DNA of 57,743 bases from Nitrospirae bacterium JdFR-86. Its GTDB lineage: Bacteria > Nitrospirota > Thermodesulfovibrionia > Thermodesulfovibrionales > JdFR-86. Shown one piece after another: positions 1 through 57,743 of the stretch (positions within the stretch are counted from its first letter, which is position 1; each line of letters begins with the position of its first letter). The position numbers and the translations under genes were made by a program. The notes below the pieces were generated by a model that had not been told where the DNA came from, did no database searches, and was given only the letters and a program-made list of their open reading frames with translations. The stretch covers positions 1 through 57,743 of the forward strand of contig MTOV01000018.1 of NCBI GenBank assembly GCA_002011815.1. Direction: 5' to 3'.

Positions 1-52
1 CAAGATAAATGACAACGAACAACAATGCTTTATTCATTGCCCTGCTGTTCAT
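1..52 (-). CDS. 5' end of an unidentified secreted protein (partial)
   Basis: An ATG at 52-50 overlaps the TGA of the upstream cytochrome gene (ATGA), and the frame stays open to the window edge. The 17 visible residues (MNSRAMNKALLFVVIYL) have a positively charged start followed by a hydrophobic run, like a signal peptide or membrane anchor. It would be the fourth gene of the secreted cytochrome operon. Function cannot be judged because the rest lies outside the window. Confidence 0.4.
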   Translation of the reverse strand, partial: MNSRAMNKALLFVVIYL

Positions 53-927
53 TTTATATCAGTGCTGTTGGTTAATGAATTGGAATCAACATAATGGATT
101 CTATGGCAGCTGAGGCACCTTACCTTTCCGGGGTTGCTTGTGCCATCTGCTGAGTTATCAAGCACCATGTTGTTTGCCGGGTTCCCATCCACATCTCCGG
201 CATATCGATTGTTCCCCTGAGGGTCTGTCTGTGCCACACCGTTTGCATCCAGCGGGGCAGTAGAGTCATACCCCTGGGCATTAAATATCTCTCCAATGGG
301 ATGGCTGAAGATGGTAGTCCCATTGGCCAGAGAGGGGTCGCTTGCCTGGCTGTAACTCATCGCTCTGTAGTAATGGCAATCTTCACACATCTGGTTGTAC
401 TGGTCATCTATTCTCTGGAAATGTCTGTCCTTGGTTTCGCCGGCAGTGTATGTGGATGAAGAATAGGGGTCCCACGGCTCCTTACGCTGAGAGTGCTGGT
501 TATGACAGACAGAACAGGTAATGACATTATTATAATTTTGAAGCTTCGCCTTCAGTGCCACATTTGACAGGTCATTGGTATTTCTCAAGCCATAGGCATT
601 CGATGGGTCTGACAGAGTGGGCATGGTTGCGTTCCAGGCGTGTGAGGTGCCTCCCACCCCTGGAGAGGCCTGCATGGAGTCTGTAAAGGGCACTGCATTT
701 GCAAGCCCCCCGCTTGTATGACAGCTCAAGCACAGATTGGCATTTGAGGCATCCCGGGTAAGGCTTCCTCCAGGAGCATTATGAATTGTATGACAGCTGT
801 TGCACCGAACCCCAAACGAGGCATTATGCGGAGGGTCAATAGCCAGAGCACTCAGCAGCCCCACAAAAGACATAAACCCAACTGTTATAAGTGCTATCCA
901 AAATCCTCTACTAAGTGCAGCTCTCAA
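49..927 (-). CDS. Secreted pentahaem c-type cytochrome
   Basis: A protein of 292 residues with an N-terminal signal peptide (hydrophobic run at about residues 8-30) and five CxxCH haem c motifs: CNSCH, CLSCH, CSVCH, CEDCH and CLSCH. The mature protein is therefore expected to be a periplasmic or extracellular pentahaem electron carrier. Motif order and spacing (CNSCHTIH near the N-terminus, CLSCHRIH near the C-terminus) resemble the doubled-CxxCH type of multiheme proteins, but no named family is assigned. It is the third complete gene of a minus-strand set with another cytochrome and an NHL/VCBS protein, 20 nt downstream of the latter. Partner and acceptor are unknown. Confidence 0.85.
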   Translation of the reverse strand: MRAALSRGFWIALITVGFMSFVGLLSALAIDPPHNASFGVRCNSCHTIHNAPGGSLTRDASNANLCLSCHTSGGLANAVPFTDSMQASPGVGGTSHAWNATMPTLSDPSNAYGLRNTNDLSNVALKAKLQNYNNVITCSVCHNQHSQRKEPWDPYSSSTYTAGETKDRHFQRIDDQYNQMCEDCHYYRAMSYSQASDPSLANGTTIFSHPIGEIFNAQGYDSTAPLDANGVAQTDPQGNNRYAGDVDGNPANNMVLDNSADGTSNPGKVRCLSCHRIHYVDSNSLTNSTDIK

Positions 928-946
928 AACTTATCATGCCTCCGTA

Positions 947-3655
947 TTATTGAAAACGTCCCAGAGAAATCTTTGCACCACCTTTGGTGAAAGCCCTGAA
1001 CTCACCTTTTTTGACTCCATCATAACTGTAGAGCATGACCATACCACGATTGCGAGGAGATGCACCACTGCCAATGACAATCTCTGCTTTGCCATCATGC
1101 TCTATGTCACCCACAGCAAGGTTTATCCCTGTCCAGGAGTTAACAGTAAAACTCTTCAGAAGGCTGCCATCTAAAGTATAGGTCTTTATAACAGCCTGTC
1201 CAGTCCGTGGATGTCTGCTTATAGCCAGCACGACCTCCACAGAGCCATCACCGTTGAGGTCTCCAGCTCCAATAGCAGGCCTTTGCCTGACCAGTGGCAC
1301 CCTTTTACCCCTTCTGTCCTTTCTGGTGGAGACATCAAAGCCTCCAATGTGCTCCACCTTCCACTCTGCCGATGTGGTATTTATCTTCCAGAACCTTATC
1401 TCCAGGATATCATTGTCCACAGCATGCATGGTAACAAGTTCAAAGAGGCCGTCATCATCAACGTCTGCCATGACTACCTGTGCTTCATGCACCTCATCGT
1501 ATGTGCTGAAGGCTACCCCTGTGTCTATGACCTCCTTGCCATCGTATCTGTAAAGTTTAATCGTAGGGGAAGCCCTCTTTCCACGAGTCACTGCCACCAC
1601 TATTTCCTCAACTCCATCACCGTCCACATCTCCTGAGGCAAGATTTACAGGATATTTACCTTCGTTAAACTTGAGCTTAAATCCCTCAATGGGTGTACCA
1701 TCTGCCTCAAAACCGTGAACCTGTCTCTTTTCAGAGCCCTTCAGGCGTACAGCCACCAGTATCTCATCCATACCATCGCCATCTATATCTCCAACAGCAA
1801 AGTCCTCAAGTCTGTACTTTTTGGAAACCACTTTTAGTTTCCACTCAGGCGTTCCATGGATGTCAAAGAATTTCAATATTGCCCTTTTCTTCACAGGAGT
1901 CTCCGGAGCTACAACTATATGTGTAGCCGCCTCTGGAGACAAGTACTCACCGTTAATCTCTATTTCTTGTCCTGAATCAATTGTAAAGGTTCGACTTAAA
2001 GGTTTCAAATACCTTAATACATGACCGAATGTGATTGTATATGTGCCAGGAACAATCTCATCGTAGCTCCAGAACTTTCCACCACCTGAGTATTCTACAG
2101 GACCACTGAGCACAAAATTGGCCTCGTCAATATTGCTCTTTACAATAACTGTCCCTGCATATATAACCTTTAGATAAACATCTATCTCCACTGCACTGGC
2201 ACCCACTGCATTGATTGTTATCTTTCCAGTATATATCCCTGGCTCTAATGGGGCAACATGTTCATTTAATGAGGCCGTTATAGTGCTTGGAGTAGTTCCT
2301 GAAGGCTCCTGGATGCTCAACCAGGGCACAGAAGCCGAGGCACTCCAGAGAAGTGCCTTGCCCGTGGACGAAATGGTAATACTTTCAGAGGGATATGATA
2401 ATGCTCCCTTTTGATACTTAAAGCTTATTGCTGACGGGGCGACCACAAGCGAGGATGGTAAAGGCTTTACCTCCAGAGAGACCTTAAGAACCGAAGCTAT
2501 CCCGGAAGACATAGTGAATCTTATGTAAGATGTATAAGTGCCTGGTAGCAGATTTGCAGGGTCTACTGAAATCTGCACGGTCTGAGGTGCCTGCCCTTGT
2601 GTGGGCGAAACAGATATCCAGTCTTCGGAAACCGAAGCAGTCCAGGACAGAGGGGTATCAGAGTCAAGGGTTACATCGGTAGATGTAGGCTGTCCTCCTT
2701 CAAATAAGGAGAAAACAATCTCCGAAGGAGTTATGGAAAGCCATGAATAAGACCCTATGCCTAAAACCTCAACCCTCTGATTGCCATTGTTTGAAACAAA
2801 TAGTTTTCCAGCCTTGTCAAAGGCTACATCCAGTGGAACCTTAAACTGGCCTTCTGCACTACCAAAACTGCCAATATAACCGAGGAAAGTGCCATCCCTT
2901 TTGTCGTAAACTGCAACTACTGAGTGGTAGGCCTCCGCTATATATAGTCTGTCTAAGTCAACAGCTAACCCATGAGGACGAAGAAGCTTGTTGCCTCCCG
3001 TGCTCCAGAGACTTCCACCGCCCCCTATATCCCTTCTCCAGTTGCCGTCAAGGTCATACACCCTTACGCGGGCATAGTTATGGTCAGCCACATAAACCTC
3101 GGCTGAGACTTCATCTACCACTATGCCTGTGGGAAACCCAAACGCTCCAAAAGAAAAGAGATATTGTCCTGTGATGCTATTGTAGACCTTAACAGTCTTT
3201 TTTGAGCTGTCAACAACATATACCCTGCCTCTGCTACTTGTTGCTATATCGTTTGGCATCCCGAACTCTCCATCCCCTGAGCCCAGTTTGTAAAGAAGCC
3301 TTCCCTGGACGTCATATACTGAGACATCTCCATGCTTGGTGCCAACGAATACCCTTCCTGTCTCATCGACTGCTATTCCCAGTGGTCTCTTTACAGGGAA
3401 ATGGGTTATCTCTATTCCGTTGTTTGACAGTATATGAACCCTGTCATAGTAGCTATTGGTGATATAGACATTACCACTGGAATCTGTGGCAATTCTCACA
3501 ATATCCGCTTGTGGTAGGGGGAAATAGCCCAGCGTCTTGACGGTTGGCATTACAGCCCCTTCGGAGATTCCTCCCGAAAAGACTATAAACAGGACTACCA
3601 GCCACCTTATAATCATCCACAGTTTCATCCTTAATGGGGAGAAAGCAAGCTTCAT
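947..3655 (-). CDS. Secreted NHL-repeat / BACON / VCBS-repeat protein
   Basis: A secreted protein of 902 residues. After a signal peptide (about residues 10-35) comes an NHL-type beta-propeller to about residue 300, with repeated blades such as GNVYITNSYYDRV and GRVYVVDSSKKTV. Two BACON/Ig-like domains follow (about 300-500; WISVSPTQG and WLSIQEPSG are their signatures), then a PEGA-like segment. The C-terminal half has five VCBS/FG-GAP calcium-type loops: DIDGDGMDE, DVDGDGVEE, DVDDDGLFE, DLNGDGSVE and DIEHDGKAE. No catalytic motif is visible, so a binding or scaffold role at the cell surface is inferred. It sits between two multiheme cytochrome genes in one probable operon. A second ATG at codon 10 could be the true start. 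Confidence 0.8.
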   Translation of the reverse strand: MKLAFSPLRMKLWMIIRWLVVLFIVFSGGISEGAVMPTVKTLGYFPLPQADIVRIATDSSGNVYITNSYYDRVHILSNNGIEITHFPVKRPLGIAVDETGRVFVGTKHGDVSVYDVQGRLLYKLGSGDGEFGMPNDIATSSRGRVYVVDSSKKTVKVYNSITGQYLFSFGAFGFPTGIVVDEVSAEVYVADHNYARVRVYDLDGNWRRDIGGGGSLWSTGGNKLLRPHGLAVDLDRLYIAEAYHSVVAVYDKRDGTFLGYIGSFGSAEGQFKVPLDVAFDKAGKLFVSNNGNQRVEVLGIGSYSWLSITPSEIVFSLFEGGQPTSTDVTLDSDTPLSWTASVSEDWISVSPTQGQAPQTVQISVDPANLLPGTYTSYIRFTMSSGIASVLKVSLEVKPLPSSLVVAPSAISFKYQKGALSYPSESITISSTGKALLWSASASVPWLSIQEPSGTTPSTITASLNEHVAPLEPGIYTGKITINAVGASAVEIDVYLKVIYAGTVIVKSNIDEANFVLSGPVEYSGGGKFWSYDEIVPGTYTITFGHVLRYLKPLSRTFTIDSGQEIEINGEYLSPEAATHIVVAPETPVKKRAILKFFDIHGTPEWKLKVVSKKYRLEDFAVGDIDGDGMDEILVAVRLKGSEKRQVHGFEADGTPIEGFKLKFNEGKYPVNLASGDVDGDGVEEIVVAVTRGKRASPTIKLYRYDGKEVIDTGVAFSTYDEVHEAQVVMADVDDDGLFELVTMHAVDNDILEIRFWKINTTSAEWKVEHIGGFDVSTRKDRRGKRVPLVRQRPAIGAGDLNGDGSVEVVLAISRHPRTGQAVIKTYTLDGSLLKSFTVNSWTGINLAVGDIEHDGKAEIVIGSGASPRNRGMVMLYSYDGVKKGEFRAFTKGGAKISLGRFQ

Positions 3656-3664
3656 GCCAAAACT

Positions 3665-4552
3665 TTATGGACAATCCGAGCTATGGCAAGCAACGCAAAG
3701 GGGGTCGTAGTTATCAACGCATGCCCCTCCCACGAGGAACTCACATGAATCCCCGAGGGCATTTTCATGATAAAGGTGTGGGTCATGGCAAGTGGAGCAC
3801 TGAACCCCATAATTATAACCTGCCTTATATCCTGGTTGGGTGATTTCAGAGCCCTCCTTGCCTGGGGTTCCACGATACTCTTGTGCGGTAGGCCTAAGAA
3901 GCACTTCATCGTTAGCAGGCGCAGTAGCTGTGCTCTCCCAGGGATATTTTAGCCGGGTGCTTGTTATACCAGCTGTACAATTGGCAATAGAGTCTGTTAT
4001 AAGTACGTCGTTCATAGGCACCGAAAATATATGGTGTGAAGGCGCAGTGCCAAGCCAACCAGGGCAGGCACTGGTCATACGTCCCTCACTGTCAAGGCAG
4101 GCGCCTGTCATAAGAACAGCCCCTGAAGCAAGCTCCCCTACGGCTACTGTCCCATCATGACAGCTCATACACAGCTTTGAGGCACCATCTATAGAGTGCG
4201 AGGGCATAGTCGTGGAATTAATAAGGTAAGAAGAAGTATTACTGAAATCAATAGTTGCTGTCGATAGTGTATGGTTCCACAACGGAGCATTTATAAGCGT
4301 AGTGTCTGTAATTGCATAATGGGGAGTGTGGCAAAATATACATATCCGTGTTTCGCTTTGCGCTTTTATAGGGCCTGGGCCAGAGATAGAAAGGTTGTGT
4401 TTATTGCTAGGGTCTGTAAGATTGCCTATCCCTCCTATTACAGCCTCTACCTCAGGATGCTGGCTATACTCTATTAAGAGGGCACCAAAGATACAAACCA
4501 AAAAGATTAGAATCGTTATAAATGTCTTTTTCCTGAGGCCATTGAATTTCAC
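3665..4552 (-). CDS. Secreted tetrahaem c-type cytochrome
   Basis: A protein of 295 residues whose N-terminal hydrophobic segment (about 9-30) looks like a signal peptide or signal anchor. It carries four CxxCH motifs: CIFCHTPH, CMSCHDGT, CSTCHDPH and, at the extreme C-terminus, CVACHSSDCP. The TPH and DPH residues after haem motifs are common in periplasmic multiheme cytochromes of metal- and sulfur-metabolising anaerobes. It is the first gene of the three-gene secreted set; the next gene starts 9 nt after its stop. Upstream lies a long AT-rich inverted repeat. Redox partner unknown. Confidence 0.82.
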   Translation of the reverse strand: MKFNGLRKKTFITILIFLVCIFGALLIEYSQHPEVEAVIGGIGNLTDPSNKHNLSISGPGPIKAQSETRICIFCHTPHYAITDTTLINAPLWNHTLSTATIDFSNTSSYLINSTTMPSHSIDGASKLCMSCHDGTVAVGELASGAVLMTGACLDSEGRMTSACPGWLGTAPSHHIFSVPMNDVLITDSIANCTAGITSTRLKYPWESTATAPANDEVLLRPTAQEYRGTPGKEGSEITQPGYKAGYNYGVQCSTCHDPHLYHENALGDSCEFLVGGACVDNYDPLCVACHSSDCP

Positions 4553-4567
4553 TGTAAGTTCTCAACC

Positions 4568-4619
4568 TTTTTATAAAAATTTTATCTTACTTACCTTTAG
4601 AATAAAATTTTTATAAAAA
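4568..4619. repeat. Perfect 18-bp AT-rich inverted repeat in a promoter/intergenic region
   Basis: Arms 4568-4585 and 4602-4619 are exact reverse complements around a 16-nt spacer. The element lies between the 3' end of the NarL-type regulator gene and the first cytochrome gene, both on the minus strand. A TTGACA on the minus strand just beyond the right arm suggests that a promoter overlaps it. It may act as an operator or a terminator-like hairpin. Confidence 0.6.
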
Positions 4620-4700
4620 TGATGTCAATATAATGTACTTAATATGTACCAGGAAAGAACAGGCGGATTTGAAAGATTTAGGGTTTGGGAGTATTCACAT

Positions 4701-5357
4701 TTATGTGTTTATTTTAATTATTCCCTTCTGAATGGCGAACTTAATCAAGCCTGAGCGGCTGCTGATACCGAGTTTTTCAGTGATATTAGTCTGGTGTGCA
4801 ATAACGGTTTTGACACTGATGTTAAGCATGTCAGCGATTTCCTTATGTGTATAGCCCTCGGCTATGAGTTTCAAGACCTGTTTTTCCCTGTCTGTAAGTT
4901 TTTCATACGGGTCTTCCATTGCAGGTTTATCCTTGCCGAGGTATCCGGCGACCACTTCTGATGCAATTGAGGGGTAGAGATAGAATTCTCCTCTGTTTAC
5001 TGCCCTTATCGCAGCGACCAGTTCACTTCCTACTGCCCGCTTGAGCAGGTACCCTGAGACCCCTGCTTTCAGGAAGCGTGATATATACTCTGTGTCATCG
5101 TACTGTGTAAGCACAAGTATTTTTGCACGGGGGGTTGTCTTTCCGAGTTCGATTGTTGCTTCCAGACCACCCAGCTTTGGCATTGCAATATCCAGCAAAA
5201 TAACATCAGGGTCGAATTTTTTTGCCTGTTCTATTGCCTCAAGGCCATCCGATGCCTCTGCAACTACCTCTATGTCATCGCAAAGTTTAAGGAATGCGCT
5301 GATGCCCTCTCTTACCAGAGCATGATCATCAGCAATCAACACTCTTATTTTAGACAT
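4701..5357 (-). CDS. NarL/FixJ-family response regulator
   Basis: A response regulator of 218 residues. The receiver domain (1-120) has acidic residues D10 and D11, phosphoacceptor D56 in VILLDIAMP, and the conserved lysine region near KRAVG. A LuxR-type helix-turn-helix occupies about residues 150-212 (LTDREKQVLKLIAEG and ADMLNISVKTV). Its start overlaps the end of the histidine kinase gene by 8 nt, so the two are surely co-translated partners. It probably controls nearby cytochrome genes, which lie directly downstream on the same strand; that link is inference from position. Confidence 0.93.
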   Translation of the reverse strand: MSKIRVLIADDHALVREGISAFLKLCDDIEVVAEASDGLEAIEQAKKFDPDVILLDIAMPKLGGLEATIELGKTTPRAKILVLTQYDDTEYISRFLKAGVSGYLLKRAVGSELVAAIRAVNRGEFYLYPSIASEVVAGYLGKDKPAMEDPYEKLTDREKQVLKLIAEGYTHKEIADMLNISVKTVIAHQTNITEKLGISSRSGLIKFAIQKGIIKINT

Positions 5358-7191
5358 TTTCGCTTCTTGCAGGTTTTAATGGCAGCTTCACGTTCACCCT
5401 TGTGCCCACACCTAATATTGAGCATATTTGCAACTTTCCGTCAAGAATGGATGCTCTTTCTTTCATTCCCAGAAGACCCAGTCCTTTTTCTTTTCCTGAG
5501 GTGGATTTCAGTATTGAATGGACATCAAACCCCTTTCCATCGTCTTCTATGTCCACGTTGATTAAGGTGTCGGTCGTCTTTATCACAACGAAGACATTAT
5601 TGGCCTCTGCGTGTTTTGCAATATTTATGATTGACTCCTGTATTATTCTGAACAGTGTTATCTCGACCTGCGAGTCAAATCTTTTATTAGGCACGGTTTT
5701 CATGTTTAAGAAGTAATTTATTCCTTTTTCAGAGAGGTGTTTGTCGAGCAGCCACTTGATGGCTGCGTCAAGTCCGAGGTCGTCAAGGATTGAAGGTCTC
5801 AGGTTTTTGATGATATCGTGTATGTCGTCTATAATTTTTTCTACAAGCTGTTTCATTTCTTCTATCCTGTTGTCATCGATTCTTTCGGGGTACATTTTGC
5901 ACATGTCAAGTTTAATCAGGAGCACTGATATATCCTGAAGGATTTCGTCATGGAGTTCACGTGCTATTCTTTTCCTTTCGTCTTCCTGCGAAGTGATGAC
6001 CTGTTTTAACAGGGTTTGGACTTTTTGCTGTGCCTGTCGTATCTTCTTTGTTCTGTCCAGAACACGTTTTTCCAGCTCGGCACTATACCTCTTTAAGTTT
6101 TCGAGAGACTCTGCGAGTTTTATTCTCATGACGTCGAAGCTCTGGCTGAGGATACCGATTTCGTCGGTGCCGTGTTGGGCGATAGGCTTTGACAGCTCGC
6201 CTTTAGCTATCTGGTTGGTTGCCTTTGTCAGCTCTTTTATGGGGTTCACTATACTACGGTTTATCCCCATAGCCAGCAGGAATGCAGTTCCTACAAAGAT
6301 GACGCCGAGTGCAATAAAGGTTTTTCTAAGCTGGAGTGCAGGGGCAAAGATATCTTCCTTTGGTTCCTGTATTGATACACCCCAGGGTGCCAGTTCAAGG
6401 GGTGTAAATGTAAGTACGTTTGTGGACCTCTCCTTTTTTCCGGAATCATGGCACTGATGGCATGTCGCAACGCATTCTTTTTTTGAACTTATTACTGTGC
6501 TGAAAAATTTGTTGTAGTCGCAGTATGTCAGCGACCGGGCGGGTTTTGATGATGAGATAACTACCCCGTTGGAGTCAATGATGTCTATAAAGGTGTTTTC
6601 CCCTATGTCAATTAACTTGAGCATGTGCGTGAGGATGGGATTTGTAGGGTCGATTTCTCCTCCGGCAACACCAACGTAGTTGCCGTTTTTATCCTTTAAG
6701 GGCACCAGTACGAATAAGACCTTTCTTTTTGTAGTCTCGGTGGTGTAAATGTTCGATACGACCGGCTTGCCGGTGGCAATTATCCTGCTTATAGGTTCGA
6801 TGCTCAGCAGGTTGAGGTTTTTCTCTTCTATCTTTTCAGGGTAAGTTAAAAGGACATTTCCGCCCTTGTCCAGAAGGAAGATCCCATCTGTAAATATAGA
6901 GTACTTGTATGCTGTAGTGAGGGCTTCTCTTTCCGGGCCAAAATCATTGTCATCCAGATTAACACTGCCTGAGAGGGATATATCGTAGAGACGGTTTATG
7001 TTATCTTCTATTATACTGTCTATGTTGTTTCGGATGAGGCGAGCCAGTGCAAGTCTTTTATTCAGTGAGCTTTCTATACTTTTCTGGATGATGTAGTAGC
7101 TTACGATTCCAAAGCTTAATAATACAATCGACATGCTTAGGGTTATTGCCAGCGTGATTCTTTTTCGTAAACTCCCTCTTCTCCCCCCCAT
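5350..7191 (-). CDS. NarX-type histidine kinase with a CxxCH haem motif in its sensor domain
   Basis: A membrane sensor kinase. Numbered from the upstream TTG at 7209, it has TM1 at 17-42, a periplasmic domain at 43-290 of double-Cache look, and TM2 at 297-315. HAMP (316-370), a coiled coil, HisKA_3 with H420 (RIARELHDE) and a HATPase domain ending near 610 follow. The periplasmic domain contains C250-H-Q-C253-H254, a standard cytochrome c haem attachment motif, preceded by C246. The kinase may thus bind haem c and sense redox state, NO or a similar ligand. I chose ATG 7191 because a TTGCAA/TATAAT promoter ends 6 nt before it. It is paired with the overlapping NarL-type regulator. Confidence 0.9.
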   Translation of the reverse strand: MGGRRGSLRKRITLAITLSMSIVLLSFGIVSYYIIQKSIESSLNKRLALARLIRNNIDSIIEDNINRLYDISLSGSVNLDDNDFGPEREALTTAYKYSIFTDGIFLLDKGGNVLLTYPEKIEEKNLNLLSIEPISRIIATGKPVVSNIYTTETTKRKVLFVLVPLKDKNGNYVGVAGGEIDPTNPILTHMLKLIDIGENTFIDIIDSNGVVISSSKPARSLTYCDYNKFFSTVISSKKECVATCHQCHDSGKKERSTNVLTFTPLELAPWGVSIQEPKEDIFAPALQLRKTFIALGVIFVGTAFLLAMGINRSIVNPIKELTKATNQIAKGELSKPIAQHGTDEIGILSQSFDVMRIKLAESLENLKRYSAELEKRVLDRTKKIRQAQQKVQTLLKQVITSQEDERKRIARELHDEILQDISVLLIKLDMCKMYPERIDDNRIEEMKQLVEKIIDDIHDIIKNLRPSILDDLGLDAAIKWLLDKHLSEKGINYFLNMKTVPNKRFDSQVEITLFRIIQESIINIAKHAEANNVFVVIKTTDTLINVDIEDDGKGFDVHSILKSTSGKEKGLGLLGMKERASILDGKLQICSILGVGTRVNVKLPLKPARSENV

Positions 7192-7197
7192 AGAGAA

Positions 7198-7225
7198 ATT
7201 ATAAAACAAGAGTTGAAAATTGCAA
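7198..7225 (-). promoter_or_regulatory. Sigma70-type promoter for the haem-motif kinase gene
   Basis: On the minus strand TTGCAA (7225-7220) and TATAAT (7203-7198) are separated by 16 nt. The -10 box ends 6 nt before the ATG at 7191, so the transcript would start at or next to the start codon and carry no leader or Shine-Dalgarno site. Confidence 0.6.
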
Positions 7226-7247
7226 CTTTTGATTGATGGTTAAGGTT

Positions 7248-7997
7248 CTAACTGGTTTCCAAATTTTCATAGTGTATGTCCTGATGTTCGGTTATTATCT
7301 CTTCCAGTGGTTTGCCTTCGAGCCTTGCAAGTTCAATAGGATGTTCAGTGAGCATCCTTTCCTTTGATATATAACCTGTGAATATGCTTGTATCAAGTGG
7401 GGAGACGTCCGGACTGAATATGGAGTTGTAGATATGCCATACAGCGATAATGAGAAAGATAACCAGTGCCTGGTTTGTGTGCATGACCTTTGCAGCAGGG
7501 ATAATCTCTCCGGGCAGGAACCGCGTGATGAATGTCGGAAACCAGAGTATAATCCCTGTTACAATCATCAAAAGCCCGCCGATGAGGATTCCCCAGTATT
7601 CGAATTTTTGCTTGTAGTTGTAGCGGTCGCAGATTGCAGGGCGGCTTTCGATACCGAGGTAATATTTAATATTATGTATTGCGTCGGTAAAGTCTTTTTT
7701 ACTTATAATCATAGAGGGATGCCACTTTTTAAATGCAACGCCTATTATCCCGATTATAATGTGTATGGAGGTAATCAAGAGGAAGACTATCCCTGTAAAT
7801 CGATGGACTAATCTTGCATAATCAATACCTCCCATTTTGAAGATAAGCCACTGGGAGACGTCAAGCGAATAGAACTTCTGGGAAAGTCCTGTAACAACAA
7901 GAACCCCGAAGGTCAACATGACCGCCCAGTGCTCGATGATACGGAAGATGCTGAATCTTCTGATTTTATTTCCTTTTATCCTATCGATGTTTGCCAT
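7248..7997 (-). CDS. Di-haem cytochrome b subunit (formate dehydrogenase gamma / b561-like)
   Basis: A membrane protein of 249 residues with about four to five transmembrane helices. Histidines lie in or near helices (FRIIEHWAVML, ARLVHRFTG, HIIIGIIG, MHTNQALVIFLIIAVWHIY), as expected for b-type haem ligation in the cytochrome b561/formate dehydrogenase gamma family. It would exchange electrons with the quinone pool and a periplasmic cytochrome. A strong Shine-Dalgarno (GGAGG) precedes the ATG. It is the last gene of the respiratory operon, directly after the 13-haem cytochrome, its likely partner. Confidence 0.85.
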   Translation of the reverse strand: MANIDRIKGNKIRRFSIFRIIEHWAVMLTFGVLVVTGLSQKFYSLDVSQWLIFKMGGIDYARLVHRFTGIVFLLITSIHIIIGIIGVAFKKWHPSMIISKKDFTDAIHNIKYYLGIESRPAICDRYNYKQKFEYWGILIGGLLMIVTGIILWFPTFITRFLPGEIIPAAKVMHTNQALVIFLIIAVWHIYNSIFSPDVSPLDTSIFTGYISKERMLTEHPIELARLEGKPLEEIITEHQDIHYENLETS

Positions 7998-8012
7998 CCC
8001 AATCCTCCTCTT

Positions 8013-9443
8013 TTATCTGTTTACTGCATATCTCCAGATATGCAATATGATTTGCAAAATGAGTCCTATCAGCAAGCCGGGTATGAATATCTGGTATATC
8101 GAGTTGACGATAAACACCAGCGGTGCCTTCTTCAGGGTTGGTTCGTAGTGTGAGAGCCAGGCAGCTGGAAAGTTTTTAGTTGCATCCTTGTGGCACTGCT
8201 GGCATCTCTTCAAAAGGTTGGCTTTTACCACAGCCGGGTCTGTATTTCTGGTGCTGATTATGTTGTGGCTGCCGTGGCAATCTGTGCAAACGGCTATCTG
8301 TCTTGCAGGTTTGTTGAATTCCTCTCTCTGTTTTTTGTAGAAGATAAGGGTAACCCCGTGAAAATCCGACAGGTAGGTTTTTACGACATTTGTTGAAAGC
8401 CCGTATTTGCTTACTATGGCTTCATTGGCATGACAGTTACTGCATATCTCAGGTATCTTCTCGCGATAATCTAATGCAAGCGCATCTGCTATATCGTGGG
8501 CTTTGTGACAATCCACACATACAGGTACATCACGATTGTGCATGTCAAACAGTGCTTTGCCATGGACACTTTTTGCATATATATCAAATATTCTCGGATG
8601 GCATCTCTGACATCTATGGGCTATAAGCGTTCTTTCCTTGCCGAAATCCAGGGTTAGATGAGAGCCATGGCAGTCGGTACATACAGGGGCTTTAAGGTTT
8701 CCCTGACTGAGTTTTATGTAATGGATGCTTTCCATGGTCTTGGTATATTTATCGAAGTGACAGCGTCTGCATGTCTCTGAATTAGCGATTGAGAAGTCGC
8801 GAAGACTCTTGAAATTTCTCTGGGGATGACGTGTGCTGGAAAAACCAAAGTGGCAGTCTGAACAGCTGAGCTTTCTATGTACGGAGGCTTTCAGTAATGA
8901 CGCATCTATTTTCAGGGATAAGGTCTCACCGTTGTTAAATTCCATGCTCAACTCGTAGGCATGGCATTTCAGGCAGTGCTGCTCTTCGGTCTTGAATGTT
9001 CTTTTACCCACGTGCACTATTGAGTGAGAGCCGTGGCAGTTGGTGCAGGGGTGTGGTTTACCTTCCTCTTCTTCGCTTAATACTTTGGCGTGGATGGGTG
9101 TTGCTTTGAGGTTCAAGTGGCAGCGCCGACATACAAGGGAGGATTTTATGATGTATTGTTTTTTGCTCCTGTATCGTCTTGACGGATGTTTTTCTGTGGA
9201 AAAGTCGGTATGGCAGTCAGAGCACGCCAGGGAGTTGTGAACAGAGACCATAAATTTTTTAGCATCCACATAAGCTTCTATTGATTCATTGTTTTCAAAC
9301 TTCTTGATTATTCCGTGTTTGGCGTGACATCTCAGGCACTCCTGGACTTCGCCTGAAAAGGCATCACTGGCAAAGCAGGCGAAGGTTACAAGAAATGCCA
9401 TTAATATGAAGATTATTTTCCCCCCTGCCGTTATGGTCATCAT
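8013..9443 (-). CDS. Membrane-anchored 13-haem c-type cytochrome
   Basis: A protein of 476 residues with a signal peptide (about 10-30), thirteen CxxCH motifs and a C-terminal transmembrane anchor at about 443-470. The N-terminal two thirds is a duplication of one four-haem module: CLRCH/CSDCH/CRRCH/CTNCHGSH is followed by CLKCH/CSDCH/CRRCH/CTDCHGSH. A five-haem part (CQRCH, CVDCH, CSNCH, CTDCHGSH, CQQCH) closes the protein. It is expected to face the periplasm and wire a quinone-oxidising membrane module to soluble cytochromes. The cytochrome b gene follows 15 nt later. The start has no clear Shine-Dalgarno; it lies just after the stop of a decayed response regulator. Confidence 0.9.
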   Translation of the reverse strand: MMTITAGGKIIFILMAFLVTFACFASDAFSGEVQECLRCHAKHGIIKKFENNESIEAYVDAKKFMVSVHNSLACSDCHTDFSTEKHPSRRYRSKKQYIIKSSLVCRRCHLNLKATPIHAKVLSEEEEGKPHPCTNCHGSHSIVHVGKRTFKTEEQHCLKCHAYELSMEFNNGETLSLKIDASLLKASVHRKLSCSDCHFGFSSTRHPQRNFKSLRDFSIANSETCRRCHFDKYTKTMESIHYIKLSQGNLKAPVCTDCHGSHLTLDFGKERTLIAHRCQRCHPRIFDIYAKSVHGKALFDMHNRDVPVCVDCHKAHDIADALALDYREKIPEICSNCHANEAIVSKYGLSTNVVKTYLSDFHGVTLIFYKKQREEFNKPARQIAVCTDCHGSHNIISTRNTDPAVVKANLLKRCQQCHKDATKNFPAAWLSHYEPTLKKAPLVFIVNSIYQIFIPGLLIGLILQIILHIWRYAVNR

Positions 9444-9444
9444 C

Positions 9445-9540
9445 TTAATAACTCAGGACACAGAGACGAATATTTTTCTGACAGCTTACCCTTACGATTT
9501 CCTCATCATCGATGACGAGGATGTTTTTTTGTTTGCCCAT
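9445..9540 (-). pseudogene. Response-regulator receiver remnant (31 codons)
   Basis: An ATG at 9540-9538 overlaps the stop of the histidine kinase gene (TAATG). It opens a frame reading MGKQKNILVIDDEEIVRVSC, the unmistakable first strand and acidic pocket (IDDEE) of a receiver domain. The frame then drifts and stops after 31 codons, just 1 nt before the 13-haem cytochrome start. The remaining part of the receiver, including the phosphoacceptor Asp and any output domain, is missing. This is best read as the stump of a deleted or frameshifted regulator that was translationally coupled to the kinase. Confidence 0.75.
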
Positions 9541-10445
9541 TACCTGCCCTCCTGAGTATTGTTCCATTGTGGTTGTTCTGCCGGCAGTCTGATTAAGAAA
9601 GTGGCACCTTTGCCGACTTCGCTTTTTACAGTGATATCCCCGCCGTGTTTTTTGATAATGCCGTAGCTTACAGGCAGACCAAGCCCTGTACCTTTGCCCA
9701 CAGGCTTTGTTGTAAAGAAGGGTTCGAATATCTTATTCATATGCTCAGGGGGAATTCCGGGTCCTGTGTCTGCGAATTCTATCTCGACGAACTGCTTGTT
9801 GGGGTCTGTTTCGTCTTTTACAATTCTGGTTGTTATTTTTATAGTGCCGACGTCATTCATTGCGTCCACAGCATTCGTAAGCATATTGAGGAAGACCTGC
9901 TGTATCTGATTCGGGTCTACGGTCACAGAGGGCAGGTTTTCAGCAAGGTTAAATACAAGTTGCACGTTGTGAAACTCTGCTTGATTCTTCACCATGGCGA
10001 TTGAGCTTTCAAGAAGGTCATTAATGCTTATCTGTATTTTCTCTGATGTGCCTTTCCGTGCGAATCCGAGCAGTCCTTTGATTATCTTTGAGCATTTGTT
10101 TGCCTGCTCGATGATGACATCAAGTGCCTCGGCATCCTGCTTGTCCTCTGGCGGAATGCGCTTGCGCATGAGGTGGGCAAAGGTGACGATGCCGGTCAGA
10201 GGGCCGTTCAGCTCATGGGCGATGCCTGCTGCCATCCTGCCGAGGGATGCCAGTTTCTCTGCATCGATGAGCTGTTCCTGCGCCTTTGTCCAGTCCTCCA
10301 TGTGCTCTCCGTATCTTTTTATATCCTGTGCCGCCGGATTAAATGTCTGTGCCAGAGGTTTTATCTCATCCCGTCTGTTTATCTCTGTCGGGTGGTCGAA
10401 ATCTCCCTTCATCCCTTCCTCCATGAAGGTAACTGGTTTTGACAC
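9540..10445 (-). CDS. N-terminally truncated sensor histidine kinase
   Basis: A kinase core of 301 residues. Residues 1-38 are the tail of a HAMP domain (GDFDHPTEINRRDEIKPLA). HisKA follows with H77 in MAAGIAHELNGPL, then a HATPase domain with N, G1 (DTGPGIP) and G2 (GTGLGLPVS) boxes to the end. Membrane helices and the sensor domain expected before HAMP are absent. Six codons upstream of the GTG start the same frame meets TGA, so the 5' part is lost. It lies inside the respiratory operon between the NrfD-type and 13-haem genes, and its cognate regulator is only a stump. The catalytic core looks intact, but signal input is missing; it may be decaying. Confidence 0.8.
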   Translation of the reverse strand: MSKPVTFMEEGMKGDFDHPTEINRRDEIKPLAQTFNPAAQDIKRYGEHMEDWTKAQEQLIDAEKLASLGRMAAGIAHELNGPLTGIVTFAHLMRKRIPPEDKQDAEALDVIIEQANKCSKIIKGLLGFARKGTSEKIQISINDLLESSIAMVKNQAEFHNVQLVFNLAENLPSVTVDPNQIQQVFLNMLTNAVDAMNDVGTIKITTRIVKDETDPNKQFVEIEFADTGPGIPPEHMNKIFEPFFTTKPVGKGTGLGLPVSYGIIKKHGGDITVKSEVGKGATFLIRLPAEQPQWNNTQEGR

Positions 10446-10511
10446 CCAGAGCGGGGAATGTCAGCCTGAGGCCAACACTCCCCTTGACTGAATAACAAAA
10501 AGTCAAACATG

Positions 10512-11750
10512 CTAATGAGACTCTTTATAGTCCGGGTGTTCACGCAAAACAGGCATTCTGTTCAAAATCCACCGGAAAATGAGAATGTGAATGGTGACGA
10601 GTGTTAGAACTATGACGACTTCCTGCCATGGCGGAACGATATGGCTCAGGTGGTGCGGCAGATTCCAGTTAAACGCAACTATTGAAACATTTATCCTGTT
10701 TACCAGAATCCCAAGCACAGCGTAGAAAGCTCCAAACCTGACAATACCGGTGCTTTCCTTCTTGACGCCGTATGTCAGGACGAGCGCAGGAAGGAGAACA
10801 AATCCCAGCATCTCCACGAGGAACCACTCACCGTAGGGCGTGCCCAGGAGCGCCCAGTTATTGTCGTGGGCTATGCCGATTACTTTCAGTGCAAAATAAA
10901 CGTATATACCGACACAGGTGCCTTTGCCAAGGCCAATGGTCAGTTTGTCAAGGCTTCCGAGGAAGGTGTCATCAGTTGCCTTTCTCAGGAAACGAGCGGC
11001 AAGAGTGCTCACGACGATTACCATAGCGAGGGCGGCATAGATGCTCGAACTTAGGAAGAATACCGGTATGTACGAGGAGTACCAAAGCGGGTGGAGCTTT
11101 CCAGGTGCAAGCAGGAAGAGGGCGCCGAGTGCGGACTGGTGGAGAGTTGACAATATTATGCCGGCGATGGTCATGGCAATGGTTATCATCGTTGCCCATT
11201 TGCGTACCCTTCTTGACTTCAGCCATTCCAATATGGCTGGGCTGAATTCAAGGAACTGCACTGTCAGGTAAGTAGCCACATGCCATGCTACAAGGAACAG
11301 GACAGAGGCCGTGCCAAACCCGACTATCATTGGGTAATATATTCGCCAGGGGCGGCCGATGTCTGTTAAAAGGTAGACCACAGCAAAGAAGTAGCCCATA
11401 AATCCTGTAAGAACTCCGAGTCTCACAAGGGGCTTATATCGTTTAAACCCGAAGATGTAGTAAGCTGTGGCCATCACAAATCCAGTGGCTGAAAGCGGGA
11501 CGCCGCCGAAGAGTCCCCAACCAAGTATAAGTCCCCATGGATATTCGTCTGATGCGTGAGTGACCGCAGCAAGACCATGTATAAAACGCAGTGCAATAAC
11601 CGGTATCCCAATGCTCAGTATAAGCATTGCAGCGATATTGAAAGGAGTAATGAGGTTTCTGCTGTATTCGGGCCAAGACATTCCTAAAAGCAGTTTGTCC
11701 ATGAACCATGATCTGAAGTTCTCTGTCCTAGTTAAGGTATCGTTGCCCAT
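10512..11750 (-). CDS. NrfD/PsrC-family quinone-interacting membrane subunit (HmcC/DsrP-like)
   Basis: An integral membrane protein of 412 residues with about ten predicted helices, of the NrfD/PsrC family. The N-terminal part (GLAAVTHASDEYPWGLILG) and the helix with YLLTDIGRPWR match HmcC/HybB-like members. Such subunits bind menaquinol and partner a four-cluster ferredoxin protein, which is encoded immediately upstream with 18 nt between. A strong GGGGGG/GGAGA Shine-Dalgarno precedes the ATG. Together with the ferredoxin, c3-like cytochrome, 13-haem cytochrome and cytochrome b it suggests a menaquinone:periplasmic-cytochrome oxidoreductase. Confidence 0.9.
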   Translation of the reverse strand: MGNDTLTRTENFRSWFMDKLLLGMSWPEYSRNLITPFNIAAMLILSIGIPVIALRFIHGLAAVTHASDEYPWGLILGWGLFGGVPLSATGFVMATAYYIFGFKRYKPLVRLGVLTGFMGYFFAVVYLLTDIGRPWRIYYPMIVGFGTASVLFLVAWHVATYLTVQFLEFSPAILEWLKSRRVRKWATMITIAMTIAGIILSTLHQSALGALFLLAPGKLHPLWYSSYIPVFFLSSSIYAALAMVIVVSTLAARFLRKATDDTFLGSLDKLTIGLGKGTCVGIYVYFALKVIGIAHDNNWALLGTPYGEWFLVEMLGFVLLPALVLTYGVKKESTGIVRFGAFYAVLGILVNRINVSIVAFNWNLPHHLSHIVPPWQEVVIVLTLVTIHILIFRWILNRMPVLREHPDYKESH

Positions 11751-11768
11751 TTTCTCCCCCCTTTTTCT

Positions 11769-12743
11769 TTATTTTTGATTTTTTTCCTTTTCAAGTTCTT
11801 CCCTGTGACGCAGGGCTGCATAGATCATTCCAAAGAGAGCCGGCCAGACAGTAAATACCACCGGAACCGCAGAAAGAAACCCTTTAGTCTGTTCTATGAG
11901 TGGTTTCTTGGGAAGGTTTGCCGGGAAATCAAGTTGCTCGAACGGAACTCCGGAGATATACATCCAGCTTGTTCCTCCGACCTCATGCTCACCGTAAATA
12001 TGGTCGATGTACCTGTCAGGGTTCTTCATTATCTTTTCTCTTGCAAGTTTGATTAAATCACTTCTTTTGCCAAAGGTTATAGCTCCTACCGGACAGGCCT
12101 CTGCACATGCAGGCATGTCGCCGTTTTTGATTCTTCCGTAGCACAATACGCACTTTACGATTTTGGGTTCCAGAGGACTTGCATAATCATATGCTGGAAC
12201 GTAAAAAGGACACGCTATCATGCAGTAGCGGCAGCCAAAGCATTTTTCCGGGTCGTAGAGGACTGCACCTTCAGGAGTTTTCGTATAGGCGTGTATCGGA
12301 CAGGCTGAGGCACATGCAGGCTCGTTGCAATGATTACACTGAATCTTGCGGTAGATGGGCTTTCCTGCATCCTTTGGATTTTCATACCGGTTGACTACTG
12401 TGTAGGCTTGTACGGTAGGCCGCCTTTTTTCATTAAAGACAGACTTGTCGTCAAAGGGAACATCTGGTTTGGGCAGATTGTTCGCCTCGTTGCATGCCTC
12501 CTCGCAACTGCGACACCCCACGCATTCTGTTAAGTCAGTAAGACAGCCGTAGCGGTTGGGCCATCCGGTGAATTCCTTGTAGGCAGAGGCATCCTTGTAG
12601 CTTCCGATTAAGGAGATACCTCCGATGGCTGCTACGGTTCCTAAAAATCTCCTGCGGCTGATTTTCCTGGTGTTGTCTTTTTCGTTCTGGGGTTCTTCTG
12701 TTGTTCCTTCATCTCCGAGAGAGTTTTTTAGAATTTTATCCAT
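11769..12743 (-). CDS. Tat-exported four-cluster ferredoxin subunit (HmcB/DsrO/NrfC-like)
   Basis: A protein of 324 residues. A twin-arginine signal (ISRRRFLG, about residues 28-35) precedes a hydrophobic stretch, so the folded protein is exported. Cysteine clusters are CVGCRSCEEAC, CNHCNEPACASACP, CFGCRYCMIACP and CVLCYG with CAEACP, consistent with four [4Fe-4S] centres. A C-terminal hydrophobic helix (about 285-308) may anchor it. In Hmc, Dsr and Qrc complexes this type of subunit passes electrons between the NrfD-type membrane subunit and cytochrome c; both are adjacent here. Good GGAGG Shine-Dalgarno. Confidence 0.92.
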   Translation of the reverse strand: MDKILKNSLGDEGTTEEPQNEKDNTRKISRRRFLGTVAAIGGISLIGSYKDASAYKEFTGWPNRYGCLTDLTECVGCRSCEEACNEANNLPKPDVPFDDKSVFNEKRRPTVQAYTVVNRYENPKDAGKPIYRKIQCNHCNEPACASACPIHAYTKTPEGAVLYDPEKCFGCRYCMIACPFYVPAYDYASPLEPKIVKCVLCYGRIKNGDMPACAEACPVGAITFGKRSDLIKLAREKIMKNPDRYIDHIYGEHEVGGTSWMYISGVPFEQLDFPANLPKKPLIEQTKGFLSAVPVVFTVWPALFGMIYAALRHREELEKEKNQK

Positions 12744-12772
12744 AACCCACCCTCCTTATTTACTATTCCGAA

Positions 12773-13228
12773 TTATTTCCTCGCTTTCATTTTTTGCTTG
12801 GCATGGCAGGTCTCGGTGCATCCCTTGGGGTCAGTGCCCACACCGTTCATTCCCTTGTGACACTGAAAGCACGTGCGGTGGTATGCAACCTTTAGCCCTG
12901 GCATATTTGGATTTGCAGGGTCATAGATGGTATGACAGGTTCTACACGCCATGAAAGTGTTGACCACGGATTTTTTGAAAATAGACGAGCTGACTGAATG
13001 ACAACCCTTGCACGAGGATGCATTGCTGCCATGCTGGTGGTGACACGTCCCGCAGCCTTGCGACATAAAGATGTGTTTTGTGTGGTTGAATGTCACCGGT
13101 TCATATTTGTCTGCCAGACTGTCCAGTTTAAGAACCGCTGGAGCCTTTTCAGCTTTTCCTGTGCAGATGGATGCTATAAAAAGAGTGCAGAAGCTGATTA
13201 AAAAGACCAAGGTTACTGTTCTTTTCAT
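12773..13228 (-). CDS. Periplasmic c3/c7-like multihaem cytochrome
   Basis: A protein of 151 residues with a signal peptide (about 4-24). It has four CxxCH motifs (CGTCHHQH, CKGCHSVS, CRTCHTIY, CFQCHKGM) plus a C-terminal CTETCH, a CxxxCH variant of the kind seen in class III cytochromes. The extra histidines (FNHTKH near residue 50, CHHQH) fit bis-His ligation. It is the first electron-carrier gene of the respiratory operon, 29 nt upstream of the ferredoxin subunit, and probably shuttles electrons to or from that complex. Strong Shine-Dalgarno GGAGGGGAG. Confidence 0.88.
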   Translation of the reverse strand: MKRTVTLVFLISFCTLFIASICTGKAEKAPAVLKLDSLADKYEPVTFNHTKHIFMSQGCGTCHHQHGSNASSCKGCHSVSSSIFKKSVVNTFMACRTCHTIYDPANPNMPGLKVAYHRTCFQCHKGMNGVGTDPKGCTETCHAKQKMKARK

Positions 13229-13246
13229 TTATCTCCCCTCCATATT

Positions 13247-13306
13247 TCAACAATTCCTGGTGAAAGATGTGGGGGGCTTGAGATTTCATTCACCAGGAAT
13301 TGTTGA
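13247..13306. repeat. Perfect 18-bp inverted repeat between membrane-protein and cytochrome genes
   Basis: Arms 13247-13264 and 13289-13306 are exact reverse complements with a 24-nt loop. It sits between the end of a small membrane protein gene and the start of the c3-like cytochrome, all minus strand. No U-run follows in the direction of transcription, so an mRNA processing/stability hairpin or a protein-binding palindrome is as likely as a terminator. Confidence 0.65.
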
Positions 13307-13336
13307 TTTCTTGCATTTCTCAGATATTTAAAAGGG

Positions 13337-13741
13337 TTATTTCTGTTCATCTTTCTCTGACTTAGTCTCTCCTTCCTTGTTCTCTTTCCCGGCCAAATAT
13401 GCCTCTGTGGGTCTCCATCCAAAGGATGCACTGCTGCCTGCCAATGACAGGACACCGTTGACAACCGAAGTGATAAGGACGAACACGAAACTGAAGGGCA
13501 GAATAATCACGTATGCCAGACCGATGAATGGAGCAGCCACCACCATGCCGATAGTCCTGAGGGTATTCCTGTACCCTGTTTCCTTGATGTACTGCGTGTC
13601 TTCCTTGAGTTCGTGTATCAGCGTCCTGAAAGGCTTCGGCTTCAGTATTTCCCAGTAAAGGAGGTATGCTCCGATGAACAGAAGCGAGACTATGTACTCC
13701 ACGCTTTTTACGTGGGTTAAAAAGTCAAACATTGTGTGCAT
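13337..13741 (-). CDS. Small membrane protein with C-terminal FGWRP-EAYL-GK motif
   Basis: About 134 residues with two to three hydrophobic helices (YIVSLLFIGAYLLYW near the start; a long hydrophobic pair in the middle). Its C-terminal motif SFGWRPTEAYLAGKE is shared with the next gene upstream, followed by a charged lysine/glutamate tail. I chose ATG 13741 because GGAGGTAAAA sits right before it; an ATG four codons earlier overlaps this Shine-Dalgarno. No known family recognised. Position upstream of the ferredoxin/NrfD/cytochrome set suggests an accessory subunit or assembly factor, which is inference. Confidence 0.72.
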   Translation of the reverse strand: MHTMFDFLTHVKSVEYIVSLLFIGAYLLYWEILKPKPFRTLIHELKEDTQYIKETGYRNTLRTIGMVVAAPFIGLAYVIILPFSFVFVLITSVVNGVLSLAGSSASFGWRPTEAYLAGKENKEGETKSEKDEQK

Positions 13742-13801
13742 TTTTACCTCCATTCTTTATTTTGTAAGTTCAGACAAAACCTGTAGCCTTTTCCTGAAAA
13801 G

Positions 13802-14047
13802 TCAGCTCTTGTCCTTTTTCCCCCTCTTCTTGCCTGTTAGATATGCCTCTCTGGGTCTCCATCCGAAGGACACGGCATTTCTTATAAGGTTTAATGTCCC
13901 ACCTCCAATCTTTACTCCTATCAATGTGATTATCGCTGCAATGGCGATGAACGGCAGGAATATAACGTATACCAGTCCGAGAATCGGTCCTAAGAGCAAT
14001 AGAAGAAGTCCCTTTTCCTCCTTATCGTCTTCATAGTACGCCACCAT
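13802..14047 (-). CDS. Small membrane protein, paralogue of the neighbouring FGWRP protein
   Basis: A protein of 81 residues with two adjacent hydrophobic helices (LLLLLGPILGLVYVIFLPFI and a following segment) and the C-terminal motif SFGWRPREAYLTGKK, then a lysine-rich end. Helix sequence and motif match the downstream 134-residue protein (GLAYVIILPFSF and SFGWRPTEAYLAGKE), so the two are related by duplication. A strong GGAGGTGAAATAA Shine-Dalgarno precedes the ATG. Function unknown. Confidence 0.75.
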   Translation of the reverse strand: MVAYYEDDKEEKGLLLLLLGPILGLVYVIFLPFIAIAAIITLIGVKIGGGTLNLIRNAVSFGWRPREAYLTGKKRGKKDKS

Positions 14048-14118
14048 TTATTTCACCTCCTTTCTTTTTTGCTCAATTACACGATATCAGATGATTCAGT
14101 CCGGAGTGAATCGGTAGA

Positions 14119-14144
14119 AGTTCCTATTTTTATAGGAATTTTTT
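14119..14144 (+). terminator. Hairpin with T-run (terminator-like on plus strand)
   Basis: TTCCTAT (14121-14127) pairs with ATAGGAA (14132-14138) around TTTT, followed by a run of T. No plus-strand gene ends nearby. For the minus-strand genes around it, it would be a hairpin preceded, not followed, by the T-run, so its role is unclear. Confidence 0.35.
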
Positions 14145-14233
14145 CTTAATTTAGCGGGATAATTTTATGAAATTGAAAAAAGGGTGGACTCTGGGCTGAT
14201 TTGCGGTGTGCAATGGACTCAGGGCAGTTGATT

Positions 14234-14779
14234 CTAGGTTTCATCAGGGTGGGGAATCATGCTTTCTGCAATCCTAATCAACTCCTGGGGCATTGATTTC
14301 ATGATAACGGTTATTTTGTATTTTCCTTCGTTCCATGAAATCTTGCTATACGGCTCGTCGTTTTTACAGATGCCGACCTCAAGCACGGCTTCCCTGCCTT
14401 TTAAAGGGTAGTGGATTGTTTCCCTGATGTGCGCTGCTTTTATTTTCATGTCAGGGGTGAAGTCTCCGGATGTGTCAGCCTGGGATATTATGAGTGCGAC
14501 ATCTCCCTTTTTGACACGTTTGAATTCCATTATTATTGCAGTGAAAGGTTTGCTCTGTGCCAGTATTTCTGCCGGAGGCCAGGAGAGACTTTGCGGAAAA
14601 TAGGATGGAACATAGAGGTCTCTTATCTTTAACTTCAGTCTGACGTCTTCGATGCTGTCATATTTTCTTATAGTGCCTTCCTGGATTGCCATTGGCACCC
14701 AGTTGATAATCTTCAGCGCTGCAATTAAGATTGCAATTATTACCGCAAACGAAAGGAAACTGCGCAGCCTCTTACGCAC
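14234..14779 (-). CDS. Membrane-anchored hypothetical protein
   Basis: A protein of 181 residues with one N-terminal transmembrane segment (about 7-26) and a soluble extracytoplasmic domain without a recognised motif. The sequence contains YFPQSLSWPPAEI and a C-terminal stretch ending in ESMIPHPDET. It starts 8 nt after the stop of the M56/M48-like protease gene and is very likely co-transcribed with it. I do not recognise the family. Confidence 0.65.
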   Translation of the reverse strand: MRKRLRSFLSFAVIIAILIAALKIINWVPMAIQEGTIRKYDSIEDVRLKLKIRDLYVPSYFPQSLSWPPAEILAQSKPFTAIIMEFKRVKKGDVALIISQADTSGDFTPDMKIKAAHIRETIHYPLKGREAVLEVGICKNDEPYSKISWNEGKYKITVIMKSMPQELIRIAESMIPHPDET

Positions 14780-14787
14780 TTTTTACC

Positions 14788-15783
14788 TCAGACAACAAAG
14801 TAGTTTATTAAAACAATCGCAGCAAGTGTTATTATAAACGGAAGCCACTCGCTATTTGAATTATTGTGCACCTGTCCTCCTTGAAGCCTTTTAACCCTGC
14901 TTTTTAAGAGCATGTTATGGCTGTCCTCGATTGTTGTGCCTATGGTTGAAGTGGTCTTCATGTGTGCAAGGTTAGAGTCTTCGTGCTCATGGTAAAAGTT
15001 TTTAAGGGTTTCTGCCAGGGCATCGGGTTTTTGTGTGATAGACACTGCAATATCATCGCATATCTTTTCTTCCTCATGGACAATCCTTCTGAATTCCAGG
15101 AGAACTACAGGATTGAAGAACATTAATGTCCTGAAAAGAAATACTACCATAAGCAATGGTTTTTTGTTTCTTGCGATGTGTGCTATCTCATGGGCAATTG
15201 CTGCCTGTATCTGCTCAGTGTTAAGCACATTTATAAGCCCTGTGGACAGAAAGATTGCCGCATTTTTGTCGGTCCTGGAGAACAGCACAAATCTGTCGTC
15301 ATCAATTATAAAGATATCGGGTTTTTCTACAGGCAGGTCTGCCAATGCCTTGTTGACAACAGCGGCGTAATCGTCGTCCTCTTTTATTCCAGGCGGGACT
15401 TTCTGGGACTTGAAGGCATGTTTCCAGATAGGAATCATCTCCTGAATAAAGAAGACTAAAGCTGTAAAGAATAAAATAAGGACAAAGAACAGGCTCAGTG
15501 GAACCTTTCCAAACAGCTCCAGGTTCAGCCATCTGTTGGTGTCAAAGACCGACTCCAGTCTGAAGGAAATAGAGCCTCTCTCAGGGTTTATCATCTGGTA
15601 CATAGGGAATGAGAAGGTTGGGAATATAACAGATATGAAGAGGAATCTTTGTTTTATCAACGGGTTGGTGATGTCCCATATTTTTAATGCCCTGTCTATG
15701 ATAACGGCAGCTATCAGCGAGTGACAGAAGGCCTGAGCAATGTACATACCGGGGTAGGAATTGAAAAAGTCTGAAATATTCAC
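14788..15783 (-). CDS. Membrane zinc metalloprotease, M56 (BlaR1)/M48 type
   Basis: A protein of 331 residues with several transmembrane helices (about 15-30, 45-62, 95-115, 215-235 and the C-terminal tail) and the zinc motif H198-E-I-A-H202. A downstream glutamate/aspartate region (EEEKICDD) is typical of the third ligand in M56/M48 peptidases. The start is GTG at 15783 without a strong Shine-Dalgarno. It is followed directly by a membrane-anchored hypothetical gene. BlaR1/MecR1-like proteases sense cell-envelope signals and cleave a repressor; no BlaI-like repressor is seen next to it, so the target is unknown. Confidence 0.75.
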   Translation of the reverse strand: MNISDFFNSYPGMYIAQAFCHSLIAAVIIDRALKIWDITNPLIKQRFLFISVIFPTFSFPMYQMINPERGSISFRLESVFDTNRWLNLELFGKVPLSLFFVLILFFTALVFFIQEMIPIWKHAFKSQKVPPGIKEDDDYAAVVNKALADLPVEKPDIFIIDDDRFVLFSRTDKNAAIFLSTGLINVLNTEQIQAAIAHEIAHIARNKKPLLMVVFLFRTLMFFNPVVLLEFRRIVHEEEKICDDIAVSITQKPDALAETLKNFYHEHEDSNLAHMKTTSTIGTTIEDSHNMLLKSRVKRLQGGQVHNNSNSEWLPFIITLAAIVLINYFVV

Positions 15784-16094
15784 TGTCTGACCATTAGTAC
15801 TTAATAAATAGGCTCTCTGCGATGGGATTTTCTATAAGCCAAATATACCGCAGGTTGCGGGTGAAGGTCAATGTATGATTTATGGAATCCGCTGTTTCAA
15901 TATGAATCCGCACATTGATTTCTATTTGTAGTCCGCTGTTGTGAAACAGGTTTCCTGATTATCACTTGCAGAAAGAACCCTATACTCGGTCTGCTTGGGA
16001 CAGGTAAAAATTCAAGGATAGACCATTCAAAATTTAAAACCGTTACTAGGGCTGAAAGAGCCTTAGAGTCTTAAGGGTTAAGGTGGGTTCAAAT
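15784..16094. other. Gene-free stretch before the island
   Basis: No convincing open frame is visible. The right end (from about 16060) carries GGGCT-GAAA-GAGCC, a small hairpin that could be a decayed variable arm. It then runs into a clean tRNA T-arm at 16083-16099. Upstream sequence does not fold as the rest of a tRNA, so this side appears scrambled. Confidence 0.5.
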
Positions 16095-16109
16095 CCCACG
16101 CGCTCCCGC
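16083..16109 (+). repeat. Left direct repeat: tRNA 3'-end fragment (best fit tRNA-Sec)
   Basis: GTGGG-TTCAAAT-CCCAC (16083-16099) is a perfect T-arm. It is followed by GCGCTCCC and G, i.e. an 8-nt acceptor strand and discriminator G73. Eight acceptor pairs plus G73 is the hallmark of bacterial selenocysteine tRNA. The matching 5' strand (GGGAGCGC) is not present, so this is a fragment. CCCACGCGCTCCCGC (16095-16109) recurs exactly at 17974-17988. Confidence 0.55.
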
Positions 16110-16202
16110 TTTTAAAATCAATGGGTTAGCTTTAATTTGCCCTCGGAAACAGCCTCAAAAACCGTGAAAGTGTTAGCCCAGCCATGCTTAAATATTGGAA
16201 AT

Positions 16203-16221
16203 TATAACGATATGTGTTATA
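16203..16221. promoter_or_regulatory. Palindromic operator candidate of the toxin-antitoxin pair
   Basis: TATAAC (16203-16208) and GTTATA (16216-16221) form an inverted repeat with a 7-nt spacer, 9 nt before the toxin start. HigA-type antitoxins repress their own operon by binding such palindromes at the promoter; TATAGT inside the right arm could be the -10 box. Confidence 0.5.
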
Positions 16222-16230
16222 GTGTAATAA

Positions 16231-16512
16231 ATGATACGGTCTTTTAAAGATAAAAAGACCCGTGAGTTGTATCTTACGGGCAGGAGTAAGGAATTTCCTG
16301 CCCCGGTCTGTAAAGTAGGGCTAAGGAAGCTGGATTATCTGAATGCGGCAACTCGTCTTGAAGACCTTATGGCTCCACCAGGAAACAGGCTTGAGCCGTT
16401 AAAAGGCAAGTATAAAGGCAAATACAGCATTAGGATTAATGAACAATATAGGATAGTTTTCAGGTTTGTTGATTCCGATGCTTACGATGTTGAGATTACG
16501 GATTACCATTAA
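16231..16512 (+). CDS. higB: HigB/RelE-type toxin (mRNA interferase)
   Basis: A protein of 93 residues matching the HigB subgroup of the RelE/ParE superfamily. It starts MIRSFKDKKTRELY, has the central LEDLMAPPGNRLEPLKG segment, and carries the C-terminal core YSIRINEQYRIVFRF with the catalytic-type Arg and Tyr. HigB toxins cleave mRNA on the ribosome. Order toxin then antitoxin (12 nt apart) is typical of higBA. The pair lies in a small island bordered by tRNA-like repeats, consistent with stabilisation of an acquired segment. Confidence 0.9.
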   Translation: MIRSFKDKKTRELYLTGRSKEFPAPVCKVGLRKLDYLNAATRLEDLMAPPGNRLEPLKGKYKGKYSIRINEQYRIVFRFVDSDAYDVEITDYH

Positions 16513-16524
16513 GAGGAGGCAAAC

Positions 16525-16836
16525 ATGTTTGATTTAAAAAGGGTACCAACGCACCCCGGGAAAATCCTTAAAGAGGATTTCTTAATCCCCTTGGGGCTTT
16601 CGCAGACAGAACTGGCAAGGTATCTTAAGACCACGTTTAGGACTGTCAACGAGATACTGAATGAGAAGCGGGGTATTTCTCCTGACATGGCTGTCAGACT
16701 TTCCAGGTTCTTTGGCACGTCCGAGGAGCTTTGGCTGAATCTTCAGGATCAATATGACTTATACAAGGCAAAACAAAAAAGTAAGGATGTTCTGAAGGAG
16801 ATTAAGCCCTTTAAGGAACTCAAAATGGCTGTATGA
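16525..16836 (+). CDS. higA: HigA-type antitoxin (XRE-family DNA-binding)
   Basis: A protein of 103 residues beginning with the HigA signature (VPTHPGKILKEDFLIPLGLS). It continues with an XRE helix-turn-helix (QTELARYLKTTFRTVNEILN) and the typical FFGTSEELWLNLQDQYDLY segment. GAGGAGG lies 8 nt before the ATG. It neutralises HigB and represses the operon, probably through the palindrome at 16203-16221. Confidence 0.92.
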   Translation: MFDLKRVPTHPGKILKEDFLIPLGLSQTELARYLKTTFRTVNEILNEKRGISPDMAVRLSRFFGTSEELWLNLQDQYDLYKAKQKSKDVLKEIKPFKELKMAV

Positions 16837-16845
16837 GTTCTACTT

Positions 16846-16883
16846 GCGGGGTATAGCTCAATTAAGATGGCAGAGCGGGCTAT
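16846..16883 (+). other. tRNA 5'-half-like fragment
   Basis: GCGGGGTATAGCTC followed by an over-long D-loop and GAGC resembles the acceptor 5' strand and D-arm of a tRNA, with about 5 extra bases in the loop. No anticodon stem or 3' half follows, so it is not a functional tRNA gene. It lies just after the antitoxin gene. Confidence 0.3.
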
Positions 16884-17032
16884 GGACATGAGAGTGTTAA
16901 GAGCTTGAGTGTTGAGGTTTCTAGACTATCGTTGTAGAAGAAAAGGGGAATTGTAGATATTGTCAAAAAAAGTATAAAACATGAAAACAAAACCTGATAA
17001 ACATTGAGTATTAGATATTTAAAGGTGATTTT

Positions 17033-17743
17033 ATGTATTTAGCTTATTTTGACGAAAACAAATACACAGATGATAATCCATATTTCATTGCTGGTGGTAT
17101 TCTCTTAAATGATGAAAATATAAGTGAGCTTGAAAATACTCTCAGCCAAATTCAATATAATTTTTTTGGTACCCGCATTCTGTCAAAGGATACTGAAATG
17201 CATGGTAAAGATATATTTCATGGGAAAGGTAATTGCAAAAGAAGATCTTTAAAAGATAGAGTTCAGTTATTTCAAGATATAGCATCTTTCCTTATTGATA
17301 ATAAAGTGCCATTAAGACTAGTTTGTATTGATGTTGAGGCTCATAGAGCAAAATATAAATATCCAGAACTGGAGTATCATTTAGGGCTGATGTTAATACT
17401 TGAACGTTTTTGTGACTATTTAGACCATGTAAATGATATAGGTATTGTTTTCGGTGATTATGAAAAAGATGAAATTGCTAAATCCGTTCTTGATTTTTCA
17501 CAATTTAAGATAAGAGGGAAAACGCCAATGTATTTCGGAAGACCATTGGGGCGTTTAGTTGACACCATCTACTTTACCCATTCCCACCATAGTCGTTTTC
17601 TTCAAGTTGCAGATATGATTGTTTTTTTAGCCGGACGATATGAAAATATTACTTCAGAACCAACTAAATGGCATGATAAGAAGATAAAAGAAGTGTGGGA
17701 TTCTATAAAAAAAGGAAACTATTATATTCAGCATTGGCCGTAA
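17033..17743 (+). CDS. DUF3800-family protein (predicted RNase H-fold nuclease)
   Basis: A protein of 236 residues starting MYLAYFDENK, the DUF3800 N-terminal strand with its acidic residue (usually YxDESG). It also has VFGDYEKDE and the C-terminal LQVADMIVFLAGRY segment that ends these proteins. DUF3800 members are predicted nucleases of unknown role, often found in mobile or defence-rich regions. The gene is clearly more AT-rich than its neighbours, and GTGATTTT stands in for a Shine-Dalgarno, suggesting recent acquisition. It is cargo of the island together with higBA. Confidence 0.8.
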   Translation: MYLAYFDENKYTDDNPYFIAGGILLNDENISELENTLSQIQYNFFGTRILSKDTEMHGKDIFHGKGNCKRRSLKDRVQLFQDIASFLIDNKVPLRLVCIDVEAHRAKYKYPELEYHLGLMLILERFCDYLDHVNDIGIVFGDYEKDEIAKSVLDFSQFKIRGKTPMYFGRPLGRLVDTIYFTHSHHSRFLQVADMIVFLAGRYENITSEPTKWHDKKIKEVWDSIKKGNYYIQHWP

Positions 17744-17749
17744 AAAAGG

Positions 17750-17808
17750 AGCGACCAGTTCTCAAATGAGAAAGGCTCGCCTAAAGGAGCAAGCCACAAC
17801 CAGTCGCT
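17750..17808 (+). ncRNA. Candidate structured RNA (three-way junction) after the DUF3800 gene
   Basis: AGCGAC (17750-17755) pairs with GTCGCT (17803-17808) and encloses two hairpins. The first is TTCTC-AAAT-GAGAA (17759-17772, perfect); the second is GGCT...AGCC (17774-17795), which can alternatively pair as GCTC/GAGC. The fold starts 7 nt after the stop codon and is followed by an AT-rich run. It may be a 3'-UTR structure/terminator or an independent small RNA; no known family is recognised. Confidence 0.45.
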
Positions 17809-18248
17809 GTTTAATTATAACATAATAGAACATGTCCCAAAATTTGGGCATCGTGTGAAATAATAGTCAGGTCTTGCATGCCAACATATAGTTTACGAAC
17901 TGCAAACCTCGTCACCATCCCGTCAACAAGCCTTCCAAATTAACGTAAATATCTTGTCCTCAAGCTTCCATTCCCCACGCGCTCCCGCCATTTAAAATTA
18001 ATAATTTATGACATTCCACCGGCTATCCTCTGAAGCACCATTTAAGCGAAAGGCTGAAGTTGCGTCCGGATTATGCCCTCCTAACGTTTGCCTGTTTACA
18101 AAAAATATCTATAAATAGATATTTTTTACTGAATTAATATATGCTTATATAACTGTCATCCTGACGGGGCACGGTAGCCAGTGTTAAGTTAACGTCCGGT
18201 GTGGACAATAGAAATGGTTCTCTAAACACACTATTACATTAACAGAAA
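17809..18248. other. Gene-free stretch with palindromes and the right island border
   Basis: No open frame is supported. It holds a 13-bp palindrome CCCAAAATTTGGG (17836-17848), the right tRNA-like repeat (17974-17988) and a perfect AT hairpin AAAAAATATCTA/TAGATATTTTTT (18100-18111 and 18116-18127). The stretch before the regulator gene at 18249 shows no Shine-Dalgarno. Confidence 0.5.
17974..17990 (+). repeat. Right direct repeat: tRNA 3'-end fragment with CCA
   Basis: CCCACGCGCTCCCGC (17974-17988) is an exact copy of 16095-16109. Here it is followed by CA, giving GCGCTCCC-G-CCA, a complete 8-nt acceptor strand, discriminator G and CCA as in tRNA-Sec. Both copies are followed by a similar TTTAAAAT tail. 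The 1.9-kb segment between the copies carries higBA and the DUF3800 gene, as expected for an inserted element. Confidence 0.6.
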
Positions 18249-20351
18249 ATGAACGGACTCCCTTTTGCAGAACTAAGAGAGCCATACAGCTCGTTTCTTA
18301 ATGAGGGGCGCTGGAACGAGTATCTGAGCAGTCTCTGTGAAGACGGGCTCAAATGGTGGTTCAACATGGATACACCGGCAATCCTTGCCCATCTAATCCC
18401 GGTTGAGTCATTCCCTGTAGAGAAAACCTCCCTGCCGGAGAGACTGGTATTTCTGTCAGAAGCCGCCAAGCTCTCAATACCTGTTGAGAAGATGGATGCC
18501 TTCTTCAAACTCTTTATGGCTAAGGGGGATTTTGAGGCGGCATCTGCTGCCGCAGGTGCAGGCACTGCCTCTGTATGGGACAGCGGAAGGGAATTTCAGA
18601 GATATGCCCTCTGGTATGAGAGAATAAACAAACTTCTTAGGACAAAAGACCGCCTGTCTCCCCTTGCAGTATCCTCACTTTTAGGGTTTAAGGCTCTTGT
18701 GGAACTCACAGGCGAAGGGGATATAAAGAAGGCATATGAGACATATATGAAACAGCGCCTCTGGGCTGAAAAAGCCGGAGCACATTCACTCATGGTCTAT
18801 TTTGCTGCTGCCTGCTCATACTGCCTTATATGGATGGGAAGGCTTTCAGAGGCAGAAGTGATAATGACCGATGCCGAAGTCCTCTGCAGTACTCCGGATA
18901 CAAACCTTGTGGTAAGAATCTATTTTCAGACAACCCGCGGGCTTTTTTACTTTGTAAAAGGCAAGCCTGATAAGGCAGAGGAGATACTTAAGGGTGTAGT
19001 AAGTCTGCCGTTTTTTGAAGAGCTTCCCCCGCCTGCCTACTTTCTGGGCTATGGTCACCTGTTGCTTACCGTGGCAAACAAGGGGAAGGAACAAGCCATC
19101 GAGGCAATAGCACAAAAACTCCGTGCCCGTGCAATACCTGAGCAGAACTATTTCCACTACTCCTATCTTCACTACAACCTTGGCACAGCCTATCTGATGA
19201 TTGGCGAGCCCCACAAGGCTCTTGTCCATGGTAACGAAGCACTCGAGAGAGGGCGCTTAAGCAAAAGCCACGTTGCAGAGCAGATACCTGCCCTTGTCTT
19301 TGGTCAGGCTCTTTCAGATATGAACAAGAACGACAGGGCATTAGAGCATTTCCTTCAGTGGCTTAAGCGGTGGAAAAAGAGCGGCTTCTTTATCCTTGCC
19401 TCATCAGGAGCTTTTGAGATTGCCTGCCTTTATCTCAAAATGGGGATGATAGACAAAGCAAGGGAGTACTTCAAAAAGGCATCAACTCTAATGCCGGAGG
19501 GTGAGAAGATTGCCCATCTGAACCGTTCTGAGGAATTTTTCAAGAAGATAGAGAGTTCATTATATCCTTCTGAAAAACACATAGATGTGATTACAGACCT
19601 TGAGAGAATGCCTGTCTGCATTACCACTTTTGGAGACCTCCAGATAAGGGTAGGCGAATCAGTAATTTATGACCGTAAGTGGAGGGGCGGCCGCACCAAG
19701 ACACTCCTTAAAGCCCTTATTGTGTTCGGAGGCACAAAGGTCTCGTACAACCTCCTTATTGACACCCTCTGGCCTGACACAGAGGGTGATATCGCAGAAA
19801 ACAACCTCAAGGTGGCTGTGTCAAGGCTAAGGAGGATTGGTTGCCGCCGGGGAGAAAAACCCATACAGTGGATACTTGTCAAGCAGAGGAAGATTTCCCT
19901 GGCACGACCGCTGTGTGCAGTGGATTCTATAATCTTCAAGGAGACGGTAGACAGGGCACTCAAAGAAAGAAAGGACATTGCACTTTTGATGAAGGCACTC
20001 GATTTGTACCGTGATGACTTCCTTGCCAGAGACCAGAGCGAGACATGGATCATAAGACACCGTGAGATCCTGAGGGAGGATTTTGTAAAAGGGGCAATCC
20101 TTCTTTATGAACTGTGCAGGGAAAGCGGTGATATCAATGAGTCCCTGCCTTATCTTTATCGTGCAGTTGAGCGTGACCCTTTAGATGAAGAGATATATTC
20201 CGTTTTGATGGAGTTGTACTTGGAGCTTGGTTATCCGTCAAAAGCTATTCAGACCTACAAACAGGCTGAGGAAATCCTGAAAAAGGAACTGGATATTGCC
20301 CCTGGTCCAGCACTTCAGGCACTTGCCCGAAAGGCTGGAATGAAGATATAA
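18249..20351 (+). CDS. SARP/BTAD-type transcriptional regulator with TPR-like region
   Basis: A protein of 700 residues. Residues 1-450 are helical, TPR-like repeats (HKALVHGNEALERG, GMIDKAREYFKKASTLMPEG). Residues about 454-545 form an OmpR-type winged helix of the SARP kind (FGDLQIRVG, WRGGRTKTLLKALI, LIDTLWPDTEGDIAENNLKVAVSRLRR). Residues about 555-695 are the bacterial transcriptional activator (BTAD) domain, ending LDIAPGPALQALARKAG. No P-loop NTPase domain is present, unlike large AfsR/MalT-like proteins. SARPs bind direct heptamer repeats upstream of target promoters; such repeats lie in the next intergenic region, so the repeat lipoprotein is a likely target. Confidence 0.88.
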   Translation: MNGLPFAELREPYSSFLNEGRWNEYLSSLCEDGLKWWFNMDTPAILAHLIPVESFPVEKTSLPERLVFLSEAAKLSIPVEKMDAFFKLFMAKGDFEAASAAAGAGTASVWDSGREFQRYALWYERINKLLRTKDRLSPLAVSSLLGFKALVELTGEGDIKKAYETYMKQRLWAEKAGAHSLMVYFAAACSYCLIWMGRLSEAEVIMTDAEVLCSTPDTNLVVRIYFQTTRGLFYFVKGKPDKAEEILKGVVSLPFFEELPPPAYFLGYGHLLLTVANKGKEQAIEAIAQKLRARAIPEQNYFHYSYLHYNLGTAYLMIGEPHKALVHGNEALERGRLSKSHVAEQIPALVFGQALSDMNKNDRALEHFLQWLKRWKKSGFFILASSGAFEIACLYLKMGMIDKAREYFKKASTLMPEGEKIAHLNRSEEFFKKIESSLYPSEKHIDVITDLERMPVCITTFGDLQIRVGESVIYDRKWRGGRTKTLLKALIVFGGTKVSYNLLIDTLWPDTEGDIAENNLKVAVSRLRRIGCRRGEKPIQWILVKQRKISLARPLCAVDSIIFKETVDRALKERKDIALLMKALDLYRDDFLARDQSETWIIRHREILREDFVKGAILLYELCRESGDINESLPYLYRAVERDPLDEEIYSVLMELYLELGYPSKAIQTYKQAEEILKKELDIAPGPALQALARKAGMKI

Positions 20352-20399
20352 ACCTGCCTCTGCCGTTCTAACTGCACAATCTGCAAAAAATCCCAACTG

Positions 20400-20445
20400 T
20401 GTAACCAAACCTGTTACCTTTTTGTAACCTCCTGTGTGATATAGA
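20400..20445 (+). promoter_or_regulatory. Three direct heptamers with -10 box: candidate SARP operator
   Basis: TGTAACC (20400-20406), TGTTACC (20412-20418) and TGTAACC (20423-20429) repeat at 12- and 11-bp spacing on the same helix face. A -10-like TATAGA (20440-20445) follows 10 bp later. SARP regulators recognise heptamer direct repeats at 11-bp spacing just upstream of the -10 box. The array lies between the SARP gene and the lipoprotein gene. Confidence 0.6.
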
Positions 20446-20511
20446 AAAAGCGTAAAAGAGCTAGAGGGCTTCAGTGATTAACCTTAATTAAATTTGAAAA
20501 AGGAGGTAACG

Positions 20512-22146
20512 ATGAGGACAGGCAGGTTATTGGTTTTTGTATTATTATGTTTCTTAATGCTTACTGCATGCGGAGACGACGACGGAGGCACAACCACCAC
20601 AGGGACGACTACAGGAAGCTCTGATACCACTGCACCGGCAGTCAGCTCTATATCCCCTGCTGACGGTGCAACAGGCATCGAGCCCAACACCACAGTAACA
20701 GCCACCTTCAGTGAAAACATAGACTGCGCAACAGTCAGCACCTCAACATTCACCCTGAAGAAAGCCGGCAGCACTGTCTCAGGCAGTGTAACCTGCAATA
20801 ACGATACCGCTGTATTCACCCCGTCAGGTGAGCTTGCCTTTTCCACTCAATACACTGCCACGGTTACAACCGGCATCAAGGACACAGCAGGCAATGCCCT
20901 TTCTGCTGACTACTCATGGAGTTTTACCGTGAGGGATGGAATCTGGGGAACTGAAGAGATTATCGAGACAGGCAGTGAAGGTGCTGAATATCCTCAGGCA
21001 GCAATAAATGCAGACGGAAAGGCAGCGGCTGTGTGGAAACAGTGGGACGGCTTAGCATACAGCATCTACGCAAATGTTTACGACGGGGCAGCATGGGGAA
21101 CTGAAGAGATTATCGATGCAGGCAGTGGAGATGCTGCATATCCTCCTCAGGTGGCGATAAATGCAAACGGAAAGGCAGTGGCTGTGTGGGATCAGTGGGA
21201 CGGCACGGCATACAACATCCACGCAAATGTTTACGACGGGGCAGCATGGGGAACTGCGGAGATTATCGATGCAGGCAGTGGAGATGCCTACACGCCTCAG
21301 GTGGCAATGAACGCAGACGGAAAGGCAATGGCTGTGTGGAGACAGAATGACGGCTCAGTATACAGCATCTACGCAAATGTTTACGACGGGGCAGCGTGGG
21401 GAACTGCGGAGATTATCGAGACAGGCAGTGGAGATGCCTACACGCCTCAGGTGGCAATAAATGCAGACGGAAAGGCAGTGGCAGTGTGGCAGCTGTGGGA
21501 CGGCACGACAGGCAGCATCTACGCAAATGTCTATAACGGGACATCATGGGGAACTGAAGAGCTTATCGAGGCAGGCAGTGGAACTGCTGGACAGCCTCAG
21601 GTGGCGATGAACGCAGACGGAAAAGCAGTGGCTGTGTGGAGACAGAATGACGGCTCAGTATACAGCATCTACGCAAATGTTTACGACGGGGCAGCGTGGG
21701 GAACTGCGGAGCTTATCGAGACAGGCAGTGGAGGTGCTGCATCTCCTCAGGTGGCGCTGAGCGCAGACGGAAAGGCTGTGGCTGTGTGGCAGCAGTGGGA
21801 CGGCTCAGCATACAGCATCTATGTAAATGTGTATAACGGGACATCATGGGGAACTGAAGAGCTTATCGAGACAGGCATTGGAGATGCTGCATCTCCTCAA
21901 GTGGCAATGAACGCAGACGGAAAGGCAGTGGCTGTGTGGCAGCAGTGGGACGGCACGGCATACAACATCTACGCAAATGTGTATAACGGGACAGCATGGG
22001 GAACTGCGGAGCTTATCGAGACAGGCAGTGGGGATGCTGACTATCCTCAGGTGGCAATAAATGCAAACGGAAGGGCAATGGCTGTGTGGCAGCAGTTTGA
22101 AGGCTCAAGCTCAACACTCAGTATCTATGCGAATGTGTATAAGTAA
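20512..22146 (+). CDS. Lipoprotein with Ig-like domain and eight near-identical 50-residue repeats
   Basis: Starts at ATG 20512, directly after AGGAGGTAACG. Signal peptide with lipobox LTAC (lipidated C20; Gly at +2 suggests the outer membrane), then a short Thr/Gly linker. An SbsA/Big_5-like Ig domain (about 40-140; PADGATGIEPNTTVTATFSE) follows. Eight tandem units of about 50 residues come next, each with WGTxE(I/L)I, PQVAxNADGKAxAVW and Y(S/N)IYANVY. Unit number and pattern suggest an eight-bladed beta-propeller. No catalytic residues are recognised. It stands alone after a SARP-type regulator gene and is probably a surface protein under its control. Confidence 0.85.
   Translation: MRTGRLLVFVLLCFLMLTACGDDDGGTTTTGTTTGSSDTTAPAVSSISPADGATGIEPNTTVTATFSENIDCATVSTSTFTLKKAGSTVSGSVTCNNDTAVFTPSGELAFSTQYTATVTTGIKDTAGNALSADYSWSFTVRDGIWGTEEIIETGSEGAEYPQAAINADGKAAAVWKQWDGLAYSIYANVYDGAAWGTEEIIDAGSGDAAYPPQVAINANGKAVAVWDQWDGTAYNIHANVYDGAAWGTAEIIDAGSGDAYTPQVAMNADGKAMAVWRQNDGSVYSIYANVYDGAAWGTAEIIETGSGDAYTPQVAINADGKAVAVWQLWDGTTGSIYANVYNGTSWGTEELIEAGSGTAGQPQVAMNADGKAVAVWRQNDGSVYSIYANVYDGAAWGTAELIETGSGGAASPQVALSADGKAVAVWQQWDGSAYSIYVNVYNGTSWGTEELIETGIGDAASPQVAMNADGKAVAVWQQWDGTAYNIYANVYNGTAWGTAELIETGSGDADYPQVAINANGRAMAVWQQFEGSSSTLSIYANVYK
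20944..22143 (+). repeat. Eight tandem in-frame repeats of about 150 bp
   Basis: Units begin at successive TGGGGAACT sites and are highly alike at DNA level; long stretches such as GGCAGTGGAGATGC and GCAAATGTTTACGACGGGGC recur nearly unchanged, including at silent positions. This points to recent expansion or gene conversion. One unit has an extra codon (CCTCCT). Confidence 0.9.
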
Positions 22147-22196
22147 GCCTTTTAGTGCATCCTGCATCATGCAGATGCCGGCAGTGGTGCGATAAA

Positions 22197-22397
22197 ATGC
22201 CCGCAAGTCAGAGAGAGGATAGATTCAGGGAAGAAGACGGGAAGGAGGTTTACCTTCTCAGGATATTCAGAAGGGGCAAAAAGCCAGGTGAGACCCTTGT
22301 GGGAACAGTAGAGGAAATAAGGGGCAGAAGAAAGGGAAAATTCAAGACAGGAAAGGAGCTTCTGGACTGGTTGATGAATAACGCCCCTGACAGGTAA
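22197..22397 (+). CDS. Small conserved-looking hypothetical protein
   Basis: A protein of 66 residues from ATG 22197 (an in-frame ATG at 22155 is less likely, lying just after the lipoprotein stop). It is rich in Arg/Lys/Gly and ends in GKFKTGKELLDWLMNNAPDR. The pattern of a short beta segment (EVYLLRIFRRGKK, ETLVGTVEEIRG) and a final amphipathic helix (ELLDWL) resembles small proteins common beside regulators, but I cannot name a family. Confidence 0.5.
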   Translation: MPASQREDRFREEDGKEVYLLRIFRRGKKPGETLVGTVEEIRGRRKGKFKTGKELLDWLMNNAPDR

Positions 22398-22436
22398 GTT
22401 GTACCCCCGCAGGGGTGAAAACAATGGGAGGGTGGC

Positions 22437-22565
22437 ATGAATAACAGGGGGCTGAACGCAATACTGGGCATGGCAGTTGGCGGACTGCTGATTAAGTTTG
22501 GCTCGCAGGCAAAAGGCAGGGGCAGTGCTTCGGCTGATGACTACTGGTATTACGACTCCAGTTGA
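22437..22565 (+). CDS. Tiny hypothetical protein, possibly frameshifted at its C-terminus
   Basis: A 42-residue frame preceded by GGGAGGGTGGC, a good Shine-Dalgarno. It reads MNNRGLNAILGMAVGGLLIK and ends in DDYWYYDSS; the middle is a short hydrophobic helix. Right after its end, the +1 frame continues from 22537 to 22650 as a Gly/Glu/Ser-rich acidic tail ending SGDWDDD. One longer membrane-linked, glycine-rich protein may therefore have been split by a frameshift. Function unknown. Confidence 0.45.
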   Translation: MNNRGLNAILGMAVGGLLIKFGSQAKGRGSASADDYWYYDSS

Positions 22566-22756
22566 GACTGAAGAGCATGGGGGCTCGGTGGAGGGCGGTG
22601 GCGGAGAGTCCGGCGGTGCAGGTGCATCAGGGGACTGGGATGACGATTAACCCCTGAAATTTTTAAAAGAGAGTTAAGGTTTCTGTTGCTTTTTGACGCC
22701 AAAAAGTGGTAAGATTCAAAAAGGAGTTTATTATTCCTTCAGTTTGTTGAGTTTTG

Positions 22757-22788
22757 AAGAGTGGGCTGTCCCACTCTTTTGTTTTGTT
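22757..22788 (+). terminator. Intrinsic terminator/attenuator in the rimP leader
   Basis: AAGAGTGGG (22757-22765) pairs perfectly with CCCACTCTT (22770-22778) around CTGT and is followed by TTGTTTTGTT directly before the rimP ATG at 22789. A terminator placed right at the front of rimP-nusA suggests attenuation of this operon, perhaps as NusA autoregulation. Confidence 0.65.
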
Positions 22789-23247
22789 ATGGATAGGGTT
22801 GAAGATAAAGTATATGAACTGGCGGCTCAGGTAGCCCGTAATCTCGGGTTTGACCTTGAAGGTGTGGAACTTTTAGGTCGGGGCAGAAAAACGCTCTTAA
22901 GGATTGTTATTGACAAGGAAGGAGGCATAACCCTCGATGACTGCGAGGCATTCAGCAAGGACATCGAGGCATTACTTGACGTTGAAGACCCTATCGAGGG
23001 CTCTTATACTCTTGAGGTCTCATCCCCTGGTTTGGACAGACCTCTGAAAAACCTGAGGGATTTTAAGAAACATATGGGAAAACTCGTAAGAGTTGTAACA
23101 AAGGAAAAAGTGGACGGACAGAGCTTTTTCATCGGAAGAATAGCCGGGGTGGAAGAAGACCACGTAAAACTTTCGCTTAAAAACAAGCAGATAGAGATTT
23201 TTTTTGATAATATATCAAAGGCAAAACTTGAGATAGAGATAAAATGA
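22789..23247 (+). CDS. rimP: Ribosome maturation factor RimP
   Basis: About 152 residues, the normal length. Typical RimP features: an N-terminal alpha/beta domain (VARNLGFDLEGVELLG, RIVIDKEGGITLDDCEAFS), the EVSSPGLDRPLK signature, and a C-terminal SH3-like domain. It assists 30S subunit maturation. ATG 22789 gives the canonical N-terminus. Its TGA overlaps the nusA ATG (ATGA), so it is translationally coupled with nusA. Confidence 0.95.
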   Translation: MDRVEDKVYELAAQVARNLGFDLEGVELLGRGRKTLLRIVIDKEGGITLDDCEAFSKDIEALLDVEDPIEGSYTLEVSSPGLDRPLKNLRDFKKHMGKLVRVVTKEKVDGQSFFIGRIAGVEEDHVKLSLKNKQIEIFFDNISKAKLEIEIK

Positions 23248-24374
23248 CAAAAGACATCTTTTATGCAATTGAGCAGATAAGCAGGGAAAAGGGCATCCCG
23301 AAGGATGTGCTTATAGGGGCGATAGAGTCTGCCCTGCTTTCAGCCGCAAGAAAAAGATACGGCGGAAGGACGAACGTGCATGTGAAGATTGATGAAAAAG
23401 CGCACGCCATAACCCTCTACGAAACAAAAAAGATTGTAGAAGAAGTTACAGACAAAAACGAGGAGATATCAGTAGAAGAGGCAAAGGCTATAGACCCTGA
23501 AAAAGGGCTTGGCGACGAGGTGGACATTCCTCTTGACTTCCAGGATTTCGGAAGGATTGCTGCACAGACTGCAAAACAGGTTATATTCCAGCGTGTCAGG
23601 GAAGCGGAGCGCGATGTCATATACAACGAGTATAAAGATAAGGTAGGGCAGATTATCAGCGGCACGGTGATGAGAAAGGAAAAAGGCATCTACTATGTCA
23701 ACATCGGAAAGACAGAGGCCATATTGCCGCAAAGAGAAACACTCCCCGGAGAAAACCTTAAAAGGGGAGACATGATTAAGGCATATATTCTGGACATCAG
23801 GGTTACCTCAAAAGGACCTGCCATAATCATATCGAGGACAGACCCCCAGTTCGTGGCAGCACTTTTCAAAATGGAAGTGCCTGAGATAAGTGAAGGGCTC
23901 GTTGTGATTAAAAACGTTGTCAGAGAGCCAGGGGAAAGGACAAAGATTGCTGTATATTCCACTAATACCTCTATTGATCCAGTGGGTGCATGCGTGGGCA
24001 TGAAAGGCACAAGGGTTCAGTCTATCGTCCGTGAGCTTAAAGGCGAAAGGATAGATATTATTCCGTGGACTGACGACCTTAGAATGCTCATTGCAAGGGC
24101 ATTGAGCCCTGCCACTGTCGAAAGAGTGGGTATCAATGAGGAAGAAAAGACCGCAATGGTAGTCGTAAGCGACCAGCAGTTGTCCATTGCTATCGGCAAG
24201 AGAGGACAAAACGTCAAGCTTGCTATGAAGCTTACAGGGTGGGATATAGATATAATCAGCGAGTCCGAATACTCCAAGATAAAGATGGAAGAGGCCGAAA
24301 AGACCTTCGGCGAGTCGGTGCAGGCACAGTCACAGTCACAGGAAGAAGAAGACACACCATCAGTGGATGGTTAA
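23244..24374 (+). CDS. nusA: Transcription termination/antitermination factor NusA
   Basis: A protein of 376 residues: N-terminal RNA-polymerase-binding domain (1-130), S1 domain (about 131-200; GQIISGTVMRKEKGIYYV), then KH1/KH2 (GACVGMKGTRVQSIVREL and IAIGKRGQNVKLAMKLTGW). It lacks the C-terminal acidic repeats of the long E. coli form, as most phyla do. It starts inside the rimP stop and ends 8 nt inside recG. The usual downstream ylxR-infB genes are absent here. Confidence 0.97.
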   Translation: MTKDIFYAIEQISREKGIPKDVLIGAIESALLSAARKRYGGRTNVHVKIDEKAHAITLYETKKIVEEVTDKNEEISVEEAKAIDPEKGLGDEVDIPLDFQDFGRIAAQTAKQVIFQRVREAERDVIYNEYKDKVGQIISGTVMRKEKGIYYVNIGKTEAILPQRETLPGENLKRGDMIKAYILDIRVTSKGPAIIISRTDPQFVAALFKMEVPEISEGLVVIKNVVREPGERTKIAVYSTNTSIDPVGACVGMKGTRVQSIVRELKGERIDIIPWTDDLRMLIARALSPATVERVGINEEEKTAMVVVSDQQLSIAIGKRGQNVKLAMKLTGWDIDIISESEYSKIKMEEAEKTFGESVQAQSQSQEEEDTPSVDG

Positions 24375-26454
24375 AGACCTCTCAGATTACGAAATTCAAT
24401 ACATAAAGGGTGTAGGACCCCGCAGGGCAGCCCTCCTCAAACGCCTTAATATACGAAATGTCAGAGACGCCATGTTTTATCTCCCCTACAGGTATGAAGA
24501 CAGAAGGAATATCAAAAAGATACGTGATATAAACTCCGGGTTTCTGCAAACAGTCGTCGGCAAAGTCATCGCTGCCGAGGTTATAGACCTGCCACACAGC
24601 AGGCATAAGATTTTTGAACTCACAGTCTCCGACGGAAGCGGACTCATTAAAGGCAAGTGGTTCAACCAGCCGTTTATGAAGAAGAGGTTTAAAATCGGTC
24701 AGGAGGTCGTCCTGAGCGGGGTTGTCAAATACGGGTATCGCGGTATAGGACTTGAGATGGACAACCCGGAGTATGAATTTGCCAGCGATGACGAAGATGC
24801 CCTTATACACACCGCACGCATTGTGCCTGTATACAGGGCAACTGAAAACCTCAGTTGCAGACAGTTAAGAAACATAATATTCAATGTCCTTAAGACACAC
24901 CTGCATGAAGTCACCGACCCTGTTCCTGAGGATATCCTGAGGAGAAACAACCTTCCCGGACTTGCAGAAAGCATCATGAACTCGCATTTTCCGCAGGCAG
25001 ACATTGATGTGGACAGTCTTAACAACTGGAGGACGGATTACCAGAGAAGGCTTTCCTTTGATGAGCTTTTTATGCTCGAACTCGGTCTTGCAATCCTTAA
25101 AAAAGGAAAGAGCCGGCAGAAAGGCATAGAGTTCAATGCAAAAGGCACACTCGTTGAAAAGCTCCTCCGGATGCTTCCCTTTAGCCTGACTTCTGCACAG
25201 AAAAGGGCTTTTAATGAAGTATTAAAGGACATGAGGAGTCCTTATCCCATGCACAGGCTCATTCAAGGAGACGTGGGTTCAGGCAAGACTGTTGTGGCTT
25301 TGATGGCAGTGCTCGTTGCTGCAGAATGCGGCTATCAGTCCGCTTTTATGGCTCCTACAGAGATACTTGCCGAGCAGCATTATATAAATATTCATCGTCT
25401 GGTGGAAGACCTCGGACTTAAAATCTGTCTTCTTACAGGGAGCGTAAAAGACAGGCCTCTGGATGAGATAGCTTCAGGTAAGATAGATTTAGTCGTAGGC
25501 ACGCACGCACTTATACAGGAAAGCGTGAGGTTTGAAAAGCTCGGTCTTATCGTAATAGACGAACAGCACCGTTTTGGTGTGATGCAGAGGGCTGTGCTCA
25601 GAAAAAAGGCTTTAAACCCTGATGTCCTTATAATGACCGCTACGCCGATACCACGGACACTGGCAATGACCCTTTACGGCGACCTCGACTGCTCTGTCAT
25701 AGACGAACTTCCTCCCGGAAGAACACCTGTAAAGACCATGCTCTTCAAACAATCTGAAAAAAAACAAATATACGAGGCAATAGCCTCTGAGGTTAGAAAA
25801 GGCGGACAGGTGTATGTCGTATATCCTGTTATAGAAGGCTCTGAAAAGGTAAACCTCAAGTCTGCAATAATGGGAAAAGAGGCTTTGGAAAAGGTCTTCC
25901 CTGATATGACTGTTGCACTCATACACGGCAGGATGAAGCCTCAGGAAAGAGAATCCGTAATGGCTGACTTTAAGGACGGCAAGATTGATATACTTGTAAG
26001 CACAACGGTTATAGAGGTAGGGGTAGATGTGCCTAATGCATCCATGATGCTCATAGTGCATGCCGAAAGATTCGGTCTTTCTCAGCTTCATCAGCTAAGG
26101 GGCAGGGTCGGCAGGGGAAACAGGCAGTCCAGTTGTCTGCTCCTTGCCTATGAACCGCTTGGAGAAGAGGCAAGAAGAAGACTTGATGTCATGACACGCA
26201 CAACCGACGGCTTCAGGATAGCAGAGGAAGACCTTGATATAAGAGGGCCAGGTGAATTCCTCGGCACAAGACAGTCAGGAATGCCAGACTTAAGCATAGC
26301 CAACCTCGTAAGAGACTCAATGATGATTGAGCCGGCAAGGACAGAAGCATTCTCTTTAATAGAGCAAGACCCGGAATTGAAAAATTTTCCTGCACTCAAG
26401 GCATCGCTTGAGAGATTCTGGCACGGCAAAATCGAGATTTTTAAAACAGGGTAG
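24367..26454 (+). CDS. recG: ATP-dependent DNA helicase RecG
   Basis: A protein of 695 residues, the usual length. Wedge/OB region at 1-230, helicase motif I GDVGSGKTVVALMA, motif II DEQHR, motif III TATPIPRTLAM, motif VI QLRGRVGRG, and the C-terminal RecG hook. It remodels stalled replication forks and Holliday junctions. ATG 24367 overlaps the nusA 3' end by 8 nt, so translation is coupled to nusA, an uncommon pairing. Confidence 0.97.
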   Translation: MVKDLSDYEIQYIKGVGPRRAALLKRLNIRNVRDAMFYLPYRYEDRRNIKKIRDINSGFLQTVVGKVIAAEVIDLPHSRHKIFELTVSDGSGLIKGKWFNQPFMKKRFKIGQEVVLSGVVKYGYRGIGLEMDNPEYEFASDDEDALIHTARIVPVYRATENLSCRQLRNIIFNVLKTHLHEVTDPVPEDILRRNNLPGLAESIMNSHFPQADIDVDSLNNWRTDYQRRLSFDELFMLELGLAILKKGKSRQKGIEFNAKGTLVEKLLRMLPFSLTSAQKRAFNEVLKDMRSPYPMHRLIQGDVGSGKTVVALMAVLVAAECGYQSAFMAPTEILAEQHYINIHRLVEDLGLKICLLTGSVKDRPLDEIASGKIDLVVGTHALIQESVRFEKLGLIVIDEQHRFGVMQRAVLRKKALNPDVLIMTATPIPRTLAMTLYGDLDCSVIDELPPGRTPVKTMLFKQSEKKQIYEAIASEVRKGGQVYVVYPVIEGSEKVNLKSAIMGKEALEKVFPDMTVALIHGRMKPQERESVMADFKDGKIDILVSTTVIEVGVDVPNASMMLIVHAERFGLSQLHQLRGRVGRGNRQSSCLLLAYEPLGEEARRRLDVMTRTTDGFRIAEEDLDIRGPGEFLGTRQSGMPDLSIANLVRDSMMIEPARTEAFSLIEQDPELKNFPALKASLERFWHGKIEIFKTG

Positions 26455-26463
26455 GAGGGTTTT

Positions 26464-26778
26464 ATGTTGGGCAGACTGAAGGATAGCTTCGATGCAGGAG
26501 TCGAAAAAATCAGGTGGTTTTCGTCTCTGTTTAGCGAAAGGCTGAAGGTAGAGATGGCTGTTATGAAACTTCTCAAGCAGGCGAATGACCTTAAAAAGAA
26601 GAGGGATGAGCTGACAAGGACGATAGGAGAACGTGTGTTTGAGCTTAGAAACCGGCAGCACGTAAGTTTGCTGAAAGACGCGAAAATAAGACAGGCGATA
26701 AAAGAGCTTGAGAAACTCGATTCCGAGATTGAAGAGCTTAACAGCAGGGTCTCGGATATAGGAAAGGTTGAGGACTGA
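26464..26778 (+). CDS. Coiled-coil hypothetical protein
   Basis: A protein of 104 residues, nearly all helical and charged, with heptad character (LLKQANDLKKKRDELTRTIGERVFELRN and KELEKLDSEIEELNSRVSDIG). A GGAGGG Shine-Dalgarno precedes the ATG and its TGA overlaps the next ATG (TGATG). It sits between recG and the prepilin peptidase gene. No family recognised. Confidence 0.75.
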   Translation: MLGRLKDSFDAGVEKIRWFSSLFSERLKVEMAVMKLLKQANDLKKKRDELTRTIGERVFELRNRQHVSLLKDAKIRQAIKELEKLDSEIEELNSRVSDIGKVED

Positions 26779-27551
26779 TGATTGAGTATACGGCAATTGT
26801 CTTATTCGGTCTTATAATCGGTTCTTTTCTGAATGTAGTCATCTGGAGGATGCCGAGGGGACAGTCAATAATAAGCCCGTCCTCAAGGTGTCCTTCCTGC
26901 AGCACGCCGCTCAGGGCGTGGGACAACATACCTGTGCTGAGTTATATTCTTCTCAGGGGCAGGTGCAGGTATTGCGGTGCAAGGATTGCGTTCAGATATC
27001 CTCTGGTCGAGTCGCTTAATGCATTGCTTTATGCAATGGTGCTTTACCGTTTCGGCATAGGCTGGCATATGCCTTTTTACCTTGCGTTTGTGTCTTCTTT
27101 GATTGTCATTACGTTCATAGACCTTGACTTCCAGATAATTCCGGACAGCATTACCCTTACGGCAATCCCCCTCGGACTCGTTGCAGGCTCGTTGATACTT
27201 CCGGATCCTTTCTCAAGGATGGAGCTTTTGGGATACAAGGCTTCGTTTATTGGCGCTTTGAGCGGCTTTGGACTTTTTTATGCTGTTGCTGTTCTCAGCC
27301 GGGGAGGCATGGGAGGCGGTGACATAAAGATGATGGCAATGGTCGGCGCTCTGCTCGGATGGAAAGGCGTGCTCCTTACTACACTTCTGGGAAGCTTTTC
27401 AGGCTCTGTGATCGGAATCTTCTTTATGGTATTTAAAGGAAAAGGAAGAAAAGCGAAAATTCCGTTCGGTCCTTTTATTGCATTGGGCTCGATTATAACA
27501 CTCTTCTGGGGACAGGAGATTTTTTACTGGTATCTCTATGTCGGACGCTAA
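26778..27551 (+). CDS. pilD: Prepilin leader peptidase / N-methyltransferase (PilD/GspO type)
   Basis: A membrane protein of 257 residues. An N-terminal cytoplasmic loop carries two zinc-type pairs (CPSCSTP and CRYCGA) as in the bifunctional methyltransferase/peptidase. The catalytic aspartates are in FIDLDFQIIPD and GGGDIKMM. It processes type IV pilins or type II secretion pseudopilins at the inner membrane. The next gene starts 14 nt before its end. No pilin genes are visible in the window, so substrates lie elsewhere. Confidence 0.95.
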   Translation: MIEYTAIVLFGLIIGSFLNVVIWRMPRGQSIISPSSRCPSCSTPLRAWDNIPVLSYILLRGRCRYCGARIAFRYPLVESLNALLYAMVLYRFGIGWHMPFYLAFVSSLIVITFIDLDFQIIPDSITLTAIPLGLVAGSLILPDPFSRMELLGYKASFIGALSGFGLFYAVAVLSRGGMGGGDIKMMAMVGALLGWKGVLLTTLLGSFSGSVIGIFFMVFKGKGRKAKIPFGPFIALGSIITLFWGQEIFYWYLYVGR

Positions 27552-28767
27552 TCTCTATATAATTCAGGCTCTTACTATCGGCATTATACTGCTTCTTGCA
27601 CTCTATATTGTCGTGTTGATTTACCTGAGGATGAGAAGAGCACGCAAAAAAACAGAGGGGACATCAGAGGTCGGCTTTGTCGTGGATACGTTTCATGAGC
27701 TTGTCTCTGCCCTGAAGGCAAAAGAAAAAGAGCTTGAAATCTTAAGAAAAAAAGCAGAGGAAAAGGCAGGGATAATCGAAGGCTACAACGAAAACATACT
27801 CCAGAGCGTCCCAAGCGGGGTGATAAGCCTTGATAAGGAATGGAAGATAGTAAAGGTGAACTCTTCGGCTGAGAGAATCCTTCAGGTGAAAGCCGAGGAT
27901 ATAATCGGGAAAGGCTTCAGGGAGGTCTTCGGCAGTCTTGATGCAGAAGGAACGGTTCAGCGTGGTGAAGCCCAGTATGTGACAGGCTCAGGCAAGAGGA
28001 TCTGGCTTGGTTTTACTCTTTCGCCACTGCTCGATGCAGACAAAAACACCATAGGTCAGCTTTTTGTCTTTACTGATTTAACAGAACTCAAGGCGCTTGA
28101 AGCGCAGGCAGAACTCAGGCAGAGGCTTTCAAGCCTCGGCGAAATGGCTGCAGGCATCGCCCATGAACTCCGGAACCCGATGGGCGTAATCGCTGGTTAT
28201 ATGCGACTCCTTGAAAAGAAAGTAGACCCGTCAGTCCAGCACATAGTAGACGCAGTGTCAAAAGAAGTCGCTGCCATGGACAGAATTATCACAGAGTTCC
28301 TCTCCTTTGCAAAGCCAAAAGAACTCGACCTCTCGGATGTAAACCTTTTCAGTCTCATAGAAAGCACTGTAGAAAACACTGTTGATGAAAAGCACGGTAT
28401 AGAGGTTCTGGTTGACGTTGACAAAGCGTTTACCCTTCAGGCAGATGAAGTCCTTTTAAGACAGGCGTTTGCAAACCTTCTTCAGAATGCCGTTGAAGCG
28501 ATGAGCGCCGGAGGAAAGATTTACATCAATGCAGACGTTGGTGACCAGTCCGTAACTGTATCCATTACTGATACAGGTTACGGCATACCTGAAAACATAA
28601 AAGACAGGATATTCCTTCCGTTTTATACCACAAAGGAAAAGGGCACCGGCCTTGGTCTTGCCATAGTGCATAGAATCATTACAAGCCACGGGGGAAACAT
28701 CGACGTCGAAAGCAGTGATAAGGGAACAACTTTCAGAATAAGGCTTCCCCTGAAAAAAGCAGAATAA
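27538..28767 (+). CDS. PAS-domain sensor histidine kinase (NtrB-like)
   Basis: A protein of 409 residues with one N-terminal transmembrane helix (about 8-27), a coiled coil and a PAS domain (about 75-190; SVPSGVISLDKEWKIVKVN). HisKA has H209 (AAGIAHELRNPMG), and a HATPase domain ends in GTTFRIRLPL. It overlaps pilD by 14 nt. A one-helix membrane kinase plus the NtrC-like regulator encoded 0.8 kb downstream would be a plausible pair, as in PilS/PilR, but a minus-strand gene lies between them and the link is inference. Confidence 0.9.
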   Translation: MSDANLYIIQALTIGIILLLALYIVVLIYLRMRRARKKTEGTSEVGFVVDTFHELVSALKAKEKELEILRKKAEEKAGIIEGYNENILQSVPSGVISLDKEWKIVKVNSSAERILQVKAEDIIGKGFREVFGSLDAEGTVQRGEAQYVTGSGKRIWLGFTLSPLLDADKNTIGQLFVFTDLTELKALEAQAELRQRLSSLGEMAAGIAHELRNPMGVIAGYMRLLEKKVDPSVQHIVDAVSKEVAAMDRIITEFLSFAKPKELDLSDVNLFSLIESTVENTVDEKHGIEVLVDVDKAFTLQADEVLLRQAFANLLQNAVEAMSAGGKIYINADVGDQSVTVSITDTGYGIPENIKDRIFLPFYTTKEKGTGLGLAIVHRIITSHGGNIDVESSDKGTTFRIRLPLKKAE

Positions 28768-28772
28768 AAGAT

Positions 28773-29420
28773 TTATGCATTCATGAGTGCAACCACCCAG
28801 AGGATAAAAGACATGACAAAACAGCAAATGCCATAGACAGCAGGTCTTTTTCTTACCCTCAGGTTTCTGTCGAATCCTTTAAAGATAATAAATATGATTG
28901 ATGCCACCCAGCCTGTAAAGCCGACTGCAGAAAGCATACTCCATAGAGGACTTGGCGCTCTGTCTGTCTTGAGAACATAAAGATGTTTTTCAATTTCTTT
29001 TTCAAACTCATCAGGGCGTATAGCCCCTTCTTTGAGCAGGATTTCTGTGTTAAGCCTTGCGATTTTCTCATCGCATTTGTCTATCCAGTGTTTCTTTGGA
29101 GTAAAGAGGCTTCTTGATGCGTAGAGGGAGCTTCTTAGAGAAGAATAAGCTGCGTTAGCCCTTTGAAGTTGCCCTTTTTTTTCAAACATTTCACCCATCT
29201 GCCATAGCCGTTGTGCGGCTTTTTCCGTATAAGGCGAAAACGGAATATAAAAATGCATTGAGGTGGTGTATTCCCTTACTGCAAGCTTCCAGTTGGATTT
29301 CTTGTAGTGGTTTTCAGCCTTAATGAAGTGGTTTCTCTGGAGGTAAAAAACCCTTCCTGAGACAAAAGTCAGTATGATGAAAAAGACGATTAACCCTTTA
29401 AACAGCGAACTTTTCGGCAT
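28773..29420 (-). CDS. Membrane protein with TPR-like soluble region, unknown function
   Basis: A protein of 215 residues: an N-terminal transmembrane helix (about 8-24), a helical soluble part with TPR-like lines (AENHYKKSNWKLAVREYTTS, EMFEKKGQLQRANAAYSS), then two C-terminal helices (about 158-178 and 192-212). TATAAT on the minus strand lies 8 nt before the ATG, so the mRNA may be leaderless. It sits between a histidine kinase and an NtrC-like regulator on the other strand. Family not recognised. Confidence 0.65.
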   Translation of the reverse strand: MPKSSLFKGLIVFFIILTFVSGRVFYLQRNHFIKAENHYKKSNWKLAVREYTTSMHFYIPFSPYTEKAAQRLWQMGEMFEKKGQLQRANAAYSSLRSSLYASRSLFTPKKHWIDKCDEKIARLNTEILLKEGAIRPDEFEKEIEKHLYVLKTDRAPSPLWSMLSAVGFTGWVASIIFIIFKGFDRNLRVRKRPAVYGICCFVMSFILWVVALMNA

Positions 29421-29545
29421 TTTCCCAAATTATACCACCTGTTACTGGCAGAAGCACGTAAGCTTGATGAACCTTTGTTAAATATGTATAATAACAGCCT
29501 CAACTCCGCTTTCGATTCAATCCCGGGGGGGCTTAGAAACAATCA

Positions 29546-30865
29546 ATGAACAGACAGCTGGTCATACTCTCCAGCGACAGCGAAACTGTGTCAAATATCA
29601 GGAAGGCGCTTGAGCCGCTATGCTGTGGAATAACAGTGAAGCAGAGGCTTTCATCCTGCCTGAAGGCAATAAAAGGCTCGGAACTTATACTTCTTGACCT
29701 GTCTGACAAAGACACCTCTGTTTTAAACGAGATAAAGTCATATCATCCAGAGGCTCTGGTGCTTGTAATAGTGTCAGACGGCTGTAGTACCAAAGCCTAT
29801 GAAGACGGGGCACTGTGTTGTCTGGAAAAGCCAGTGGATTTGCTCGAGCTGAAAGTAACTGTCCGGAATGCCTTTACGCTTATGGAACTCAGGCAGGAAG
29901 TCGGGATGCTTAGAAGCGCTGAGGTTCCAAAACTCATAGTAGGGAAAAACCTCAAAATGCTAAAAGTCCTGAAACAGATAGAAAAGGCAGCGGCAAAAGA
30001 CACCCCTGTGCTTATATCAGGAGAGGAAGGCACAGGAAAAGAAGTGGTTGCAAAGGCAATACACTTTACGAGCGCACGAAAAACAGGGCGTTTCGTATTA
30101 GTTGAAAACTCTGACAGACTCGAGGAGGAACTCTTTGGAAAAATCTCTGACAGGGGTGTGCTGCCAGGCAAGATTATAAATGCAGAAGGAGGCACCTTAT
30201 TTCTTAAGGAATGCGACAAGATGACTCCAGAGTTCAGAAAAAAACTTTCAAGATTCATAAAAGACAAGCAGTTCAGCCCTGTTAACGGCACAGAGGAAAC
30301 GAAGGCTGACGTCAGAGTCATCTGTGCAGTCAGTTCCATTGAAAAAGAAGACCCTTTCTGCCGGAACTTTCCTCAGGAGATAAAACTTCCCCCGCTCAGA
30401 CAAAGACGGGAAGACATAATCCCCCTTGCCGAACACTTCCTTAAGATGTCGGAGAAGACCTTTTATGAGGGTCCAAAAAGCCTTTCTAAAGACGCAAAAA
30501 AAGCCCTGCTTGAATATCACTGGCCAGGCAATGTGAGTGAGTTGAAAAAGACCATAAGAAAGGCTTACGTGCTTTCAAGGAATAACATAATAGAAGACCA
30601 TCACCTTGCCTTTGAAGACGGCTCTTCGTCTTATTCAATAAAAGAGTTCCTCGAAGATAAATTGAAAAAATATATAAAAGAGATGACAAAGCTCGGAAGC
30701 TCAGGCATTTACGACACCGTGGTCTCTGAAGTAGAAAAAGCATTAATAGAGCTGGTGCTTAAAGAAACCGGCGGAAATCAGATAAAAGCAGCGAAGACCC
30801 TCGGCATAAACAGAAATACATTAAGAATGAAGATAAAAAATTACAAGATAAAAAACCCTTTCTAA
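29546..30865 (+). CDS. Atypical NtrC-like AAA+ response regulator lacking GAFTGA
   Basis: A protein of 439 residues: receiver-like domain (1-115), AAA+ domain (about 130-355) and Fis-type HTH (about 395-435; GGNQIKAAKTLGINRNTLR). The receiver keeps an Asp in LILLDLSDKD and a Lys in LEKPVD but has SSDSE in place of the acidic pair. Walker A is GEEGTGKEV. Where canonical enhancer-binding proteins have ELFGHEKGAFTGA, this one reads ELFGKISDRGVLPGK, and the arginine-finger region is altered. It probably cannot remodel sigma54 polymerase in the usual way; it may act as a sigma54-independent regulator. Confidence 0.85.
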   Translation: MNRQLVILSSDSETVSNIRKALEPLCCGITVKQRLSSCLKAIKGSELILLDLSDKDTSVLNEIKSYHPEALVLVIVSDGCSTKAYEDGALCCLEKPVDLLELKVTVRNAFTLMELRQEVGMLRSAEVPKLIVGKNLKMLKVLKQIEKAAAKDTPVLISGEEGTGKEVVAKAIHFTSARKTGRFVLVENSDRLEEELFGKISDRGVLPGKIINAEGGTLFLKECDKMTPEFRKKLSRFIKDKQFSPVNGTEETKADVRVICAVSSIEKEDPFCRNFPQEIKLPPLRQRREDIIPLAEHFLKMSEKTFYEGPKSLSKDAKKALLEYHWPGNVSELKKTIRKAYVLSRNNIIEDHHLAFEDGSSSYSIKEFLEDKLKKYIKEMTKLGSSGIYDTVVSEVEKALIELVLKETGGNQIKAAKTLGINRNTLRMKIKNYKIKNPF

Positions 30866-30892
30866 GCGCAGACCGACGCCTGATAATCTTAG

Positions 30893-31684
30893 TTATTCCA
30901 TTTTTGTATCTTTAAGTGCATCTTTGCATGGGCATTCTCTTTTGCCTGGGATAAGCGGGAATATTTCTTTCAGAAGATGTTTTATCTTTTCGTTTGACTC
31001 TTCCATTTTCTTAATGACTTCCACTGTGGTCAGTTTTTTTCCGGAGATGCCTGCTGCGTGGTTTGTAACCACTGCAATGGCTGAAAAGCAGATTTCAAGC
31101 TCTCTTGCAAGTGCTGCTTCAGGCATGCCTGTCATTCCGATTACGTCTCCGCCTATCATGCCGAAGAATTTTATCTCTGCTTTGCTTTCGAGTCTTGGTC
31201 CGTTGACACAGACGTAAGTGCCGCTTTCTCTAAGCTCTATGCCGGCTTTCTCTGCCGCCCTGAGGATGCTCTCTCTTAGTTCCGGGCAGTAAGGCTCTGT
31301 AAAGTCTATATGCACGACCTCGCTGTCACCATAAAAGGTAGAAGGTCGTGCTCCCTGAACCATGTCGATAATCTGGTCAAGCAGGACTATGTCACCGGGC
31401 TTGAATCCAGTGTTTATTCCGCCTGAGGCATTGACGGATATGATGCGTTCTACTCCAATTTCTCTGAATCCCCAGATGTTTGCCCTGTAGTTTATTCTGT
31501 CCGGCGGTATGTGATGGGGCAGACCGTGTCTTGGAAGAAAGGCAATCTCGATACCTGAGATGTCCACTATCCTGTAAGGGGCAGACGGCTTGCCAAACGG
31601 AGTGGTTATGGTTTTTTCTCCAACCGTGCGAAAGCCTGAAATCTCATAAAGCCCACTTCCTCCTATGACACCTATCAATGGCAT
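30893..31684 (-). CDS. mtnP: Methylthioadenosine/methylthioinosine phosphorylase family protein
   Basis: A protein of 263 residues with the MTAP signature (GVIGGSGLYEI, FLPRHG, NYRANIWGF, VNASGGIN, GMTGMPEAALARE). Where human MTAP has TDYDCW with Asp contacting the 6-amino group, this protein has TNHAAGISG. Asn at that position is typical of 6-oxopurine-specific members such as methylthioinosine phosphorylase, so the substrate may be MTI or another 6-oxopurine nucleoside. It acts in methionine/purine salvage in the cytoplasm. Divergent from tldD. Confidence 0.88.
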   Translation of the reverse strand: MPLIGVIGGSGLYEISGFRTVGEKTITTPFGKPSAPYRIVDISGIEIAFLPRHGLPHHIPPDRINYRANIWGFREIGVERIISVNASGGINTGFKPGDIVLLDQIIDMVQGARPSTFYGDSEVVHIDFTEPYCPELRESILRAAEKAGIELRESGTYVCVNGPRLESKAEIKFFGMIGGDVIGMTGMPEAALARELEICFSAIAVVTNHAAGISGKKLTTVEVIKKMEESNEKIKHLLKEIFPLIPGKRECPCKDALKDTKME

Positions 31685-31722
31685 GATATAATAGTAACTT
31701 AAAGAATATTTAAAGGCAAACG

Positions 31723-33105
31723 ATGCTTGATTCAGAACTCCTGGGAAAAGTTATAAAAAAGGCTCTGTCCTGTGGCGGAGATTATGCTGATGTGTTCGTC
31801 GAATGGAGAAAACCCACGCATATCCAGCTTGAAGGAGACAAGATAGAGAGGATTCTCTCCGGAGTAGAGCAGGGAGTCGGCATAAGAGTAATTTATAACG
31901 GAAAGACCGCCTATGCCTTTAGTAACGACCTGACTGAAAAAACACTCATTGAAGTGGCTGAGACTCTGAGCAGAGCAGTTAAAAATAACAAGGTCTCACA
32001 TGATATAGACCTCAGAAAGAAAAAACCGGAGACGGAATTTCATATAAAACTTCCTCCTGACTCTGTGCCAATGGAAAGGAAGATAGGGCTTGTAAAGGGT
32101 GCAAACAGGGTCGCAAGGGGTTATGACAAGCGGGTAAAGCAGGTGAAAGTCATTTATGGAGACTCTGTTCAGCGTGTTCAGATAGCCACTTCAGAAGGCA
32201 ATATAGCAGAAGATGAACGCATACATACAATCGGGGTGGTTCAGGTGGTTGCCGAGGAAAACGGTGTTATACAGACAGGGTATGAACCACACGGCGGATT
32301 TATCGGCTTTGAGCTTTTCGATGAGGTTTCACTTGAGGATGCGGCTTTGAAGGCAGCAAAGCGTGCCGTTATGATGCTTATGGCAAGGAAGGCACCAGGC
32401 GGCAGGATGCCTGTGGTCATATCCTCTGAAGCCGGAGGCACAATGATACACGAAGCCATAGGTCACGGTCTTGAGGCAGACCTTGCAGGACAGGGACTTT
32501 CCAAATACACAGGTAAGATTGGGCAGCAGGTGGCATCCAGTCTTGTTACAGTTATAGATGATGCAACGCTTTCAGGCAAAAGAGGCTCTTTCAGGTTCGA
32601 CGACGAGGGCACCCTGGCACAGAAAACAATCCTTGTAAAAGACGGAGTGCTTCTCGGATATATGTATGACAGGCTTTCAGCCATGCGGGAAAACGTCTCA
32701 TCCACAGGCAACGGAAGAAGACAGTCATATCAATATAGACCTATTCCAAGGATGACAAATACATTTATTGCACCAGGGAGCTCTTCACCTGAAGAGGTCT
32801 TGAAATCAACCCCAAAGGGGATTTTTGTCAAAAAGATGGGAGGTGGGCAGGTAAACACCGTAACCGGAGATTTTGTCTTCGATGTGCAGGAGGGTTATCT
32901 GATAGAGGACGGCACAATAGGTGAGCCTGTAAGAGGGGCAACCCTTACTGGAAACGGGCCTGAAGTGCTTAAATCCATAGATATGGTTGCCTCAGACCTC
33001 GGCTTTTCTATAGGCACATGCGGCAAGGACGCGCAGGGAGTCCCTGTCTCAGATGCCATGCCAACTATAAGAATACCCGAAATGGTCGTGGGCGGAGAAC
33101 TCTGA
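31723..33105 (+). CDS. tldD: Metalloprotease TldD
   Basis: A protein of 460 residues matching the TldD/PmbA family. The metal motif HEAIGHGLEAD (HExxxH) and the C-terminal GNGPEVLKSIDMVASDLG and GTCGKDAQGVPVSDAMPTI regions are present. TldD normally works with TldE/PmbA in processing modified peptides; no tldE is visible in this window. A 120-nt gap separates it from lpxC. Confidence 0.95.
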   Translation: MLDSELLGKVIKKALSCGGDYADVFVEWRKPTHIQLEGDKIERILSGVEQGVGIRVIYNGKTAYAFSNDLTEKTLIEVAETLSRAVKNNKVSHDIDLRKKKPETEFHIKLPPDSVPMERKIGLVKGANRVARGYDKRVKQVKVIYGDSVQRVQIATSEGNIAEDERIHTIGVVQVVAEENGVIQTGYEPHGGFIGFELFDEVSLEDAALKAAKRAVMMLMARKAPGGRMPVVISSEAGGTMIHEAIGHGLEADLAGQGLSKYTGKIGQQVASSLVTVIDDATLSGKRGSFRFDDEGTLAQKTILVKDGVLLGYMYDRLSAMRENVSSTGNGRRQSYQYRPIPRMTNTFIAPGSSSPEEVLKSTPKGIFVKKMGGGQVNTVTGDFVFDVQEGYLIEDGTIGEPVRGATLTGNGPEVLKSIDMVASDLGFSIGTCGKDAQGVPVSDAMPTIRIPEMVVGGEL

Positions 33106-33188
33106 AAAGTGTGTCTGTAACTACACAGTTGATGAAGACAAACAACACTCTCCGGTAAGAAACCCTTGATTTTAAAGGGCTTTAAATC

Positions 33189-33204
33189 TGGCATTTTACT
33201 TGCT
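33189..33204 (+). promoter_or_regulatory. Candidate sigma54 promoter upstream of lpxC
   Basis: TGGCAT-N5-TTGCT matches the -24/-12 consensus (TGGCAC-N5-TTGCA) with exact spacing. Predicted transcription would start near 33215, about 9 nt before the lpxC ATG, again almost leaderless. Confidence 0.5.
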
Positions 33205-33223
33205 TAAAAATATTATATTAGAG

Positions 33224-34105
33224 ATGAGTTTCCAGAGGACTTTAAAAAAAGAACTGGTGTTTGAAGGCAAAGGGCTTCATACAGGGGAGCATGCGGTTGT
33301 CAAGCTCAAGCCTGCTCCGAAGGACACCGGTATAGTCTTCTGCCGTACAGACAAGGGTGCTGTCATAAGCGCCAATGTCAATTCAGTGAGCGACACTGCA
33401 TTTGCAACCACTCTGGGGTCAAACGGCACAAAGATAAAGACAGTAGAGCATATCCTTGCAGCTGTCTCAGGTCTTGGCATAGACAACCTCATCATCGAGG
33501 TTAATGGTCCTGAAATCCCGATACTCGACGGCAGCTCCGCAAAATTTGTAGATATGATATTAAAAGGCGGAATTGCAAGGCAGTCGTCCGAACGGCTGTA
33601 TATAGAAGTGCTAAAACCAATAGTCTTTAAGGAAGGCAAGACAGAAATAACCGCCCTGCCTTACGAGGGCAGAAGGATTACCTGCCAGATTCATTTCAAA
33701 CACCGCATCTTAGGCCATCAGAAGATGAGTGTCGAGCTTGAGGAGGAGAGCTTTATCAAGGAACTTGCCCCTGCAAGAACATTCGGGTTTCTGAAGGATG
33801 TGGAGTATCTCAGGGCTAAAGGGCTGGCAAAAGGCGGTTCTTTGGAAAATGCGGTCATTCTCGGCGAAGACGGGGTGATTAACGATTCCGGCTTGAGATT
33901 CGAGGATGAGTTTATAAGACACAAAATACTGGATTTTATCGGAGACCTGTCTCTTCTCGGATTCCCGGTATACGGACATATCTTGGCTACCAGACCCGGA
34001 CATACTGCCAATATGAAGTTTATTAAGAAATTTCTTTCGTGTTCAGACTGCTGGCGGATTGTCTCAGGGGCTGAGAGACATCGCAAAGAAGCCGTATTTT
34101 CCTAA
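33224..34105 (+). CDS. lpxC: UDP-3-O-acyl-N-acetylglucosamine deacetylase LpxC
   Basis: About 293 residues from ATG 33224 (MSFQRTLKKELVFEGKGLHT); an upstream in-frame TTG has no Shine-Dalgarno. Zinc/catalytic motifs: TVEHILAAVSGLGIDN, the IPILDGSS motif, and KILDFIGDLSLLG. The C-terminal GHILATRPGHTAN replaces the usual GH.xGH region with histidines retained. It commits UDP-acyl-GlcNAc to lipid A synthesis, showing that the host makes LPS. Directly preceded by a sigma54-like promoter. Confidence 0.95.
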   Translation: MSFQRTLKKELVFEGKGLHTGEHAVVKLKPAPKDTGIVFCRTDKGAVISANVNSVSDTAFATTLGSNGTKIKTVEHILAAVSGLGIDNLIIEVNGPEIPILDGSSAKFVDMILKGGIARQSSERLYIEVLKPIVFKEGKTEITALPYEGRRITCQIHFKHRILGHQKMSVELEEESFIKELAPARTFGFLKDVEYLRAKGLAKGGSLENAVILGEDGVINDSGLRFEDEFIRHKILDFIGDLSLLGFPVYGHILATRPGHTANMKFIKKFLSCSDCWRIVSGAERHRKEAVFS

Positions 34106-34195
34106 AAAACCAATTATTTCAAAGGGTTTTAATTTCCAGCTTGATTTTTCCCTGAAATCGGCTTTTAATATAGGGTATGAAAGCCTAAAAGGAGA

Positions 34196-34219
34196 GGCTG
34201 GGGAATTTCTTCCCCAGCC
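34196..34219 (-). terminator. Intrinsic terminator of the lysine-rich protein gene
   Basis: GGCTGGGGAA pairs perfectly with TTCCCCAGCC around TTTC (10 bp). In the minus direction it follows the stop of the histone-H1-like gene and precedes TCTCCTTTT. Confidence 0.7.
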
Positions 34220-34225
34220 GTTAGC

Positions 34226-34390
34226 TTATTTTTTCTTTTTTGTTGTCTTCTTAGCAGTAGTCTTTTTCTTGGCGGTCTTCTTTGAAGCCGCCTTTTTTGT
34301 TGCTTTCTTAGCAGTGGTCTTCTTTTTGGCAGTAGTCTTCTTCTTAGCGGTGGTCTTCTTCTTGGCAGCGGCTTTCTTCTTAATAGCCAT
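34226..34390 (-). CDS. 54-residue histone-H1-like lysine/alanine-rich protein
   Basis: ATG at 34390 with a strong AGGAGGTGATTTG Shine-Dalgarno. The frame encodes MAIKKKAAAKKKTTAKKKTT and continues as repeats of T-T-A-K-K-K / A-A-S-K-K-T to a final run of lysines, with no acidic residue. This matches bacterial histone-H1/AlgP-like basic proteins that bind DNA or other polyanions. A clean 10-bp terminator follows the stop. Lys-rich tails of the same flavour occur in the DksA-like protein and in Lon of this window. Confidence 0.8.
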   Translation of the reverse strand: MAIKKKAAAKKKTTAKKKTTAKKKTTAKKATKKAASKKTAKKKTTAKKTTKKKK

Positions 34391-34437
34391 CAAATCACCT
34401 CCTTTCTACTGCCCCGCAGCTATGGGGACACTTATGT

Positions 34438-34989
34438 TTAAACCCTGCCGATGAGCGAGATCCTTTTGCCTGAAAGGATTCGCTTTAGGGCTGAATCCCT
34501 TTTTTTCCTTTTCAGCTTGTATTCCTCTTCTTCCATCTCGGTACAGTTTATCCTGCAGCCGAATTTCCTCTCTATGTCTTTTAATTCTTTCTGTATAGAT
34601 GTTTCGGCTCCTATGACCATAAGGTCAACTCTGTCAACATCTTCACCTTCGGCATAAGGACCGTAGATGAAAGCGGCTCTTGCACCGGCTGCTCTCAGCA
34701 CTGCTTTTAGTGCACCGGGCAAGCCAAGGGATTTTGTTATAAGGTTTTTGAGTTCGGAATAAAGAGGTGATTCTTTGTTTGCCTGAAAGTATTTAAGATT
34801 GGCGACTCTTTCGCTGAAGACAATACCCATCTTTTCGAGGTTGTCGAGCTCCCGCTTAACTCCGGAGGGATTTTTTCTGAGGAGTTTGGCTATTTCTCTG
34901 ACGTAAAACTTTTCATCAGGACTGTTCAGCAGAAGCGATAGAACATCAGCCCTTATAGAAGATGAGAATAAACTTTTTAACATCCTCAT
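34438..34989 (-). CDS. Winged-helix regulator with degenerate nucleotidyltransferase domain
   Basis: A protein of 183 residues. An ArsR/MarR-type winged helix (about 1-75; VREIAKLLRKNPSGVKRELDNLEKMG) is fused to a MNT-like nucleotidyltransferase fold (about 95-150). The signature reads AFIYGPYAEGEDVDRVDLMVIG: Gly-Ser is Gly-Pro and the first catalytic Asp of SDIDL is replaced (DRVDL), so catalysis is unlikely. A TTGACA-17-TATAAC promoter lies 9 nt before the ATG. Probably a transcriptional regulator; target unknown. Confidence 0.75.
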   Translation of the reverse strand: MRMLKSLFSSSIRADVLSLLLNSPDEKFYVREIAKLLRKNPSGVKRELDNLEKMGIVFSERVANLKYFQANKESPLYSELKNLITKSLGLPGALKAVLRAAGARAAFIYGPYAEGEDVDRVDLMVIGAETSIQKELKDIERKFGCRINCTEMEEEEYKLKRKKRDSALKRILSGKRISLIGRV

Positions 34990-34998
34990 CGTTAGAGA

Positions 34999-35027
34999 GT
35001 TATAACATAACGAGTATTTTTTGTCAA
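34999..35027 (-). promoter_or_regulatory. Strong sigma70 promoter, leaderless configuration
   Basis: On the minus strand TTGACA (35027-35022) and TATAAC (35004-34999) are spaced by 17 nt. The ATG at 34989 follows 9 nt after the -10 box, leaving room for only about a 2-nt leader. Confidence 0.7.
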
Positions 35028-35172
35028 CGAAAAAATTAGATTTTGAAACAAAAGATTCATTTTTTTAAACGATGCCATTTGGAGAACAATCGTTCCAAAT
35101 TTGGAATCATGAATAATATCTCTCTCTGAACTCCTTTTTTCCAAGTGCAGAAGGCACAGGGATTCGTTTGAA

Positions 35173-35201
35173 TTGACATCGTTCTACAAGTCGTGTAAAT
35201 T
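35173..35201 (+). promoter_or_regulatory. Strong sigma70 promoter for the HD-GYP gene, leaderless configuration
   Basis: TTGACA (35173-35178), a 17-nt spacer and TAAATT (35196-35201) are followed 9 nt later by the ATG at 35211. There is no Shine-Dalgarno. Confidence 0.7.
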
Positions 35202-35210
35202 CTTAATATC

Positions 35211-36515
35211 ATGTCAGAGGCTGGTTTGACAGGCAAGGCAGCAATAGCCAGTATCAAAGCGAGACTAAGGCTCCTCAGGGCGCTGACTACCTTTATAATG
35301 ATCACACTCATCGCCATTATAATCAGATACCTTTATGCGCCTGCAAATGATGTCTTCGGTTTCCTGCCGGACGTGTCAGTAGCCGTGATACTGCTGATAA
35401 TTGCCATGCTCGTTGTGATAGGGTTTTACCTGTCGGGGGTGCTTACGAAGCAGATAGTCTCGATTATTGACCAGCACAGCAAAAGGCTCAATGACATGCT
35501 CAATATTACAAAAGAAATAAGGGAAGAAATCTACGGAGACATATTGCTTGAGAAGATAATGGACTATTCCTTGAGTATTACAAAATCTGAAGCAGGGTCC
35601 ATTCTTCTGCTTGACGATGACCAGAATCTTGTCTTTAAGCTTGTCAGGGGGAGCAAGGTGGATGAGCTTACTGGCAGGGTTGTTCCGAAAGGCAAGGGCA
35701 TAGGCGGATGGGTTGCAGAGCACGGAACACCACTTTTTGTCGAGGATGTGAGTAAAGATGAAAGATTTGACCCGACCATGGACGAGATTATCGGATATAA
35801 GACCCGTTCGATACTCTGTGTACCCCTGAGGACAAAAAGCAACACTATCGGTGTGGTAGAGCTTCTGAACAAGAAAGAGGGCTTTTACACAGATAGCGAT
35901 GTTGAGCTGGTGGGCTACTTTGCCGACCACGCTGCCATATCTCTGGAGAGGGCGAGGTTTTACGAAGACCAGAGAAATTATGAGATACATCTTACTGATA
36001 TATTGCTCGATACCATCGACCGTTTCATTCCTGAAAAGCTCGGGCATTCAAAAAGGGTTGCGAAGTACGCCAATATAATTGCAAAAGCGATGGATATGCC
36101 GGAAGAAAGGAAAAGAAGGCTCTATTTTGCCAGCCTTCTCCATGATATAGGTTTCCTGAAGATAGCCCCCACCGAGAGTTTTATGAAAGAGAGGTTTATG
36201 GTGCATCCCAATGTAGGCTATGAAATGTTGAATCCAATCAGCTTCTACAAGGATATTGCTCCGTATATTCTTCATCACCACGAAAGGTATGACGGCTACG
36301 GCTATCCGGATAAACTTAAAGGGGATGATATACCCCTTGAGTCGAGGATAATAGCGATTGCAGAGGCGTTTGACTCTATGGTGAGCAAGTTTTCTTACCG
36401 GGTGGCTGTTAATTTTGAAGTAGCGGTGGAAGAACTGAAGCGTAATGCCGGCTCACAGTTTGACCCTGAGCTGGTCAAATTGTTTGTCGAAAATGTTCAG
36501 GAACCGATAGAGTAA
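35211..36515 (+). CDS. GAF/HD-GYP cyclic-di-GMP phosphodiesterase
   Basis: A protein of 434 residues: two N-terminal transmembrane helices (about 24-44 and 55-80), a GAF domain (about 105-250; GWVAEHGTPLFVEDV), and an HD-GYP domain. Motifs include H311-D312 in LLHDIGFLK, the HHHERYDGYGYP box near residue 360, and AEAFDSM at the last metal-ligand position (usually ADxFDxM). Expected to hydrolyse cyclic di-GMP in response to a GAF ligand. Its 3' end overlaps the convergent minus-strand gene by 41 nt. Confidence 0.92.
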   Translation: MSEAGLTGKAAIASIKARLRLLRALTTFIMITLIAIIIRYLYAPANDVFGFLPDVSVAVILLIIAMLVVIGFYLSGVLTKQIVSIIDQHSKRLNDMLNITKEIREEIYGDILLEKIMDYSLSITKSEAGSILLLDDDQNLVFKLVRGSKVDELTGRVVPKGKGIGGWVAEHGTPLFVEDVSKDERFDPTMDEIIGYKTRSILCVPLRTKSNTIGVVELLNKKEGFYTDSDVELVGYFADHAAISLERARFYEDQRNYEIHLTDILLDTIDRFIPEKLGHSKRVAKYANIIAKAMDMPEERKRRLYFASLLHDIGFLKIAPTESFMKERFMVHPNVGYEMLNPISFYKDIAPYILHHHERYDGYGYPDKLKGDDIPLESRIIAIAEAFDSMVSKFSYRVAVNFEVAVEELKRNAGSQFDPELVKLFVENVQEPIE

Positions 36516-37572
36516 TCTGTTTTTGAAGTTTAAGGCTAAGGGCTCTTGGGTCTTTTTCCCCTCTATAGACATTAAGGAGTTCGTCCGCAATGCTTTTTGT
36601 ATTTCTGTAGCATTCCATTCTTGCCTGTTCGATGTGCTGCCACTGGTTCGTCTTAAGAAACTTTCTGAAGGCGTTCTGAATCTGCTCTGTGAGTATCTTC
36701 CTGTAGCCGCTTAGAAACACAATGTAGAAGGCAAGGGAGCCTGTGTTCTTTTCATCGATTATATATCTGAGCGTTCCTTTTTCAGATGTATCAGCAAGGA
36801 TGTCTTTTACTGCCCTTACAAATATTTGAGTTTTGCTCCGGATGATTAAAGACATCATTTCCGTCCATTCTGGCCCTATCTTTTCGGTCTCGAATGCCTC
36901 GCCCAGTTCATGATGGATGTAAGAGCGCAGTTCAGGTTCAGAGACCTCTTCGAGCATCCTGTCAAATGCCTCTGAGTCCATGTCTGCATCAACCCCGTAG
37001 GAGGAGAATGCCACTGCCAGCGCCCCCTTGGCTTTACCTGCCCTGAACTCCTCGAATTTTTCCCATATGAGCACTTTTGTGGCGTCTTTCCTTGCAAGTA
37101 TGGTTCTGCCTTGAAGCATTGCCGGATGTAAAGAAAGGTCTCTTACATATTCTTTTCCTGATATGTAAATGTTATATCCTTCGATTGTTTCCTGTCCGAT
37201 AAGCTCAGAGAGGAAAAACACAGGCTTCATATAAAGACCATAACCAGCTCCGTAAAAGATGTTTTCTTTCTTTAAAGCGTTGTTTATCCCTTCTGTGTCG
37301 AATGGTGCGAATTCCTTCTGGTTTATTGTCAGTGTTGAAAACTCTGTATCTGCAAGGCTTTCCCAGAGGCTTTCTTTTTGACCTATCCAGTTGGATATGT
37401 CCTTTTCATCGGTTTTTTCCCAGGGCTTGATGTTTTTTTCAAATCTGTAGAGTTCTCTGAGTCTGAGGAGCAGACCGCATATGGAGTAAAACCCCCAATA
37501 ACGGGCGTCCGAGATGTCACAGTTTCTCTTTACCTGTGGGATGAGTTCATTTAAAATACGCCCCGCCCTCAT
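36475..37572 (-). CDS. Conserved-type hypothetical protein, 365 residues
   Basis: A soluble, helix-rich protein of 365 residues. The N-terminus (AGRILNELIPQVKRNCDISDARYWGFYSICGLLLRLRELYR) looks conserved in the style of uncharacterised proteins of anaerobic Desulfobacterota/Nitrospirota. No catalytic or binding motif is recognised and there is no signal peptide. Its end overlaps the HD-GYP gene and its start is divergent from truA by 20 nt. Confidence 0.7.
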   Translation of the reverse strand: MRAGRILNELIPQVKRNCDISDARYWGFYSICGLLLRLRELYRFEKNIKPWEKTDEKDISNWIGQKESLWESLADTEFSTLTINQKEFAPFDTEGINNALKKENIFYGAGYGLYMKPVFFLSELIGQETIEGYNIYISGKEYVRDLSLHPAMLQGRTILARKDATKVLIWEKFEEFRAGKAKGALAVAFSSYGVDADMDSEAFDRMLEEVSEPELRSYIHHELGEAFETEKIGPEWTEMMSLIIRSKTQIFVRAVKDILADTSEKGTLRYIIDEKNTGSLAFYIVFLSGYRKILTEQIQNAFRKFLKTNQWQHIEQARMECYRNTKSIADELLNVYRGEKDPRALSLKLQKQITLSVPEHFRQTI

Positions 37573-37592
37573 AATTTAGGTTAAAATGAAGC

Positions 37593-38366
37593 ATGAGAAA
37601 TATCAAGCTGACGCTTCAATATGACGGAACAAACTATCACGGATGGCAGAGCCAGAAAAGAGAGGGCACCATCCAGTCCACTGTTGAAGAATGTATTCTA
37701 AGACTTACAGGCAGCAGGTCGAAACTAAGGGGAGCAGGCAGAACAGATGCAGGGGTTCATGCCCTTGAGCAGGTAGCGTCTTTCAGCACGGCATCAGGGC
37801 TTGATATTAACACCATAAAAAGGGCACTTAATGCAATGCTTCCTCCGGATATAAGGATTACCTCTGTGTCCGAAGTGGACGGGTCGTTTCATCCCAGGTA
37901 CAGTGCAGTGGGCAAGAGGTATTTCTATCTCATCGCAAACATGAATTATGTATCTCCGTTTATTGAAAGGTTTATCTGGAGAGTGCCACAGAGGCTTAAC
38001 ATCAAGGACATGGCAAAGGCAGGCAGGCTTCTTGTGGGAAGGCATGATTTCAGAGGATACATGGCTTCGGGTTCATCAGTGAAAGACACTATAAGGGAGA
38101 TAAAAAGACTTACAGTGAAGGAGATGGACAGTATTGAGTTTCTCTCTGTTTCACTTAAAGGCAGGTTTATAAAAGTCACGGTTGAGGGTGACGGGTTTCT
38201 CAGGCACATGGTAAGGAATATCATCGGCACGCTTGTTGAGGTTGCAAAGGGCAAGAGGAAGCCTGAGTCGGTTCTGGACATAATCGCTTCAGGTGACAGA
38301 AAATTAGCCGGGCCTACAGCACCGGCTAACGGCTTGTTCCTTGAAAAAGTGCTTTATACTTTTTAA
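37593..38366 (+). CDS. truA: tRNA pseudouridine(38-40) synthase TruA
   Basis: A protein of 257 residues. N-terminus IKLTLQYDGTNYHGWQ, catalytic motif RGAGRTDAGVHALEQV with the essential Asp, and C-terminal FLRHMVRNIIGTLVEVAKGK. Modifies U38-40 in tRNA anticodon stems. A TAAAAT box lies only 5 nt before the ATG, another near-leaderless start. The stop overlaps the end of the dksA-like gene by 4 nt (convergent). Confidence 0.96.
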   Translation: MRNIKLTLQYDGTNYHGWQSQKREGTIQSTVEECILRLTGSRSKLRGAGRTDAGVHALEQVASFSTASGLDINTIKRALNAMLPPDIRITSVSEVDGSFHPRYSAVGKRYFYLIANMNYVSPFIERFIWRVPQRLNIKDMAKAGRLLVGRHDFRGYMASGSSVKDTIREIKRLTVKEMDSIEFLSVSLKGRFIKVTVEGDGFLRHMVRNIIGTLVEVAKGKRKPESVLDIIASGDRKLAGPTAPANGLFLEKVLYTF

Positions 38367-38926
38367 GGGAGGAACTCTTCTTCTCTTTCGACTGCTTCGA
38401 GCTCCTCGCGTTTTTCCTGACAGTCTCTGCAGCATATTGCAAAAGGCAGTATTTTCAGTCTCTCAGCGTTTATCTCTTCGCCGCAGTCCTCGCATATACC
38501 GTATGTGCCTTCTTCGAGTTTTCTCAGAGATTCGTCTATCTTCAAAAGGGTTTCTCTGTGTGTGCCGAGCTTTCTGAGGTTGATGTCTTCTGAAAGGTCG
38601 ATAACTGACCAGTCTCCCTCATCGAGCGCAGTCTCAACGAGCTGCCGGTTTTCGCCTTTTATGTATTTTGCTATCTCTGTCTGTGCTTCCTTTACTATGT
38701 TTTCCCTTTTCTCGATAAGGAGTCTTCTTAGTGTTTCTTTTGCGTTTTCTGCTTTTGCCTTTTTGGCTTGAGTGGTCTTTGCCTTTTGCGCAGACATAGC
38801 CTTCTTCTTAACTGTGGTTTTTACCGCAGTTTTCTTTTTCTTGGCAGAAGTCTCTAGTGAAGATTTCTTGGATGCCTTCACGGACTTCTTCTTTGCAGTC
38901 TTTTTTGTTCCTTTTTTTGTTGGCAT
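38363..38926 (-). CDS. DksA/TraR-family zinc-finger protein with histone-H1-like N-terminus
   Basis: A protein of 187 residues. Residues 1-65 are a Lys/Ala/Thr/Ser-rich tail (MPTKKGTKKTAKKKS and onwards). Residues about 66-187 are a DksA/TraR domain with coiled coil and C4 zinc finger (CEDCGEEI and CRDCQEK). DksA-type proteins bind the RNA polymerase secondary channel and tune transcription with ppGpp; the lysine-rich extension could add nucleic-acid contact. It is the last gene of the rpsB-tsf-pyrH-frr cluster; its ATG overlaps the stop of the small upstream frame (TAATG). Confidence 0.88.
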   Translation of the reverse strand: MPTKKGTKKTAKKKSVKASKKSSLETSAKKKKTAVKTTVKKKAMSAQKAKTTQAKKAKAENAKETLRRLLIEKRENIVKEAQTEIAKYIKGENRQLVETALDEGDWSVIDLSEDINLRKLGTHRETLLKIDESLRKLEEGTYGICEDCGEEINAERLKILPFAICCRDCQEKREELEAVEREEEFLP

Positions 38927-39075
38927 TATTTTTTCTCTGCTGTTGTTTCTTCTTCCTTTCCTTTTTCTTTGTAGACTTCCTGGATGCTTCTTACCTTGAT
39001 GCCTGCCTGTTGCAGCGCCTTCTGGATGTCTACTGCTTTTGCGTCTTCGACCTTAAGGACAAAATTAACGTTCAT
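38926..39075 (-). CDS. 49-residue protein between frr and dksA-like genes
   Basis: ATG at 39075 with GGAGGTATAAG directly upstream. It encodes MNVNFVLKVEDAKAVDIQKA, continues QQAGIKVRSIQEVYKEK, and ends in a Glu/Lys tail. It starts 2 nt after the frr stop and its TAA overlaps the dksA-like ATG, so it is locked in this operon. The beta-alpha-beta look (ligand-like V-x-F-V-L-K-V start) is reminiscent of small ACT/ferredoxin-like halves, but no family is assigned. Confidence 0.7.
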   Translation of the reverse strand: MNVNFVLKVEDAKAVDIQKALQQAGIKVRSIQEVYKEKGKEEETTAEKK

Positions 39076-39076
39076 C

Positions 39077-40940
<1,864 letters not shown>

Positions 40941-40944
<4 letters not shown>

Positions 40945-41804
40945 TCTTTAACCTCCTCTTCTGCTTTGGTTTCTACTTTGGTTTCTTCGGCTTCCTCGAC
41001 TTTTGTCTCTGTTTCAGGTTTTTCTGAAGTGACTGTTTCGGTCTTTTCTGCGGTCTCTACTTCTGCTTCTGCCTTTGCTTCTTCAGCTGCTTGTGCTGCG
41101 GCTTCCTCAGCCTTTAATTTTGCCATTTCCTCTTTGCCTTCGATAATCGCATCTGCAATCTTTGATGAGATAAGTGCAATGGCTCTTATTGCATCGTCGT
41201 TTCCCGGGATGACGTAGTCTATTTCATCCGGGTCGCAGTTGGTATCCACGACTGCGACTATCGGGATGGAGAGTTTTCTTGCCTCTGCGACTGCTATTTT
41301 CTCTTTTTTCGGGTCTATTATAAAGACTATGCCCGGAAGTTCAGTCATGTCTTTAATGCCGCTTAGGTTCTTCTCAAGCTTCATTCTTTCTTTTTCATAG
41401 GCGGCGACTTCTTTTTTGGTTAAGAGGTTGTATGTTCCGTCCTCTTTCATCGTCTCAATTTTCTTGAGCCTTTCTATGCTTTTCTTGATAGTCGTAAAGT
41501 TTGTGAGCATGCCGCCGAGCCATCTCTGGTTTACGTAGTAAGCGCCTGCTCTTTTAGCCTCTTCTGCTATGGCGTCCTGTGCCTGTTTCTTTGTCCCCAC
41601 GAAGAGTACAGACGTGCCTTTGGCTGCCTCCTCTTTGACAAAGTTATAGGCGGTTTCCAAGCCTTTCATTGTCTTCTGGAGGTCGATGATGTAAATATCG
41701 TTTCTTTCGCCGAAGATATAGCGTTTCATCTTCGGATTCCAGCGCTTGACCTGATGTCCGAAGTGGACACCAGCCTCCAGAAGTTCCTTCATCGTAACAA
41801 CCAT
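40941..41804 (-). CDS. rpsB: Ribosomal protein uS2 with acidic C-terminal tail
   Basis: A protein of 287 residues: uS2 core ([62 protein letters not shown]) followed by a Glu/Ala/Thr/Val/Lys-rich tail of about 55 residues after residue 230. Such low-complexity tails on uS2 vary between phyla. GGAGGA precedes the ATG. First gene of the translation/UMP kinase operon. Confidence 0.98.
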
Positions 41805-42035
41805 ACGTGTGTCCTCCTTACATTGGTTAATCCTCCGCCCATCCCCTTTTTACTCCGGATGGAGACCACCAAGGGGGGTGTCAGGGCGTGTGTTTTCCAG
41901 GGTTTGGAGTGTATCATAAAAAGCCTTTTTTTGCAAGGGTATAGGGCGTAAATGCAGGTTAAATCTCTAAAAAATCCTGAAATCAGCCGTTTGATGGCTG
42001 TAATTCGGGCTTTTTTGGCATGGTAGAGGCTCTAA
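41805..42035 (-). other. rpsB leader region
   Basis: About 230 nt between tRNA-Thr and rpsB without a gene. On the minus strand it holds a G/C-rich stretch (GGTGGTCTCCATCC, GGGGATGGGCGGAGG) with local complementarity (ATCC/GGAT, CACC/GGTG) just before the Shine-Dalgarno. It is a candidate S2-autoregulatory leader, not assignable to a specific family from inspection. Confidence 0.35.
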
Positions 42036-42107
42036 AGCCGGGGATGGGGGTCGAACCCACGACCTGCTGATTACGAATCAGCTGCTCTACCACTGAGCTA
42101 CCCCGGC
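42036..42107 (-). tRNA. tRNA-Thr (anticodon CGU)
   Basis: On the minus strand: acceptor GCCGGGG/CCCCGGC, D-arm GCTC-AGTGGTA-GAGC, anticodon arm GCTGA-TTCGTAA-TCAGC (anticodon CGT, reading ACG), variable loop AGGTC, T-arm GTGGG-TTCGACC-CCCAT, discriminator T. CCA is not encoded. All stems pair with only one G-T. Confidence 0.96.
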
Positions 42108-42146
42108 TTGAACTACTATTTTACTACAAGACAAAGACACAGTGGG

Positions 42147-42257
42147 ATTAAAATATTCTGTTAGGGTTCGCAGGCTCTACAGCTCCGCTTTTTAGTGGAT
42201 ACTCTTTCAGCGCTTGCAAAATTAAAATATTCTGTTAGGGTTCGCAGGCTCTACAGC
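42147..42257. repeat. 37-bp direct repeat, 74-bp period, downstream of the cation transporter gene
   Basis: The 37-nt sequence at 42147-42183 (beginning ATTAAAATATTCTGTTAGGG) is repeated exactly at 42221-42257. The rest of the 74-bp unit is diverged but still shows TGCAAGYGCTGA, the 3' end of the transporter gene. So a tandem duplication covered the gene end and its terminator. Confidence 0.85.
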
Positions 42258-42266
42258 CGCAGAACC
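42239..42266 (-). terminator. Hairpin directly after the transporter stop codon
   Basis: GGTTC-TGC-GGCT-GTAG-AGCC-TGC-GAACC (minus strand) folds as an interrupted stem 1 nt after the TGA and is followed at some distance by TATTTTAATTTT. It fits a transcription terminator. Because it directly follows a UGA with a cysteine-rich in-frame extension, a SECIS-like role is a remote alternative. Confidence 0.5.
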
Positions 42267-42267
42267 G

Positions 42268-44237
<1,970 letters not shown>

Positions 44238-44264
44238 TTAGGAAATTTTCTCCGTAAAAAGGTT

Positions 44265-44720
44265 TTATTTTAAAAAGCTCAATATTTTTGATACTGCTTC
44301 TTCTGCGTCCGAAGCCTCGATGATTCCTTTAATCTGCCATGTGTTTATCCCTACTACAGGCTTGTTCATCTGAAGCGAGAAGGCTATCTCAGAGAGTGTT
44401 CCGTATTCTCCGCCTACAGCTACGACTGCATCTGCCGTGCGCGCTATGATTACATTTCTTCCAATGCCAAGACCTGTGGCAACAGGAATGTCTATGTAGT
44501 CATTGGCGCTTTCCTTGCTGTCCTGAGGCAGCACTCCTACCGTAATGCCGCCTGCTGCCTTTGCACCCCTTGAGGCGGCTTCCATAACGCCGCCGAGTCC
44601 GCCGGTCAGAACGACAATGCCGTTTTGCGCAAGAAGTCTTCCGACTTCTTCAGCCTCTTTAAGAATCGCTTTGCTTGTCTGCCTGCCGCCAATGACTGCA
44701 ACGAATTTTTTGGTGTCCAC
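44265..44720 (-). CDS. Rossmann-fold LOG/TIGR00725-family protein
   Basis: A protein of 151 residues: VAVIGGRQTSKAIL start, GGLGGVMEAASRGAKAAGG and VAVGGEYGTLSEIAF nucleotide-binding motifs of the 'possible lysine decarboxylase'/LOG superfamily (small TIGR00725 type). Function of this subfamily is not established; LOG enzymes release the base from nucleoside monophosphates. GTG start lies 7 nt after a TATATT -10 box (TTGAAA-16-TATATT), so it is probably leaderless. Confidence 0.85.
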   Translation of the reverse strand: MDTKKFVAVIGGRQTSKAILKEAEEVGRLLAQNGIVVLTGGLGGVMEAASRGAKAAGGITVGVLPQDSKESANDYIDIPVATGLGIGRNVIIARTADAVVAVGGEYGTLSEIAFSLQMNKPVVGINTWQIKGIIEASDAEEAVSKILSFLK

Positions 44721-44780
44721 AGCCCAGAATATATTAAATGCCGGATTTTTTTCAACTTACAGTGCTGCGTGATTGTGTTG

Positions 44781-44809
44781 TTGATAATAGGTATGATTCC
44801 AAGTAAAAT
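44781..44809 (+). promoter_or_regulatory. Sigma70 promoter for galU-lon-thiL, leaderless configuration
   Basis: TTGATA (44781-44786), 17-nt spacer, TAAAAT (44804-44809); the galU ATG begins 8 nt after the -10 box, so the 5' leader would be 1-2 nt. Confidence 0.65.
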
Positions 44810-44817
44810 AAACTATT

Positions 44818-45723
44818 ATGCGAAAGAAAACCAAAAAGAAAATAAGAAAAGCAATATTGCCTGCTGCCGGATTAGGCACGAGATTTTTACCTGCTACAAA
44901 AGCTTCGCCGAAAGAGATGCTTCCTATCGTTGACAAACCAATGATACAGTATGCAGTCGAGGAGGCACTGACATGCGGAATAAAAGAGTTCATTATAATC
45001 ACCGGCAAGCACAAACGCGCGATAGAAGACCATTTCGACTCTGCCCATGAACTTGAGGAAACTCTCAAAAAGACAGGAAAAGAGAGCCTTCTTGAAGAGA
45101 TAAACAGACTGAAAAACATAGACTTTGCCTATATAAGACAGAGAGCGGCTCTTGGGCTCGGACATGCTGTCCTGTGCGCCAAACCCTTTGTAAAGGATGA
45201 ACCCTTTGCCGTTCTCTTAAGCGATGACATCATACCACCGGATGAAACACTCCTTTCTGATATGATGAAGCTGTACGAAAAGGTGAATTGTCCTGTGGTT
45301 GCCCTTCAGAGGGTTGAACGCTCTGAGATACATCGCTATGGCGTAATAGACGGAACAGAAGAGAAAAAAGGAGTGTATAAGATCAAAAACCTTGTGGAAA
45401 AGCCTTCGGCTAAGGAAGCGCCTTCTGACCTTGCAATAATAGGAAGATATATACTCGTGCCAGAGATATTCAGTGTGCTGGAGAAAGCAACACCAGGAAG
45501 AGGCGGTGAGATTCAGCTTACCGACGCCCTTAAAACTCTTCTGAAGAATCAGCCTATATACGGATATGTATTCAACGGTAAAAGATACGATGCGGGAGAC
45601 AAACTCGGTTTCCTTATGGCAACAGTTGACCTTGCGCTTAAAAACCCTTCTGTATCCGAAGGATTCAAAAACTATATACTTCAGACAGCATCAAGACTGG
45701 AAAATCTGAACAGAAAGCAATGA
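44818..45723 (+). CDS. galU: UTP-glucose-1-phosphate uridylyltransferase
   Basis: A protein of 301 residues: [26 protein letters not shown] nucleotide-binding loop, [21 protein letters not shown], and GNGYQYDAG-like [13 protein letters not shown] near the end. Makes UDP-glucose for LPS and other glycans. ATG overlaps no upstream gene; the stop overlaps an alternative lon start (ATGA). Confidence 0.97.
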
Positions 45724-45731
45724 GGAGTAAA

Positions 45732-48158
45732 ATGGCTGAAATTGCAGAAAAAGAAGAAAAAGAACTTATTATCCCTGACGAACTGCCTGTTCTGCCTGTA
45801 AGGGATATCGTTGTATTTCCCTATATGATACTGCCTTTGTTCGTCGGCAGGGATATGTCCATAAAGGCGATAGACAATGCATTAAGCACAAATAAAATGA
45901 TAATGCTTCTTACGCAGAAGGATTTGCGTGTGGAAACCCCTACGCCTGACGACCTTTATTCCATCGGAGTAGTGGGTCTTATAATGAGAACCCTTAAATT
46001 GCCGGACGGCAGAATTAAGGTGCTCGTTCAGGGACTGAGTAAGGCAAGGGCAGTGGAGTTTCCACAGAAAGAGCCTTTCTATACGGCGACTATAGAGAAA
46101 ATAGTCGAGGAAGCACCTGCTGAGGTCACTATAGAAATAGAGGCGCTGATAAGGACAGTGAAAGAACAGCTTGATAAAGCCGTCTCTTTAGGGAAGCATA
46201 TACTTCCTGACATCATGGTCGTTATCGAAAACCTCGAAGACCCAGGCAGGCTTGCAGACCTCGTTGCCTCAAACCTCGGACTTAAAACTGAACAGGCACA
46301 GGAAGTCCTCGAGATAACAGATCCGGTTAAAAGACTGAAAAGAGTAAGTGACATCCTGAACAGGGAAATAGAACTTCTCATAGTCCAGCAGAAGATACAG
46401 ACCGAGGCAAGAGGCGAAATAGATAAGACACAGAGAGAATATTTCCTCAGAGAACAGCTTAAAGCCATACAGAAGGAACTCGGTGAGATAGACGAAAGAG
46501 CAGAGGAAATAAAGGAATTCAAGCAGAAAATAGAAGAAGCAAAGATGCCTGAAAAGGTAATGAAAGAGGCTGAAAAACAGCTTAAGCGTTTGCAGAAGAT
46601 GCATCCTGACAGCGCAGAAGCGGCTACCGTCAGAACATATCTTGAATGGATGGTTGAACTGCCGTGGTCAAAATCCACAAAGGACAGACTCAATATAAAG
46701 GCAGCAAAGAAAGTGCTCGATGAAGACCACTATAATCTTGAAAAAGTAAAGGAACGAATACTCGAATATCTCAGCGTTAGAAAACTCAAGGAAAAGATGA
46801 AAGGTCCAATACTCTGCTTTATAGGACCGCCGGGTGTGGGCAAGACATCTCTTGGAAAGTCCATTGCAAGAGCGCTCGGAAGGGAATTTGTAAGAATGTC
46901 CCTGGGTGGCGTAAGAGACGAAGCAGAAATCCGGGGACACAGAAGAACCTATGTAGGTGCGCTTCCAGGCAGGATTATTCAGGGAATAAAGCAGGCAGGG
47001 ACAAACAACCCTGTCTTCATGCTCGATGAGGTGGACAAAATAGGCATGGACTTCAGGGGAGACCCGTCAAGCGCACTGCTTGAAGTGCTTGACCCTGAAC
47101 AAAATAATGCCTTTGTCGACCACTATCTCGCAGTGCCTTTTGACCTTTCAAACGTCATGTTTATAACTACAGGCAATATGGTCGATACCATACCCGGTCC
47201 GCTTAGAGACAGAATGGAGACGATATTCCTCTCAGGCTATACAGCAGAGGAAAAGCTTGGTATTGCAAAGAACTACCTGCTTCCAAAACAGCTTGAGGAG
47301 CACGGCATAACCAACAGGATACTGAAGGTGTCGGACCAGGCGCTCCTGATGATAATCACACAGTATACAAGAGAGGCAGGCGTCAGAAACCTCGAAAGGG
47401 AGATAGCAAATCTTTGCAGAAAAGTAGCGAAAGAGATAGCAGAGGGAAGGAAAAAGAGCTTTTTCATCACTGCAGGAAACCTCAGCAAGTATCTTGGTGT
47501 GCCAAAGTATCTGCCAGAGGAAGAGATGCTTAAGGACGAGGTTGGCGTTTCCACAGGTCTTGCGTGGACAGAGACAGGCGGAGACATAATCTACGTGGAA
47601 GCCACCACCATGAAAGGCAAAGGCAGTCTTACGCTTACAGGGCAGCTCGGCGATGTCATGAAAGAGTCAGCTCAGGCGGCATTAAGCTATGTAAGGTCAA
47701 GGGCTAAGAGCCTCGGCATAAAGGATGAGGTATTTGCAAAGACAGACCTGCACATACATGTGCCTGCCGGTGCTATACCAAAAGACGGTCCTTCTGCCGG
47801 AATTACAATGGCTACAGCCATTGCATCCGCCCTTACAGGCAGACCAGTTGACAGAAAGATAGCCATGACCGGCGAGGTTACACTCAGAGGAAGGATTCTG
47901 CCAGTAGGCGGTCTTAAAGAAAAATCTCTTGCCGCAAAAAGAGTAGGTATAGAAAAGATAATTATTCCAAAAAGGAACGAAAAAGACCTCGAGGATATAC
48001 CGAAATACATAAAAAAGGATATACAGTTTATCCTCGTGGATACCATGGATGAAGTGCTCCGGCATGCACTAAAGAGAGTCAATTCGAAAAAGAAGAAATC
48101 CACAAAGAAGAAGTCCACGACTGCAAAAAGCACAAGTCTCAGAAAAACCAAAGGATGA
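45732..48158 (+). CDS. lon: ATP-dependent protease Lon with lysine-rich tail
   Basis: About 808 residues from ATG 45732 (AGGAG four nt upstream). N-terminal LON domain ([22 protein letters not shown]), Walker [10 protein letters not shown] near residue 365, and protease domain with catalytic S688 (KDGPSAGI) and Lys 43 residues later (PVGGLKEK). After residue 778 it carries a tail rich in Lys/Ser/Thr ([20 protein letters not shown]) absent from E. coli Lon. Degrades misfolded and regulatory proteins. It is in one operon with galU and thiL; its stop overlaps the thiL ATG (ATGA). Confidence 0.97.
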
Positions 48159-49132
48159 AACTGTCTGAAAAAGGCGAGCTTTCCCTATTAGAGGCAATCA
48201 GGTCTAAATTCCCCACAAGGTCAAAAACAGTCATCACAGGCATAGGCGATGATGCCGCTGTCCTTAAACCAGACCTCCTTGTTACCACTGATATGATGCT
48301 TGAAGGTGTGCATTTTGATTTACGGCTTATCACGCCGTTTCAGCTCGGGTTTAAGCTCATATCGGTAAATGTCAGCGATATATATGCAATGGGTGGAAGA
48401 CCCAGTTTTATTCTCCTTGGTATTGCTGTTCCTGGCAGGACAGAGGATGCATTCATCCAGAGGTTCTTTGACGGCGTAAAGGCTGCCATAAGATTATATA
48501 AGCTTTCTCTTGTTGGAGGAGATGTCTCATCATCCAAAAAGGACATGGTTGTCTCTGCAACGCTCCTTGGATACGCAAAAAAGCCAATAGGGCGTTCCGG
48601 TGCAAAACCCGGTGATAGAATATACGTAACAGGAAACCTCGGAGATTCAGCGTGCGGTCTTGAACTTCTTAAAAAGATAAACAGACAGGTGGAATTTGAC
48701 AAGCCGCTTAACAGCCCTCTCAGGTGGAATGTGATGAAGCCTCTTCTTAAGAAGCACCTTATGCCACAGGCAGTAAATCCAGGAAAGTTTGCAAAAGCCG
48801 CCACTGCAATGATAGACCTTAGCGACGGGCTGTTCATAGACCTGACAAGACTCTGCATCGAAAGCAACGTCGGAGCAAAAATTTATAAAAGCAGAATCCC
48901 TGTTTCAAATAGTATGAAAACTGCATCCGCCTTCCTCGGATTAGACCCGTTCAGGCTTGCTGTGGCAGGTGGCGAGGACTATGAACTCCTTTTTACTGCC
49001 CCTCCGCGGAAAAGACCCGGCGCAATATGCATAGGCGAGATTACAGAATCAGGAATGCTTGTTGTAGATGAATATGGTGCAGAAAAACCATTTGCGCCTG
49101 AAGGCTATCAGCACTTTAAATTAAAGAAATAA
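48155..49132 (+). CDS. thiL: Thiamine-monophosphate kinase
   Basis: A protein of 325 residues: [59 protein letters not shown] and GGEDYELLF motifs of the ThiL/PurM-like fold. Phosphorylates thiamine monophosphate to TPP. Coupled to lon by a 4-nt overlap. Confidence 0.96.
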
Positions 49133-49284
49133 GACTGCCACCAAGATAGCATCAATCCTGCCAGCCCTTTTTCTTTTCTGTTGTTGTTTCCGTATTTCAG
49201 TGTAATTGTTTAAATAAGTGCGACTGGATGTTATAATGCAGGGCTACTGATTTTTTGTAGTCTGATTGGCAGTATCTTTAAAAC

Positions 49285-49731
49285 ATGGCTGGCAGAGTAA
49301 GGTTCATTGACAGAATCAGGGCTATATTAAGCATCGGGGATACACCGCATAAGATAGCTATCTCGTTTGCTATAGGTATATTCCTGGGCATGTCCCCTTT
49401 GATTGGTCTTCATACGGTTCTGGCACTTGCTGCGGCATGGATATTCAGGTTAAACAGACTCGTTATTCTTTCAGGAGTGTATGTTACCAATCCGTGGAGC
49501 GTTATACCAATATATACTTTTTGCACATGGGTTGGCACACTGCTTCTGGGAATAGATGATGTGCTGCCTACTGTGGACTGGCGGCATATGACAATGAGCA
49601 GTGTCTTTGGAGACCTCAGATACATACTCCTGCCATTTGTCGTCGGCTCTACAGTAGTGGGGCTTTTCTCTTCAGTCCTGAGTTATTTTGTCATCAGAGC
49701 AATGGCAGAAAAAGCGCACAGAGCAAAATAA
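49285..49731 (+). CDS. DUF2062 membrane protein
   Basis: A protein of 148 residues: short N-terminal basic segment, then DUF2062 core (DTPHKIAISFAIGIFLGMSPLIGLHTVLALAAAW) and further helices (YVTNPWSVIPIYTFCTWVG, final helix 115-138). Two to four transmembrane helices. Function unknown; members often sit near glycosyltransferase or sensor genes. Preceded by 150 nt without a gene. Confidence 0.85.
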   Translation: MAGRVRFIDRIRAILSIGDTPHKIAISFAIGIFLGMSPLIGLHTVLALAAAWIFRLNRLVILSGVYVTNPWSVIPIYTFCTWVGTLLLGIDDVLPTVDWRHMTMSSVFGDLRYILLPFVVGSTVVGLFSSVLSYFVIRAMAEKAHRAK

Positions 49732-49890
49732 AAAACACTGCAGAATGCACTTCTCTATAAGGTTGTAAAGTATACACGTTTTTTTGGTATGATTAACAGG
49801 CTCGTTTGTATTAAAATAGAGCGTCTTCGGGAATGATGATTTTTGGTGGGAAAAGATCATAGTCCCTGATAAACAGAGAGACAGGGATAG

Positions 49891-52800
49891 ATGGAAGAAA
49901 GATCCAACGTCCTGAGTAGGCATAAGGCTCTTGCGTTGGGCCTACTGGTTCTTTTTGGACTCTATCTTACGAGCCTTTACAATTATCTTCTTTTCCATGG
50001 TCTTGCCGAGTTATTTGCAATTGTTGTTGCCTGCAGTATATTCGTGCTTTCTTGGAATGCCCGCCGGTTCATAGAGAACAATTATTTTCTGCTTATAGGT
50101 ATAGCGTATCTGTTTGTCAGTGGTATTGATGTATTGCACATCCTTGCCTACAAAGGTATGAGTGTGTTTCACGGGAAAGGGAATGAGACTAATCTGTCTG
50201 CCCAACTCTGGATTGCAGGACGCTATCTCGAGAGCTTTTCCCTGCTGATTGCGCCCCTGTTTGTTGGGAGACGTTTAAATACAGGTTTTGTGTTTGTCGG
50301 ATATACGGCTATGGTTGCGTTCTTGGTCGGTTCTATATTCGCAGGCGTGTTCCCTGAATGTTTTATAGAGGGCAAAGGACTGACTACGTTTAAAAAGACC
50401 AGCGAGTATGTTATCTCCTTTATCCTTGTGGCTGCAGTGTTTCTTTTACTCCGTAAACAGAAGGAATTCGACAGGAGTGTGCTCAGGCTGTTGATTGCAT
50501 CTATTGTCATGACCATGACTTCGGAGTTGGCGTTTACGTTTTATATTCATGCCTATGGGTTTTCCAACCTTGTGGGGCATTTTCTGAAGATAATCTCTTA
50601 TTATCTTATTTACAAAGCGATTATCGAGACAGGTCTGATTAAACCTTACAATCTTCTTTTCAGGAACCTGAAACAGAGGGAAAAGGCACTCAGGAACGAA
50701 AGGGATTTTGCAGAGAGCCTGCTTAATACAGCACAGGTTATTGTGCTGGTGCTGGATAACAGAGGCAGGATTATTTATTTCAACCCTTATATGGAAGAAG
50801 TTTCAGGGTATCGTCTGGACGATATGCGTGGCAGTGACTGGCTTGATGTATTTTTGCCACAACAGTATCAGACAGATGGCAGAGAGTTGTTTCTGAAGGC
50901 AATAAGCGGTGTCCAGATACGCGGAGGCGTTATTCCGCTTGTTACAAAAGACGGACAAAGACGCGAAATAGAATGGAATAACAAGCCCCTTCAAGATGTT
51001 GAGGGCAACACGATTGGTCTGCTTTGTGTTGGGCAGGATATAACTGAGCGAAAGCATGCAGAGGAAACTCTGCGTAATACTCTTAAAGAAGCGCAACAAC
51101 GCAGGGCAGAAACTTTAGCGCTGCTTGAAAGCTCCCGTGCAGTGCTCGAATACCATGACTTTAGGGATGCGGCATATTCGATATTCCAGTCCTGCAAGAA
51201 GTTGACCGGAGCTACCGCCGGATATGTCGCGCTGATGAATGAAAACGACGCAAAGGTTGAAATTCTGTTTCTGGATTCAGGCGGGCTTCCCTGCTCAGTA
51301 GACCCTTCGCTTCCAATACCCATACGGGGACTCAGGGCAGAAGTATATCATGCAGGAAAGGTAATCTATCACAATGACTTTGCAAGCAGTGAATGGGCGA
51401 AGTTTTTACCAAAAGGGCATGTAGAACTCGAAAATGTTTTATTCGCACCCCTTGTAATTAAAGGCAAGGTAGCAGGTCTGCTCGGTATTGCAAACAAACC
51501 CGGCGGGTTTACAGAAAACGATGCACGGATGGCATCGGCTTTTGCCGAGCTTGCCGCAATCGCATTGCACAATAGCTGGACACTTGAATCGCTCGAAAGC
51601 AGTGAAGAACGCTTCCGCTCAGTGGCACAGAGCGCAAATGACGCAATAATCTCTGCTGACAGTCAGGGAAACATAATCTTCTGGAACCAGGGAGCAGAAA
51701 ACATCTTCGGCTACTCAACTGAAGAAGCAGTAGGCAAATCCCTTACCTTTATAATGCCGGAAAGATTCAGGGAAAGTCATCAGAAAGGAATAGACAAAAT
51801 GGTTTTGACCGGAGAGTCAAAGGTGATAGGAAAGAGTGTTGAACTGGTCGGTCTGAGAAAGGATGGAAACGAATTTCCCCTGGAACTGTCACTTGCAAGC
51901 TGGAAGACAAAAGAAGGAGTGTTCTTTACAGGCATTGTCCGCGACATTACCGAACGCAGACAGGCAGAAGAAGAACTGGTAAAGCACCGTGAACAACTCG
52001 AACAACTGGTGGATGAGCGAACCGCAGAACTGATGTCAGCAGTCGAACTCCTTCATGAAGAAATCACCGAGCGAAAAAGAGTGGAAGAAGAGCTTTTAAG
52101 GGCACAAAAACTTGAGTCACTGGGGATTTTAGCAGGTGGCATTGCACACGATTTTAACAATGTCCTGACTGCTATCTTAAATAACATATATATTGCAAAG
52201 ATGCTCGTAGGGCCTGAAAGCGAAGTCTTTAAGAGACTGGGAAGAGCAGAGAAAGCTGCACTCAGGGCGCAGACCTTAACACGTCAGTTGCTTACGTTCT
52301 CCAGAGGTGGAACACCGGTTAAAAGGGCAGCCTCAATCAAAGAATTGATAGAAGAGACTACTGATTTTGCATTAAGGGGTTCTAATGTCAAGTGCGAATA
52401 TTCATTTTCAGAAGACCTCTGGCCTGTTGAGATAGACGAGGGGCAGATAAGTCAGGTAATAAGCAATCTTGTTATAAATGCACAGCAGGCAATGCCTGAC
52501 GGAGGAGTTATTAAGATGTATGCAGGAAATGTTATTGTAAACGATGGAGATGTCCCCTCGCTCAGAAGGGGAAGATATATAAAACTGTCTATCAAAGACA
52601 CCGGGGTCGGTATACCGGAAAAACATCTCCCGAAGATATTTGACCCTTTCTTCACAACAAAACGGGAGGGCAGTGGTCTGGGGCTTGCGACTACCTACTC
52701 GATAATCAAAAAGCACGATGGACATATTACCGTGGAATCTGAGGTGGGCTCTGGAACTACCTTTGATATCTACCTGCCTGCTTCACAGAGAAGACTCCTG

Positions 52801-53223
52801 ACCGGCAGGCTTGAGAAAGGAAAACCCTTTAAAAATGACATCAGGAAGACAAGAATACTGGTGATGGACGATGAACCGGACATTAGAGAGTCCCTTAGTG
52901 CTGCACTGAACTTTTTCGGATATGAAGTGGATTTCGCCGGCGACGGCGCCGAGGCAATTGATTTATACAGAAAAGCCAAGAACTCAAATCATCCTTTTGA
53001 TGCCGTTGTCATGGACTTGACTATCCCAGGCGGTATGGGCGGAGTAGAGGCAATTAAAAAACTTATCCAGATAGACCCGAATGTCAAAGCAATCGCCTCA
53101 AGCGGTTATGCAAATGACCCGATAATGTCAGAGTTCAAAAACTTCGGGTTTAAAGGCGTTATCACCAAGCCATATAGAGTCGAGGAACTGGGCAGACTTC
53201 TGCACGAAATTATCACACAGTGA
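49891..53223 (+). CDS. Hybrid sensor histidine kinase: MASE3-PAS-GAF-PAS-HisKA-HATPase-REC
   Basis: A protein of 1110 residues. About 1-250 is a seven-helix MASE3-type membrane sensor (GIAYLFVSGIDVLHILAYKGM). PAS at about 275-390, GAF about 415-565, PAS about 565-690 (SVAQSANDAIISADSQGNIIFWN), a coiled coil, HisKA with H753 (AGGIAHDFNNVL), a HATPase domain, and a C-terminal receiver with D1042 (DAVVMDLTIPG). Receiver at the C-terminus without an output domain suggests a phosphorelay to another protein. No partner gene is adjacent. Ligand unknown. Confidence 0.92.
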   Translation: MEERSNVLSRHKALALGLLVLFGLYLTSLYNYLLFHGLAELFAIVVACSIFVLSWNARRFIENNYFLLIGIAYLFVSGIDVLHILAYKGMSVFHGKGNETNLSAQLWIAGRYLESFSLLIAPLFVGRRLNTGFVFVGYTAMVAFLVGSIFAGVFPECFIEGKGLTTFKKTSEYVISFILVAAVFLLLRKQKEFDRSVLRLLIASIVMTMTSELAFTFYIHAYGFSNLVGHFLKIISYYLIYKAIIETGLIKPYNLLFRNLKQREKALRNERDFAESLLNTAQVIVLVLDNRGRIIYFNPYMEEVSGYRLDDMRGSDWLDVFLPQQYQTDGRELFLKAISGVQIRGGVIPLVTKDGQRREIEWNNKPLQDVEGNTIGLLCVGQDITERKHAEETLRNTLKEAQQRRAETLALLESSRAVLEYHDFRDAAYSIFQSCKKLTGATAGYVALMNENDAKVEILFLDSGGLPCSVDPSLPIPIRGLRAEVYHAGKVIYHNDFASSEWAKFLPKGHVELENVLFAPLVIKGKVAGLLGIANKPGGFTENDARMASAFAELAAIALHNSWTLESLESSEERFRSVAQSANDAIISADSQGNIIFWNQGAENIFGYSTEEAVGKSLTFIMPERFRESHQKGIDKMVLTGESKVIGKSVELVGLRKDGNEFPLELSLASWKTKEGVFFTGIVRDITERRQAEEELVKHREQLEQLVDERTAELMSAVELLHEEITERKRVEEELLRAQKLESLGILAGGIAHDFNNVLTAILNNIYIAKMLVGPESEVFKRLGRAEKAALRAQTLTRQLLTFSRGGTPVKRAASIKELIEETTDFALRGSNVKCEYSFSEDLWPVEIDEGQISQVISNLVINAQQAMPDGGVIKMYAGNVIVNDGDVPSLRRGRYIKLSIKDTGVGIPEKHLPKIFDPFFTTKREGSGLGLATTYSIIKKHDGHITVESEVGSGTTFDIYLPASQRRLLTGRLEKGKPFKNDIRKTRILVMDDEPDIRESLSAALNFFGYEVDFAGDGAEAIDLYRKAKNSNHPFDAVVMDLTIPGGMGGVEAIKKLIQIDPNVKAIASSGYANDPIMSEFKNFGFKGVITKPYRVEELGRLLHEIITQ

Positions 53224-53283
53224 ATAGTTGATGTTGACCAAGGTATTAGACTCTGCTTATGCTGTTTCCGCTATAATATTCAG

Positions 53284-54570
53284 ATGAACGTTTTTCTTCT
53301 GAGTCTTGGCTGTCCAAAGAATTCAGTAGATTCTGAAAAACTCCTCAGGGGCTTGACAGAAAAGGGTTTTGGCTCTACAGCCCTGCCTGAAAAGGCTGAT
53401 ATTGTTTTCATCAATACATGCGGTTTTATAGAAGAGGCAAAAAGAGAATCCATAGAAGAAATACTGAAACTTGCAAAGATAAAAACCGGTAACCAAAAAC
53501 TCATAGTCTTCGGCTGCCTTGCACAAAGATACAGGGATGAACTCCTGAAAGAAATACCGGAGATAGATGCAGTCTATGGTGTCGGAGAAGAAGAAAAAAT
53601 CATAAATGCAACAATGAGCCTTTCCAATAAAAAACGCAGTGCTTTATCAAAAGCCAAGACCGTATCATCCGTTAAGACGCATCTTCCCTATGCATATATC
53701 AAAATTGCAGAAGGCTGCAGCCGTCAGTGCACATTCTGCGTTATACCCTCCATAAGGGGAGAGTTTAAGAGCCGTAATCCTGAAATAATATTAAAAGAGG
53801 CAGAGTCCTGCATAAAATCCGGTGTTAAAGAACTCATACTCATTGCTCAGGACTTAACAGGCTTTGGCAAAGACCTCAGAGACTACTCGCTTGAAACACT
53901 TCTTAAAGACATTGCCTCTATAAGCGGTGACTTTTGGATAAGACTGCTTTACCTGTATCCCACCGGAGTGAATAAAAAACTCCTTGAGGTGATTGCAACC
54001 GAGCCGAAGATATGTAAGTATATAGACATACCGTTTCAGCATTCCGAGGACAGAATACTTCGGCTGATGAAACGCGGTGGCTCAAGAAGGCAATATATGA
54101 GACTTGTTGGCGGGATAAGACAGGCAGTGCCTGATGCAGCATTGCGAACAGCATTTATAGTGGGATTCCCAGGCGAGACAGATGAGGATTTTCACGGGCT
54201 TTTGAATTTTATACAGAAGGCAAAGTTTGAAAGGCTCGGTGTCTTTAAGTATTCAAAAGAAGAGGGCACTCCTGCAGCATCCATGAAAGGACATGTCCCA
54301 AAGAGGATAAAAGAAAAAAGATATCACGAGATAATGAGACTACAAAGAGAAATCTCGCTTGACAGGAACAATGCCCTGGTCGGCAAACGTATGAGGGCGA
54401 TTATAGAGGACTCTGACAGCAGAAAGGCTGTCGGAAGAATATACTCTCAGGCACCTGAGATAGACGGCGTTACATTTATTAAAGGCAGGGGGCTGAAAAA
54501 AGGTGATTTCGTGGAGGTGGAGATAACAAAGGCTTATGAATACGACCTTGAAGGAGTAGTGGTTACATGA
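53284..54570 (+). CDS. rimO: Ribosomal protein uS12 methylthiotransferase RimO
   Basis: A protein of 428 residues: N-terminal UPF0004 domain (SLGCPKNSVDSEKLLRGL; cysteines in FINTCGFI and FGCLAQRY), radical SAM motif CSRQCTFC, and a C-terminal TRAM domain. Adds a methylthio group to an Asp of uS12. TATAAT (53272-53277) lies 6 nt before the ATG, with no Shine-Dalgarno. Its stop overlaps the M50 protease start (ATGA). Confidence 0.95.
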   Translation: MNVFLLSLGCPKNSVDSEKLLRGLTEKGFGSTALPEKADIVFINTCGFIEEAKRESIEEILKLAKIKTGNQKLIVFGCLAQRYRDELLKEIPEIDAVYGVGEEEKIINATMSLSNKKRSALSKAKTVSSVKTHLPYAYIKIAEGCSRQCTFCVIPSIRGEFKSRNPEIILKEAESCIKSGVKELILIAQDLTGFGKDLRDYSLETLLKDIASISGDFWIRLLYLYPTGVNKKLLEVIATEPKICKYIDIPFQHSEDRILRLMKRGGSRRQYMRLVGGIRQAVPDAALRTAFIVGFPGETDEDFHGLLNFIQKAKFERLGVFKYSKEEGTPAASMKGHVPKRIKEKRYHEIMRLQREISLDRNNALVGKRMRAIIEDSDSRKAVGRIYSQAPEIDGVTFIKGRGLKKGDFVEVEITKAYEYDLEGVVVT

Positions 54571-55406
54571 GGGGAAAGATACCTTATATACATATAGTGT
54601 TGTTTGTACTTACGCTGTTTTCCACTGTTATAGCCGGTGCACTTCAAAAAGGAGTGGATATTTTTAAAGAGCCTTACAGGCTGGTGGAGGGTATTCCGTT
54701 TTCACTGACACTGATGCTTATACTGCTCAGTCATGAGCTTTCCCATTATTTTGCATCAAAGTTGCACCGCACGAAAGCCACGCTTCCTTATTTTATACCT
54801 GCTCCGTCCATAATAGGCACATTCGGTGCTTTTATAAAAATGAAGTCCCCGATTGTTACGAGGAAGGCGCTGATAGACATAGGTGCATCAGGACCTATAA
54901 TTGGGTTTGGCGTGTCAGTGGTTGCCTCTGTAGTCGGACTTATGAATTCAGAGGTTATTGTTTCCTCTGGCGAGGAATATGCATTGAGTCTTGGGGATTC
55001 GCTTCTGTTTGCCTTTCTGGCTAAGGTAGTGCTTGGTGTAACGCCGGAGGGGTATGACATACTTCTTCATCCTATTGCCTTTGCCGGCTGGATAGGGCTT
55101 TTCGTTACCTCTCTGAATCTGCTTCCGATAGGACAGCTTGACGGCGGGCATATCGCCTTTGCCCTGTTTGGCAATGTGCACAGGTTTGTTTCTATGGCAC
55201 TTGTGATTGCTCTGGCAGTGCTGGGCTTTTTCATCTGGACCGGCTGGGGACTGTGGGCGTTCCTCATGATTATACTCGGACTCAGACACCCGCCTGTAAT
55301 GTACTGGGAAACCCCGCTTGACCCTAAAAGAAAATTCATAGGCTGGCTTGCACTTACTATATTCATCCTGACATTCATCCCTGCGCCGTTTACCCTCAAG
55401 ACATAA
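54567..55406 (+). CDS. Site-2-protease-type (M50) membrane metallopeptidase
   Basis: A protein of 279 residues with about seven helices. Zinc motif H56-E-L-S-H60 (LSHELSHYFAS), NxxPxxxLDGGH motif (LNLLPIGQLDGGHIAFALFG), and a metal-binding Asp in it. Belongs to the short group of M50 proteases without a PDZ domain. Performs intramembrane cleavage; substrate unknown. Co-translated with rimO through a 4-nt overlap, which may hint at ribosome- or stress-related regulation (inference). Confidence 0.9.
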   Translation: MRGKIPYIHIVLFVLTLFSTVIAGALQKGVDIFKEPYRLVEGIPFSLTLMLILLSHELSHYFASKLHRTKATLPYFIPAPSIIGTFGAFIKMKSPIVTRKALIDIGASGPIIGFGVSVVASVVGLMNSEVIVSSGEEYALSLGDSLLFAFLAKVVLGVTPEGYDILLHPIAFAGWIGLFVTSLNLLPIGQLDGGHIAFALFGNVHRFVSMALVIALAVLGFFIWTGWGLWAFLMIILGLRHPPVMYWETPLDPKRKFIGWLALTIFILTFIPAPFTLKT

Positions 55407-55445
55407 AAGCGTCTCCTTCCTCACTACAGATTTGCAGTTCTCTCT

Positions 55446-55471
55446 AAAACTCCACCCTATATAGTGGTTTT
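55446..55471 (+). terminator. Terminator candidate after rimO-M50 protease
   Basis: AAAAC (T) CCAC and GTGGTTTT form a stem with one bulge around CCTATATA, ending in TTTT. It lies 40 nt after the protease stop and before the mraZ promoter. Confidence 0.4.
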
Positions 55472-55524
55472 ACCTGCTTAAAAACACAAAATATAGGAAG
55501 TGAAAAAAATTTTTATTTTTTTTC

Positions 55525-55553
55525 TTGACAATAACCCCTCACTTCAATATATT
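55525..55553 (+). promoter_or_regulatory. Consensus sigma70 promoter of the mraZ division cluster
   Basis: TTGACA (55525-55530), 17-nt spacer, TATATT (55548-55553). Transcription would start near 55560, inside the MraZ box array. Confidence 0.8.
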
Positions 55554-55554
55554 T

Positions 55555-55580
55555 AAGTGGTATAAAGTGGTAAAAAGTGG
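55555..55580 (+). promoter_or_regulatory. MraZ box: three direct AAGTGG repeats at 10-bp period
   Basis: AAGTGG occurs at 55555-55560, 55565-55570 and 55575-55580, exactly 10 bp apart, just after the -10 box and up to the mraZ start. MraZ is known to repress its own promoter by binding short GTGG/TGGG direct repeats with 10-bp spacing, so this is the autoregulatory operator. Confidence 0.8.
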
Positions 55581-55585
55581 GGGAA

Positions 55586-56038
55586 ATGTCATCATTTTCA
55601 GGTAAATATTACTACACGGTAGACCCTAAGGGAAGGATAATGATACCTGCCCCTTTCAGGGAGATAATCAGTGCGAATTATGGTCCTAAGCTTTACATAG
55701 CGAATGCTGCTTTTGAAAAGTGTCTGCATATTTATCCGCAGGAGGAGTGGTTTAATCTTCAGGAGAAGGTGCGGAGACTGCCCAAGATGGACGAAGCCGT
55801 GACATTTTTCATGCGGAGGGTGATTGCCTCTGCTGTAGAGACCACGGTGGACAAGCAGGGCAGGGTGCTGATACCAGCGGCTCACAGGCAGGACTCAGGG
55901 ATAAACGGCGATGTGGTTATCGTAGGGCAAATAGAAAAAATAGAGATATGGGACAAGGCTTTGTGGGATGAGGCTACTGACCCGTCAAGGGTCGATGTCA
56001 AGGCATATAAGAAGACGCTTAGTGAGTTTGGATTGTAA
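55586..56038 (+). CDS. mraZ: Transcriptional regulator MraZ
   Basis: About 150 residues from ATG 55586 (GTGGGGGAA before it). Two SpoVT-AbrB-like halves with the DPKGRIMIPAPFRE and DKQGRVLIPAAHRQ motifs. Controls the division and cell wall cluster; three operator repeats precede it. Followed after 3 nt by rsmH. Confidence 0.96.
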   Translation: MSSFSGKYYYTVDPKGRIMIPAPFREIISANYGPKLYIANAAFEKCLHIYPQEEWFNLQEKVRRLPKMDEAVTFFMRRVIASAVETTVDKQGRVLIPAAHRQDSGINGDVVIVGQIEKIEIWDKALWDEATDPSRVDVKAYKKTLSEFGL

Positions 56039-56041
56039 GCA

Positions 56042-56917
56042 ATGAAGATTGTTCATCTCCCTGTGATGTTAAGGGAGGTGATTGAGTTACTTAACCCTCG
56101 TGAAGGAGGGGTATATGTTGATGCGACAGTCGGAGCAGGGGGGCATTCAGAAGAAATACTCAGGCATATCGGCAAAAAAGGCATGCTCATCGGAATTGAC
56201 AGGGATGAAGACGCACTCAAGGAGGCAGCAGAAAGGCTTAAGAACAAGAGGTGCATATTGAAAAAAGCAAGATTTTCAGAAATGGATGAAGTGCTGAAAA
56301 CTATAGATGTGGATTCAGTTGACGGTGTGTTGTTTGATTTCGGCATCTCGATGCTTCAGGTGAAAACTCCGGAAAGGGGATTCAGTTTTCATTCTGATGA
56401 CCTGCTTGACATGAGAATGGACAGGGCACAGACACTTACAGCCGAGGACATTGTTAACTCCTATCCTGAGAAGGAGATAGAGAGAATCCTCCGGAACTTT
56501 GGTGAGGAAAGGCGTTCGGCAAGGATAGCAAAGGCTATTGTAAGGCAGAGGCAAAAGGCACGAATACGCACATGCAGACAGCTGGCAGAGCTCATCGCCA
56601 GTGTCTCAGGCAAAAAGGGAAGGCTTCATCCTGCCACCAGAACTTTTCAGGCTTTAAGGATTGCAGTTAATGACGAGCTGAATGAAATCGAAAAAGGGCT
56701 TGATGCAGCACTCAGGGTTTTACGTTCCGGAGGCAGGCTTGTGGCGATTTCGTATCATTCCCTTGAGGACAGGGCTGTCAAAAACTTCATGAAAGGCTCT
56801 GCGGCTCAAGGTCTTGTAAAGATACTTACGAAAAAACCTCTGACACCTGAAAAACAGGAAATAGTGCGGAATCCCTCGGCAAGAAGTGCAAAGCTGAGGG
56901 CAGCGGAGGTGTTGTGA
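56042..56917 (+). CDS. rsmH: 16S rRNA (cytosine1402-N4)-methyltransferase RsmH
   Basis: A protein of 291 residues: HLPVMLREVIELLNP start, SAM motif VDATVGAGGHS, FDFGISMLQ, FRAL-like FQALRIAVNDEL, and ISYHSLEDRAVKNF. Conserved second gene of the mra cluster. Its TGA overlaps the ftsL GTG (GTGA). Confidence 0.97.
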   Translation: MKIVHLPVMLREVIELLNPREGGVYVDATVGAGGHSEEILRHIGKKGMLIGIDRDEDALKEAAERLKNKRCILKKARFSEMDEVLKTIDVDSVDGVLFDFGISMLQVKTPERGFSFHSDDLLDMRMDRAQTLTAEDIVNSYPEKEIERILRNFGEERRSARIAKAIVRQRQKARIRTCRQLAELIASVSGKKGRLHPATRTFQALRIAVNDELNEIEKGLDAALRVLRSGGRLVAISYHSLEDRAVKNFMKGSAAQGLVKILTKKPLTPEKQEIVRNPSARSAKLRAAEVL

Positions 56918-57231
56918 TTTATCCCAGACGCAGAAGTATGTTATCATATTTTATAAAACCTTTCCTTTATGTTCTCCTTCTGTTGAGCATCTTTGGTCTT
57001 GTGTGGCTTCGTTCGAGCATTATTTCTATGGAATATCGCATAGGCGAGATGCAGAAACAGAAGGCAGAGGCACTTAAAGAGAAGAAGACGCTTGCCGCGG
57101 ACCTTGCTGCCTTGCTTTCCATACAGAATATGGAGGGCAAGAATCTTGTTTTCCCGGACCGGCAAAGGGTCTTCTATGTAAAAAGGGATAAAGGGGGAAT
57201 CCCTTATATAGTATCTCTCAGGAGAAAGTGA
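56914..57231 (+). CDS. ftsL: FtsL-like cell division protein
   Basis: A protein of 105 residues: short basic cytoplasmic start (MIYPRRRSML), one transmembrane helix (about 10-30), then a coiled coil (RIGEMQKQKAEALKEKKTLAADLAALLS). GTG start with GGAGG upstream and overlap with rsmH. Size, topology and position between rsmH and ftsI identify it as FtsL although sequence conservation in this family is low. Confidence 0.85.
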   Translation: MIYPRRRSMLSYFIKPFLYVLLLLSIFGLVWLRSSIISMEYRIGEMQKQKAEALKEKKTLAADLAALLSIQNMEGKNLVFPDRQRVFYVKRDKGGIPYIVSLRRK

Positions 57232-57243
57232 TTTTGGCTTTTG

Positions 57244-57743
57244 ATGAACAAAAGGGCGATAATTCTTAGTACAGCCGTTGTTTTCGGCTTCGTCCTTGTG
57301 GTGTTGCGTCTTGCCGATCTTATGCTCATTAATCACGACAGACTTGCGGCAAAGGCAAGACTTCAACACCTCGGAGAAAAAGACATACAGGTAAGAAGAG
57401 GGAATATATATGACAGAAGAGGAAGGGAACTGGCTGTGAATCTTGATGTGGAGTCTGCCTACTGCGACCCGCTTCAGATAGAATCGCCGCGAAAAGCAGC
57501 GTCAGTGTTGGCAAAAGTTACGGGAAAGAGCTACAGGACGATTCTGAAAAGAGTCTCGTCGAAAAGAAGGTTTGCCTGGATTCAGAGAAAGCTCGATGCT
57601 GATACAGCCAGAAAGTTAAAGAGTCTTCAGATAAAAGGGCTTGGGTTTATGCCAGAGGTCAAGAGGTTTTATCCAAGCGGCACGCTTGCCTCGCATGTGA
57701 TTGGTTTTGTCGGCATTGACAATCAGGCGCTTGAGGGAATAGA
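57244..57743 (+). CDS. ftsI: Peptidoglycan transpeptidase FtsI / penicillin-binding protein (partial)
   Basis: The first 166 codons are visible; the gene runs off the window. One N-terminal transmembrane helix (about 6-26), then a PBP dimerisation domain beginning VRRGNIYDRRGRELAVNLDV and continuing with FWI-like FAWIQRKLDADTA and VKRFYPSGTLASHVIGFVG, all diagnostic for class B PBPs (FtsI/PBP3). Septal peptidoglycan synthesis. Fourth gene of the mraZ cluster, 12 nt after ftsL. Confidence 0.95.
   Translation, partial: MNKRAIILSTAVVFGFVLVVLRLADLMLINHDRLAAKARLQHLGEKDIQVRRGNIYDRRGRELAVNLDVESAYCDPLQIESPRKAASVLAKVTGKSYRTILKRVSSKRRFAWIQRKLDADTARKLKSLQIKGLGFMPEVKRFYPSGTLASHVIGFVGIDNQALEGI

Follow-up and report, generated by a model that had tools for sequence, protein, structure and literature searches.

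A candidate SARP-like switch outside Actinobacteria: a TPR-winged helix-BTAD regulator and its heptamer array in a Nitrospirota order

A gene of Nitrospirae bacterium JdFR-86, located at 18249..20351 on the forward strand of the 57,743-nucleotide stretch of DNA analysed here (contig MTOV01000018.1, hereafter the window), is likely to encode a SARP-like transcription activator, built of TPR helices followed C-terminally by a winged helix and a BTAD domain, which would act at repeats in the -35 position and drive the operon directly downstream. In the mechanism proposed, each TGTWACC repeat would be occupied by one monomer of the regulator, the monomers lining up head to tail on a single face of the DNA, in the place normally taken by a -35 element. 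From there they would recruit RNA polymerase to a promoter that possesses a -10 box but lacks a usable -35, in the manner of AfsR at the afsS promoter. The only such promoter of the window's genome would drive an operon made up of a repeat-rich surface lipoprotein and then a small protein. The same explanation, judged likely as a whole, holds that many BTAD regulators of the order work alike on versions of ATCTGTAACC, and that the small protein is the target they share across the order, to which individual lineages add surface proteins of their own. What was computed is the anatomy of the circuit, its conservation and geometry, the covariation and the genomic association; binding of the regulator to the array, and activation rather than repression, are what these sequence comparisons suggest. 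The joint recurrence of regulator, three-repeat switch and small protein across the order suggests a regulatory circuit beyond Actinobacteria.

The regulator is encoded by a single open reading frame of 700 amino acids, in which about 440 residues of TPR helices are followed by the winged helix and the C-terminal BTAD. The N-terminal helical region (residues 1-438; 18249..19562, forward strand, as are all the features of the window given below) is matched by several TPR families of Pfam ahead of the BTAD and was modelled by AlphaFold2 as helices over residues 7-438, most residues having a pLDDT of 70-90. It constitutes a putative sensor or partner-binding part, through which the regulator may sense its signal. 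The BTAD domain (residues 559-694; 19923..20330) was recognized by PF03704 with an E-value of 9.3e-22. The winged-helix DNA-binding domain (residues 455-555; 19611..19913) was delimited by a weak Trans_reg_C match, by an AfsR profile match and by helix alignment, which also placed the recognition helix, AENNLKVAVSRLRR, at residues 516-529 (19794-19835). In this region the Pfam score was 19.0 bits over residues 485-529, under the cut-off of 26.2, residues 441-563 were modelled with a pLDDT below 50, leaving the winged helix poorly defined, and a direct sequence search of the PDB with the winged-helix stretch alone returned no match. A profile built from ten homologues, with the window's regulator as first sequence, aligned with both SARP domains of AfsR (8hvr_I, profile positions 26-252 with chain residues 65-282) with an E-value of 1e-16. 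Pfam and this profile uphold the domain assignment of the initial annotation, a SARP winged helix and a BTAD behind some 450 TPR-like residues, the TPR part being closer to 440. Further upstream, the window holds a gene for a DUF3800 protein (17033-17743) and a perfect inverted repeat, AAAAAATATCTATAAATAGATATTTTTT (18098-18130), which could be a terminator or an operator.

Behind the regulator gene stand three direct heptamers, TGTAACC (20400..20406), TGTTACC (20412..20418; 12 bp after the first) and TGTAACC (20423..20429; 11 bp after the second), followed 10 nt later by the -10 box TATAGA (20440..20445), exactly as had been described beforehand. No good -35 precedes TATAGA, the sequence at 20417-20422 being CCTTTT, and transcription is predicted to start near 20452. 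The single word TGTWACC is not significantly enriched in the window (13 occurrences against 9.5 expected), so that only the arrangement counts: simulated windows contained 0.0075 pairs and 0 triplets, and a search of the 2.1-Mb genome found the paired word at this one place, with no second exact pair and none for the reversed control. It could be argued from the expected frequency of the word that three similar words lie near a promoter by chance and have no function. This reading, to which we give almost no credence, is refuted for practical purposes by the exact conservation of the array in an orthologous locus, and is further opposed by the order-wide recurrence at 11 bp only and by the covariation described below. 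Visual inspection showed no operator-like repeats ahead of the regulator gene of the window; elsewhere, such repeats are found 77 bp before a BTAD gene (L149, 10125, minus strand), pointing to possible autoregulation in some lineages.

The nearest orthologue, from Nitrospirae HyVt-545 (locus L007, genome G373), shares 75% identity with the window's regulator and is followed by three TGTAACC heptamers at identical spacings of 12 and 11 bp, with TATAAA at the identical distance of 10 nt. The remaining intergenic DNA has diverged and the following gene is a different one, no lipoprotein being found there. Absence of the array beside homologous regulators had been named as the observation that would overturn the initial proposal; beside this orthologue it is present. 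A third orthologue (58% identity, genome G395) has no array at the regulator's 3' end, and in its genome five promoters match TGTWACC N4 TGTAACC N10 TATA exactly, one of which heads a surface-protein operon located before the regulator gene. In contigs C43 and C173 (L214, L215) of this genome, 69 identical bases lie upstream of the arrays, after the ends of diverged paralogous genes, and since the sequence further out differs these were counted as two promoters. Exact array promoters occur, among 396 genomes of the phylum, only in the window's own (G000), in G373, in G395 and in G306; with up to 1 mismatch allowed, the reversed pattern matched 2 times in total across those 396 genomes. In addition, a decayed orthologue without the winged helix was found in G190 (L010), and that genome is without arrays. 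Within the family to which the window belongs, no close relative yielded a full-length orthologue; the search of genome contigs gave one orthologue only, the closest named relative being a Nitrospirae genome.

These comparisons bear on the prediction, made in the initial annotation, of a one-target switch for the repeat lipoprotein. The array is indeed the sole exact pair of the window's genome and stands directly before the lipoprotein gene, as a dedicated switch serving that protein would require. However, the HyVt-545 locus retains the regulator, the array and the small gene without the lipoprotein, and the third orthologue's genome has five promoters. A single target in this genome fits these results, but the lipoprotein as defining target finds no support, the small protein being what the loci share, and a switch whose purpose is the lipoprotein is considered rather unlikely.

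The predicted target lipoprotein (20512..22146, ATG at 20512 behind AAGGAGG) has a signal peptide with an LTAC lipobox, a Big_5 domain and eight WGTxE repeats of about 50 amino acids. The small protein (66 amino acids; 22197..22397) begins 50 bp after it and 1.8 kb from the array; its gene probably belongs to the same operon, with which it would be co-transcribed, and an open reading frame of 42 amino acids (MNNRGLNAILGMAVGG...; 22437..22565), without a Pfam match, is a possible last gene. In L007 the first gene after the array encodes a 62-amino-acid protein whose window homologue is this protein behind the lipoprotein, the two sharing 50% identity, and identity to the first post-array gene of contig C341 in G395 is 59%. 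The family has no name and comprises proteins of 50-70 residues with the core YIxRIYRR...LVGxVE...F...EL, often encoded by the first gene after an array. Its link with BTAD genes is close: of the 32 strong matches obtained in 176 genomes, 30 are located no more than 6 kb away from a BTAD gene and share its strand, and 28 of the 32 genomes with the family also have a BTAD gene (p 4e-17). No credible match was obtained in Pfam or NCBIfam, nor any match to PDB sequences; the model of the window protein consists of three strands and a helix (beta-beta-beta-alpha, pLDDT 74), and a fold search with it returned nothing below an E-value of 0.37 and no convincing match.

Copies or possible remnants of this protein appear in other contexts. 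In one copy (L094 4615-5058, G004) the domain is joined to PilZ, a c-di-GMP-binding domain (Pfam 1.8e-10), and another copy continues in frame into a signal peptide and the outer-membrane efflux-like protein behind it (L206 703-2382, G377), either as a fusion or as an overlapping start. Moreover, the signal peptide of one beta-helix protein (L020 ~1300-1348, minus strand; G395:C257) is preceded by RFKTASELPGWL, which resembles the small protein's C-terminal motif and could be a remnant or a frameshifted copy. As regards the other targets, they are surface beta-helix, FG-GAP or IPTL-CTERM proteins in G395 and G157, and one in G108 is a spore-coat-U/Csu-type pilin. In family f6 (G135, G383, G412) the genes behind many arrays have signalling functions, with kinases and receiver-domain proteins among their products, as read from the sequences.

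BTAD genes are present in 44 of the 176 genomes of the order. Sixty regions around such genes were retrieved, and 63 loci across the order entered an analysis of repeats in which no word was assumed beforehand. In their noncoding DNA, identical 6-mers and 7-mers recur at a period of 11, periods of 10, 12 and 22 being barely represented. The commonest words are parts of ATCTGTAACC, no shared word emerging from the other periods. Pairs of TGTA number 39 at 11 bp against 0-8 at other distances, with further echoes of TGTAA at distances of 22 and 33. Among 68 BTAD genes, 27 have an ATCTGT-type pair with a TA box behind them, compared with 12 of 330 other genes of those loci (p 1e-14), other spacings giving 0-5 and shuffles 0.47 of 68. 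The distance from the array to the best -10 hexamer is 10 nt in 20 of 27 arrays. Roughly 60% of BTAD genes have no clear array directly downstream. Of the 34 exact operator matches of the order, 31 fall within the 44 genomes that carry BTAD genes.

The operator words vary among loci (TAACC, TAGGT, TGGGT, TGACC), and they do so in concert. Within an array, positions 7-10 of one copy vary jointly with those of the other: 3.04 of these 4 bases are identical, against 1.72 after copies have been swapped among loci, none of 10,000 such shuffles reaching the observed value. The variation also follows the protein: where the helix position of the window's K521 is Glu or Asp, 13 arrays out of 13 have G at operator position 9, and where no acidic residue is found G occurs in 1 of 18 upstream and 3 of 18 downstream copies. 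This association (p 7e-8 and 3e-6 for the upstream and downstream copies, respectively) ranks first in excess mutual information among all pairs tested; the rows being related by descent, these p-values are too small, although several families take part. In its complex with DNA, AfsR reads two bases per repeat through R92 and T88 of the recognition helix, and R87 touches the backbone beside them (PMC10936776). Using the SRLR motif as anchor, R526, V522 and K521 of the window's regulator would correspond to AfsR R92, T88 and R87.

A serious alternative arises from the fact that the PHO boxes of the order are nearly the BTAD operator word. On this account the array would be a site for PhoB, a response regulator of the OmpR family, the lipoprotein a phosphate-starvation gene and the BTAD gene a mere neighbour. 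Indeed, TGTAACA N4 TGTAACA, with the identical 11-bp spacing, is found before pstS/pstC in the order, being exact in most of the genomes read at the pstS promoters (L234-L252) and one base off the BTAD operator, and such boxes diluted one test of operators against BTAD genes, as was revealed on reading the matches in BTAD-free genomes. PhoP and AfsR are, moreover, known to compete for overlapping sites at afsS in Streptomyces (PMC4415409; PMC10972967). Nevertheless, the last base separates the two sites: in G000, G373 and G395, all 16 array heptamers near BTAD genes or in the G395 promoter set end in C, and all 6 at pstS end in A (p 1e-5). The window's array (TGTWACC) is unlike the pst box of its own genome (TGTAACA at pstS), a box in which one heptamer copy only is good. 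Furthermore, exact operators concentrate in BTAD-carrying genomes, one operator base changes with the recognition helix of the BTAD protein, and no phosphate genes are found among the BTAD-adjacent targets read. A PhoB site is, in consequence, held to be improbable, and cross-talk between PhoB and the BTAD regulator, as between PhoP and AfsR in Streptomyces, is possible.

If the BTAD protein binds the array, it might still act as a repressor or roadblock, given that activation cannot be proved by geometry alone. Against this, the repeats occupy the -35 position, the -10 lies at a fixed distance and there is no match to a -35, all as in activator-dependent AfsR promoters (PMC10936776), and a repressor or roadblock role is regarded as very improbable. 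Beyond the activator reading preferred here, a wider scheme may be put forward tentatively, with rather less than even confidence: the order would use AfsR/AfsS-like circuits with a readable recognition code (an acidic helix residue specifying G, others C), each BTAD activator driving a dedicated beta-beta-beta-alpha small protein that would feed back on the regulator or tune surface or biofilm genes, perhaps via c-di-GMP, a role suggested by the PilZ fusion of one small-protein copy.

A recent review considered SARPs exclusive to actinobacteria (PMC10972967), whereas BTAD regulators with SARP-type operators recur through a Nitrospirota order, and a search covering few subscription journals found no paper on BTAD operators in this phylum. 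Since the operator word shifts with one residue of the recognition helix, the specificity of the family becomes predictable and testable. This provides a route to regulons in organisms that are mostly uncultured, as well as a first lead on a common small-protein family whose genes almost always adjoin BTAD genes.

As regards its place among known systems, the protein has the OmpR-type winged helix followed by a BTAD that defines SARPs, the winged helix by itself being below the Pfam cut-off, and its array shows the expected direct repeats with an 11-bp (or 22-bp) period, 11 bp for the inner and 12 bp for the outer spacing and 11 order-wide. The 10 nt between the 3' repeat and the -10 in the window and in 20 of 27 arrays exceed by 2 nt the quoted SARP rule of about 8 bp, but would fit AfsR if the 11-bp repeat of that protein were counted as a heptamer. 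On the other hand, the DNA-binding part and the BTAD lie at residues 455-694 of 700 and not at the N-terminus, the host belongs to the Nitrospirota and not to the Actinobacteria, and the downstream genes in the window's genome and the two orthologue genomes encode lipoprotein, surface beta-helix, other secreted and small proteins, with no secondary-metabolite control among them. It is for these three reasons that the regulator is named SARP-like. With this proviso, the likeness to streptomycete SARPs and their operators outside Actinobacteria, as claimed at the outset, is borne out by domains and repeat geometry.

The closest parallel is AfsR of Streptomyces coelicolor (PDB 8hvr, 8jke, 8k60), whose winged helix and BTAD are sequence-related across both domains. 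Both regulators have TPR domains, the afsS promoter likewise has 11-bp direct repeats and no good -35, and a small protein is the conserved target in both circuits. When the start of the -10 is set at -12, TGTAACC would coincide with the first seven of the 8 bp contacted per AfsR repeat, the invariant T of TGT with the T read by R92, and operator positions 8-9 would come opposite the covarying part of the helix (PMC10936776). The differences are that the DNA-binding part is N-terminal in AfsR and C-terminal here, that no NOD/ATPase domain was found in the window's protein, that the heptamer and the host phylum differ, that the targets are surface proteins instead of antibiotic genes, and that the small protein is beta-beta-beta-alpha by model and of uncertain kinship with AfsS. 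PimR and other SARP-LAL regulators also use three heptamers (CGGCAAG) with 4-5-bp spacers at a single target gene (PMC5930380), but with another word and another domain order, and for antifungal biosynthesis in actinobacteria. The PHO box of PhoB/PhoP resembles the array in its two 7-bp direct repeats, 4-bp spacers, OmpR-type winged helix and, within the order, near-identical word, and differs in its last base (A against C in the genomes compared), its position near phosphate genes and its lack of a BTAD link. Finally, EmbR of Mycobacterium (PDB 2fez) shares the winged helix and BTAD, but has an FHA domain and an N-terminal DNA-binding part, and belongs to the Actinobacteria.
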